Shown here piece by piece: positions 1-40,550 of a stretch of 40,550 bases of DNA. The stretch's first letter is position 1; every line of letters begins with the position of its first letter. The stretch lies in contig MWBL01000012.1 of the NCBI GenBank assembly GCA_002069015.1, forward strand, positions 1 to 40,550. Reading direction: 5' to 3'. The position numbers were made by a program, and so were the translations under genes. The notes under the pieces were generated by a model. It did no database searches and was not told the DNA's origin. It saw nothing but the letters and a program-made list of their open reading frames with translations. The stretch comes from Firmicutes bacterium ADurb.Bin300. Lineage in GTDB: Bacteria; Bacillota; Clostridia; Oscillospirales; Acutalibacteraceae.

Positions 1-993
1 CGGAACAGCGTTTCCGACCTGCCGGAACTGTTGAGTTTTGTTTCCAAGAAATACAAAGTCATCCGGGAAGGATTGAATCCTCGCGCATTCACGAACAGTC
101 GGTACGCGATTGTATTTATAATGGAAATGGTGTCTGTGACCGGTATCAATAGTTGGAGCGGGGCGATTGTCAGGGAATCGTGTCCAGGCAACATGGAAAT
201 TGCGAGTATTTCTAAATTCTTCTGGAAGGTCCTTATAATTGCCTCCTGCAGGAACAAGGGCTATTATTTCCTGAACCTTTTCTGAATGATTCGCCGCGAC
301 ATGGTTATGCACGATATCTGATTTCTCACGCATAATTCTTTGATAGTCATTTTGTGCCGGAGTTGCATACGGCATTTCCTCAGCACCTAATGTGTCAACT
401 AACGGAGGCAGATCAGAAAGAGCCATTTCGCAGGAAACGTAGTTCTTATCCTCGGGTGGGTACTGGAATTCACCATCGCGATAGCCAACAAAAACGACAC
501 GTCTTCTCAACTGAGGTACGCCGTAATCAGCCGAGCATAAGATTTTATATTGAATCTTGTAGCCCATATCCGTAAATTTCTCGATTATGCTGTCTTTTAT
601 CTGTCCACCGAACAAGCCAACAAGACCAGGAACATTTTCAATAACAAAAGCCCTGGGGCGTATTTCATCTACGAGTCGGATATAGGACAAATACAGTTTG
701 TTCCGTGGATCGTCAAATTTTCTCGGTCCAGAAAGAGACATCCCCTGGCAGGGAGGACCGCCAATGATTACATCAACAGCTGCATCCCCAATAAGCGGCT
801 TTATGTCTTTTTCGTATGTCACCTGGGTGATATCACCACAGATTGATTTTGCGCCAGCATGGTTCAATTCAAAAGTTTCCAGCGCCTTTTTATCGTTGTC
901 GATACCCAAGAGAATATTATAGCCTGCACGTTCAAAGCCGCAGGAAAGTCCTCCGGCTCCACAGAACAAATCAATCACATTATACTTTTTCAT
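1..993 (-). CDS. DNA (cytosine-5-)-methyltransferase, partial (runs off window start)
   Basis: This gene encodes a C5-cytosine DNA methyltransferase that would transfer a methyl group from S-adenosylmethionine to cytosine in a specific DNA site. I translated the complement of 1-993: 331 residues are open with no stop, so the C-terminus lies outside the window. Visible motifs are the SAM loop DLFCGAGG near residue 8, the catalytic GGPPCQG with Cys82, the ENV motif at 119-121, a QLRRR motif, and RECARIQSFP followed by RQVGNAVP at the visible end. The target-recognition region between the last two blocks is compact. The start ATG at 993 overlaps the end of the upstream helix-turn-helix gene, so the two are probably translationally coupled. 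It may be an orphan methylase or half of a restriction-modification system whose nuclease lies outside. Sequence specificity cannot be read from sequence. Confidence 0.93.
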   Translation of the reverse strand, partial: MKKYNVIDLFCGAGGLSCGFERAGYNILLGIDNDKKALETFELNHAGAKSICGDITQVTYEKDIKPLIGDAAVDVIIGGPPCQGMSLSGPRKFDDPRNKLYLSYIRLVDEIRPRAFVIENVPGLVGLFGGQIKDSIIEKFTDMGYKIQYKILCSADYGVPQLRRRVVFVGYRDGEFQYPPEDKNYVSCEMALSDLPPLVDTLGAEEMPYATPAQNDYQRIMREKSDIVHNHVAANHSEKVQEIIALVPAGGNYKDLPEEFRNTRNFHVAWTRFPDNRPAPTIDTGHRHHFHYKYNRVPTVRECARIQSFPDDFVFLGNKTQQFRQVGNAVP

Positions 994-1168
994 TGCTACC
1001 ATCATCCTTGCGTCTTTTATCTTCTGGTTTCTCCGTATCGGAGGGGATGGCCCAGGCTTCGCCTAATTTGAAGACCCCCGGAATCCGTCCCTCGGAGCAT
1101 AGCACCTGCACACGGCGCTGTGATATCTGCCACTTTTTTGCGGCCTGACTTGCTGTCATATAGTCCAT
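980..1168 (-). CDS. Small helix-turn-helix DNA-binding protein (excisionase/MerR-like), possible controller of the methylase
   Basis: A 62-residue protein made almost entirely of one winged helix-turn-helix of the excisionase/MerR type. The start is MTASQAAKKWQISQRRVQ, followed by a wing containing GRIPGVFKLGEAWAIP and a charged tail. The start ATG at 1168 is preceded by a good ribosome site (GAGGTGA). The gene overlaps the downstream cytosine methyltransferase by 14 bases. Proteins of this shape often sit next to restriction-modification and mobile genes, but their function is usually unproven. Here the promoter upstream has a palindrome in its spacer, which makes autoregulation reasonable (inference). 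It could instead be a recombination directionality factor, although no integrase is visible in the window. Confidence 0.8.
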   Translation of the reverse strand: MDYMTASQAAKKWQISQRRVQVLCSEGRIPGVFKLGEAWAIPSDTEKPEDKRRKDDGSNEKV

Positions 1169-1206
1169 CTCATCACCTCATAGATTAAAAACAAAGAGAC
1201 AACTAT

Positions 1207-1235
1207 ATTATATTCGACGGGGCGAATAATATCAA
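1207..1235 (-). promoter_or_regulatory. Promoter of the HTH-methylase pair with palindrome in the spacer
   Basis: On the minus strand TTGATA (1230-1235) is followed after exactly 17 bases by TATAAT (1207-1212). A perfect inverted repeat, TATTCG-N6-CGAATA, occupies 1211-1228 and so fills the spacer and touches the -10 box. A protein bound there would control RNA polymerase directly. The ATG at 1168 lies about 39 bases downstream of the -10. Confidence 0.75.
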
Positions 1236-1269
1236 GCCTTCTACGCCGTTTAAATGTAAACATTTCTAC

Positions 1270-1347
1270 ATCTAACTTGTAGCCTCGCCGCGCAATTATC
1301 TAACCTGTAGCCTCGCAATTCCGCTTTTACGGTGTGCAGGTTAGATA
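1270..1347. repeat. Three-copy repeat cluster (two direct, one inverted)
   Basis: A 19-base unit, ATCTAACYTGTAGCCTCGC, occurs at 1270-1288 and again at 1298-1316, 28 bases apart with one difference. An inverted partial copy, CAGGTTAGATA, lies at 1337-1347 and can pair with 1297-1307. A separate 14-base palindrome AAATGTAAACATTT lies at 1252-1265. The cluster lies between the housekeeping operon and the methylase module. It could be a protein-binding array or a recombination scar; neither is shown. Confidence 0.6.
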
Positions 1348-1364
1348 GCAGTGAGCCATTCATC

Positions 1365-1409
1365 GGATTCCGGGCCGCCGCCGGTTTTTGGGGGCAAACC
1401 TCGGAATCC
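1365..1409. other. GC-rich stem-loop after rlmD, possible weak terminator
   Basis: An 8-bp inverted repeat (GGATTCCG at 1365-1372 with CGGAATCC at 1402-1409) encloses a smaller GGTTT/AAACC stem. It lies just after the rlmD stop on the minus strand. No uridine run follows, so it is not a textbook intrinsic terminator. Confidence 0.35.
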
Positions 1410-1426
1410 CTTTATTTCAGTACATT

Positions 1427-2791
1427 TCAGCCCTTTCCGGCGTCGGTTCTCGTCATCAATACTACTGTCTCGACATGCACGGTGCGGGGGAAGAGGTCTA
1501 TGGGTGTTATTGTTTTTACTGTGTAGCCTGTTTCCTTTAATATTTTGCAGTCGCGGGCGAGGGTGGCGGGGTCGCATGACACATAGATTATTTTTTCCGG
1601 ATTCATATCGGATACCGTTTTCAGCAGCTCCTTGTCACAGCCTTTTCTTGGGGGGTCAAGAATGACGATGTTAGGCGCTATGCCCTCATTTTTAAGAGCT
1701 GCCGCCGCGTCCTTTGCATCACCGCGGATAAAGCGCGCGTTATTTATCCTGTTATTTCTTGAGTTTTCTATAGCGTCTGAAACCGCCGACTCGATTATTT
1801 CAACCCCGATCAGTTGCTTTACATTTTTGGCTAAGGTTAGACCTATCGTTCCCGTTCCGCAATACAAATCAAGGAGTGTGTCGGTCTTTTTGCATTCGGC
1901 GAGTTCACCCGCTTTTTGATAAAGAAGCTGAGCTTGCTCAGGGTTTACCTGATAAAATGTAAGTGGGGAGAGCTTGAAGCTTAAATGGCACAGCTCGTCC
2001 GTTATCCAACCGGGACCGAAAAGAGTTTTGCACTGTGTGCCGAGAACTACATTTGTACTGGCTTTATTTATGTTCAAAACCAATGTCTTAAAGGAGGGAA
2101 CGGACCTGAGACTTTCGGTCAGCTTTTCGGCGTGGGGGAGACAGTCGCCGTTTATTACGACGCAGACCATAAGCTCATTTGCGGCAAAAGCCTTTCTCAA
2201 ATACAGATGCCTTATAAGTCCTTTGTGTGTAGTTTCATCGTATACGCTTATACCGAATGAGCAGATAAAATCTTTAAACAGTTTTACTGCTCGGAAGAAG
2301 TCCCGGGGATGCAGGGCACATTCGCCGCCGTCAATAACCCGATGACTTTTAGGGGCATAAAAACCGATTTTAAGCACATTATCTTCCATTTTAACGGGAA
2401 GCTGGGCTTTGTTTCGGTAGCCGTATATATTTTGGGCGCCGATAATCGGCTCCGCTGCTAAGTCTATACCGCCAATTCTTAAAAACGCGTCCGATACGAG
2501 TTTTCCCTTATATTTAAGCTCCGCTTCGTATGTTATATGTCTGAAAGCACAGCCGCCGCACTTGGGGAAAAGTCGGCAGTCCGTACTTCGCCTGTCCTTC
2601 GAGGGAGAAAGAACCTGTAATAATTTGCCTATGGCATAGCTGCTTTTTACCTTTATGATATGACATAAAACAGTATCGCCCACAGCCGCCTCGGACACAA
2701 AGACCGCAAAGCCTTCATACCGTCCTATTCCGTTACCCTCGGATGTGTAATCCTCGATAAAAAGGGGGATGTCGTCATTTTTCTTGAGCAT
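1427..2791 (-). CDS. rlmD: 23S rRNA (uracil-5-)-methyltransferase, RlmD/RlmCD family
   Basis: SAM-dependent RNA methyltransferase that makes 5-methyluridine in 23S rRNA. The 454-residue protein begins with a TRAM RNA-binding domain (residues 5-60). Cys72, Cys78, Cys81 and Cys158 form the usual [4Fe-4S] cluster set. The C-terminal Rossmann methyltransferase domain shows DLYCGTGTIGL near 308, LDPPRKG near 379 and the catalytic Cys406 in YVSCDPATLARD. Length and order are normal for the RumA/RlmD family. In Bacillota one enzyme of this family (RlmCD) can modify two uridines, so the exact target is uncertain. Its start overlaps rnmV by 17 bases, so it is the last gene of the alaS-HIT-comEC-holA-rnmV-rlmD run. 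Confidence 0.93.
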   Translation of the reverse strand: MLKKNDDIPLFIEDYTSEGNGIGRYEGFAVFVSEAAVGDTVLCHIIKVKSSYAIGKLLQVLSPSKDRRSTDCRLFPKCGGCAFRHITYEAELKYKGKLVSDAFLRIGGIDLAAEPIIGAQNIYGYRNKAQLPVKMEDNVLKIGFYAPKSHRVIDGGECALHPRDFFRAVKLFKDFICSFGISVYDETTHKGLIRHLYLRKAFAANELMVCVVINGDCLPHAEKLTESLRSVPSFKTLVLNINKASTNVVLGTQCKTLFGPGWITDELCHLSFKLSPLTFYQVNPEQAQLLYQKAGELAECKKTDTLLDLYCGTGTIGLTLAKNVKQLIGVEIIESAVSDAIENSRNNRINNARFIRGDAKDAAAALKNEGIAPNIVILDPPRKGCDKELLKTVSDMNPEKIIYVSCDPATLARDCKILKETGYTVKTITPIDLFPRTVHVETVVLMTRTDAGKG

Positions 2792-3374
2792 TTTTTATCC
2801 CCTCTATTATGCTTTTATATTCCTCATATGTCATAAAGGCGTTGATAATCTGAAGAAGTGAGTTTGCGGAAAGTCGAGAGGGCAAATTAAGTTTTTTTAT
2901 CAGGGCTTGTCTTAATTGCCTGCTTTGTGACTTGCCGCTTATGCCATCCTCATAAAAGTCGGTTTTTGTGATTTTACGTGCAGGTTCTTCGGCTTCCTCG
3001 CAAAAAATGCCTGCCTGCCTTAACGCCGTTATGAGAACTATCTGAGATATTCCCTCAACGCCTATTTTTCCTTCCTTTGACGGGGCGCTCTTTCGCTTTT
3101 CCTTGCCTAAAATATCCGGGATATAAGCGTGTGTTACGGTTTCGGGCGGGACTATGCTGCCGATATACGAGCGGATTCTAAACCCCGCCGCGTCACTGTC
3201 GGTAAGGATAAGAATGCCCTTTTTTTCGGCGAGAGCTCTTATCATCGCCTGTTTTCTCTTGTTATTAAATACGGAAAAGCCGTCGGTCTCGATAATTACT
3301 CCGTCAATTACCGATGAGAGCCGAATTTTATCGTATTTCCCTTCTACAATTATTATCCTGTCTGTTTTTATCAT
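2775..3374 (-). CDS. rnmV: Ribonuclease M5
   Basis: RNase M5 matures the ends of 5S rRNA precursor in low-GC Gram-positive bacteria. The 199-residue protein opens with a Toprim domain: the acidic VEGKYDK motif is at about residues 10-16 and the LTDSDAAG (DxD) motif near 57. These are the metal-binding residues of the fold. The C-terminal half, predicted mostly helical, is the part that contacts substrate in known RNase M5. Its ATG at 3374 shares the bases ATGA with the holA stop, and its end overlaps rlmD, which indicates coupled translation. Length agrees with the family (about 180-200 residues). A primase-like Toprim protein is the only alternative and fits less well. Confidence 0.93.
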   Translation of the reverse strand: MIKTDRIIIVEGKYDKIRLSSVIDGVIIETDGFSVFNNKRKQAMIRALAEKKGILILTDSDAAGFRIRSYIGSIVPPETVTHAYIPDILGKEKRKSAPSKEGKIGVEGISQIVLITALRQAGIFCEEAEEPARKITKTDFYEDGISGKSQSRQLRQALIKKLNLPSRLSANSLLQIINAFMTYEEYKSIIEGIKNAQEK

Positions 3375-4480
3375 CAGCTTATCCTTAATAAATTAATAAT
3401 CAGCAATTCGAGTATCGTTTTGCCTTCGATGCGTGTGCTTTTGAGCTTAATGTCTGCCTCGGATAAGAGTGAAATCGCGTACCTGAGCTGCGCCAAGCTG
3501 TATTTTTTGGATAGAGAGGCCGCCTTCTCAAGACGAAACATCTTCGTTCCCTTATAATCCTTAAAATATTCCGCAACATCCGAATATTTAAGACCGCTGT
3601 GAATTGCCGCCTTTACCCGGTACATATCCACATAGGTAATCACGAGAGTTGCAAGAATTTGGATAGGCTCACCTTTTTGCTTTAATAGAAGCGATAAGAG
3701 GGCAAACGCTTCATCCGCCTTTCCCCTGATTATTAAATCGGCAAGAGTAAAAACATTCGCCTGTGCGCTGAAAATCACGGTATTTTCAATATCTGCTCGG
3801 GATAATTTTCCGCCCTCTCTGTAAAGGCAGAGCTTTTCAAGCTCGTTTTTGAGAGTCCCCATATCATCTCCGACTATATTGACCATATAAGAGGCATCCG
3901 CTCTGTCTAAAGCGCAGCCTTTTTTTGCGGCTGTTTCACATAGCAGCTTTACAAGATTTGAAAGGGAACGGCTGCTCAGATTAACGGCGCTGCCGTATTT
4001 GTCAAAGGCGGAGATTATTTTTCTCCACTTGAAATTTTTTTCGTCAACCCGAATTGTGTCGAGCCAAAAAATCAGGACGCTGCCTTCGGGAATATCGGAT
4101 ATTATTTCTAAAAAAGTATCGAATTTTTGACCAAAATCTTTCGGGGACTCCTGAGTTTCCTCCGGTACTTCTTCGTCGTTCTGCCGAGCGGTTCTGTCCG
4201 GGATTAGGTCGGAAAGCAACATATCATACACCACTGTGCAAGAATACTCTCCCGATAAAGGCAAAAAGCTTACGCAGTCCGCAATTTCCTCTAACGAAGT
4301 ACTTTTTCCGTCAAGCTTATGCAGATTAAATGCTTCAAAATCCGGCTTTATGATTTTTTGAGGTATTAAGGAGGCATAGTGCTGTTTCAGAAAATCTTCT
4401 GTTCCGTAAAGCAAATAGAGCCTGTCAAATTTCTTTTCACGGATTTGCTTTTTGAGTCCTTCTTCATTAAGCTTGCTCAT
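3374..4480 (-). CDS. holA: DNA polymerase III subunit delta
   Basis: The delta subunit is part of the clamp loader that opens the sliding clamp during DNA replication. The 368-residue protein has the recognisable family layout: an N-terminal RLYLLYGTEDFL segment equivalent to the degenerate AAA+ nucleotide-binding region, a middle helical domain, and a C-terminal collar domain ending in LKSTRIEGKTILELLI. An acidic insertion rich in Glu and Pro near residues 100-115 makes it slightly longer than usual. The ATG at 4480 has a strong ribosome site (AAGGAGGGA). The gene overlaps comEC upstream by 14 bases and rnmV downstream by 4, in the comEC-holA order common in Bacillota. Confidence 0.93.
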   Translation of the reverse strand: MSKLNEEGLKKQIREKKFDRLYLLYGTEDFLKQHYASLIPQKIIKPDFEAFNLHKLDGKSTSLEEIADCVSFLPLSGEYSCTVVYDMLLSDLIPDRTARQNDEEVPEETQESPKDFGQKFDTFLEIISDIPEGSVLIFWLDTIRVDEKNFKWRKIISAFDKYGSAVNLSSRSLSNLVKLLCETAAKKGCALDRADASYMVNIVGDDMGTLKNELEKLCLYREGGKLSRADIENTVIFSAQANVFTLADLIIRGKADEAFALLSLLLKQKGEPIQILATLVITYVDMYRVKAAIHSGLKYSDVAEYFKDYKGTKMFRLEKAASLSKKYSLAQLRYAISLLSEADIKLKSTRIEGKTILELLIINLLRIS

Positions 4481-6692
4481 ATTCGTCCCTCCTTGCGTCT
4501 ATCACAAGGACACTGCCTTCATACGCGGTAAGGTATGTGTTTTGTGTCAGGGCTAAAGCCCTTTTATATGTGACTTGTTGTTTTTTTGAAACATTGCCCG
4601 TTATGATGATCTCATTCCAAAGTACGGCGGACGGATTCTCAGGCAGACAGTCGCGGCAAATGAGAGTGTCTGCGGTTGCTATATCTAAGCTTATTTTGCT
4701 GATATCGTTGCTCGGACATAAGGATACCATTATGGTTTTACCGCCGAATTTAATTATAACACAATTTACATTATTTGTATTGTAATATGATATATCAACT
4801 TCACCCCAAAGCAAATATTTTGCCGTAGTGCCTTTTTTCACATTGTCACTAAGCAGGTTTTTATTTTCCTTGTAAAGAGAAAAATCAGTAAAGATTTCTT
4901 TTGGAGAATAATTTTCTACTATATTATTATAGCTGTCTCTGCCGAGATTTTCATTAGGAATTAGGAGCAAATCAAGACAGGTAGAGGGCATTTGCGGTAT
5001 AAATCGCCTAAGCTCATATTCAAAGCCGCCGCTGTCGCGCGGACAGCCTAAAAGGGCGTAATGCCTCCCGTTTTGAAGAACTATTACCGGTGAGCCGCCG
5101 ACATCTAAAACCGTGCCTCTTATATTTGACCTTGAAGGCAGCGAGGCGGCGACATTTCCGAGGATGAACAGAACTAAGCAAACAGCCGCTGTAACCTCGA
5201 GAGGGAACCGAGTTTTTTTCCTGAAAAATATAATAATTGAGCAAATAAGAAGAAGTGCAGTTCCCGCAAGCCAAAAGGCATATACCGTGGTGTTAACGGG
5301 AAGGGCGGAAAAGGTTAAGGAACCCAGAGTGTTTACAAAGCTTAATATAACTCCCGCCAACATATCTGCTATCGCGAACCAGAGGTTTGCGACGGGCATG
5401 AAAATCTCGGAGTAATTTATGATTACGCCCAAGCCTCCGAAAATCATTGTTAAAGAGGAAAGAAAAACGACGAGGAGATTTGTCAAAGGAGCTATCAGGG
5501 ACACCTTACCGAAAACCGCTACCGTTACAGGGAGCGTTGATATAAATGCACAGACGGTTATGATAATAATATCAGCAACATAGACAATAAGGCGTTTGAG
5601 GAGGACTATTCTCATGTGCATAACAAGCTTTGCGAAGCGCCCGCAATAATATTTTCCCATAGTGATTATTCCCAGGGTAGCCATAACGGAAAGCCGGAGG
5701 CTGACCGACAAGACGGCAAACGGGTTTATCGCCGTTATCAGAAAAACAGAAAGCCCCAAGGAATTGAGCGAATCGCCCCGTCTCTTAAAAAACACGGATA
5801 TTAGTATAACCGCCAGCATTAAGGAAGCTCTTATAACAGAAGGCGAGAAACCCGTAACAACTGTGAAAAAAACCAAAAACAGGAGTGAAATCAGGTTTGC
5901 CGCCTTTTTTTTAACCCCGAAAATCGTTAAGAACACTACTAAAAACGATACCCAGATGGAAACATGAAGACCCGATACGGCAAGCAGGTGAGAGGTGCCG
6001 CTGTTTGCGTAATGCTCTTGCGTTTTTGGGGAAATATAGCTTGTGTCTCCCAATATCATAGCAATTATTATGCCTGCCCTGTCACCCGAGGAGCTTTCAA
6101 GCACTGTGTTTATAATTGACTTGCGAAGCATAAGGACATAATAAAGCGGAGTTTTTTGATATGTAAAAAGAATCTGAGGCATGTCAAACGAATAAGCGCG
6201 AAGGTATATTCCGCGTGATTTATAGCGTTCGGAGTCCTTTCCGTCGGCGTTTTTCGGAAGGAAGATTTTTGCATCACTTATCGATATGCAGTCGTATACG
6301 TCGCAGTCAAGCTCTTCGCTCGAGGAGTATAAAAGCTTCAGCTTGACAAATTTTTCTCCGATGCTTTCAGTTTCGATTTCATATTGAAAGCTATTGGAGA
6401 TTTTTTGCGGGAGAGATATTATTTTTCCGGTAAAAGCCGTTTCTCCTTCAAAGGCGACGGCTTTCTTATAGGAAAGATTCAAGAATAAAAGAAAAATAAC
6501 CGCAGACAGCAGAACGGCTGCCGCCACAAGCGGTATTTCGAGAGTTTTGCGAAGCGAGCGTACGAAAAAGAAAACTAACAGCGCAATAACTGAAACAAGG
6601 ACAGAAATATACGCCGAATATACGCCTGTTTTACAGCAGGCGAAACATACGGCTGCAAAGGTAAAACCGAAAACGAACATCGGTCTTGACAA
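4467..6692 (-). CDS. comEC: ComEC/Rec2 family DNA-uptake channel with degenerate C-terminal domain
   Basis: ComEC is the membrane channel for DNA during transformation. The 741-residue protein has N-terminal membrane segments and an extracellular DUF4131-like/OB region (about 1-190). The hallmark HLLAVSGLHV is at residues 235-244, and many membrane helices run to about 520. The segment after 526 (TVLDVGGSPVIVL) is placed like the usual metallo-beta-lactamase-like domain. However, the metal-binding THxxxDH segment is absent; the matching stretch reads LLIPNENLGRD near 576. The C-terminal domain is therefore probably not a functional nuclease. The chosen TTG start at 6692 follows GGGGTG by five bases; an ATG four codons later is possible. 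It overlaps holA and is part of the alaS operon. Confidence 0.88.
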   Translation of the reverse strand: MSRPMFVFGFTFAAVCFACCKTGVYSAYISVLVSVIALLVFFFVRSLRKTLEIPLVAAAVLLSAVIFLLFLNLSYKKAVAFEGETAFTGKIISLPQKISNSFQYEIETESIGEKFVKLKLLYSSSEELDCDVYDCISISDAKIFLPKNADGKDSERYKSRGIYLRAYSFDMPQILFTYQKTPLYYVLMLRKSIINTVLESSSGDRAGIIIAMILGDTSYISPKTQEHYANSGTSHLLAVSGLHVSIWVSFLVVFLTIFGVKKKAANLISLLFLVFFTVVTGFSPSVIRASLMLAVILISVFFKRRGDSLNSLGLSVFLITAINPFAVLSVSLRLSVMATLGIITMGKYYCGRFAKLVMHMRIVLLKRLIVYVADIIIITVCAFISTLPVTVAVFGKVSLIAPLTNLLVVFLSSLTMIFGGLGVIINYSEIFMPVANLWFAIADMLAGVILSFVNTLGSLTFSALPVNTTVYAFWLAGTALLLICSIIIFFRKKTRFPLEVTAAVCLVLFILGNVAASLPSRSNIRGTVLDVGGSPVIVLQNGRHYALLGCPRDSGGFEYELRRFIPQMPSTCLDLLLIPNENLGRDSYNNIVENYSPKEIFTDFSLYKENKNLLSDNVKKGTTAKYLLWGEVDISYYNTNNVNCVIIKFGGKTIMVSLCPSNDISKISLDIATADTLICRDCLPENPSAVLWNEIIITGNVSKKQQVTYKRALALTQNTYLTAYEGSVLVIDARRDEYEQA

Positions 6693-6735
6693 GCGAACAC
6701 CCCGCGTCCCGTCAGTATGTTAAAAAAGCAGAAAA

Positions 6736-7074
6736 TCAGCCGGGCGGCCAGGAAAAATTCCGACCTCCCATAAGATGAAAATGAAGGTGCTTCACGCTTT
6801 GCCCAGCCGATTCACCGCAGTTTGTGACTATTCTGAAGCCGTCTGAAAGGTTTAGCTCTTTTGAAAGCTTTGAAGCCACTTCAAAAATATGTGCTACAAC
6901 AAGGCTGTTTTCCTTTGAAATGTCTGCAGCAGAGGTTATATGCTCCTTTGGAATAAGGAGAATATGCACGGGTGCTTGAGGGCTGACATCATAAAAGCCC
7001 AGCATGTTCTCATTCTCATAAACCTTTTTTGTGGGGATCTCCCCGTTTACAATCTTACAAAAAATACAGTCCAT
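6736..7074 (-). CDS. HIT family nucleotide-binding hydrolase (Hint type)
   Basis: A 112-residue histidine-triad protein, which in this family hydrolyses purine nucleotide phosphoramidates and is cytosolic. The N-terminal CIFCKIVNGEIP segment is typical of Hint/HinT. The histidine triad HLHFHL is at residues 96-101, with the catalytic His at 98 or 100. The protein ends a few residues after it, in the conserved tryptophan-containing tail. The ATG at 7074 follows an AAAGGAA ribosome site at good spacing. It sits 50 bases after alaS and 43 before comEC on the same strand and is probably in that operon. A fit with AlaS is plausible because related Hint proteins act on aminoacyl-adenylates, but this is only inference. 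Confidence 0.93.
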   Translation of the reverse strand: MDCIFCKIVNGEIPTKKVYENENMLGFYDVSPQAPVHILLIPKEHITSAADISKENSLVVAHIFEVASKLSKELNLSDGFRIVTNCGESAGQSVKHLHFHLMGGRNFSWPPG

Positions 7075-7124
7075 AGACTTAGTTCCTTTCCTAAGAGAGA
7101 TATACGCTAAACAAGATTAAATAG

Positions 7125-9767
7125 TTAGTCCTTAAGCAAGTCGGCAAGTATCTTCTCGGCAGCGGCAAGAGCCTGTGGGAGCTTCTCGGGGTTTTTGCCT
7201 CCCGCCATGGCACTTTCGGGCTTTCCTCCGCCCGAGCCTTCGGTGATTTTGGCGACCTCGCGCACTAAGATGCCTGCGTGGGCGCCCTTTTTAACGGCGC
7301 TTGCACCGCAGCTGCAAGCAAAGGAAAGCGTTCCCTTGTCCCCATCCTTTGCTCCTATTAAAATAACGGCATCCTCTCCTTTATCCTTAATAGCGTCACA
7401 CACGGCGCGCGCTGCGGAAAAATCCGCTTCTCCGAAATCTGCTACATACAGCTTAACGCCTTTTATTTCCTTAAAGTCGGAGAGAATATCGGCTGATTTT
7501 GCCTTAGCAATTTCACCCTTTAAGGCGGATATTTCTTTTTCGGCACATTTCAAGTCGGATAAAAGCGAGGCGGCTTTTTCTGCAATAATGTCTGAATTAC
7601 CGGCTTTAAGAGCTAAGGCGGTATTATGGATTAAGGATTCCCTGTTTCTTATATACTCCAGCGAATTAAAGCCCGTTAAGCCCTCTATTCTTCTGACTCC
7701 CGCAGCTACGGAGCTTTCCGATACGATTTTGAAAAGCCCTAACTCTCCCGTGTTTTCGGCATGTGTTCCGCCGCAAAGTTCAACGGAAAAATCACCGCAC
7801 CTTACTACTCTTACAGAGCTTGAATACTTTTCGCCGAACAGGGCGAGCGCTCCTGATTTGCGGGCGCTTTCGGCGTCGGTTACCGTTACTGTTACGGGAG
7901 CAGCGGATAAAATATATCGGTTAACCAGATTTTCAACAGAAGAGATTTCTTCATCGGTAAGCGCGTTAAAATGTGAAAAATCAAACCTCATAACTTCGGG
8001 CGACACAAAGGAGCCTGCCTGCGCGACATGAGTTCCCAGAAGCTTGCGTAAGGCCGCCTGCAGCAGATGCGCCGCAGTGTGGTTTCGTCTTGTCGCAAGG
8101 CGCTTTTTGATATTGATTTCACATTTTGCATCGTCGCCAACAGATATTGCTTTTCCCGATACGAGTGTGCCGTGATGAAGCCAAATGCCGTCGGAAGTCT
8201 TGGTAACGGACGTTACCTCAAAAACACACTCGCCTGATTTAATGGTACCCGTATCGCTTGTCTGACCGCCGCTTAACGCATAAAACGGGGTAGTGTCGGT
8301 TATAATGATGCCGTGGTTTTCGGCTGCCAAGCTCCCGGCGAGCTCTCCCTGTGCGATTATCGAGAGTATTTTTGAGCGTGACGTATATTCGGTATAGCCG
8401 ACGAATTGTGTGGGGTCTATGTGTCTTAAATCAAGCTCGGAGGTTTTCCATGCCTCGGTCCCGGCATCCTTGCGAGCGGCTCTTGCGGTCTGCCTTGCAT
8501 TTTCAAGAAGCACGCAAAACTCCGCCTCGTCAACGTACATATTTTTTTCGGCAAGAATTTCTTTCGTCAAATCAAGCGGGAAACCGAAGGTGTCCTGAAG
8601 CTTGAAGGCGTCGGCGCCCGATAAGACGGGACCTGTTGTATTGTCAATCATATCACCCAAAACGCAAAGCCCGCTGTCTATCGTTTTTGAGAAGCTTTCC
8701 TCCTCCAAGGAAATAATCTTTACGATGTAATCCTCTTTTTCAACGAGCTCGGGATAAGCGCCTTTGTTTTCATTGACTACCGTCTTTACAAGCCGGGCTA
8801 AAAAAGGACTGTCAATACCGATAAGCCTGCCGTGTCTTGCGGCTCTCCTGATTAGACGGCGAAGCACATAACCCCGTCCGACGTTGGAGGGGATAACGCC
8901 GTCCGCCGTCATAAAAACGGTGCTCCTTATGTGATCGGTTATTACTCGAAGGGAAACGTCGGTTTTCTCGCTTTTACCATAAGTAACGCCCGCTATAAGG
9001 CACACTTGCTTTATAATATTCTGAATAGTGTCAACCTCAAAGATATTATCCTTTTCCTGTATAACACAAGCGAGTCTTTCAAGGCCCATTCCCGTGTCAA
9101 TATTCGGGTTTTTCAGCCGCGTATAATTGTTGTTGCCGTCATTCTCAAACTGTGTAAAAACAAGATTCCAAACCTCTACATATCTGTCACAATCGCAACC
9201 GATTGTGCAGTCGGGAGAACCGCAACCGTATTTTTCTCCTCTGTCGTAATGAATTTCAGAGCAAGGACCGCACGGACCTGCGCCGTGCTCCCAAAAATTG
9301 TCCTCTCTCCCGAGTCTTACGATGTGGGACGGGGGAATTAAAATTTCTTTAGTCCATATATCGTAAGCCTCGTCGTCCTCGGTAAAGACGCTTACATAGA
9401 GCTTGTCCGTCGGGATTTCAAGAACCCTTGTTAAGTATTCCCAAGCCCAAAAAATAGCCTCGCGTTTAAAATAATCGCCAAAGGAAAAATTGCCGAGCAT
9501 TTCAAAATAAGTGCCGTGACGCGAGGTTTTCCCGACGCGTTCAATGTCGGGTGTACGAATACATTTTTGACACGAAACACACCTCTCCCCCGGAGGAGTC
9601 AGCTCGCCCGTGAAGTACTTTTTTAAAGGCGCCATACCGGCGTTTATAAGTAAAAGGCTTTTGTCATTGTGAGGAATCAGCGAGGCACTCGGAAGCCTTA
9701 AGTGTCCCTTGTCTTCAAAAAAAGCAAGAAAAGATTCGCGTAACTCATTAAGCCCTGTCCACTGCAT
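7125..9767 (-). CDS. alaS: Alanine--tRNA ligase
   Basis: Alanyl-tRNA synthetase charges tRNA-Ala with alanine in the cytosol and removes mischarged Ser or Gly. The 880-residue protein is full length. The class II catalytic domain occupies about the first 440 residues, beginning MQWTGLNELRESFLAFF, with FEMLGNFSFGDYFK as motif 2 region. The editing domain carries the zinc-site motifs HTAAH (near 565) and CGGTH (near 665). The C-terminal DHHA1 domain ends with GGKPESAMAGG. The ATG at 9767 has only a weak ribosome site (GGGA), which is not rare for alaS. A strong promoter lies at 9803-9831. It is the first gene of the minus-strand operon that continues through rlmD. Confidence 0.97.
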   Translation of the reverse strand: MQWTGLNELRESFLAFFEDKGHLRLPSASLIPHNDKSLLLINAGMAPLKKYFTGELTPPGERCVSCQKCIRTPDIERVGKTSRHGTYFEMLGNFSFGDYFKREAIFWAWEYLTRVLEIPTDKLYVSVFTEDDEAYDIWTKEILIPPSHIVRLGREDNFWEHGAGPCGPCSEIHYDRGEKYGCGSPDCTIGCDCDRYVEVWNLVFTQFENDGNNNYTRLKNPNIDTGMGLERLACVIQEKDNIFEVDTIQNIIKQVCLIAGVTYGKSEKTDVSLRVITDHIRSTVFMTADGVIPSNVGRGYVLRRLIRRAARHGRLIGIDSPFLARLVKTVVNENKGAYPELVEKEDYIVKIISLEEESFSKTIDSGLCVLGDMIDNTTGPVLSGADAFKLQDTFGFPLDLTKEILAEKNMYVDEAEFCVLLENARQTARAARKDAGTEAWKTSELDLRHIDPTQFVGYTEYTSRSKILSIIAQGELAGSLAAENHGIIITDTTPFYALSGGQTSDTGTIKSGECVFEVTSVTKTSDGIWLHHGTLVSGKAISVGDDAKCEINIKKRLATRRNHTAAHLLQAALRKLLGTHVAQAGSFVSPEVMRFDFSHFNALTDEEISSVENLVNRYILSAAPVTVTVTDAESARKSGALALFGEKYSSSVRVVRCGDFSVELCGGTHAENTGELGLFKIVSESSVAAGVRRIEGLTGFNSLEYIRNRESLIHNTALALKAGNSDIIAEKAASLLSDLKCAEKEISALKGEIAKAKSADILSDFKEIKGVKLYVADFGEADFSAARAVCDAIKDKGEDAVILIGAKDGDKGTLSFACSCGASAVKKGAHAGILVREVAKITEGSGGGKPESAMAGGKNPEKLPQALAAAEKILADLLKD

Positions 9768-9802
9768 ATACTATCAATCCCAACATACTGAAAATATAAA
9801 AA

Positions 9803-9831
9803 AGTATACAACACGAATGGCTAAAAGTCAA
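9803..9831 (-). promoter_or_regulatory. Sigma-A promoter of the alaS operon
   Basis: On the minus strand TTGACT (9826-9831) is separated by 17 bases from TATACT (9803-9808). The leader to the alaS ATG at 9767 would be only about 30 bases. That is too short for a T-box or other riboswitch. Confidence 0.7.
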
Positions 9832-9909
9832 CAAGCGAGACCGCTGTGTCACGCTCTTTTCTGTTATTGGAATAAACACGCTTTCAGGCACAAAAGCTTT
9901 GGGACTACC

Positions 9910-10347
9910 TTATTTCTGCCACTTAAACAGGAGTATTCCGGCTATGCAAAGAGCGACTCCCATGAGCCTTTTAGCCTCAAAGTCAACTCTTTCAACGCCG
10001 AACAAACCGAACACCTCTATAAGATAAGCTGCGGCAATTTGGGAGACAACAATAATCATTACCGCCTGCGCAGGACCTAAGGAGGATATGCTGCGTATGA
10101 CAGAATACGTAATGGCAGCACCGATAACCCCGCCAAGGAGCATATATTTATTGTCTATATGGAGCAGCTGACCGAACGACCCCTTAAAACCCGTCAGGCA
10201 CCACGCCCCAAAGCATACGGCTAAGGCGGTCAACTGTACAAACGAGGCGGAAACCCAAATTGAGCTCTGCTTTGTGACTCCCTCGTTGAAAACTCCCTGA
10301 ATACTCATCAGGGCTCCCGAAATAATTGCAATAACAGCACCGATCAT
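9910..10347 (-). CDS. DMT family transporter, DUF606/YdcZ type
   Basis: A 145-residue membrane protein with about five hydrophobic helices, matching the small DUF606 (YdcZ) half-type transporters of the drug/metabolite superfamily. Typical sequence includes IGAVIAIISGALMSIQG at the N-terminus and ITYSVIRSISSLGPAQAV in the middle. The ATG at 10347 follows AAAAGGAG at seven bases, so it is preferred over a TTG seven codons upstream. Family members often come in pairs that may work as heterodimers; here only one copy is seen. The substrate is unknown. It is downstream of ychF on the same strand but appears to have its own promoter at 10389-10417. Confidence 0.85.
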   Translation of the reverse strand: MIGAVIAIISGALMSIQGVFNEGVTKQSSIWVSASFVQLTALAVCFGAWCLTGFKGSFGQLLHIDNKYMLLGGVIGAAITYSVIRSISSLGPAQAVMIIVVSQIAAAYLIEVFGLFGVERVDFEAKRLMGVALCIAGILLFKWQK

Positions 10348-10388
10348 AAAAAAACTCCTTTTCATCAATTGTTACCTGAAAAAAAACA

Positions 10389-10417
10389 AATATGATATAA
10401 GGAGTCCTTATTGTTAA
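10389..10417 (-). promoter_or_regulatory. Probable promoter of the DUF606 gene with a 15-bp palindrome in the spacer
   Basis: On the minus strand TTAACA (10412-10417) and CATATT (10389-10394) are 17 bases apart. The spacer contains the palindrome ATAAGGA-C-TCCTTAT (10397-10411). The palindrome could also be a weak hairpin ending the ychF transcript, since a T-run follows about nine bases later on the minus strand. Confidence 0.45.
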
Positions 10418-10428
10418 ATTACTTGAAA

Positions 10429-11523
10429 TTATACGTTAAATCTGAATAGCACGACATCGCCGTCACGCAAAACGTATTCCTTGCCTTCAAGGCGTACAAG
10501 ACCTTTTTCTTTTGCCGCTGCCATTGAACCGCATTCCATAAGCGCGTCAAACGAAATTACCTCTGCCCGAATAAACCCGCGTTCAAGGTCCGAGTGGATC
10601 TTTCCTGCCGCCTGCGGCGCTTTTGTGCCTTTTTTTATGGTCCAAGCCCGAACCTCGGGGCGCCCCGCCGTTAAAAAAGACATAAGGCCTAACAGGTCAT
10701 AGCTGCGCTCAATAAGTAAATCGAGTCCGCCCGAGGTTACACCGAGATCGGACAAAAACATTTCCTTTTCATCCTGCTCAAGACCCGATATCTGCGCCTC
10801 AAGCTCCGCACAAATCGGAAAAACCTCGCTTCCCTCTGCCTTCGAATATTCGCAAACGGCAAGGTATTTCGAATTTTTATCAATACCGTTTGCGAAATCC
10901 TCTTCACCCATATTACAAACGTAAATTACAGGCTTTGTTGTCAATAGTGAGACAGTATCCAGTATTTCCTTTTCTTCAGGCGTGGTTTCAAGAGCCCTTG
11001 CGCAGATTCCGTCGTTCAATGATGAAAAAACCCTTTCAAGGAAATTAAGCTCGACGCCGAGCGACCTGTCGCCCTTCATAGCCTTTTGAGTGCGCTCGAT
11101 TCTGCGGGAAAGCACCTGTGCATCAGCCATAATAAGCTCGAGATTAACCGTTTCAATATCGCGCACCGGGTCAATACTGCCGTCAACATGAATAATACTG
11201 TCGCTTTCAAAGCACCTTACCACATGAACAATTGCGTCAACCTCGCGTATATGTGAAAGGAACCTGTTTCCGAGTCCCTCGCCTCTTGACGAGCCGCTGA
11301 CAAGCCCTGGTATATCGACAAATTCCATAGTAGCCGGAGTGATCTTAAGGGGCGAATGCATTTGGGCAAGACTGTCAAGTCGCTTATCCGGAACGTTTAC
11401 TATACCGACATTCGGCTCAACGGTGCTGAAGGCGTAGCTTTTTGCCTCAGCACCGGCGTTCGTCAGTGCATTGAAAAGCGTACTCTTACCGACATTCGGA
11501 AGACCGACAATCCCGAGTTTCAT
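10429..11523 (-). CDS. ychF: Redox-regulated ribosome-associated P-loop ATPase YchF/Ola1
   Basis: YchF is a universally conserved ribosome-binding ATPase of the Obg family. The P-loop GLPNVGKS is near residue 5 and the DIPGLV (G3) motif near residue 65. The nucleotide-specificity segment reads VCNMGEED rather than NKxD, which is normal for this ATP-using family. The C-terminal TGS domain ends in [16 protein letters not shown] chose the ATG at 11523, giving 364 residues beginning [14 protein letters not shown], which is the standard start and length; a TTG three codons upstream would sit almost on the AAAGGA ribosome site. The promoter is at 11566-11594 and is divergent from proB. Confidence 0.96.
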
Positions 11524-11565
11524 AGTAATCAATCCTTTTTTAGTTAGTCGTTGATTAACGGGAAT

Positions 11566-11594
11566 ATCCTAACATATACAAAATTGCATGTCAA
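11566..11594 (-). promoter_or_regulatory. Sigma-A promoter of ychF
   Basis: On the minus strand TTGACA (11589-11594) is 17 bases from TAGGAT (11566-11571). It is back to back with the proB promoter, 36 bases away. Confidence 0.6.
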
Positions 11595-11630
11595 TCATTC
11601 GGCATTTCGATACAAACGGAATATGACTGC

Positions 11631-11659
11631 TTGATTTTTTTATTCACCGACTGTATAAT
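11631..11659 (+). promoter_or_regulatory. Sigma-A promoter of proBA
   Basis: TTGATT (11631-11636) and a perfect TATAAT (11654-11659) are separated by 17 bases. The transcript leader before the proB ATG at 11702 would be about 36 bases, which leaves no room for a T-box. Confidence 0.75.
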
Positions 11660-11701
11660 CAAAGGTAATCTAAAATCCGTTTTGAAAGGATTAGCTTATA
11701 T

Positions 11702-12484
11702 ATGATTTGCCTTAAGGGAATGAAACGCGTCGTCATAAAGGTAGGGACCTCCACACTGACTTACGAAACAGGGAAAACAAACTTAAAAAGAATGCGTGAG
11801 CTTGTCCGCACTATATGTGATTTTTCAAATTTCGGACTGGAAATTGCACTTGTCACCTCCGGGGCTATAGGAGTGGGTGTCGGAAGGTTAGGCTTAGCGG
11901 AAAAACCGCAGGATACGCCGTCGCGGCAGGCAGCCGCTTGCATCGGTCAGTGCGAGCTGATGTTTATGTATGACAAATTCTTTCAGGAGTACGGGAGCAC
12001 GGTAGGTCAGCTCTTAATAACGAAGAGTGATATTGAGGATAAAGAACGCAGGGAAAATCTTATAAATACCTTTAAAAAGATTTTTGAGTTCGGCGCCATC
12101 CCCATCATAAACGAAAATGACTCTGTCGCGGTAGAGGAGATAGTATACGGAGATAACGACAATCTCTCGGCACACGTTGCAAGACTAATCGGGGCGGATT
12201 TACTTATAATACTTACCGATACGGACGGGTTGTTCGATAAAAACCCCCATATTGACAGCGATGCCGTATTAATTCCCGTAGTAGATAAAATCGACGAGCA
12301 TATTTTTGAAATAGCCGGCGGCACGGAAAGCTCATGCGGAACAGGCGGTATGCTCACGAAAATTCAAGCCGCAAAGCTTGCGGGAGAGGGAAAAATTCCA
12401 ACGGTGATAATGAACGGCGAGAATCCCGAAGAGATGTACAAACTCCTAAGCGGCAGGCAGGTAGGGACTCTATTTACGGTTTAA
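11702..12484 (+). CDS. proB: Glutamate 5-kinase, without PUA domain
   Basis: ProB phosphorylates glutamate to gamma-glutamyl phosphate, the first step of proline synthesis. The 260-residue protein is one amino-acid-kinase domain. It shows KVGTSTL near residue 12, the LVTSGAIGVGVGRL glycine motif near 57, NENDSV near 138 and GTGGMLTKIQAAKLA near 217. It lacks the C-terminal PUA domain present in the longer enterobacterial enzyme; the short form is known in Bacillota. Feedback-control residues cannot be assigned by eye. The ATG has an AAAGGA ribosome site a few bases further upstream than usual. proA follows 10 bases after the stop, so the two form an operon and probably the usual enzyme pair. 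No proC is seen in the window. Confidence 0.95.
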   Translation: MICLKGMKRVVIKVGTSTLTYETGKTNLKRMRELVRTICDFSNFGLEIALVTSGAIGVGVGRLGLAEKPQDTPSRQAAACIGQCELMFMYDKFFQEYGSTVGQLLITKSDIEDKERRENLINTFKKIFEFGAIPIINENDSVAVEEIVYGDNDNLSAHVARLIGADLLIILTDTDGLFDKNPHIDSDAVLIPVVDKIDEHIFEIAGGTESSCGTGGMLTKIQAAKLAGEGKIPTVIMNGENPEEMYKLLSGRQVGTLFTV

Positions 12485-12494
12485 GGAGGCTAAT

Positions 12495-13736
12495 ATGGAC
12501 CTTAATGAAATCGGGTTAAAGGTCAATAAAGCAAAGGCTGTTTTGTCTGTGGCGCCAACGGCCGTCAAGAACACGGCTCTTGAATTCATAGCCGATGCGC
12601 TTTCTGGCAATTGCGCTTATATTATATCGGAGAATAAGAAGGATTTAGAGACCGCAAGGAAAAACGGTATGTCCGACTCCTTGCTGGACAGACTCGCCTT
12701 GAATGAAAACAGAATAGAAGACATGTCAAAGGGTGCCCGTGAGATTGCCTCGGCGCAGGACCCGGTAGGCAAGGTGCTTTCGGGCAACTTGCGCCCCAAC
12801 GGTCTGAGGATTGAAAAAGTCTCCGCGCCGCTTGGAGTAATAGCGGTTATATATGAGGCACGGCCTAATGTCACTGCGGATGCCGCCGCACTCTGCCTTA
12901 AATCGGGCAATTCGGTAATCTTAAGAGGCGGCAAGGAGGCAATAAACTCAAACAGGGCAATAGTCAAGGTGATGAGAGAGGCGGTACAAGAAGCGGGACT
13001 GCCCGCCGACGTCATAGGCTTTGTTGAGGATACCTCAAGGGAAAGCGCAGCAAAGCTGATGCGCCTTAACGAATATGTCGACGTACTTATTCCTCGAGGA
13101 GGAGCAGGACTTATAAGGTCATGCGTAGAAAACGCAACCGTTCCTGTAATAGAAACGGGTACGGGCAACTGTCATATTTACGTTGACGAAAGCGCCGATA
13201 TTGATATGGCGGTAAAAATCACGGTAAATGCCAAAACCACCCGTGTTTCGGTATGTAACTCATGCGAGAGCCTTATAATCCACGAAAAAATCCTGAAAAA
13301 AGCGCTTCCCCCGATTGCAAGAGCGCTAAGAGAAAAAAATGTTGAAATCCGCTGTGACGAAAAAGCTTTAGAGGTACTGCCCGACGCCAAGAAGGCGACC
13401 CGGGAGGATTTTTATACGGAGTACCTTGATTATATTATTTCCGTTAAGACAGTATCCTGCACAGACGAAGCTGTTTCTCATATTAACGAATGCGGCACAA
13501 AGCACAGCGACGCTATTATAACAAAAAGTCTTTTTGATGCGCAGAAATTTACAAGAGCCGTAGATTCGGCGGCTGTATATGTAAATGCGAGCACCCGATT
13601 TACGGATGGCGGGGAATTCGGTTTCGGAGCGGAAATCGGTATATCCACACAGAAGCTTCACGCAAGAGGCCCTTTGGGACTTGAGGAGCTTACCTCGGCA
13701 AAATATGTTGTTTACGGTGAAGGACAGATAAGGTAA
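12495..13736 (+). CDS. proA: Glutamate-5-semialdehyde dehydrogenase (gamma-glutamyl phosphate reductase)
   Basis: ProA reduces gamma-glutamyl phosphate to glutamate-5-semialdehyde with NADPH, the second step of proline synthesis. The 413-residue protein is a complete aldehyde-dehydrogenase-fold enzyme. It has the family signature PLGVIAVIYEARPNVTADAA near residue 110, ILRGGKEAINSN near 142, and the catalytic cysteine in the VSVCNSCESL region near 250. The C-terminus contains TRFTDGGEFGFGAEIGIST and ends in a normal position. The start ATG at 12495 follows AAGGAGG, close to the end of proB. The stop lies inside a short tandem AAGGT repeat, which may also supply the ribosome site region of the next gene. 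Confidence 0.96.
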   Translation: MDLNEIGLKVNKAKAVLSVAPTAVKNTALEFIADALSGNCAYIISENKKDLETARKNGMSDSLLDRLALNENRIEDMSKGAREIASAQDPVGKVLSGNLRPNGLRIEKVSAPLGVIAVIYEARPNVTADAAALCLKSGNSVILRGGKEAINSNRAIVKVMREAVQEAGLPADVIGFVEDTSRESAAKLMRLNEYVDVLIPRGGAGLIRSCVENATVPVIETGTGNCHIYVDESADIDMAVKITVNAKTTRVSVCNSCESLIIHEKILKKALPPIARALREKNVEIRCDEKALEVLPDAKKATREDFYTEYLDYIISVKTVSCTDEAVSHINECGTKHSDAIITKSLFDAQKFTRAVDSAAVYVNASTRFTDGGEFGFGAEIGISTQKLHARGPLGLEELTSAKYVVYGEGQIR

Positions 13737-13746
13737 GGTAAGGTAA
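13730..13746 (+). repeat. Tandem AAGGT pentamer (three copies) at the proA stop
   Basis: AAGGT is repeated three times from 13730 and then continues as AAAAGGG. The repeat spans the proA TAA at 13734-13736. Loss or gain of units would shift the distance to the GTG start at 13761. It is short and may be chance. Confidence 0.5.
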
Positions 13747-13760
13747 AAGGGCGGAGATTA

Positions 13761-15023
13761 GTGAAAAGGTATGATTTGGTTGTAATAGGCGGCGGTTTAG
13801 CGGGAGTCGCGGCGGCGGTGGCGGCATCAAGACAGGGGCTTAAGACACTGCTTGCGGAAAGCATGGGCTGTTTAGGCGGAGCATTATCAAACAACTATGT
13901 TTATCCTTTTATGCCTTATTGGACATATGAGCAAATAGAGGGAGAAAAGAAAAAACGCTTTTTATCGAGAGGCATTTTTGAGGAGATAGGTGAAATATAT
14001 CTTGAGCTGGTGCCGGGCGGCAGCTATAAACAGTTTAATACCGAGTTTATTAAAATTGTCTTAGACCGCTTAGTCACAAGGGAAGGAATTGAAATCCTGT
14101 TCAATTCTACGCTTTGCGGTGTCAATCGAGACGGTGAAAAGCTAAAATCCGTTGACTTGGCAGGGAAAAACGGGGTAATGAGCGTTGAGGCAGACTTCTT
14201 TATTGACTGCACGGGCGACGCCGACCTAGCGTTTATGTGCGGATGTCCGTTTCGCGTGGGCAGAAAAGAGGATTCGCTTTGTCAGCCTATGACTCTTTGC
14301 TTTAGAGTTGTTAATGTCGATACCGAACGCTTTATTCTTGAGAAACCGAAAATTCAGGAGCTTTATAAGAAATATCAGGCGGCGGGAAGGATAAAAAACC
14401 CGCGTGAAAACATATTGGCATTCACGGGGCTTGGGGACGGAATAATCCATTTTAATTCCACAAGGGTGGTAAAGCACAATCCTGTTGATGCCTTCGAGCT
14501 TTCAAAAGCGGAAATCCTCGCCCGCGAGCAAATGGCGGAGCTGTTTTTCTTTTTGAAAGAGAATTTTGAGAGCTTCAAGAACAGTATTCTGCTTACGAGT
14601 TCGGTAAAAATAGGTGTCAGGGAAAGCAGAATGATTGACGGCTTGCATGTTCTAACACAGGAAGAGCTGAAAAGCTGTACCATTTTTCCGGATGCCGTTG
14701 CGGCAGGAAATTATGACATAGACATTCATAATCCCGAGGGTTCGGGGACGAGTCATTACTATTTTGAGGACGGGCAATACTATACAATACCCTTTCGCTC
14801 GCTGGTCCCTAAAGGAATAGACAATCTTTGTGTGGCAGGCAGGTGCATTTCGGTTACGCATGAGGCGCAAGCGTCGATAAGAATTATGCCTATTTGCTGT
14901 ACGCTTGGTGAGGCGGCGGGAGTCGCGGCGGCAGTGGCGGTAAAGAGCAAAAGGGCTGTATACAAGGTCGATACAGATGAAATACGCAGAATTCTTAAGG
15001 AGAACAACGCGGTTATCGATTGA
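13761..15023 (+). CDS. FAD-dependent oxidoreductase (FAD_oxidored / PF12831-like)
   Basis: A 420-residue flavoprotein. The N-terminal dinucleotide-binding motif VIGGGLAGVAAAVAASRQG (residues 7-25) is followed by an acidic end of beta-2 (LLAES). The family-typical GCLGGALSNNYVYP follows, with a second FAD motif FIDCTGDADLAFMCG near 150. The C-terminal block NLCVAGRCISVTHEAQASIR and GEAAGVAAAVAV is characteristic of the FAD_oxidored family. There is no signal peptide, so it is cytosolic. GTG at 13761 is the start; the nearby GGGCGGAG serves as ribosome site. It lies 24 bases after proA and is probably cotranscribed, but the substrate is unknown. A link to proline metabolism is possible only by position; family members are diverse. 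Confidence 0.85.
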   Translation: MKRYDLVVIGGGLAGVAAAVAASRQGLKTLLAESMGCLGGALSNNYVYPFMPYWTYEQIEGEKKKRFLSRGIFEEIGEIYLELVPGGSYKQFNTEFIKIVLDRLVTREGIEILFNSTLCGVNRDGEKLKSVDLAGKNGVMSVEADFFIDCTGDADLAFMCGCPFRVGRKEDSLCQPMTLCFRVVNVDTERFILEKPKIQELYKKYQAAGRIKNPRENILAFTGLGDGIIHFNSTRVVKHNPVDAFELSKAEILAREQMAELFFFLKENFESFKNSILLTSSVKIGVRESRMIDGLHVLTQEELKSCTIFPDAVAAGNYDIDIHNPEGSGTSHYYFEDGQYYTIPFRSLVPKGIDNLCVAGRCISVTHEAQASIRIMPICCTLGEAAGVAAAVAVKSKRAVYKVDTDEIRRILKENNAVID

Positions 15024-15042
15024 TTTAATCGGGAGGGCAATA

Positions 15043-15795
15043 ATGAACGATAATGATTTCACGAATTTTGAGGAAAACGGCGCCGAAAAGCACGAGCAAG
15101 AATCCGAGGACCTGATTAAGGGGCGTCCAAGACGCAAAAAAAGACGGCCGTGGGCATTTCCGCTTGGCGTTTTCATGCTGATTTTATCCCTCATAGGACT
15201 TATAACGATAATCTCCTCTTTGGTTGGGTTTATCAGAGAAAAAACAGACGGCTCCGAGGAAATAGCATACTATAATTCCTATCTTACCTGGATAGTCGCA
15301 AATGACCCCGATTCTTTCGACGATATTTCAAAGGCTAACAAGACTCAGCTTCTTGACATATCTATCCTTACGCTTTTATATGACGAGCTTAACACCCGGC
15401 AGTATGAGCTTATCGAGGAGGGACTTGCAGTTCCCGCAAAGGATGTACAGGAGTACTTTCAAAAGCTTTTCGGAACGGAGCTTGAAATCGAGCATAAAAC
15501 CGTTTCGGGGCTTGGCTACACCTTCTCCTATGACCCGAACAACGATATGTATTATATTCCTCTTACGGGCGTTACGCCTCCGTTTACGCCGAGAGTCGTA
15601 AAGGTAGATAAGACGAGGGAAACGGTTGTAATAACAGTCGGGTATATAGGAACAGATAAACTTTCGGTCCTACCCGACGGTTCCGTTTCGGGCGCACAGC
15701 CCGATAAATATATGAAAATAACGCTCAGAAAATCCGGCGGGGAATACAGGGTTTATTCTATTCAGGCGGCAAACCCGCTTGAAACGGGAAGCTGA
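15043..15795 (+). CDS. Single-pass membrane protein of unknown function
   Basis: I do not recognise this 250-residue protein. Residues 1-40 are polar and charged, with an RPRRKKRR cluster near 29-36. One strongly hydrophobic helix follows (about 40-66), and then a soluble domain of about 185 residues predicted to face outside. That topology follows from positive charges before the helix (positive-inside rule). The C-terminal part is rich in beta-like stretches such as TVVITVGYIG. The start at 15043 is chosen because GGGAGGG lies five bases upstream; an in-frame ATG at 14977 lies inside the preceding gene and lacks a site. The gap to the FAD oxidoreductase is 19 bases, so they are likely one operon. 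Confidence 0.8.
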   Translation: MNDNDFTNFEENGAEKHEQESEDLIKGRPRRKKRRPWAFPLGVFMLILSLIGLITIISSLVGFIREKTDGSEEIAYYNSYLTWIVANDPDSFDDISKANKTQLLDISILTLLYDELNTRQYELIEEGLAVPAKDVQEYFQKLFGTELEIEHKTVSGLGYTFSYDPNNDMYYIPLTGVTPPFTPRVVKVDKTRETVVITVGYIGTDKLSVLPDGSVSGAQPDKYMKITLRKSGGEYRVYSIQAANPLETGS

Positions 15796-15816
15796 CGGTA
15801 TGAAAGGAATAACAGA

Positions 15817-15840
15817 TTAGAGCGTGTTGCCACGCTCTAA
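15817..15840 (+). terminator. Perfect 10-bp stem-loop after the membrane-protein gene (no T-tract)
   Basis: TTAGAGCGTG (15817-15826) and CACGCTCTAA (15831-15840) pair perfectly around a TTGC loop. It lies 21 bases after the stop of the membrane-protein gene. There is no uridine run, so it may be a transcript-stabilising hairpin rather than an intrinsic terminator. Confidence 0.45.
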
Positions 15841-15860
15841 GTGCAACAGACCGTATTAAA

Positions 15861-15983
15861 ATGAAACCAACTAAAACAGTATTGATCGTTACACATAGTG
15901 AGAGGATTGCCTCACACTGTAAAAAGCAGATAAATATAGAAGATAGAAGACGGCGTTTTATCTGTCGCCGTTCAACCGTTTGA
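15861..15983 (+). pseudogene. Possible remnant of an ABC transporter ATPase C-terminus
   Basis: A 40-codon frame starting MKPTKTVLIVTHSERIASHC and ending at TGA 15981-15983. The part KTVLIVTHSERIASHC followed by an INIEDRR-like segment resembles the H-loop region and following strand of MacB/lantibiotic-type ABC ATPases (pattern TVxxVTHxxxIAxxCxxxxxIxDG). No Walker A, Walker B or signature motif precedes it, because the frame is closed by a stop at 15810-15812. There is no clear ribosome site. I therefore read it as a decayed fragment rather than a working small gene. The similarity is judged by eye and could be chance. Confidence 0.35.
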
Positions 15984-16082
15984 TATGATGTGTATGTTTA
16001 AAATATAATTTATGCTTTACAAAACAAGCTTATATACAGAATGCACTTTATATTTTATTAAATCAAATGAACATAAAATAAC

Positions 16083-16118
16083 CAACCGCCCTTGATGTTT
16101 AATCGTCAAGAGCGGTTG
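16083..16118 (-). terminator. Intrinsic terminator of the acyltransferase-like gene
   Basis: A 13-bp stem with one mismatch (CAACCGCTCTTGA / TCAAGGGCGGTTG on the minus strand) with a 10-base loop. It is followed by the T-rich GTTATTTTATG and lies 18 bases past the stop of the minus-strand gene. It could also stop plus-strand transcription from region 4. Confidence 0.65.
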
Positions 16119-16135
16119 TTGCTGCTTCATATCCT

Positions 16136-17053
16136 TTATGTTATTATCTTTTCGCCGTCAAATACTATTACTCCGTACCCGTCGCCGGCGTTGTTTCCCG
16201 CTTCGAGCCATTCGGCGTACGCCTTGCGCAGCGCGGTATCTTTAGGCAGCTCCTCAGGCGGAAGGTCGGCATATCTACCGAAAACGCGCCAAGCGTTGCC
16301 GAAGTCGTCGCTTTCTGCAGAGCGCACAATTTCAAAGTCGCGCATGAAGCGTAAAATATTCGAATTTTCAGGAAGAAATTCCTCATGCTTCGGGTAAAGC
16401 AGCCACGAGCCGCAGCAAAGCACAATCCTGTCCCCGCCGAACAAATCCTTATAAAAATCAAAAGCCCTTCTGTAAGAGTCATATCTTACCTCGTCCGTAA
16501 GACTGATACCGGAGGACGGGATATGAAAGTTGATAATAAGAGAGCCGTCATCTAAAAAATGACCGTTTTTTGTAGTGTACCCGCCCGGGTGCTTAAACAC
16601 GGAAATCTCATATTGAAATCTTCCCAGGGCGAAGCGGGACATCCTGAAAAAACCGTTATACCAGCTTGGCACGAAGATACCCGGAACACCCTCGCACTCC
16701 ATACACTCAAGCAGCTTGCAGCGCAAATCATCCATAGTGTCCCAATAAATCTCGTCCGAAATTCCCTCCTGTCTGTACCTGTTTAGCAGTTCCTCGGTAT
16801 TATTCAGGAGAAAAACGAAATTCAGCGTAAAGACATTTTCGTTAAATTCCTCTGCAATCTCACGCAAAGATGCCAAGGCATCGTCAATTGTCAAATCTTG
16901 ATTCATATACTCATGAACAACACGGTCGAATTTCTCGGCAAAGGACTTGTCAAGGTCAAGGCGGTTTTCAATTTCGGCAACCTTATCAACCGCTTCCTTC
17001 GGCAGACGAATTTTTTCCGTAAGAGTACTTATATGCTGTGTTAAATGAACCAT
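16136..17053 (-). CDS. Acyltransferase-like protein (NAT_N/GNAT_C two-domain family)
   Basis: A 305-residue cytosolic protein that resembles the two-domain N-acyltransferase family of Clostridia, with an N-terminal helical NAT_N region and a C-terminal GNAT-like domain. The N-terminal half is mostly helical; the second half begins around GRFQYEISVFKHPGGYT. It contains the conserved NFHIPSSGISLTDEVRYDSYRRAFDFY and the closing CCGSWLLYPKHEEFLP segments. Acceptor and acyl donor are unknown. I chose the ATG at 17053 because AAAGGAGC sits four bases upstream, rather than an ATG eight codons earlier. It reads away from the ThuA operon, with a separate promoter at 17102-17130, and ends at its own terminator. 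Confidence 0.75.
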   Translation of the reverse strand: MVHLTQHISTLTEKIRLPKEAVDKVAEIENRLDLDKSFAEKFDRVVHEYMNQDLTIDDALASLREIAEEFNENVFTLNFVFLLNNTEELLNRYRQEGISDEIYWDTMDDLRCKLLECMECEGVPGIFVPSWYNGFFRMSRFALGRFQYEISVFKHPGGYTTKNGHFLDDGSLIINFHIPSSGISLTDEVRYDSYRRAFDFYKDLFGGDRIVLCCGSWLLYPKHEEFLPENSNILRFMRDFEIVRSAESDDFGNAWRVFGRYADLPPEELPKDTALRKAYAEWLEAGNNAGDGYGVIVFDGEKIIT

Positions 17054-17101
17054 AAAAGCTCCTTTCAGACCATGCATTAATTTATTGTTTTAAACAAAAC
17101 C

Positions 17102-17130
17102 ACTATATCATAAATAGGGGGAATCCGCAA
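17102..17130 (-). promoter_or_regulatory. Probable promoter of the acyltransferase-like gene
   Basis: On the minus strand TTGCGG (17125-17130) and TATAGT (17102-17107) are 17 bases apart, about 49 bases upstream of the ATG at 17053. The -35 match is weak. Confidence 0.45.
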
Positions 17131-17217
17131 CAATTTTTGTGTAATTATATACGGATACTTACAAAGCTGATTTGATTTCTCCGTGAAGTTTTGTCGAGAG
17201 AAGGCGTTTGGTTTTGA

Positions 17218-17246
17218 TTGACAAGGAGTCTTTTATTTACTATACT
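17218..17246 (+). promoter_or_regulatory. Promoter P1 of the ThuA-GH31 operon, near-copy of P2 at 27696-27724
   Basis: TTGACA (17218-17223) and TATACT (17241-17246) are separated by 17 bases. The first 12 spacer bases (AGGAGTCTTTTA) match those of P2 upstream of the opposing URO-D operon in all but one position. Overall 23 of 29 bases agree. Such identity in a spacer is not required for a sigma-A promoter and suggests a shared operator. The leader to the ATG at 17282 is about 29 bases. Confidence 0.8.
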
Positions 17247-17281
17247 TAAAAATAACAATAAGTGGCAGTAGGAGATGTCGT

Positions 17282-18031
17282 ATGAACATTACCATATGGA
17301 ACGAGCGCTCCTGTCAGGAGCAAAAGGGCAAACAGAAAAAAGCCTACCCTGACGGGATGCAAAACGCTATTGCAGAAATTTTCTCGGAAGCTGATTTTAA
17401 CGTTACTGTCTCGTCCCAGAATTTAGAGGACGACGGACTGTCCGAGGAGCTTCTTAAAAAAACCGATGTTCTGATTTATTGGGCTCATACGCTTCACAAC
17501 AAGCTTTCGGATGAAACCGCCGAAAGAGTTTTCAAATTTGTAAGCGGCGGCATGGGGGCGGTGTTTTTGCATTCATCGCACGTCAGCAAACCATTTAAGA
17601 GGATTATGGGAACAAGCGGCTCGCTTAAATGGCGAGAGGACGGAAGGCACGAGAGGATTTATACCGTCAGTCCTTATCATCCCATAGCAAACGGTGTGCC
17701 CGAGAGCTTTTTGTTAAAAAAGGAAGAAATGTATTGCGAATATTTTGATATTCCGACTCCTGAAGAGATAATATTTTTGGGATGGTATCCCGGGGGGGAA
17801 TTGTTCAGAAGCGGCTTTACATATCATTGCGGCGAAGGCAGAGTCTTTTATTTTCAACCCGGTCACGAAACATTTCCGATTTATTACGATGAAAATATCA
17901 AAAAGATTTTATATAACGCCGTGCATTGGGCGGGAAAGCAGGACAGTCCCGTTAAAGAGTCCTTTGTAAAGGAGTCCTGCCCCATGGCAATGCCCAAGGA
18001 TATCAACATATCGCTTCCGTTTAAGCGCTGA
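17282..18031 (+). CDS. ThuA-like domain protein
   Basis: A 249-residue protein of the ThuA-like family (class I glutamine-amidotransferase-like fold), commonly found in sugar-utilisation loci. It begins MNITIWNERSCQEQ, and the usual internal blocks are present: DVLIYWAHTLHNKLSDE near residue 62, GGMGAVFLHSSH near 90, SPYHPIANGVPESF near 130 and GRVFYFQPGHETFP near 190. There is no signal peptide. The biochemical role of ThuA proteins is poorly defined; some act with Gfo/Idh/MocA proteins on keto-sugars. Here the next gene is a Gfo/Idh/MocA oxidoreductase only 13 bases downstream, which supports a joint role. The ATG has a GGAGATG ribosome site. First gene of the P1 operon. Confidence 0.9.
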   Translation: MNITIWNERSCQEQKGKQKKAYPDGMQNAIAEIFSEADFNVTVSSQNLEDDGLSEELLKKTDVLIYWAHTLHNKLSDETAERVFKFVSGGMGAVFLHSSHVSKPFKRIMGTSGSLKWREDGRHERIYTVSPYHPIANGVPESFLLKKEEMYCEYFDIPTPEEIIFLGWYPGGELFRSGFTYHCGEGRVFYFQPGHETFPIYYDENIKKILYNAVHWAGKQDSPVKESFVKESCPMAMPKDINISLPFKR

Positions 18032-18044
18032 AAGGAGAATGAAT

Positions 18045-19115
18045 ATGGTTAAAATCGGTTTGATAGGTTGCGGAGGAATAGCCCAGGGAGCGCACATCCC
18101 GGGATATAAAAACATCGAAAACGGCGAAATAGTAGCCGTATGCGATATTCTTCCCGAGAAAATGGAGCAGGCCGAGAAAAAGCTCGGGAAGCAAGTGAGT
18201 AAGTATCTCGATTATAAAGAGATGATTGAAAAAGAAAAGCTTGACATGGTCGATATTTGCACCCCGAACTACTTGCATGCGGATATTGCGATTTACGCTC
18301 TTGAGCACGGTCTTCACGCCTTTTCCGAAAAGCCCGATACCATATCGGTGCAAAGGGTTCTCGATATGAAGCGCGCCCAGGAGGAAAGCGGAAAGCATCT
18401 TATGGTAATGCGAAACAACAGGTATTGGCCGTCCTCCAAGGAGCTTAAAAAAATGATTGAAAACGGAGATTTCGGCGAGATTTATACGGGCAGATGCGGC
18501 TGGATTCGCAGGAGAGGAATTCCCGGAAAAGGCGGTTGGTTTACGACAAAGGCTCAGTCGGGCGGAGGTCCTCTTATTGACCTTGGCGTTCATATGATAG
18601 ACCTTGCAATATATCTTATGGGAAATCCGCGTGCCGTGGCTGTTTCCGGCTGTACATACAGTAAATTCGCAGATAACACGGAAAAGTCTGACAGTATCAA
18701 CGCAACCTTCGGCGTAGCCGTAGAGGACGGAACATTCGATGTTGAGGATTTGGCAATAGGGTTTATTAAATTCGAAAACGGAGCGAGCTTACAAATCGAG
18801 TTCAGCTGGGCATCAAATATCAAGAGGGAAACCACCTTTGTCGAGCTTCGCGGTACAAAGAAGGGTGTAAAATGGTCAAACGGCTCATATGAGCTGTATG
18901 ACGGCAGTAAGGGGTCGAGCCTGAAAAACACAGTTAAAAAATTGGGGCAGTACAGCAAATACAGAAACATTCACGGGGCAAACTTAAGCCACTTTATTAA
19001 TGTCATAGAAAACGTTGAAAAGCCCGATTTTACAATTGACCAGGGTATAAATATGATAAAGATACTTATGGCGATATACGAGTCGGCAGAAACGGGAAAA
19101 GAAGTAATCCTTTAG
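18045..19115 (+). CDS. Gfo/Idh/MocA family sugar oxidoreductase
   Basis: A 356-residue NAD(P)-dependent oxidoreductase that probably acts on a sugar or inositol. The Rossmann motif GLIGCGGIAQGAHIPGY starts at residue 5. The second strand VCDILPEKM, the family EKP motif (HAFSEKPDTIS near 92), and the active-site block GGGPLIDLGVHMIDLAIYLMG near 175 follow in order. The C-terminal Gfo/Idh domain covers residues about 130-350. The start is put at 18045, seven bases after AAGGAG, rather than at the ATG six bases earlier which would lie on top of that site. It is second in the P1 operon between the ThuA-like gene and the GH35 gene. The substrate is not readable from sequence. Confidence 0.93.
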   Translation: MVKIGLIGCGGIAQGAHIPGYKNIENGEIVAVCDILPEKMEQAEKKLGKQVSKYLDYKEMIEKEKLDMVDICTPNYLHADIAIYALEHGLHAFSEKPDTISVQRVLDMKRAQEESGKHLMVMRNNRYWPSSKELKKMIENGDFGEIYTGRCGWIRRRGIPGKGGWFTTKAQSGGGPLIDLGVHMIDLAIYLMGNPRAVAVSGCTYSKFADNTEKSDSINATFGVAVEDGTFDVEDLAIGFIKFENGASLQIEFSWASNIKRETTFVELRGTKKGVKWSNGSYELYDGSKGSSLKNTVKKLGQYSKYRNIHGANLSHFINVIENVEKPDFTIDQGINMIKILMAIYESAETGKEVIL

Positions 19116-19129
19116 AAAGGTCTGATTTT

Positions 19130-20905
19130 ATGAAAGACACCGGCAGTTTAGGAAGCTTTAAGATTTTGGACGGCGACTTTTTATTAAACGGAGAAAAGCT
19201 CAATATTTATTCCGGGGCCATGCACTATTTCAGAGTGCTGCCCGAGTATTGGGAGGACAGGCTCAAAAAGCTCAAGGCAGCCGGGCTTAACACTGTTGAG
19301 ACATATGTTTGCTGGAATCTACACGAGCCGAGGAAGGGCTGCTACAATTTTTCGGGAATGCTCGACATAGTCAGGTTTATTGAAACTGCCGCAAAAATAG
19401 GGCTTTATGTCATTGTAAGACCAGGTCCGTATATTTGCGCCGAATGGGATTTCGGCGGATTTCCGGCGTGGCTTTTGGCAGATGAAAACATCAGAGTTCG
19501 CTGTTTTGACAGGAATTATTTAAGACATGTTTCAGATTATTTCAAGGTGCTGCTTAAAAAGCTTGTCCCGCTTCAAATAACTCACGGGGGCAATATTATT
19601 GCAATGCAGGTTGAAAACGAGTATGGCAGCTACGCAAACGATAAGGATTATCTCGTTTATATAAAGGCTTTATTAACTGAATGCGGTATTGACGTAATGC
19701 TTTTTACCGCTGACGGACAAAGCCGTCATATGCTCTCGGGCGGAACACTTCTTGATGTATACAAAGCGCTGAATTTCAGCGAAGCGCCTAACGAAGCATT
19801 TCCCAATCTTGAGCCGTTTCAAAGCGATAAACCGAAAATGTGCGGCGAATATTGGTGCGGCTGGTTCGACCATTGGGGAGAAAAGCATCACACGACAAGC
19901 CCGGAAAGTCTGAGAACAGCTTTAAGGCAGTTCTTTGAACAGGACGCAAGCTTTAACCTTTATATGTTCCACGGCGGCACAAATTTTAACTTTTATGCGG
20001 GTGCTAACTACCATGACACATACAGCCCCACGGTAACGAGCTATGATTATGACGCACCGCTCAGCGAGCACGGGGGATATACAGAGAAATATCATATAAT
20101 CAGACAGGAGCTGCACAAGCAGCAGGGAATTGAATTGGGCGAGCTGCCGCCCGATACAAAGCTTCAAAAAATAGGGAGGGTTGAGCTTACTACCAGCGTC
20201 TCTCTTTTGGATAATTTCAAAATTCTGTCTAAACGCTGCCGAGACGGTTCCCCTCATTATATGGAGCATTATGGGCAGAGCTTCGGTTATATCCTGTATC
20301 ACACCGATATAATAGGCGATTATCCCGAATCGGATATAACCATCGAAGGTATACACGATATTGCGTACATTTATGCGGACGGAAAGTTCATCGGTAAATT
20401 TGACAGGAGCGAAAAGCCGAAGAAAGGCGCCAAGGCAGAAAGCTTTACCTTCAGGCTTCCCGCGTTTAACGAAAAATGCAGTATTGATATTCTTGTAGAG
20501 GGAATGGGCAGGGTAAACTTCGGGCGTAAAATTTATGACCGAAAGGGAATAAGCGCGATGACAATAGATTACCAGCTCGTTTTCGGTTGGGATGTATATC
20601 CCTTGCCCCTGGATAATATTGAAAACATAATGTTTTTAGGGAATACGGACGAATATCCGTGCTTTTTGAGAGGCTCATTTAAGGCGGATTTAAGGGACGA
20701 CTGCTATATTGATATGAGGAATTTCAAAAAAGGCTGTGTATGGATTAACGGTTTTAATTTAGGCAGATATTGGGAAAAGGGACCACAAAGGTCGCTGTAT
20801 CTTCCCGGCGCGCTTCTTAAAAGTGTTAATACGATTACCGTATTCGAGCAGGAGTGTTGTAAGAAGCGTGAGGTGAGAATTGTTGACAGACCGATACTCA
20901 AATGA
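19130..20905 (+). CDS. Glycoside hydrolase family 35, likely beta-galactosidase
   Basis: A 591-residue GH35 enzyme that would cleave terminal beta-galactosyl (or related) residues. The N-terminal TIM barrel shows SGAMHYFRVLP near residue 28, NTVETYVCWNLHEP near 54, VIVRPGPYICAEWD near 94, the proton donor Glu164 in QVENEYGSY, and the predicted nucleophile Glu240 in CGEYWCGWFDHWG. A C-terminal jelly-roll region ends with WINGFNLGRYWEKGPQ. No signal peptide is present, so it should act on imported oligosaccharides in the cytosol. Length is typical for bacterial GH35. Its end overlaps the sirtuin start by 26 bases in another frame. Confidence 0.94.
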   Translation: MKDTGSLGSFKILDGDFLLNGEKLNIYSGAMHYFRVLPEYWEDRLKKLKAAGLNTVETYVCWNLHEPRKGCYNFSGMLDIVRFIETAAKIGLYVIVRPGPYICAEWDFGGFPAWLLADENIRVRCFDRNYLRHVSDYFKVLLKKLVPLQITHGGNIIAMQVENEYGSYANDKDYLVYIKALLTECGIDVMLFTADGQSRHMLSGGTLLDVYKALNFSEAPNEAFPNLEPFQSDKPKMCGEYWCGWFDHWGEKHHTTSPESLRTALRQFFEQDASFNLYMFHGGTNFNFYAGANYHDTYSPTVTSYDYDAPLSEHGGYTEKYHIIRQELHKQQGIELGELPPDTKLQKIGRVELTTSVSLLDNFKILSKRCRDGSPHYMEHYGQSFGYILYHTDIIGDYPESDITIEGIHDIAYIYADGKFIGKFDRSEKPKKGAKAESFTFRLPAFNEKCSIDILVEGMGRVNFGRKIYDRKGISAMTIDYQLVFGWDVYPLPLDNIENIMFLGNTDEYPCFLRGSFKADLRDDCYIDMRNFKKGCVWINGFNLGRYWEKGPQRSLYLPGALLKSVNTITVFEQECCKKREVRIVDRPILK

Positions 20906-21635
20906 AATATTAAAGCTTTCGGAAATAATTAACGCCTCAAATCGAATAGTCTTTTTCGGAGGAGCGGGCGTTTCCACGGAAAGCGGTATTCCTGATTTCA
21001 GAAGTCAGACAGGGCTTTACAGCGGTAAGCTGCAAACATCTGAGCCACCCGAGATTATGCTTAGCTACGATTATTTCATAAATTATCCCGGGCAATTTTA
21101 CGAGTTTTACAGAAAAAATATGCTTTTCCTTGACGCAAAGCCAAACAAAGCGCACAAAGCTCTGAAAAAGCTTGAGGATGACGGACGGCTGCTTGCGGTC
21201 ATTACGCAAAACATAGACGGATTACATTTTGAGGCAGGCAGCAAAGCTGTATATGAGCTTCACGGCTCATGCTTAAGAAATTACTGTATGTCGTGCAACG
21301 AGCTTTACGCAGTTGATATTATTCAAGAAAGCAAAGAAGTGCCGATATGCTTAAAATGCGGCGGGATTATTAGGCCCGATGTGGTCCTTTACGGAGAGGG
21401 TCTTGACCAAAGGGTCGTAGGGGAAGCGCTTGACGCTATTGAGAAGGCGGACACTCTTATAATAGGAGGGACCTCGCTTGAGGTAAATCCCGCGGCGTCA
21501 TTCGTCGAATATTTCGGCGGCGATTGTTTGGTAATAATTAATATGAGTCCGACAAGATTTGATCAAAGAGCAAGCCTTATAATAAGAAGTCCTATTGGTG
21601 AGGTGTTAGAAGCCTCGGTTAATTGTAAAGGATGA
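20880..21635 (+). CDS. Sir2-family NAD-dependent protein deacylase
   Basis: A 251-residue sirtuin that removes acetyl or other acyl groups from lysines using NAD. Motifs in order are GAGVSTESGIPDFRS (near residue 28), TQNIDGLH (near 115), the catalytic His in YELHGS (near 130), two Cys pairs for zinc (CMSC near 138 and CLKC near 159), and GTSLEVNPA near 200. The start codon is TTG at 20880, two bases after AGGTGAG; a second TTG follows directly. It starts inside the GH35 gene and its stop shares ATGA with an alternative start of the next gene, so it belongs tightly to the operon. A sirtuin in a sugar operon is unusual; it may control an acylation-sensitive partner such as an acyl-CoA-dependent enzyme (inference). 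Confidence 0.94.
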   Translation: MLTDRYSNEILKLSEIINASNRIVFFGGAGVSTESGIPDFRSQTGLYSGKLQTSEPPEIMLSYDYFINYPGQFYEFYRKNMLFLDAKPNKAHKALKKLEDDGRLLAVITQNIDGLHFEAGSKAVYELHGSCLRNYCMSCNELYAVDIIQESKEVPICLKCGGIIRPDVVLYGEGLDQRVVGEALDAIEKADTLIIGGTSLEVNPAASFVEYFGGDCLVIINMSPTRFDQRASLIIRSPIGEVLEASVNCKG

Positions 21636-21640
21636 TTGTT

Positions 21641-22597
21641 GTGAGTGAGAAGCAAAGATTTATCAAAGCTCTAAAGAGAGAGCCGATAAAAGGGCATGTT
21701 CCAACCTTTGAGCTTGTATTTTTTCTGACTCTTGAGGCTGTCGGCAAGGTGCATCCGGACCATAGGCGATACAGCCAGTGGAATCAGATGAGCGAAAAAG
21801 AAAAACGCCTTCAGCTTACCGATATGGCGGACAGCTACATAGACGTTGCGAAGAAATACGGACACAGCGCTATTTTCGTTCATCCCAACCCCAATGATTT
21901 TGAAAATATCGTAAGAATACTTGAGACAATAAGGGAGAGGTCCGGTGATGAGTATTTCCTCATGCTGCACGGTGACCCGACCTTCAGCATGCCCGACGGA
22001 AAGAATATGACTGAATTCACACGCAGACTCTATGAGGACGGCGAAGCCCTTAAGCATGAGGCGCGGGCAAAGCTTGAAATGAGGTTGGATTTTGCCGAAA
22101 GAATGCTCAAATATCCCGGTCTTCTTGACGGGTTTGCGCTTTGCTCCGACTATTGCTTTAACGTCAATCCTTTCTTTACTCCCGAAATGTTTTCCGAGTT
22201 TATAGCTCCGTATCTGCAGGAGGTTTTAGAGGGCTATCGTTCTATGGGTTATTACTCCATAAAGCATACTGACGGAAATATAATGCCCATAGCCGACCAA
22301 ATGGTTCAGTGTAAGCCTGACGCGCTCCATTCGCTGGACCCGCAAGGCGGTGTGGACTTAAAGGAAATGAGACGGCTTTATTCCGACAAGGTTTGCCTTA
22401 TAGGTAACGTTAACTGCGGACTGCTTCAAACCGGTACAAGGGAGGAGTGCGAGGCGGACGTGCGCCGCTCTCTTAGGGACGGGATGGCAGGATACGGTTA
22501 TATTTTCTCGACCTCAAACTGCGCGTATACCGGACTTAGTCTTGACAGATATGAGCTTATGAACCGTATTTGGCGTGAGGAGGGTATATATAAATAG
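21641..22597 (+). CDS. URO-D superfamily methyltransferase-like protein A
   Basis: A 318-residue protein with the uroporphyrinogen decarboxylase (URO-D) fold. In anaerobes this superfamily includes the corrinoid methyltransferases MtaA and CmuA. It has the inner-barrel block IGNVNCGLLQTGTREE near 260 and an SNCAYTG near the C-terminus that matches the third zinc Cys of MtaA-like proteins. However, the MtaA zinc motif HxCxGN is altered: the equivalent stretch reads KHTDGN, around His209-Asn213 in this numbering. It is therefore probably not a heme enzyme and may use a different metal site. GTG at 21641 is preferred because AAAGG is eight bases upstream; an ATG nine bases earlier touches it. 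It lies in the P1 sugar operon, apart from the corrinoid protein on the other strand. Confidence 0.85.
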   Translation: MSEKQRFIKALKREPIKGHVPTFELVFFLTLEAVGKVHPDHRRYSQWNQMSEKEKRLQLTDMADSYIDVAKKYGHSAIFVHPNPNDFENIVRILETIRERSGDEYFLMLHGDPTFSMPDGKNMTEFTRRLYEDGEALKHEARAKLEMRLDFAERMLKYPGLLDGFALCSDYCFNVNPFFTPEMFSEFIAPYLQEVLEGYRSMGYYSIKHTDGNIMPIADQMVQCKPDALHSLDPQGGVDLKEMRRLYSDKVCLIGNVNCGLLQTGTREECEADVRRSLRDGMAGYGYIFSTSNCAYTGLSLDRYELMNRIWREEGIYK

Positions 22598-22642
22598 CGG
22601 CTTTAAGCTTATGGCTTGAGAATAATTTTAGGGGGCAAGATT

Positions 22643-24337
22643 ATGGGCGATATCTTTCTTAAGCTTGCAAGAATAGTAATGGTTGCATGCATAGTTGTTT
22701 CATCATTTTTAAGCTTTATGGCACGCACCGACCAAGCCGAACCGACTCTTGAGCCGCCCGCTTGGCCTACATGGGTACATGAGCATTGGGTATGGGAAAA
22801 TGCAGGAACTCAGGAATCGGCGCTGCAGTTTGCCTCGGATTTTATTGAAAAAGGAATTCCCGTCGGCGCCGTGATAATAGACCGTCCCTGGGCTACCGAT
22901 TCTAATACGTTTATTCCCGATCCCGAGAGATATCCGGATTTGAGCGAATATGTGGACGTATTTCACAGCATGGACATCAAGGTCATAATGTGGGCTACGA
23001 GCGTTATCAACGAAACTGCCTCTAATTTTCAGGAGGGCAAGGACAAGGGATACTTTCTAAGCGGCGGTAAAACGGTCAAATGGTGGGGCGGCAAGGGGGC
23101 CTTTATTGATTATACAAATCCACAGGCTGTCGATTGGTGGCACAGTCAAATGGATAATATACTCGATATGGGCATAGACGGCTGGAAGGTTGACGGAACA
23201 GACCCGTATGTAATGCTTTTGATGCCCGCCGCGGCGCACGACGGCAAGCTTATTACCTGGTCGGATTATAAGGACCAATGCTATCGTGATTTTTTTGAAT
23301 ATACACGCTCTAAGCTCGGGAACGACAGAGTGATTTCGGCAAGACCGGTTGATGACCAGCTGCTTCAGGTGGGGCTTCCGCTTGTTTCAACAAGCCGTGA
23401 CATCAATTTCGCAGGATGGGTAGGCGATAATGACAACGATTGGGGCGGACTTCAGCACGCGCTGAATAATATGTTTTCCTCCGCCGAGTTTAACTTTGTC
23501 AGCTATGGCTCCGATATAGGAGGCTTCAGGTCCGACGGGAACACATATAAAGACGTATTTATCAGATGGGCGCAGCTCGGCGCGTTCTGTCCCGTAATGG
23601 AAAACGGCGGCAGCGGCGAACACCGTCCCTGGGCGTATGACGAGCAAACGCTTGACATATACAGAAAATACACGATACTGCATCATCAGCTTATTCCGTA
23701 CATTTACAGTCAAGCTGCATACTCCTATGAGCTTGTAAAGCCCACAATGCGTCCGCAGCCGGGAGAATACATATATCTTCTCGGTGACGATATACTCGTT
23801 GCCCCGATGTTTGAGCAGGGGGACGAGCGCACGATTTTATTCCCTCAGGGTGAGTGGATTAGCATTGTTGATGATACAAAGCAGTATACCGAAGGAATAA
23901 AAAAGCTTAGTTTCTCGCTTGAGGATTTCCCGGCATTCATTCGTAAGGGAGCAATAATCCCGATGAATGTCACTTGTGATGCCACGGGACACGGAACGAG
24001 TTTTTCGGACGGCTACACAACGGTTTTGATCTATCCCCAGCAGGGTGAAAAGAAATTCGGCTTGTATGAGCAGGATAAAGAAGGCTCCTTAATTTCCTAT
24101 GTTAAGAACGACGGTTCCTTAAACATAAGCTGCACCGCGACAGAGAGGTCGCTTTTATTCAGAGTTTACGGCGAAAGTGATGCCGCATCGGTTAAAACCG
24201 CAAATGGCAATCTGCCGAGAGCTCTTTCTATGCAGGCGCTTACCGCTATGCAGTCGGGGTATTTCATTGACGGTGATGTGCTGTGGATTGCGGTTAAGAA
24301 CGCTCAGGACGGAATTGGTCTAAATGTGACATACTGA
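22643..24337 (+). CDS. Glycoside hydrolase family 31, short form with N-terminal signal or anchor
   Basis: A 564-residue GH31 enzyme (alpha-glucosidase/alpha-xylosidase family). The TIM barrel starts early with WVHEHWVWENAGTQE. The predicted nucleophile is Asp184 in GWKVDGTDP and the acid/base is Asp262 in WVGDNDNDW, followed by SYGSDIGGF. Beta-domains follow the barrel. The usual N-terminal beta-sandwich of GH31 is missing, which makes it shorter than most. Residues 7-26 form one hydrophobic segment after a Lys/Arg, ending FMARTDQA; it is a signal peptide or membrane anchor, so the enzyme probably acts outside the membrane. The ATG at 22643 follows GGGGGC. It is the last gene of the P1 operon. 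Which glycosidic bond it cleaves is unknown. Confidence 0.88.
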   Translation: MGDIFLKLARIVMVACIVVSSFLSFMARTDQAEPTLEPPAWPTWVHEHWVWENAGTQESALQFASDFIEKGIPVGAVIIDRPWATDSNTFIPDPERYPDLSEYVDVFHSMDIKVIMWATSVINETASNFQEGKDKGYFLSGGKTVKWWGGKGAFIDYTNPQAVDWWHSQMDNILDMGIDGWKVDGTDPYVMLLMPAAAHDGKLITWSDYKDQCYRDFFEYTRSKLGNDRVISARPVDDQLLQVGLPLVSTSRDINFAGWVGDNDNDWGGLQHALNNMFSSAEFNFVSYGSDIGGFRSDGNTYKDVFIRWAQLGAFCPVMENGGSGEHRPWAYDEQTLDIYRKYTILHHQLIPYIYSQAAYSYELVKPTMRPQPGEYIYLLGDDILVAPMFEQGDERTILFPQGEWISIVDDTKQYTEGIKKLSFSLEDFPAFIRKGAIIPMNVTCDATGHGTSFSDGYTTVLIYPQQGEKKFGLYEQDKEGSLISYVKNDGSLNISCTATERSLLFRVYGESDAASVKTANGNLPRALSMQALTAMQSGYFIDGDVLWIAVKNAQDGIGLNVTY

Positions 24338-24342
24338 TAAGC

Positions 24343-24379
24343 AAAAACAGAGGCAGGCAAAACGCCTGCCTCTGTTTTT
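24343..24379. terminator. Bidirectional terminator between the two convergent operons
   Basis: A perfect 16-bp stem, AAAAACAGAGGCAGGC with its complement, around the loop AAAAC. It has an A-run on one side and a T-run on the other, so it can end transcription from both strands. It separates the GH31 gene (plus) from the URO-D gene (minus), which end within 50 bases of each other. Confidence 0.92.
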
Positions 24380-24383
24380 ATTG

Positions 24384-25337
24384 TTATTTGTAATGCCTGT
24401 ATTTTTCCAAGCCGTCCAGGACTGCAGCCATGTTTTCAAGTGGGATATCCCTGTTAAACTCTGCATACAGACCTAAACCGCCCTCAGGAAGGTAAAGAGC
24501 CTCAACGCATTCGCCTACGTGGTCCATAAGCTCCGGGCGTGTCCCGAACGGGAAAAGCTGTCTGTCAAGGTCAAGATTAATAGGAATTTTTCCCTTACAT
24601 ACTCTGACAAGATTAGAAAGCCCATTCGCCCTGAACTGTGGATTTATCATATCCACACCGCACTGCTTAAGGTCGTTCATTATTTCCCAGATACAGCCGT
24701 CCGTATGCATATATATGAGAGTTTCGGGATTATGCCGCTTTATTATGGAGTACATTTTTGCATAGCAAGGTCCCAGCAATCTGCGCCATCTTTCGGGTCC
24801 GACAGCCAAACCGTTTTGCATTCCCAAATCATCCCCGAAGGAAACCATCCGGTCGATATTCGGCAGTATCGCCTCTATCTGGCGGCAGTTATACTCAAGT
24901 ACCTTGGAAATGAGCGTTTTTATCTCTTCGCCTTCTTCGGCAAAGTAAATCATTGCATCCTCAAAACCGCAAAGGTCTAAAAGTCTTAAATACATAAAGC
25001 CGTGGGGCAGCCTGCCATCACGGTTTTTCGGTATTTCAAGTGAAAAGATATCATCGGCGCTTTTTATCGGGTGTCCTTTGACCATTGAATCCATGCCTTC
25101 CTCTATGTTCTCCCAAACACAGCCCCATTCATCTATATGAGTGCCGGCGCGATACTGCTCGGACATGGGGATTTTATTCTCATCAAATGTGGGATTGGGG
25201 AAAAACTGAGGGTAATCTAAAAGAAGACGCTGCAATTCCCCGCGATGCCTAATCCATGCCGCGGGCTGAATCCCTACCGAAACGGGAATGGTTTCGGGAT
25301 AATTGTATGTTATCGCCTTGTAAAGCAGCTCATTCAT
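24384..25337 (-). CDS. URO-D superfamily methyltransferase-like protein B
   Basis: A 317-residue URO-D fold protein, the last gene of the P2 operon, five bases after the corrinoid protein stop. The segment HIDEWGCVWEN near residue 67 and SFGDDLGMQNGLAVGPERWR near 166 are typical of the corrinoid-linked methyltransferase branch, not of heme-synthesis HemE. At the MtaA zinc-motif position it reads MHTDGC (His211, Asp213, Cys215), and the late Cys is replaced by AEFNRDIPLEN. Metal ligands thus differ from MtaA. It may be a substrate:corrinoid methyltransferase or the enzyme passing the methyl group on. Adjacency to the corrinoid protein makes that protein its likely partner. The ribosome site is weak, so translation coupling is likely. 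Confidence 0.88.
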   Translation of the reverse strand: MNELLYKAITYNYPETIPVSVGIQPAAWIRHRGELQRLLLDYPQFFPNPTFDENKIPMSEQYRAGTHIDEWGCVWENIEEGMDSMVKGHPIKSADDIFSLEIPKNRDGRLPHGFMYLRLLDLCGFEDAMIYFAEEGEEIKTLISKVLEYNCRQIEAILPNIDRMVSFGDDLGMQNGLAVGPERWRRLLGPCYAKMYSIIKRHNPETLIYMHTDGCIWEIMNDLKQCGVDMINPQFRANGLSNLVRVCKGKIPINLDLDRQLFPFGTRPELMDHVGECVEALYLPEGGLGLYAEFNRDIPLENMAAVLDGLEKYRHYK

Positions 25338-25342
25338 ATCAA

Positions 25343-25975
25343 TTACCGAAAATATGAAAGGGCAACTTCCGCCGCGGACGCCGCGTCAACCGTGTAAGCG
25401 TCGGCGCCTATGGAATCGGCAAAGCTTTGAGTAACGGGCGCACCGCCGACCATTACCTTTACGCTGTCGCGCAGTCCCGCCGCTTTGAGGTCTTCTATGA
25501 TATCCTTCTGGGCGGTCATCGTCGTCGTAAGCAGAGCCGAAAGGCAGACGACTTTCGCGTCGCTCTCCCTGACCGCCTCGACGACCTTGTCCCCGCCGAC
25601 ATCGACTCCTAAGTCAATACACTCAATCCCGACGCCCTCAAGCATCATTTTTACAAGGTTTTTGCCGATATCGTGCAGGTCTCCCTTAACTGTACAGATA
25701 ATCGCTTTGCCGACAGGCTGTACGCCTTCCTTAGTAAGCGCGGGCTTTAGGACGGCAACTCCGGCATTCATTGCCCTTGCGGCTATAAGCACCTCGGGAA
25801 CATAAATTTTATTTTCCTTAAACTTTGAGCCTACCTCCATCATTGCGGCGATAAGAGCGTCGTTCAGAATTTCTTTAGCGGAAAGTCCATCTGCCAAAGC
25901 CTGCCGGACAAGCTCCTCGACGTTCTTTGCTCTTCCCTTTTGGAGCATTTCATTAATTTGGACTAATGTGGACAT
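25343..25975 (-). CDS. Corrinoid (B12-binding) methyltransferase carrier protein
   Basis: A 210-residue corrinoid protein of the MtaC/MtbC/MttC type, which carries a methyl group on its cobalt between two methyltransferases. The N-terminal four-helix B12-binding cap spans residues about 5-85. The Rossmann B12 domain follows, with DLHDIG (Asp99, His101, Gly104; His101 is the lower cobalt ligand), the conserved LSALLT around Ser146 and VGGAP at 177-180. Length and domain order are normal for the family. It lies between DUF2284 and URO-D protein B in the P2 operon and has a good AAGGGG ribosome site. A third URO-D protein heads the same operon. The methyl donor is unknown. Confidence 0.95.
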   Translation of the reverse strand: MSTLVQINEMLQKGRAKNVEELVRQALADGLSAKEILNDALIAAMMEVGSKFKENKIYVPEVLIAARAMNAGVAVLKPALTKEGVQPVGKAIICTVKGDLHDIGKNLVKMMLEGVGIECIDLGVDVGGDKVVEAVRESDAKVVCLSALLTTTMTAQKDIIEDLKAAGLRDSVKVMVGGAPVTQSFADSIGADAYTVDAASAAEVALSYFR

Positions 25976-26008
25976 AAACTGAACCCCTTCCGATATAGAT
26001 TTTTATAA

Positions 26009-26527
26009 TTAATAAATTATCAGGCAAAAATATGTAACGGTATTGGGACCGTTGTGATAATTGATATTGCAGTCGGCGGCAAGCTTTACGACATCTATAC
26101 CGCACGCCTCCACAGAGACTATCATCTTTTCGCTATGGCGGCAAGGAAGGTCCGGATACAGGCATTCCTCACAAAGTCTGCACGCCCCGCAGCCTAAGGG
26201 AATATGGGGGATGTTTTCTTTTTTTAAACGAGAGACTGCTTTGCGCAAAATCCCGTCTGCTTGCTGCCCGACTCTTTGCATGCCCTCAAAATCAAAAGAA
26301 TCCTCAATCTCTCCTAAATGCGTAAAGACAAGCGCCCGTTCAAATTTAAGTATTTTGTTTTTTATTTCTTCCGTTTCCCCCACACCGGGCGGACAAGCCC
26401 ACGATTTTCCGTAGTTACCGCACATATTCGCCTCACACGCCTTGCGTACCTCGGCGGAAAAAGGAATATCGGATGTTTTTATTACAGCGTGTTGAAATAC
26501 ACCTTCATATTTAGAGATATCGATCAT
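26009..26527 (-). CDS. DUF2284 cysteine-rich metal-binding protein
   Basis: A 172-residue protein of the DUF2284 family. Two cysteine-rich regions are visible: CEANMCGNYGKSWACPP near residue 32, and LGCGACRLCEECLYPDLPC near 112. The second resembles a ferredoxin-type [4Fe-4S] site; the first may bind another metal or cluster. There is no signal peptide. The function is not established. Its position between a URO-D protein and a corrinoid protein suggests a redox or assembly role in the corrinoid cycle, for example supplying electrons to reactivate oxidised cobalt (inference). It lies 15 bases after the URO-D stop. The ribosome site is weak, so it is probably translationally coupled. Confidence 0.85.
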   Translation of the reverse strand: MIDISKYEGVFQHAVIKTSDIPFSAEVRKACEANMCGNYGKSWACPPGVGETEEIKNKILKFERALVFTHLGEIEDSFDFEGMQRVGQQADGILRKAVSRLKKENIPHIPLGCGACRLCEECLYPDLPCRHSEKMIVSVEACGIDVVKLAADCNINYHNGPNTVTYFCLIIY

Positions 26528-26542
26528 AACAATGAAATCGCT

Positions 26543-27676
26543 TTATGGGCTTATTTTACCGAAAAGCTCCTTCTTCCTGTCAAGATAATATAAATAATCC
26601 TCCTCGGGAACATTGGGCGGGCAACGGTGGTCGCAAAACGGGATATAGCCGCCTCTTTTTACGAGCGGTACAAGCGTTTCAAGGTATTTGTCTATTTCAT
26701 TCCTGCCCGCGCCGAGCTTCATTTTATCAACTCCGCCCATAATGCGAAGCTCTTTCCCGTAAGTCGCGAAAAGCTCAGCCGGGTGAGCGCAGGAATTAAC
26801 CTCAAACGGGAACAGGCAATTAATTCCGCCCTCAAGAAAATAGGGCATTAAGGGTCTGACATCACCGTCGCAGTCAGTATACCATATATCGATACCGAAA
26901 TTTTTAAGTTTTTTATTAAGACGCTTATATCGCGGCATAACAACATCCTTAAAAAACCCGACGCTTACTATGGGGCCGCCGTTATAGCAAATATCCTCCC
27001 AGCCGCTCGCATAATCAAAATCGAATTGGGGCAGAAGCACATCAAGAGCGTTTTCAACTAACATACATACGGTTTCAACCATATCCTCGACCATATCGGG
27101 ATAGTCATATATGGCATAGCATATACCCTCAAAGGTCAGCATATCCCTGATTTTACCTATCATCGAGCCACAATGCACACCCAGGGGATAGTCTCGCTCG
27201 CCGCGCGGGGAGTGCATAGCCTTAAGCAGCTCAACATTGATTTTTCTTGACTCGTCTTTCGGATTAAAGCGCTCTTTTTTCACCTTAGCCCAGTCGTCCG
27301 GCGTGACAACGCTCGATTTCATATAATGGGGTATAGAGCTTTTGCCGTCCTTTTTAACCTCGGCAAGAAGGCCGTCCGAATTCTGATATATCTTATATTC
27401 CTTGTTTTCGCTTATGACGGTCTCGGGGAAGCCCGGAGACATCCAATAATTTCCGCCGACAGACTCGATCCTGTCGAAGGAAAAAAACTTATTTGCCTGA
27501 CCTTCGCCTTTAATACCGTTGTCGGCGAACATTTTCCAGACGGTATAATTCTCGGACCAATAACCGAACTCCATATTGAAGGAGCGATCGGTTTCCTTAT
27601 AATGCATTTGGGCATTAAAGCGTTCACGATCGGTCATTCTTGAATCCCATTTATTCAATAAAGGAACTATTGTCAT
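26543..27676 (-). CDS. URO-D superfamily methyltransferase-like protein C
   Basis: A 377-residue URO-D fold protein at the head of the P2 operon. The N-terminus holds MTDRERFNAQMHYKETDR, a common start in the corrinoid-linked URO-D proteins. Other family blocks are PLGVHCGSMIG near residue 164, SGWEDICYNGGPIVS near 224 and IMGGVDKM near 315. At the MtaA zinc-motif position it reads YTDCDGD (Cys269, Asp272), so the Cys is kept but the His is not; a further DHRCPPNVPEED lies near the end. I start it at ATG 27676, which follows GGGGTGAG. A longer frame from TTG 27724 would translate the promoter itself and is rejected. It may bind the methylated substrate, but that is inference. Confidence 0.87.
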   Translation of the reverse strand: MTIVPLLNKWDSRMTDRERFNAQMHYKETDRSFNMEFGYWSENYTVWKMFADNGIKGEGQANKFFSFDRIESVGGNYWMSPGFPETVISENKEYKIYQNSDGLLAEVKKDGKSSIPHYMKSSVVTPDDWAKVKKERFNPKDESRKINVELLKAMHSPRGERDYPLGVHCGSMIGKIRDMLTFEGICYAIYDYPDMVEDMVETVCMLVENALDVLLPQFDFDYASGWEDICYNGGPIVSVGFFKDVVMPRYKRLNKKLKNFGIDIWYTDCDGDVRPLMPYFLEGGINCLFPFEVNSCAHPAELFATYGKELRIMGGVDKMKLGAGRNEIDKYLETLVPLVKRGGYIPFCDHRCPPNVPEEDYLYYLDRKKELFGKISP

Positions 27677-27695
27677 TAGCTCACCCCATAAAATG

Positions 27696-27724
27696 AATAT
27701 AAACGATAAAAGACGCCTTGTCAA
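27696..27724 (-). promoter_or_regulatory. Promoter P2 of the URO-D/corrinoid operon, near-copy of P1
   Basis: On the minus strand TTGACA (27719-27724) is 17 bases from TATATT (27696-27701). The spacer begins AGGCGTCTTTTAT, matching P1 at 17218-17246 at all but one of these 13 positions. The predicted transcript starts only about 15 bases before the ATG at 27676, so no cobalamin riboswitch can fit in the leader. Confidence 0.8.
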
Positions 27725-28014
27725 TGTTTACCTGTAGGCAAAAAGTGAAAAGCTGAAAACATAAAATATTCGAAAATGTATGAAATTTTACTTAATAATA
27801 TAGTGGTAAAGATGGATAAATAGAAATTACTGATACTGCAATTATTTTACAACAAATAAAAATCGCAAACAGAGTACGAAAGCTAAGGAAACTTACAATT
27901 CGTAAATTAAAAAAAAGTAAAAGGGAAAATGCAAACAATTGTAACAAAGGGTCAAAATTTATTGACTTAACAAAGATATTGTGGCAATATATGGATAATA
28001 AGGAGTGTTTTATT
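27725..28014. other. AT-rich intergenic region, nothing recognised
   Basis: About 290 bases of AT-rich sequence between the divergent P2 operon and the small plus-strand gene. A TTGACT at 27962-27967 could be a -35 box, but no well-placed -10 follows. Frames here are short or of low complexity, and I see no RNA gene or strong repeat. Confidence 0.5.
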
Positions 28015-28146
28015 ATGAAATCGATGACCAATATTGAAAGAAGCAGAATAGATACGACGACTTCATTTGCAAGAGTGGAAATGCAGCGGTCATATAATGC
28101 TGTTTGGTTTGACCTTGATATATTTACACATTATCTTCCGCTTTAA
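28015..28146 (+). CDS. Possible 43-residue peptide gene
   Basis: A short frame of 43 residues, beginning MKSMTNIERSRIDTTTSF and ending DLDIFTHYLPL. The ATG at 28015 is nine bases after a clear AAGGAG ribosome site, which is the main reason to list it. The next gene starts 33 bases later on the same strand, so the two could be one transcript. The peptide has no membrane segment, leader-peptide motif or cysteine, and I do not recognise it. It might be a leader peptide for the following gene, or not translated at all. Confidence 0.4.
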   Translation: MKSMTNIERSRIDTTTSFARVEMQRSYNAVWFDLDIFTHYLPL

Positions 28147-28179
28147 TTGTAGGTGCACATATAATTTGGAGGGATTTAT

Positions 28180-28662
28180 ATGATCAGTAAAAAGAAATTA
28201 ATCGTGGCTATCTGTATTATTCTCCTTATAGGTGTGGGAGTGGGGTGCTATGCCGTATGGCGTCAAACCGATGCCGGTATTCAAGTCACCGTATCTCCGC
28301 CTCTAACACCCCAAGGCAATAGCCTTGTGATCGGCAAGGGCGGCAGTTATATCTATAAAATAGGCTTCGCGGGTTGGTCACCTCCTAATTTCTTAAACGA
28401 AAAGAAAATCGAAAGAATGGAGCAAGTACATGATGACCTTGAGAAGCACGAGTCGGACTTTCTCAAGGCGTATAGGAAGCCGTATATGGTCGAGGCAAAA
28501 TATGAAAATCTCGGCGGAAAAACCGTAATCACATTTAAAGGTGAGGCAACCCGAAAGGATACTGGCGTACTTGAGGAATATAATAAAAAGCTCGTTTACG
28601 ATTTTATTCTAACAAAGAAAATTCATACACACGAGGAAGATACATTAACATACTTAAAATAA
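28180..28662 (+). CDS. Small N-terminally anchored protein of unknown function
   Basis: I do not recognise this 160-residue protein. Residues 1-7 are Lys-rich (MISKKKL), then comes one hydrophobic helix (about 8-27), and the remaining 130 residues would be outside the membrane. GVGC at the end of the helix is close to, but not, a lipobox, because the -3 position is Gly instead of Leu. The external part contains GKGGSYIYKIGFAGWSPPNF and a charged helical stretch near KIERMEQVHDDLEKHESDF. The ATG follows TTGGAGGG at a good distance. It ends at the terminator at 28679-28717 and converges with the flavodoxin gene. It could be involved in stress or envelope functions, but nothing shows it. Confidence 0.7.
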   Translation: MISKKKLIVAICIILLIGVGVGCYAVWRQTDAGIQVTVSPPLTPQGNSLVIGKGGSYIYKIGFAGWSPPNFLNEKKIERMEQVHDDLEKHESDFLKAYRKPYMVEAKYENLGGKTVITFKGEATRKDTGVLEEYNKKLVYDFILTKKIHTHEEDTLTYLK

Positions 28663-28678
28663 CATAAAAGCATAAATA

Positions 28679-28717
28679 AAATCCGGACAGCTCTCCTGTT
28701 GGAGTGCGTCCGGATTT
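28679..28717. terminator. Bidirectional terminator
   Basis: A 10-bp stem (AAATCCGGAC / GTCCGGATTT) with an inner CTCC/GGAG stem. Read on the minus strand it is followed by a T-rich ATTTTATTTATG, so it best serves the flavodoxin operon, but it lies where two convergent genes end. Confidence 0.75.
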
Positions 28718-28747
28718 GTTACGAATAGAGTTGAATAACTTGTAAAT

Positions 28748-29221
28748 TCAGCAATAGGCTTTTTTCATCGCGAAATTCAGGATGCTTTCGCTTTCCTTAA
28801 GAAGCTCTTTTTTCGGAAGGCTGACGACTCCTTTGCAAGCTCCGCCTGCAAGAGATATTCTTTTTCTCAAAACATCGTTTGCGACTGCGCCGCTGACGCC
28901 GCCGCGGAACAGCAAACCGATAACCTCTTTGCCCTTAAGATTTGTGGAGCGTAAAAATGCGTTGACGGCGGGAGGGGGATTCAATGCCCAAACAGGACAC
29001 GCAATAATTATTGTATCATAAAGGCTAAGGTCGGGTTTTTCCTTTTCAATTGCCGTATTTTTACCTAAGAGGGCGAGATATGAGCCGATTGTTGCGACAT
29101 AAGTATCGGAGCGGTCAAAATATTCGCATATTTCAAAGATGCTTGTTCCGTCACAACGCGCTTGCTCACAAAGCTCCCTGATTTGTTCGTCCTGTGAATA
29201 GTAAATCAATAAAGTTTTCAT
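28748..29221 (-). CDS. Flavodoxin family protein
   Basis: A 157-residue flavodoxin-like FMN-binding protein that would carry electrons in the cytosol. The N-terminal strand TLLIYYSQDE is at the usual phosphate-loop position, but the loop itself is shortened and unlike the T/SxTGNT consensus, so FMN binding is uncertain. Later family blocks are DTIIIACPVWALNPPPAVNAFL near residue 70 and GLLFRGGVSGAV near 104. The start ATG follows GGAGATT. It lies 12 bases after the alpha/beta-hydrolase gene on the same strand, so they are probably cotranscribed from the promoter at 30227-30254 and controlled by the divergent TetR protein. Confidence 0.8.
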   Translation of the reverse strand: MKTLLIYYSQDEQIRELCEQARCDGTSIFEICEYFDRSDTYVATIGSYLALLGKNTAIEKEKPDLSLYDTIIIACPVWALNPPPAVNAFLRSTNLKGKEVIGLLFRGGVSGAVANDVLRKRISLAGGACKGVVSLPKKELLKESESILNFAMKKAYC

Positions 29222-29233
29222 ATCAATCTCCGT

Positions 29234-30175
29234 TTATTTTGATAAGACTGTGTCTATCCATTGAACAATGTCAGAAAAGACTTCGTCTTTATTAAGCTCG
29301 TTAAGAATTTCATGGCGGCAATCGGGATACAATTTTAAGGTAACCTCGTTGTGATTTGTATCTCTGAGAAGCCTTGCAACTTCTTTTACTCCCTTGCCGT
29401 ATGTGCCGACAGGGTCACTCTCGCCCGCAATAAGCAAAATCGGGAGGACATAAGGTACATTTGCATACCAGGTTCTTTTTGATACAGAAATCAAAATATC
29501 GAATAAATCTCTGTATCCCGAAGCGGTGAAGAGAAAACCGCATTTTGGATCCTCAATGTATTTATCGACTATATTGTCATCGCGCGTGAGCCAATCAAAC
29601 GGCGTTCTTTGAGGCTTAATTTTTTTGTTATAGGATGAAAACGCAAGAGAATTAATGAATTCCGAGCGGAAATGAGAGCCGTTTCTCTTTGCGATATAAT
29701 TTGCTATTGCTTTACCAACGGAGGCGCCGGGATTTGGTCCGCTTGTGCCGCAAAAAATAACACCGTCGATTTCTTTTCCGTATTTTTCACAGTAGCTTCT
29801 GGCTATAAACGAGCCCATGCTGTGACCGAAAAGAATAATCTTTTTATCCGGGTTTTCATTTTTTATTATGTCGGTAAGCTGTTTTACATCTTCAACAAGA
29901 GTTTTGCAGCCTTCCTTTTCGCCGAAAAAACCGAGTTGCTCATCAGAGCTTACCGATTTTCCGTGACCGAGATGGTCATGCATATAAACCGCATAACCTA
30001 AGCTGCAAAGATAATGCGCAAAATCCAAATATCTGTCCGTATGCTCTGCCATTCCGTGAGTTATCTGGATTATGGCTTTTGCTTCGTCCCCGTTTTTGGG
30101 GAAAAAGCTTCTTGCATATATTTCACCAAGTCCGCCTAAGGACTCGAATGTGAATTCTTTTATTAAGGCTTTCAA
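29234..30175 (-). CDS. Alpha/beta hydrolase, S33/monoacylglycerol-lipase-like
   Basis: A 313-residue cytosolic alpha/beta hydrolase of the serine-aminopeptidase S33 / monoglyceride lipase branch. The oxyanion region is IQITHGMAEHTDRY near residue 36, the nucleophile Ser119 is in GHSMGS, the acid is probably the Asp in AGESDPVG near 252, and the catalytic His is in PDCRHEIL near 288. The YMHDHLGHGKS segment near 64 is typical of the lipase group. The start is TTG at 30175, seven bases after GGAG. The substrate is unknown, probably an ester. It is the first gene of the operon with the flavodoxin and faces the TetR gene across an operator-rich gap. Confidence 0.87.
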   Translation of the reverse strand: MKALIKEFTFESLGGLGEIYARSFFPKNGDEAKAIIQITHGMAEHTDRYLDFAHYLCSLGYAVYMHDHLGHGKSVSSDEQLGFFGEKEGCKTLVEDVKQLTDIIKNENPDKKIILFGHSMGSFIARSYCEKYGKEIDGVIFCGTSGPNPGASVGKAIANYIAKRNGSHFRSEFINSLAFSSYNKKIKPQRTPFDWLTRDDNIVDKYIEDPKCGFLFTASGYRDLFDILISVSKRTWYANVPYVLPILLIAGESDPVGTYGKGVKEVARLLRDTNHNEVTLKLYPDCRHEILNELNKDEVFSDIVQWIDTVLSK

Positions 30176-30226
30176 TACATCACTCCTTAAAAGCGATAGG
30201 TCTTTTATCTTGCTTTATTTATTCAT

Positions 30227-30254
30227 AGTATAGCATAAAGGTTACAAAATGTAA
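30227..30254 (-). promoter_or_regulatory. Promoter of the hydrolase-flavodoxin operon, overlapped by an operator
   Basis: On the minus strand TTACAT (30249-30254) and TATACT (30227-30232) are separated by 16 bases. The -35 lies inside the palindrome 30240-30256, so a bound repressor would block polymerase. Confidence 0.55.
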
Positions 30255-30342
30255 CCCTTTTATTACAAATTTGTATTATTTCATAAAGAATTTGCTTTTA
30301 ATATTACAAATATGATACAAAATAACTAATATTTTTTGTATC
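30240..30342. promoter_or_regulatory. Cluster of palindromic TetR-type operators
   Basis: Three dyads share a TACAAA/TTTGTA core. GGTTACA-AAA-TGTAACC is at 30240-30256, TACAAATTTGTA at 30264-30275, and GATACAAAA with TTTTGTATC at 30314-30322 and 30334-30342. They lie between the divergent hydrolase and TetR genes and are good candidates for binding of the TetR protein. Confidence 0.65.
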
Positions 30343-30369
30343 TGGTATGCATGTAATTAATAAATTAGT

Positions 30370-30398
30370 TTGATATTTTAATATATATATGGTATTAT
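30370..30398 (+). promoter_or_regulatory. Promoter of the TetR gene
   Basis: TTGATA (30370-30375) and TATTAT (30393-30398) are 17 bases apart. The leader before the ATG at 30430 is about 25 bases and includes an AAAGGGG ribosome site. Confidence 0.65.
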
Positions 30399-30429
30399 CA
30401 AGAGGATAAATCAACAAAGGGGAAACAAA

Positions 30430-31092
30430 ATGGCCGTAATTAAACCATGTCATCATAAGCCGACTTTTGACAATATTCCCGAGGAAAAGCGGCAGAGAAT
30501 TCTAAAGGTAGCTACTAATGAATTTGCGTCATATGGTTTTGAAAATACGTCTATTGAGAGGATAGCCAAAAAAGCCGACATCAGCGTCGGCTCGATTTAC
30601 AGGTATTTTGACAGCAAAGAGGATATGTTTATAACGGTTGTTCACTTAGGGCTTTCCCGGTTGGAAAAGCTTTTGACCGAGCTTTATTTAAAGGACGAGG
30701 ATGTAGCAATAAAGGTAGAAAAAATAATCCGAGAGCTGATTGACTTTTCTCGCAAACAGCCTGATTTGATAAAGCTTTACGGAGTTCTTACAGCGTCAAA
30801 AAGCTCTCCGCTCCTGTTTTCGCTTGCTCAGGAAATGGAGGCAATAACGGCAGGAATTTATACTAGGGCGATAATCGAGGGTCAAAAGACGGGTGATGTA
30901 AGAGGCGATATTGACCCGGCATTTTTTGCGTTTTTGCTTGACAGCTTGTTTATGTCGCTTCAATTTTCTTATGCAGGCGATTATTATAAAAAAAGGTATG
31001 AGGTTTATAACGGGGAGGGTATTTTTGACGACGACGAGTTCGTTATTGAGCAGACTCTTAAATTCATTAAGGCGGCGTTTAACTTCAAATAA
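30430..31092 (+). CDS. TetR/AcrR family transcriptional regulator
   Basis: A 220-residue TetR-type repressor. The N-terminal helix-turn-helix is clear: KRQRILKVATNEFASYGFEN, then TSIERIAKKADISVGSIYRYFDSKEDMF (about residues 20-65). The rest is the helical ligand-binding and dimerisation domain, which cannot be matched to a ligand by eye. The gene is divergent from the hydrolase-flavodoxin operon and is followed 12 bases later by a TIM-barrel gene. It probably represses both its own transcript and the divergent operon through the palindromes in the gap. The downstream PIG-L and dockerin genes may be in its transcript. Confidence 0.94.
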   Translation: MAVIKPCHHKPTFDNIPEEKRQRILKVATNEFASYGFENTSIERIAKKADISVGSIYRYFDSKEDMFITVVHLGLSRLEKLLTELYLKDEDVAIKVEKIIRELIDFSRKQPDLIKLYGVLTASKSSPLLFSLAQEMEAITAGIYTRAIIEGQKTGDVRGDIDPAFFAFLLDSLFMSLQFSYAGDYYKKRYEVYNGEGIFDDDEFVIEQTLKFIKAAFNFK

Positions 31093-31104
31093 AGGATGGT
31101 AAAC

Positions 31105-31779
31105 ATGAATACTCCCGAAATTCAGGGTACTCTCAGGAAGTTTATGCTTAAGGTTCCGGAGCCAATTCAAAGCTGCACCGGGATAAGGATTTTCGGTAAG
31201 ACCATAAGGTCCTTCCTTTTTTCCACGGATGTCAGTATAATCAGAAATACTAATGCGGACGCGGTAATAGCCGTATACCCCTTTACACCTCAGCCCGTCA
31301 TTACGAGCGCAATAATGGCGGCTGCCGAAGTGCCGGTATTTGTAGGTGTAGGAGGCGGACTTACCCAGGGGCAAAGAGTGATTAATCTGGGCACCCACGC
31401 GGAATTTCAGGGGGCTATAGGCGTAGTCGTAAACGCTCCGACAAAAAATGAGGTAATAAGGCGTTTGGCAAAAGAAATCGATATTCCGATAGTTGTCACC
31501 GTAGTTTCCGAGCTTGAAGATATCGGGGCAAGAATTGAAGCGGGAGCGCAGATTCTTAACATTTCCGCGGCAAAGAAGACAGTGCCCCTTGTCGAGAAAA
31601 TCAGGAAAAACTATCCCGATGTACCGATAATCGCAACGGGAGGGCCTACTGACGAAACAGTCAAGGAGACTATCCTTGCGGGGGCAAACGCAATCACCTG
31701 GACGCCTCCCTCAAACGGGGAGATTTTTGCCGAAATAATGGAAGCTTACAGAAGGCAGGAAAAACATCCTGATTTTTAG
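31105..31779 (+). CDS. TIM-barrel protein of unknown activity
   Basis: A 224-residue protein that looks like a beta/alpha (TIM) barrel. Alternating hydrophobic strands include ADAVIAVYPF, VPVFVGVGGG, AIGVVVNAP and IPIVVTVV. The C-terminal phosphate-binding-like motif is VPIIATGGPTDETVKETILAGANAITW, similar to those in NanE, IMP dehydrogenase and thiazole-synthase barrels. I cannot assign a reaction. The start at 31105 is chosen because AAAGG lies nine bases upstream of it, while the ATG at 31096 touches that site. It follows the TetR gene by 12 bases and precedes the PIG-L gene by 27, so these look like one operon. Confidence 0.75.
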   Translation: MNTPEIQGTLRKFMLKVPEPIQSCTGIRIFGKTIRSFLFSTDVSIIRNTNADAVIAVYPFTPQPVITSAIMAAAEVPVFVGVGGGLTQGQRVINLGTHAEFQGAIGVVVNAPTKNEVIRRLAKEIDIPIVVTVVSELEDIGARIEAGAQILNISAAKKTVPLVEKIRKNYPDVPIIATGGPTDETVKETILAGANAITWTPPSNGEIFAEIMEAYRRQEKHPDF

Positions 31780-31806
31780 TAAAAGAATGAGAAAGGAAGG
31801 ATATTT

Positions 31807-32565
31807 ATGTCAGCTCTTGATGATTTTCTCGCGGCACCGGGAATAGAAGACATAAAAACCGCTCTTTTTGTTCAGCCGCATCCGGATGACAATCAAATAG
31901 GCGCAGGGGGCCTTATCGCAAAGCTTGTCGATAGCGGAGCCGAAGTTTACGAGCTTACCGTATGCGATGACCGCTTTGTTGATTTGGGATACAACGGCGA
32001 AGGGTTAACAACTCGTCAAAAGGAAGTGATGGCAGCACAAGAGAAGCTGGGAATGAAGAATGCGGGGTTTCTCGGTTTTGCGGACAAGACGCGTGCGGGG
32101 ATAGAAGAGATTTCGGATGCCATTTTACCGGTAATAAGGAAAATAAGACCGGACGCAGTCTTTTCGGTTGACAGCAGCGTCCCGAATGAATGTCACTCGG
32201 ATCATATTAAGGTAGGGCAAGCCGTAAAATACGCCTGTATGGACAGTGAATGCGCTTTTTACCCCGAATATATTGACGGCAAGCCCAGGGACGACGCATT
32301 TACAGTTCCTATTCTCGGATTTTACTATACGGATAAGCCGAATACAATTATCGATATAACAGACTATTATGACAAAAAAATGGAGGCCGTGGGGTGCCAC
32401 GAGTCCCAGACCTCATTGCCGCTAATGGTTGCCATAGGAGCCCTGGCAGAAAAATGGGGAGAGCAAAAGGGTTATGATTATGCCGAAGCCTTTAAGCTTA
32501 TCGGGTCTATACATATGCATTGCTTTCCTTTTGAAGTCGCGGAAAAAATAAAAGGTGGGTTTTAA
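31807..32565 (+). CDS. PIG-L family deacetylase (LmbE-like)
   Basis: A 252-residue zinc-dependent deacetylase of the PIG-L/LmbE family, which removes N-acetyl groups from amino sugars or related compounds. The zinc and catalytic motif HPDD is at residues 25-28, and the second ligand set is NECHSDH with His130, Asp132 and His133. A short segment DDRFVDLGYNGEGLTTRQKEV near 54 resembles the family's typical EASxxGxxxxLxxxR part. There is no signal peptide. GAAAGGAAGG lies upstream of the ATG. The dockerin gene starts directly after its stop codon. Candidate substrates are GlcNAc-containing glycans or a small thiol precursor; none can be chosen. Confidence 0.9.
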   Translation: MSALDDFLAAPGIEDIKTALFVQPHPDDNQIGAGGLIAKLVDSGAEVYELTVCDDRFVDLGYNGEGLTTRQKEVMAAQEKLGMKNAGFLGFADKTRAGIEEISDAILPVIRKIRPDAVFSVDSSVPNECHSDHIKVGQAVKYACMDSECAFYPEYIDGKPRDDAFTVPILGFYYTDKPNTIIDITDYYDKKMEAVGCHESQTSLPLMVAIGALAEKWGEQKGYDYAEAFKLIGSIHMHCFPFEVAEKIKGGF

Positions 32566-33675
32566 ATGATTAGAAAAACTATAGCTGTACTCATTTGCAT
32601 ATTTATGATTGTTTTAACGTTTCAAGGCACAGTTGTTGCGCAGGAGCCGAATTTTAAGCAGAAGGCGGCACAATTATGTCGCGACGGTTACCTCGGCGAT
32701 TTTAACAAGGACGGGAAGGTTAGAATTAATGATGTAAGGAGTGCTCTGAGGGTTGCAATCGGTTTAGATGTTTGCACCGAAGAGCAGCAAAGTAATATTG
32801 ATGTGGACTTTAGCGGGGGCAAAACTACAATTAACGATGTAAGAGTATTATTAAGGTACGCAGTCGGACTTTCGGGTTTTGAAATACCTCTTACCAATGA
32901 GGAGATAGTTAATTATTTTGTCGAGGCGGCAAACAAGGTAAAGGTGGATAATCCGGGACTTGACAGGACGACTACCGTTGTAAGCCCGAGCATTAGGGTT
33001 TGGGTGTCAAATACCGAGGTACAGGATATGGAATTGTCCGAAACAAAGGATTATATGGATGAGCAGATTGCCTATCTTGAGAAATACAGGGACCTATGGG
33101 GGCTTATTTTATCCGAAGAAAAAATAAAAGAGCTTGAAGACAGCATAGAACAGTGGAACCTGAACAAGGAAAATATTGACAAGGCGTACGAGCCCAAGGT
33201 GGAAACATTCCACGTACAAGCCGGCAAATCGCATTATGCAGCCTTTACCGTAAGGGGAAAGACATGGTCAAGCAGAGCGACTGCCGACGATGTCAAATCC
33301 GCAAAACTGATATATAACAGGGGCTCATATGAAATTATGATAAACTACGATGAATACTTTTATTCTGAGCTTCCGTTGGATATGACAACCCTTGAATACG
33401 GAAGGATGTTTGACCTGCCTTCATGCACAGCTCTTACAAAACCGAGCGATACAAGCTTTGTTTTTAATGCGTTAACGCTTAAAAACGGCCTGGTAAGAAG
33501 TAAAATTGATTTGGATACGGGAACTCTTGAGGACGCGAAGTACTTCTTTGAGTACATTTGGGATTATTCGCAAATAGGCAAGGACTCAACAACAAATGAG
33601 GATACCGAAAGCCGTTTTGTTTACACGGTTAAAAACACTGCCGAATATGTAATGGGTGAAGGTCTGCCGCAATAA
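32566..33675 (+). CDS. Secreted protein with N-terminal dockerin-like type I repeats
   Basis: A 369-residue exported protein. Residues 1-25 are a signal peptide (IRKTIAVLICIFMIVLTF, cleavage near VVAQ). Residues about 43-105 hold two dockerin type I repeats. The first, GDFNKDGKVRIND, has the full calcium loop (DxNxDG). The second, DFSGGKTTIND, is one residue shorter and lacks ligands. Both end in the repeat helix LRxAxGL. Such repeats are known to bind cohesin modules on cellulosome scaffolds, but no cohesin is in this window. The C-terminal 260 residues match no catalytic family I recognise. The ATG directly follows the PIG-L stop and has the AAAGGTGGG ribosome site. Confidence 0.82.
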   Translation: MIRKTIAVLICIFMIVLTFQGTVVAQEPNFKQKAAQLCRDGYLGDFNKDGKVRINDVRSALRVAIGLDVCTEEQQSNIDVDFSGGKTTINDVRVLLRYAVGLSGFEIPLTNEEIVNYFVEAANKVKVDNPGLDRTTTVVSPSIRVWVSNTEVQDMELSETKDYMDEQIAYLEKYRDLWGLILSEEKIKELEDSIEQWNLNKENIDKAYEPKVETFHVQAGKSHYAAFTVRGKTWSSRATADDVKSAKLIYNRGSYEIMINYDEYFYSELPLDMTTLEYGRMFDLPSCTALTKPSDTSFVFNALTLKNGLVRSKIDLDTGTLEDAKYFFEYIWDYSQIGKDSTTNEDTESRFVYTVKNTAEYVMGEGLPQ

Positions 33676-33704
33676 GCACTCAGATTAAAAAAGGAAAAGA
33701 TATT

Positions 33705-34199
33705 ATGGAAAATAAGGTTAGAGTTTTAATGGAAAACGGCGGGGAGTTTATCATAGAGCTTTATCCCGAGCACGCTCCCATAACGGTTGAGAATTTTATT
33801 TTTCTCGCAGAGAACGGATTTTATAACGGTCTGACTTTCCACAGGGTTATAGACGGCTTTATGGCTCAGGGAGGCGACCCCGAGGGAACAGGAACGGGAG
33901 GAAGCGAAAAAAGCATTAAGGGCGAATTTAAGAGCAACGGAATAAATAATATGTTATCCCACACCAGAGGCGTTGTTTCTATGGCAAGAAGTCAAAATCC
34001 AAACTCCGCAAGCAGTCAGTTTTTTATCTGCTATGGAGATTGCTCGTTTCTTGACGGTCAATATGCAGCATTCGGCAAGGTAATTGAGGGTATGGAAACC
34101 GTTGACGATTTCTTAAAGGTTAAAAGGAAAATGGGCAGTGACGGAAGCTTGTCCTTCCCCGAGGTTCCCATAGTGATTAAAAGTATCGAAAAGCATTGA
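33705..34199 (+). CDS. Cyclophilin-type peptidyl-prolyl cis-trans isomerase
   Basis: A 164-residue cyclophilin that speeds isomerisation of proline peptide bonds. The fold signature is plain: ITVENFIFLAENGFYNGLTFHRVIDGFMAQGGDP, then GTGTGG near residue 63, SMARSQNPNSASSQFFI near 93 and FLDGQYAAFGKV near 113. There is no signal peptide, so it acts in the cytosol; length is normal for bacterial cyclophilins. It follows the dockerin gene by 29 bases and has an AAAAGGAAAAG ribosome site, so it may be cotranscribed. The strong terminator at 34222-34262 follows. It is complete and unremarkable. Confidence 0.95.
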   Translation: MENKVRVLMENGGEFIIELYPEHAPITVENFIFLAENGFYNGLTFHRVIDGFMAQGGDPEGTGTGGSEKSIKGEFKSNGINNMLSHTRGVVSMARSQNPNSASSQFFICYGDCSFLDGQYAAFGKVIEGMETVDDFLKVKRKMGSDGSLSFPEVPIVIKSIEKH

Positions 34200-34221
34200 A
34201 CTAAAGGAATAAACAGCAATA

Positions 34222-34262
34222 TTGCGGCAGGATAAAAAACCTGCCGCAAATCATTTTTTTTA
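34222..34262 (+). terminator. Intrinsic terminator after the cyclophilin gene
   Basis: A perfect 10-bp stem TTGCGGCAGG/CCTGCCGCAA around an eight-base loop ATAAAAAA, followed by ATCA and eight T. Confidence 0.93.
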
Positions 34263-34295
34263 TTAAAATTCAACTTATATTTTTAAGTGTTTAGG

Positions 34296-34324
34296 TTGTG
34301 TTTTCCATACGGCTGTGGTAAAAT
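34296..34324 (+). promoter_or_regulatory. Promoter of the LarA-like operon
   Basis: TTGTGT (34296-34301) and TAAAAT (34319-34324) are 17 bases apart. The ATG at 34346 follows with a GAGGAG ribosome site. The genes downstream to 39968 could share this start. Confidence 0.6.
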
Positions 34325-34345
34325 ATTCGTTGAGGAGTTGTTGAA

Positions 34346-35593
34346 ATGACAGTAAAAAGCGAAACGGGAATAAGCCTTGAGCAGATAAGAGCGGCTTGCC
34401 TGAAATCGCTTGAAGGTAAGAAGCTTAGCAAGGTTTTAATTCTCCCTCCGGATTATACGAGGATGCATTCGGGTGCGGGTATTATAACAGCAACTTACTA
34501 TAATATTCTCAAGGAGCACTGCAAGGTTGACATAATGCCCGCTTTAGGCACACACGAGCCGATGACAAAAGAAGAATCTCTTGCCTTCTTCGGAGAGAGC
34601 GTGCCTTTTGAAAAGCTTAAAGTTCACAATTGGCGAAAGGATGTCATAAAAATCGGAGAGGTGCCCTCAGATTTCGTAGGCCGCGTCTCCGAAGGTCTTG
34701 TAAACACTAAAATTGAAGTAGAGGTCAATAAGCTTGTAATGGATAAGAGCTATGACCTAATAATTTCCATAGGTCAGGTAGTACCGCACGAGGTTGTGGG
34801 AATGGCGAATTATTCAAAGAATATTTTCGTCGGCTGCGGAGGCGCGAGTATGATAAACTCCTCCCACATGCTGGGCGCGTTTTACGGTATGGAACGCATT
34901 ATGGGCAAAGACTTTTCCCCGGTAAGAAAGGTTTTTGATTATGCACAGGAGCATTTTTTGAATGATTTGCCGCTGCTTTACGTTTTAACCGTAACGACTA
35001 ATAAGGAGGATGAAACATTTATTCACGGTATGTTTCTTGGAAACAAGAGGGAACTTTTCGAGGAGGCTGTTAAGCTCAGCAGGGAGCTTAACCTTATCTT
35101 TGTCGAAAAACCCTTGAAAAAGGCAGTTGTCTATCTTGACGAAAAGGAGTTCAAGAGCACCTGGTTAGGCAATAAAGCCATATACAGAACGCGTATGGCA
35201 ATAGAGGACGGCGGGGAGCTTGTTATTCTTGCGCCCGGTGTGCGCCGTTTCGGTGAGGACGACGAAAATGACAGGCTCATACGAAAATACGGATATGTCG
35301 GCAGGGAAAAGGTTTTAGAGTTAATAAAAGAAAACACGGATTTGCAGAACAATCTTTCTGTGGGTGCGCATCTGATACACGGCTCATCTGACGGCAGGTT
35401 TTCGGTAACCTACTGCCCTGAAAAGTTAAGCCGTCAAGAGGTTGAGAATGTAAATTTCAAGTATTTGCCGTATAGCGAGGCGGAAAAGCTTTATAACCCG
35501 CATGTTCTAAAGGATGGCTTTAACACTCTTTCAAACGGCGAAGAGGTTTTTTATATCAGTAACCCCGCACTGGGTCTTTGGGCGCTCAGATAA
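34346..35593 (+). CDS. LarA-like nickel-pincer racemase/epimerase domain protein (DUF2088)
   Basis: A 415-residue protein of the lactate racemase LarA superfamily. Key LarA positions are present at matching spacing: Asp36 and Arg39 (PDYTR), His70 (LGTH), His148, Lys158 ten residues after it, and His174 26 residues after His148. In LarA the equivalent Lys binds the nickel-pincer nucleotide cofactor and the histidines are catalytic or nickel-binding. It therefore probably needs that cofactor, although no larB, larC or larE is in the window. Some relatives are annotated as D-mannonate epimerases; the sugar-kinase and 6-phosphogluconate dehydrogenase neighbours fit a sugar acid as substrate rather than lactate (inference). 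Confidence 0.85.
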   Translation: MTVKSETGISLEQIRAACLKSLEGKKLSKVLILPPDYTRMHSGAGIITATYYNILKEHCKVDIMPALGTHEPMTKEESLAFFGESVPFEKLKVHNWRKDVIKIGEVPSDFVGRVSEGLVNTKIEVEVNKLVMDKSYDLIISIGQVVPHEVVGMANYSKNIFVGCGGASMINSSHMLGAFYGMERIMGKDFSPVRKVFDYAQEHFLNDLPLLYVLTVTTNKEDETFIHGMFLGNKRELFEEAVKLSRELNLIFVEKPLKKAVVYLDEKEFKSTWLGNKAIYRTRMAIEDGGELVILAPGVRRFGEDDENDRLIRKYGYVGREKVLELIKENTDLQNNLSVGAHLIHGSSDGRFSVTYCPEKLSRQEVENVNFKYLPYSEAEKLYNPHVLKDGFNTLSNGEEVFYISNPALGLWALR

Positions 35594-35608
35594 AGAAAGA
35601 AGACTAAA

Positions 35609-36469
35609 ATGGGAAAATATATCGATTTACATACTCACTCAAATAAGTCCGACGGTTCAATGACGCCGCTTGAGCTTGTTCGGCACGCAAAGCAGGCGGG
35701 ACTTGCCGCAATTTCTCTCACCGATCACGATTGTATTGACGGAGTTAAGCAGGCGGTTTGCGAGGGTGAAAGGATAGGACTTGAGGTAGTTCCGGGGATT
35801 GAGTTTTCCGCCAAATCGGAAACGGAAACACATATACTCGGTTATTATATAGATGTAGACAACGAAGATATACTTTGCAATTTAAGTGAAATAAAGCGCG
35901 TCAGAATTGAGCGCACAGCGCAAACGAGCAAGCTTTTGAAGGAACTTGGATTTGACGTTTCCGTACAAGAGGTGCTCGAGATAGCTCCCGGCGGGATTGT
36001 CGGAAGGGCTCACTTTGCGAGAGTTATGGCGAATAAGGGCTATGTCTCCTCGGTAAAAGAGGGTTTTGACAAATATCTTGCAAACGGGAAGCCTGCCTAC
36101 AGTAACAGACAGCACCTTTCCGCCTCACAGGCAATACGCCTTATAAAGGGGGCGGGAGGGCTTGCGTTCGCGGCTCATCTGCACCTTATGAGAAAAACCG
36201 ATGAGGAGTTGTTTGAGTTTCTTTCCCGAATGAAGGAGGAGGGACTCGACGGCATTGAGGGCTATTACACGGATTATACTCCCGAAATGCAGGAAAAATA
36301 TCAGGCTCTTGCGAAAAGACTCGAGCTTTTAATTTCGGGCGGCAGCGACTTTCACGCGCAGATGAAACCGCACATAAGAATAGGCACAGGCTATGGGAAT
36401 ATGAAAATTCCGTATTCGGTTTTGGATAGAATTAAAAAAGAAAAGGAGTTAATTGACAATGGCAAGTGA
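35609..36469 (+). CDS. PHP domain phosphoesterase (YciV/RNase AM-like)
   Basis: A 286-residue PHP-domain metal-dependent phosphoesterase. Metal-ligand motifs are DLHTHSNKSDGS (His8 and His10), LTDHDCID near residue 38, the Glu in PGIEFSA near 64, AAHLHLM near 190 and SDFHAQM near 247. Related proteins hydrolyse 3',5'-nucleoside bisphosphates or trim short RNA ends. The gene begins 15 bases after the LarA-like gene and its end overlaps the next start by 11 bases, so it is in the same operon. The ribosome site is weak (AAGAAAG). The particular substrate is uncertain; the sugar-acid genes around it do not obviously explain it. Confidence 0.9.
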   Translation: MGKYIDLHTHSNKSDGSMTPLELVRHAKQAGLAAISLTDHDCIDGVKQAVCEGERIGLEVVPGIEFSAKSETETHILGYYIDVDNEDILCNLSEIKRVRIERTAQTSKLLKELGFDVSVQEVLEIAPGGIVGRAHFARVMANKGYVSSVKEGFDKYLANGKPAYSNRQHLSASQAIRLIKGAGGLAFAAHLHLMRKTDEELFEFLSRMKEEGLDGIEGYYTDYTPEMQEKYQALAKRLELLISGGSDFHAQMKPHIRIGTGYGNMKIPYSVLDRIKKEKELIDNGK

Positions 36470-37907
36470 TATTGGGCTTATAGGACTTGCGGTTATGGGG
36501 GAAAACCTTGTTATGAATATGGAAAGCAAGGGGTTTACCGTTTCCGTTTATAACAGAACCGCTCAAAAGGTGACAGATTTTGTCGAAGGGAAGGCAAAGG
36601 GCAAAAACATTACCGCAGCTTATTCACTCAAAGAGCTTATTTCAACTCTTAAAAAACCGCGTATAGTAATGATGATGATTAAGGCCGGTAAGGCAGTGGA
36701 TGATATGATAGAAACTCTCATTCCCCTGCTCGAAAACGGCGATATAATAATTGACGGCGGCAATTCGCATTTTCCCGATACCGCGCGTCGTACAGAATAT
36801 GTGCAAAGTAAGGGATTGCTTTATATCGGAACGGGTGTTTCGGGCGGAGAAGAGGGCGCGCTTAAAGGTCCAAGCCTAATGCCGGGCGGGTCAAAGGCTG
36901 CCTGGGAAAGTGTAAAGCAGATTTTCCGGGCTATATGCGCCAAAGCGCCGGACGGTTCACCCTGTTGTGATTGGGTAGGAGAAAACGGTGCAGGTCACTT
37001 TGTTAAAATGGTTCATAACGGAATAGAATACGGAGATATGCAGTTAATATGCGAGGCATATCACCTTATGCGCGACCTTTTGGGAATGTCGGCAGAAGAA
37101 ATGCACGAGGTTTTTTCAAAGTGGAATGAGGAAGAGCTTAACAGCTATTTGATTGAAATAACAAGAGATATTCTCGCCTACAAGGATGATGACGGCTCCG
37201 CCCTCGTTGAAAAGATTCTTGATACTGCAGGGCAGAAGGGAACGGGTAAATGGACCGGGATAGCCGCGCTTGAGGAGGGCGTTGCGCTGACCCTGATAGG
37301 GGAAGCCGTTTTTTCACGTTGCCTTAGTGCTATTAAAGAAGAAAGAGTCGAAGCTTCAAGGGTGCTTACCGGACCTGCCGCTTCCTTTGGAGCAGACAGG
37401 AAACAATTCATTGAGGACATAAAAAATGCGCTTTATGCCTCAAAAATAGTATCATACGCTCAAGGATACACACTTATGCGCTCTGCAGCAGACACTTACG
37501 GATGGAAGCTGAATTACGGTGGAATAGCGCTTATGTGGCGCGGCGGCTGTATAATACGCAGCATATTTCTCGGTAAAATTAAGGAAGCGTTTGACAAGAC
37601 CCCAAATCTTAAAAACCTGCTTTTGGATCCTTATTTCAAAAATGTAATCGAGAAATCTCAAGCCGGTTGGAGAAGAGTTTGTGCGGCGGCGCTTATTAAT
37701 GGGATTCCCGTGCCCGCAATGACGAGCGCCCTGTGCTATTATGACGGTTACCGCTGTGAAAAGCTCCCCGCAAATCTCCTGCAGGCTCAGCGAGATTATT
37801 TCGGGGCGCACACCTATGAAAGAATCGATGCTCAAAGAGGCGAGTTTTTCCATACAAATTGGACGGGTGAGGGCGGGGATACAGCCGCTACTCAGTACAC
37901 GGTTTAA
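36459..37907 (+). CDS. gnd: 6-phosphogluconate dehydrogenase (decarboxylating)
   Basis: A 482-residue 6-phosphogluconate dehydrogenase, which oxidatively decarboxylates 6-phosphogluconate to ribulose 5-phosphate. The nucleotide-binding motif GLIGLAVMGENLVMN is at residue 6, with VYNRT near 31 where NADP enzymes carry the Arg for the 2'-phosphate. Further motifs are GTGVSGGEEGALKGPSLMPG near 128, the active-site FVKMVHNGIEYGDMQ near 182, and the C-terminal RRDYFGAHTYER-like AQRDYFGAHTYERID with FHTNWTGEGG. This is the long, dimeric form. ATG 36459 is preferred, ten bases after AAGGAG; a TTG at 36453 is possible. It overlaps the PHP gene by 11 bases. Confidence 0.95.
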   Translation: MASDIGLIGLAVMGENLVMNMESKGFTVSVYNRTAQKVTDFVEGKAKGKNITAAYSLKELISTLKKPRIVMMMIKAGKAVDDMIETLIPLLENGDIIIDGGNSHFPDTARRTEYVQSKGLLYIGTGVSGGEEGALKGPSLMPGGSKAAWESVKQIFRAICAKAPDGSPCCDWVGENGAGHFVKMVHNGIEYGDMQLICEAYHLMRDLLGMSAEEMHEVFSKWNEEELNSYLIEITRDILAYKDDDGSALVEKILDTAGQKGTGKWTGIAALEEGVALTLIGEAVFSRCLSAIKEERVEASRVLTGPAASFGADRKQFIEDIKNALYASKIVSYAQGYTLMRSAADTYGWKLNYGGIALMWRGGCIIRSIFLGKIKEAFDKTPNLKNLLLDPYFKNVIEKSQAGWRRVCAAALINGIPVPAMTSALCYYDGYRCEKLPANLLQAQRDYFGAHTYERIDAQRGEFFHTNWTGEGGDTAATQYTV

Positions 37908-37928
37908 GCAGAAAGGAGAGACGCTTAA

Positions 37929-39002
37929 ATGACAATCAGGGATAATTATTCGTGGGCTATTGTTGTTCCGACGAGCATGGGAGTAAGAATCAGCCCGGCT
38001 AATAGTCAGCCTGTTGAGGCATCGGACACTTTTTATATGCAGGCAACGAGCGCCGAAACAAATGTTGCGAGCATTTCGTCGTTTCTTGGACTTCCCGTTA
38101 AGGTGCTCACTACGTTTGTAAAGGGCAGCCCAATAGCCGAGTTTATAAAAAGGAACCTTCGCTTAAGGGGGATGGTTTATGAGGGCAAGGAGATTGAACA
38201 GGGAGGACCCTGGGGCTTTCGGCATCAATTTAATATAGCGGACACCGGCTATGGCTTAAGAGGCCCGCGCGTTCATAACGACAGGGCGGGAGAAGTCGCA
38301 AGAACATTGAATATTGATGACTTTGACACCGAGAGGATTTTCGGAAAAGAGGGAGTTGCAATACTTCATCTTTCCGGTCTTATTGCCGCACTTTCACCCG
38401 AAACCGGCAGGTTTTGTCTTGATCTTGCGAAAGCTGCAAAAAAATACGGCACTCTCGTTTCCTTTGACTTAAACTATCGTGCTACCTTCTGGAAGGATAG
38501 GGAAATCGAGCTTACCTCAATATTTTCGAAAATCGCGAGTGTAGCCGATATTATTGTCGGAAACGAGGAGGATTTTCAGCTTGCCCTTAAGATTAAAGGT
38601 CCTAAGGAGGGCGGTGAAAACCTCTCTGATAAAATAGACAGCTTTAAGGCAATGGTTCTGACCGCAAAGAAGCGTTATCCGAACGCTTGTGTCTTTGCCA
38701 ATACACTGCGTCAAGTCGTAAATGTGAATGAGCACCTATGGGGAGCAATAATGCTCTCGGGGGATAATTGGTACGTTATAGAGCCTCGGGAGATCAGAGT
38801 GCTTGACAGAATAGGCGGGGGCGACGGCTTTGTGGGAGGACTGCTTTACGGAATGCTCAAGGGTTGGGAAAGCGAAAAACAGCTTCAATTCGGTTGGGCT
38901 ACCGGAGCGCTTGCCACAACCTTTTTAACCGACTATGCCCAACCTGCGGATGAAAAGCAGGTTTGGAGTATTTGGTCGGGCAACGCGAGGGTTAAACGTT
39001 AA
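37929..39002 (+). CDS. PfkB family sugar kinase (2-keto-3-deoxygluconate kinase-like)
   Basis: A 357-residue PfkB/ribokinase-type carbohydrate kinase. The substrate-side segment is TSAETNVASISSFLG near residue 40, and SFDLNYRATFWKDRE is near 184. The ATP/anion-hole motif is DRIGGGDGFVGGLLYGM, whose Asp in GGGDGF is the catalytic base. The best family match by eye is KDG kinase-like enzymes, although 2-keto-gluconate and other sugars are possible. It is slightly long for the family. It follows gnd by 21 bases with an AGAAAGGAGAG ribosome site, so it is in the operon. A kinase beside 6-phosphogluconate dehydrogenase and a LarA-like epimerase suggests a sugar-acid pathway. Confidence 0.9.
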   Translation: MTIRDNYSWAIVVPTSMGVRISPANSQPVEASDTFYMQATSAETNVASISSFLGLPVKVLTTFVKGSPIAEFIKRNLRLRGMVYEGKEIEQGGPWGFRHQFNIADTGYGLRGPRVHNDRAGEVARTLNIDDFDTERIFGKEGVAILHLSGLIAALSPETGRFCLDLAKAAKKYGTLVSFDLNYRATFWKDREIELTSIFSKIASVADIIVGNEEDFQLALKIKGPKEGGENLSDKIDSFKAMVLTAKKRYPNACVFANTLRQVVNVNEHLWGAIMLSGDNWYVIEPREIRVLDRIGGGDGFVGGLLYGMLKGWESEKQLQFGWATGALATTFLTDYAQPADEKQVWSIWSGNARVKR

Positions 39003-39026
39003 TAATGACAATGCGGAGGGGTTCGG

Positions 39027-39968
39027 TTGACAAGGTCACAGGTGCTTTTTAAGATAATAGATGTATTGATGAAAAGACCTCAAAATGCAATTAAGTATGA
39101 GGGCGTCACAATAATCAAGGATGTTCCGTACAATGACGAAGGCGGCAAATCAACAAGCGGTGATATTTACTTTGAAGAAAGTCTTTTGCCTGATAACGGT
39201 AAATATCCGATAATATTTAATATTCACGGCGGCGGCTTTATAATGGGGGATAAATCTTATAGGAAATGTTTATGCTCTTTCTATGCCAAAAACGGATATA
39301 TTGTTTACAACATTAATTTCAGAATGCCAAAGGAGCAATATTTTACGGGTATATTAAAGGACTGTGTGCAAGCCCTTAATCATCTTACAAGTCTCTCGCA
39401 AGAGTATCCCATTGACCTTAATAAAATAGTATTAACAGGAGATTCTTCAGGCGCCTTCATTGCCCTGTGTCTTGCGGCTATTCGATGTAACAAGAATTTC
39501 CGTGAGGCTTTGAACGCTCCGGAGATAACTGTTGATGTTGCGGCTATTGCGCCTCTTTGCGGCATGTGTGACCTAAAAAAGATAATGGAAAAACCGCTTC
39601 CGTTTGGGATTTTTAAGGATATATCAGAGCTTGTTTTTAATTATGAGACGGATAAGAAGCTGTCAAATCTTTCTTCTAACGAGTTATATGATTATTTTAA
39701 CCCGGTAGATTTTATCGATAACAGATGTCCGAATGCTTTTGTAGCCTGGGCGGAAAACGATTTAATTTGCAAAGGACAGGGAAAATCAACCGCTGATACG
39801 CTAAGGGAGAAAAACTGTAAAGTAGAAACATATTTTACTTGTGGACTTTTTGACAACCATTGCTACCATCTCCAATTCAAGAAAAAGCACGCAAAGCTGT
39901 GCATGGAAAAGATGATGCGCTTTCTTAAGGAAAATCTGAATATAAACACAGAAACGGTGAAGGTATAG
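39027..39968 (+). CDS. Alpha/beta hydrolase (HSL/esterase-like)
   Basis: A 313-residue alpha/beta hydrolase of the esterase/lipase branch. The oxyanion-hole motif HGGGF is at residues 67-71, the nucleophile Ser140 is in GDSSGA, the acid is probably Asp in VAWAENDLIC near 247, and the catalytic His is in LFDNHCYHL near 280. There is no signal peptide. The start is TTG at 39027, seven bases after GGAGG. It comes 24 bases after the sugar kinase and is probably the last gene of the operon, ending at the terminator 39990-40020. An acetyl- or feruloyl-type esterase in sugar breakdown is plausible, but the substrate is unknown. Confidence 0.87.
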   Translation: MTRSQVLFKIIDVLMKRPQNAIKYEGVTIIKDVPYNDEGGKSTSGDIYFEESLLPDNGKYPIIFNIHGGGFIMGDKSYRKCLCSFYAKNGYIVYNINFRMPKEQYFTGILKDCVQALNHLTSLSQEYPIDLNKIVLTGDSSGAFIALCLAAIRCNKNFREALNAPEITVDVAAIAPLCGMCDLKKIMEKPLPFGIFKDISELVFNYETDKKLSNLSSNELYDYFNPVDFIDNRCPNAFVAWAENDLICKGQGKSTADTLREKNCKVETYFTCGLFDNHCYHLQFKKKHAKLCMEKMMRFLKENLNINTETVKV

Positions 39969-39970
39969 AA

Positions 39971-40020
39971 TATATTACGGGTAATATAAAAGACGTCGCG
40001 AAAGCGGCGGCTTTATTTTT
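39971..40020. terminator. Palindrome and intrinsic terminator after the esterase gene
   Basis: A perfect TATATTAC-GG-GTAATATA dyad lies at 39971-39988. Directly after it, a 10-bp stem with one mismatch (39990-39999 with 40004-40013) closes on a stable GAAA loop and is followed by TATTTTTG. The second element ends plus-strand transcription and lies between convergent genes. Confidence 0.72.
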
Positions 40021-40055
40021 GTCTGTGAAAGTGATTAATAGCTCTTTGACAGCTA

Positions 40056-40550
40056 CTAGGATTTCCCGTGAGCTTTTTTAAATCGAAATCCGGGCATTTG
40101 AAAACGGTGATTAGACGAGCCTTCCACAGAGGGGCTTACTTGCCCGGAAGGATAATAGCGTTCAAGCCAATCCAGCTGTTGGCGTCCACTATTAGGCTCA
40201 TACCAGCCTTTATCGAACAAGCGGCTGATTCTTTGAAAATACTCTTCATACATTTTACCGACGCGCTCCATCGAATAATTATTTACCGCCCATTCCCTGC
40301 ACGATTCGGGCTTAATATTCTCTATGTTATTTACAGCCCAGCAAAACTCCTCAAACACCCTGCAGCGATACCCTGTAAGTCCATGTAAAACAGTTTCGGG
40401 GAAAGCTCCCCAGTCGCTTGTTATTACCGGAGTACCGCATAATTGAGCTTCAACATTTACTCCTCCGAACGGTTCAAGATAATATGTCGGCATTAAAACT
40501 GCCCTGGCATTACCTAATAATTCCTTCCTTTCATCGGCTTTAACGGCGGG
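40056..40550 (-). CDS. Glycosyltransferase family 4-like, partial (N-terminus outside window)
   Basis: The C-terminal part of a glycosyltransferase, 164 residues, open from the window edge to the stop at 40056-40058. The key GT4-type block reads EPFGGVNVEAQLCGTPVI, in which the first Glu would contact the sugar nucleotide. It is followed by TSDWGAFPETVLHGLTGYRC, where the ETV and HGLTG features are typical. The N-terminal acceptor domain lies outside. The ATG at 40493 is internal, so the frame is extended to 40550. After the fold there is a tail, unusual for GT4, ending PGFRFKKAHGKS. It converges on the esterase gene. The donor and acceptor are unknown. Confidence 0.9.
   Translation of the reverse strand, partial: PAVKADERKELLGNARAVLMPTYYLEPFGGVNVEAQLCGTPVITSDWGAFPETVLHGLTGYRCRVFEEFCWAVNNIENIKPESCREWAVNNYSMERVGKMYEEYFQRISRLFDKGWYEPNSGRQQLDWLERYYPSGQVSPSVEGSSNHRFQMPGFRFKKAHGKS

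Follow-up and report, generated by a model that had tools for sequence, protein, structure and literature searches.

Results

Gene content and promoters of the convergent operons

Within the window (the whole stretch of 40,550 nucleotides analysed here), two operons face each other across a terminator-like hairpin, and a gene for a TetR-family regulator lies 2.7 kb from the promoter of the minus operon (Table 1). The original prediction had assigned a URO-D/corrinoid/DUF2284 set to the minus operon, as was found, and sugar enzymes to the plus operon, which does not consist of such enzymes alone but also carries a URO-D superfamily gene, UROD2. A search for known structured RNAs in the window yielded 0 Rfam families at the gathering score.

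Table 1. Positions of promoters, genes and other features in the window
Feature	Position	Strand	Remarks
P1, sigma-A-type promoter of plus operon	17218..17246	+	TTGACA-AGGAGTCTTTTATTTAC-TATACT; spacer 17 bp, contains AGGAGTCTTTTAT
ThuA-family protein, first plus-operon gene	17282..18031	+	PF06283; 73% identical in G003
GFO/IDH/MocA-family oxidoreductase	18039..19115	+	85% in G003
GH35 beta-galactosidase-like glycosidase	19130..20905	+	77% in G003
Sir2-family NAD-dependent deacylase	20880..21635	+	65% in G003
UROD2, URO-D superfamily protein, MtaA/CmuA-like below cut-off	21632..22597	+	
GH31 alpha-glycosidase	22616..24337	+	
Terminator-like hairpin between the convergent operons	24343..24379		16 pairs
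UROD3, URO-D superfamily protein	24384..25337	-	
CORR, corrinoid (B12-binding) protein	25343..25975	-	PF02310 and PF02607 above cut-offs
DUF2284 protein	26009..26527	-	
UROD1, URO-D superfamily protein, first minus-operon gene	26543..27676	-	
P2, sigma-A-type promoter of minus operon	27696..27724	-	TTGACA-AGGCGTCTTTTATCGTT-TATATT; spacer 17 bp, contains AGGCGTCTTTTAT
Near-copy AAGGAGTGTTTTAT	28000..28013	+	1 mismatch to the element; 280 bp from P2, opposite direction
Palindrome GGTTACA-N3-TGTAACC, candidate TetR operator	30240..30256		Overlaps -35 box of hydrolase gene
TetR-family regulator gene	30430..31092	+	79% in L009

P1 and P2 both show the features of a sigma-A-type promoter, i.e., TTGACA and TATAAT-like hexamers (11 of 12 hexamer positions matching at each site) placed 17 bp apart with a gene downstream, the -10 box lying 35 nt (P1) and 19 nt (P2) from the start codon. 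Judged by these features, transcription would start at P1 and P2, and both should be strong promoters. The claim that they are nearly identical, spacer included, was confirmed: 23 of their 29 positions are identical (11/12 in the hexamers, 12/17 in the spacer), and the 19-letter pattern TTGACAAGGNGTCTTTTAT has exactly two copies in the 2.2-Mb genome, which are P1 and P2 on the same contig. The match has a single internal difference between sharp ends, beyond which the flanks do not align. Duplication of the promoters together with genes was considered and rejected, since the flanks fail to align and a comparison of 22 window proteins, UROD1, UROD2 and UROD3 among them, gave no matching pair at E 1e-3. 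Neither core was reported to be spanned by a palindrome or close repeat; judged by eye, AAGGCGTCTT in P2 is palindromic at 8 of 10 positions and its P1 counterpart at 6 of 10, and the P2 core pairs with the near-copy at 28000-28013 (86% of 14).

Rarity of the spacer match

Among 2577 pairs of promoter-like sites with the same spacing in the window, P1 and P2 form the best pair, sharing 12 letters over a stretch of 13 spacer positions (next best, 10). Random 17-mers from the window reach 12/13 in 8 per million draws, so that approximately 0.02 such pairs would be expected; within the window the match thus beats chance, an observation that does not sit easily with a chance resemblance. Genome-wide, the match is less striking: when 100 of the 194 sites of the form TTGACA-17-TATAAT (at most one mismatch) were ranked as 4950 pairs, four pairs reached a spacer identity of 12/17, with approximately 2.6 expected from column-wise draws. 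P1-P2 is set apart from the other three by a run of nine bases, of which approximately 0.45 would be expected among these sites.

Searches for further copies

The original prediction called for further copies of the element upstream of sugar or methyltransferase genes; in the own genome, in 21 other genomes of the genus and in 397 drawn from other members of the family, no additional promoter-like site was found to carry the element. In the own genome, the 19-letter pattern with up to three mismatches matched 7 sites (4 for the reversed control), and 23 further 13-mers with one mismatch had never more than 3/6 letters at the -35 position; a regulon inside this genome was thus rejected. The 397 family genomes held no exact copy and 7 one-mismatch matches (3 for the reversed pattern), none of which, by eye, had a correctly spaced TATAAT-like box downstream. 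A genus- or family-wide operator was likewise rejected; the hit in G017, a genus member, looks coding by eye. A scan of UROD1 loci (80 kept of 374) with up to three mismatches gave one match, in L063, directly 5' of an ATG. The exact pattern had 0 matches in IMG/VR, no occurrence of the element 13-mers was found in the literature, and TTGACAAGG did not occur in the literature among the matches listed.

Parts of the element are common in the window. GTCTTTTAT by itself is over-represented (7 copies against 0.57 expected), a count attained by 6 of the 18432 types of nine-mer that contain two G or C; besides P1 and P2, its copies lie in coding sequence (592 and 17843), before the hydrolase gene (30200) and elsewhere (1012 and 39986), so the word is not specific to promoters. 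When up to three mismatches are allowed, AAGGNGTCTTTTAT occurs 40 times against 18, part of the excess being ribosome-binding sites by eye (e.g., 28000, 17052). The near-copy at 28000 is probably such a site, because an ATG comes after it. As a third near-copy close to P2 it counts against a chance resemblance, albeit with the look of a ribosome-binding site.

The orthologous promoter in a relative

Conservation could be read in the close relative L009/G003, whose UROD1 is 86% identical to that of the window. Its P2 orthologue, TTGACA-AATAGATTTTTTTTGTA-TATATT, retains both hexamers and the 17-bp spacing. At this one orthologous promoter, 7/12 element letters and 9/17 spacer letters are kept, a level similar to that of its upstream flank (45 of 89 aligned positions). 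By comparison, a 51-bp block in the spacer between the hydrolase and TetR genes, 2.5 kb away, is retained at 49 of 51 positions between the two genomes. Because an orthologue with 7/12 element letters still agrees with P2 at 21/29 positions, the 23/29 match between P1 and P2 is modest. The partner operon exists in G003, since five of the six plus-operon genes were found there, on a contig that stops inside the fifth. The comparison is one-sided, as it consists of one P2 orthologue, the P1 counterpart being lost at the contig end (G003:C172 stops inside the first gene); looking in G003 for a contig end that overlaps it returned the same contig only, nor did that genome yield a match to GNAT, which lies upstream of P1. 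In 17 other members of the genus the ThuA genes are approximately 50% identical, and their promoters were left out because the fetched flanks (up to 1.5 kb) contain no other window gene.

The TetR-family regulator

The original prediction saw no matching regulator gene nearby. A TetR-family gene is in fact present, with neighbours conserved in L009, but its likely operator differs from the element. From sequence, the palindrome GGTTACA-N3-TGTAACC is likely the operator of this putative regulator; it lies at one edge of the 51-bp conserved block, and a search allowing up to three mismatches did not recover it at either P1 or P2. A TTAC-N5-GTAA site occurs at 27893-27905, approximately 170 bp upstream of P2, as one of three such sites in the window (0.61 expected). 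Common regulation by TetR via its own palindrome was rejected, given this negative search at P1 and P2.

A possible corrinoid link between the operons

CORR carries the B12-binding domains of a corrinoid protein, and the three URO-D superfamily proteins pass the Pfam cut-off without reaching NCBIfam cut-offs. By sequence, UROD1 matched no PDB entry at E 0.001, and UROD2 had one borderline match, CdmB (E 0.0009). Homologues of UROD2 lie near homologues of the corrinoid protein or DUF2284 in 13 of 20 fetched loci, and in L015 and L029 directly 3' of UROD1 and CORR, while in this window the corrinoid-protein and DUF2284 genes sit in the operon that faces that of UROD2. UROD2 is thus likely a methyltransferase of a corrinoid system, as predicted from sequence and gene neighbourhood. 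Among 80 UROD1 loci, many of them short, a CORR homologue was present in 4 and a UROD2 homologue at 50% or more in 4; a part for UROD1 in a corrinoid system is weakly suggested, and UROD1 is a possible candidate for the substrate methyltransferase. The methyltransferase roles of these URO-D proteins are predictions.

According to PMC13222342, corrinoid-dependent methyltransferase systems of acetogens (e.g., CdmBCA, O-demethylases) consist of MTI, a corrinoid protein and MTII. As in those systems, one locus here encodes a corrinoid protein along with methyltransferase candidates of the URO-D superfamily; in contrast to them, the URO-D/MtaA-like candidate UROD2 has its place in a separate, convergent operon that also carries glycosidases. 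The mlp gene clusters (PMC10418091) carry homologues of soluble coenzyme M methyltransferases, and as here bacterial MtaA/CmuA-like methyltransferase genes adjoin a corrinoid protein gene, whereas the scores of UROD2, 27 to 45 bits, stay below the cut-offs of 235 to 400. Nothing covering the full combination of corrinoid, glycoside hydrolase and O-methyl was found in the literature. The two operons are plausibly linked in function, their products working together, and seem to hold parts of one vitamin-B12-type methyl-transfer system. That both matching promoters head operons that look linked is not something that chance predicts.

Discussion

We consider it probable that P1 and P2 are ordinary sigma-A promoters whose shared spacer letters represent a species-local resemblance by chance, with no conserved operator. 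The extra shared letters are probably not a switch, because they are seen in this genome alone and are missing from the one matching promoter readable in a close relative. Under this reading, two strong, ordinary promoters, one per operon, would each serve part of one corrinoid methyl-transfer system, the minus-strand operon supplying UROD1, DUF2284, the corrinoid protein and UROD3 and the plus-strand operon UROD2 together with the glycosidases and the oxidoreductase, and both operons would end at a common terminator. The matching letters would have been singled out among many promoters, no shared regulator would act on both operons, and any balance between them would come from the similar strength of P1 and P2 (hexamers 11/12, 17-bp spacer).

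An operator within the spacer marks a general class of sigma-A promoters, which P1 and P2 resemble in having consensus -35 and -10 boxes plus extra shared spacer letters; unlike that class, they come with no matching regulator found, no palindrome reported across the cores and no conservation of the letters seen at the one readable orthologue. A species-specific operator, through which a regulator would bind both spacers and switch the operons together, is rather unlikely. It would accommodate the best spacer pair in the window, the longest run shared by any pair of the 100 genome sites ranked and the presence of exactly two genomic copies, each heading one operon of a seemingly linked pair, but the new operator originally proposed is not supported: orthologous P2 keeps 7/12 letters although both operons are present in L009/G003, the genomes searched gave no further promoter-like copies, no palindrome was reported over the cores, and no regulator with a matching site was found. 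What did hold is a pair of promoter-like sites with an unusual spacer match, heading two convergent, plausibly cooperating operons. The fuller proposal, that a species-specific spacer operator AGGNGTCTTTTAT synchronises the operons of a split pathway for corrinoid demethylation and glycoside cleavage, perhaps of O-methylated sugars, is unlikely. The sharp ends with one internal difference, and two exact copies on one contig that were not seen in the relative, would also suit short local copying of approximately 20 bp, by which the promoter core moved onto the other operon in this lineage, reflecting descent rather than regulation. This is quite unlikely: other traces of exchange are absent, 20 bp would be a short tract for an exchange of this kind, and the P2 hexamers, being shared with G003, are older than the copying would be. 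Control of both operons by the nearby TetR-family regulator, for which the proximity and conserved neighbours of its gene and the TTAC-N5-GTAA site upstream of P2 might speak, is very improbable, as its likely operator sits at the divergent promoter of the regulator itself and was recovered at neither P1 nor P2 within three mismatches.

An operator would define a small new regulon, which the evidence makes unlikely. The functional link between the operons is the more useful outcome: a methyltransferase-type gene within a glycosidase operon, facing its usual neighbours (the corrinoid protein and DUF2284 genes), points to demethylation of a methylated glycoside as a candidate pathway.

Resemblance of the two promoters

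The sigma-A-type promoters P1 and P2, which head the convergent plus and minus operons, agree at 23/29 positions, in line with the near-identity noted in the original prediction; 11 identical positions are supplied by the hexamers and 12/17 by the spacer, all of the latter inside the stretch AGGNGTCTTTTAT. The identity has sharp edges and the resemblance is real. Among the 2577 same-spacing pairs formed by 123 promoter-like sites in the window (cut-off of at least 9/12), P1-P2 ranked top, with 12/13 consecutive spacer positions (runner-up, 10); random window 17-mers reached 12/13 at 8 per million draws, and hence ~0.02 such pairs are expected in the window. A genome search for TTGACA-17-TATAAT with at most one mismatch identified 194 sites (forward, 91; reverse, 103), as compared to 12 forward and 11 reverse sites for the reversed control. 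Among the 4950 pairs formed by 100 listed sites of these 194, four, including P1-P2, showed 12/17 spacer identity, as compared to ~2.6 expected (null of 5.3e-4 per pair); P1-P2 had the longest run (9, next best 7), with ~0.45 runs of 9 expected (null of 9e-5 per pair). The match is thus notable locally, but unremarkable for a pair ranked top across a genome. Separately, the word GTCTTTTAT occurs 7 times in the whole window, as compared to 0.57 expected, both within and outside coding sequence.

Features in the window
Feature	Position	Strand	Remarks
C-5 cytosine DNA methylase gene	1-1005	-	runs off window start
P1	17218-17246	+	consensus-like sigma-A promoter, 17-bp spacer
Sir2-family deacylase gene	20880-21635		overlaps both neighbours within glycosidase/methyltransferase operon
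P2	27724-27696	-	consensus-like sigma-A promoter, 17-bp spacer
TTAC-N5-GTAA (weaker)	27893-27905		~170 bp upstream of P2
Element near-copy	28000-28013		280 bp from P2; 13-letter site with ATG shortly downstream
GGTTACA-N3-TGTAACC	30240-30256		divergent TetR intergenic region, over -35 box of hydrolase gene
TetR gene	30430-31092		neighbours conserved in L009

Distribution and conservation of the shared element

Further copies, which the original prediction named as support, did not emerge at promoter-like sites. The 19-letter pattern occurs exactly twice in the genome, and 7 times with up to 3 mismatches (reversed pattern, 4). When one mismatch was allowed, the 13-letter portion from the spacer matched 25 genome sites (control, 16); at the 23 sites other than P1 and P2, the -35 position never exceeded 3/6, and six of them have an ATG shortly downstream. 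With up to one mismatch, the element matched in 1/21 other genus genomes and its reversed control likewise in 1/21. The family draw comprised 398 genomes, and the 397 besides our own contained no exact copy; one-mismatch matches were found in 7 (control, 3), and by eye none of these 7 has a correctly spaced TATAAT-like box downstream. Among 80 loci of UROD1, the first URO-D gene of the minus operon (retained from 374 detected in named genomes), a scan allowing up to 3 mismatches gave a single match (L063), directly before an ATG.

UROD1 is present in 3/22 genus genomes (our own, G003, and G001). In the close relative represented by locus L009 and, apparently, genome G003 (the upstream letters are identical), the P2 orthologue reads TTGACA-AATAGATTTTTTTTGTA-TATATT, retaining both hexamers and their spacing, while 7/12 element letters, five of them T, are retained; this comparison covers P2 only, the P1 orthologue in G003 being lost at a contig end. 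Spacer identity with P2 (9/17) is similar to that of the upstream flank (45/89 aligned), as compared to 49/51 for a hydrolase-TetR intergenic block, a yardstick picked after the alignment had been viewed. The relative's promoter matches P2 at 21/29 and P1 at 20/29 positions, and little of the P1-P2 agreement is therefore special. Upstream of G001 UROD1 (67%), no such promoter was seen by eye.

The original prediction also saw no matching regulator gene nearby; a TetR gene is in fact present, yet a search allowing up to 3 mismatches detected its palindrome at neither promoter. The palindromes GGTTACAAAATGTAACC and TACAAATTTGTA in the divergent hydrolase/TetR intergenic region (30226-30330), which includes the 49/51 block, are likely TetR autoregulatory operators. 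Given the partial retention in the relative and the lack of exact copies among the family genomes drawn, the proposal that the shared element is a new operator, bound by one regulator switching both operons, is not supported, and we consider it unlikely.

Probable functional link between the operons

The plus operon encodes ThuA, a GFO/IDH/MocA oxidoreductase, GH35, Sir2, UROD2 (URO-D), and GH31 (gaps of 7, 14, -26, -4, and 18 bases), and the minus operon UROD1, DUF2284, the corrinoid protein CORR, and UROD3 (URO-D; gaps of 15, 33, and 5 bases), with a 16-pair terminator-like hairpin between them. Gene order around the Sir2 gene is retained in G003 (L164). In L009 (6076-6787; window, 24384-26527) the corrinoid gene directly follows UROD1, and that contig yielded no homologue of DUF2284 or UROD3; minus-operon gene content therefore differs between the two genomes.

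UROD2 homologues (E of 1e-60 or better) occur in 46/398 family genomes, our own included. Among 20 UROD2 loci fetched from the best matches (leaving out G122 and G291, the genomes of L015 and L029), CORR and/or DUF2284 homologues were found in 13: CORR in 10, all on the UROD2 strand, and DUF2284 in 8 (five on the same strand, three opposite). UROD1 homologues (~30% identity) were found in 4/20 and a GFO homologue in 1/20, while the fetched stretches contained no ThuA, GH35, GH31, or Sir2 homologues at E 1e-5. The usual neighbours of the plus-operon UROD2 thus sit in the minus operon here. In L015 and L029, UROD2 homologues (71-72% identity) directly follow UROD1 and CORR; G003 carries its UROD2-containing plus operon and its UROD1-CORR pair on separate contigs. 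UROD1 is tied less tightly to this gene set: among 80 UROD1 loci, many of them short, a CORR homologue was present in 4 (L009, L015, L029, and L057) and a UROD2 homologue with at least 50% identity also in 4 (L015, L017, L029, and L047). Among another 10 loci of the family, each covered with up to 1.5 kb of flank, CORR was present in 4 and a UROD2 homologue (31-71%) in 4.

A methyl-transfer scheme of MTI, corrinoid protein, and MTII is described in PMC13222342. Judging from the neighbours, the system may demethylate a methylated glycoside. DUF2284 homologues lie near UROD2-type genes in L227, L229, L233, L235, L236, L243, L244, and L246 as well as in the window (26009-26527), and this recurrence suggests that DUF2284 may have a role in corrinoid methyl transfer. 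The functional link between the two operons is stronger than originally stated, and it holds without the shared element being an operator.
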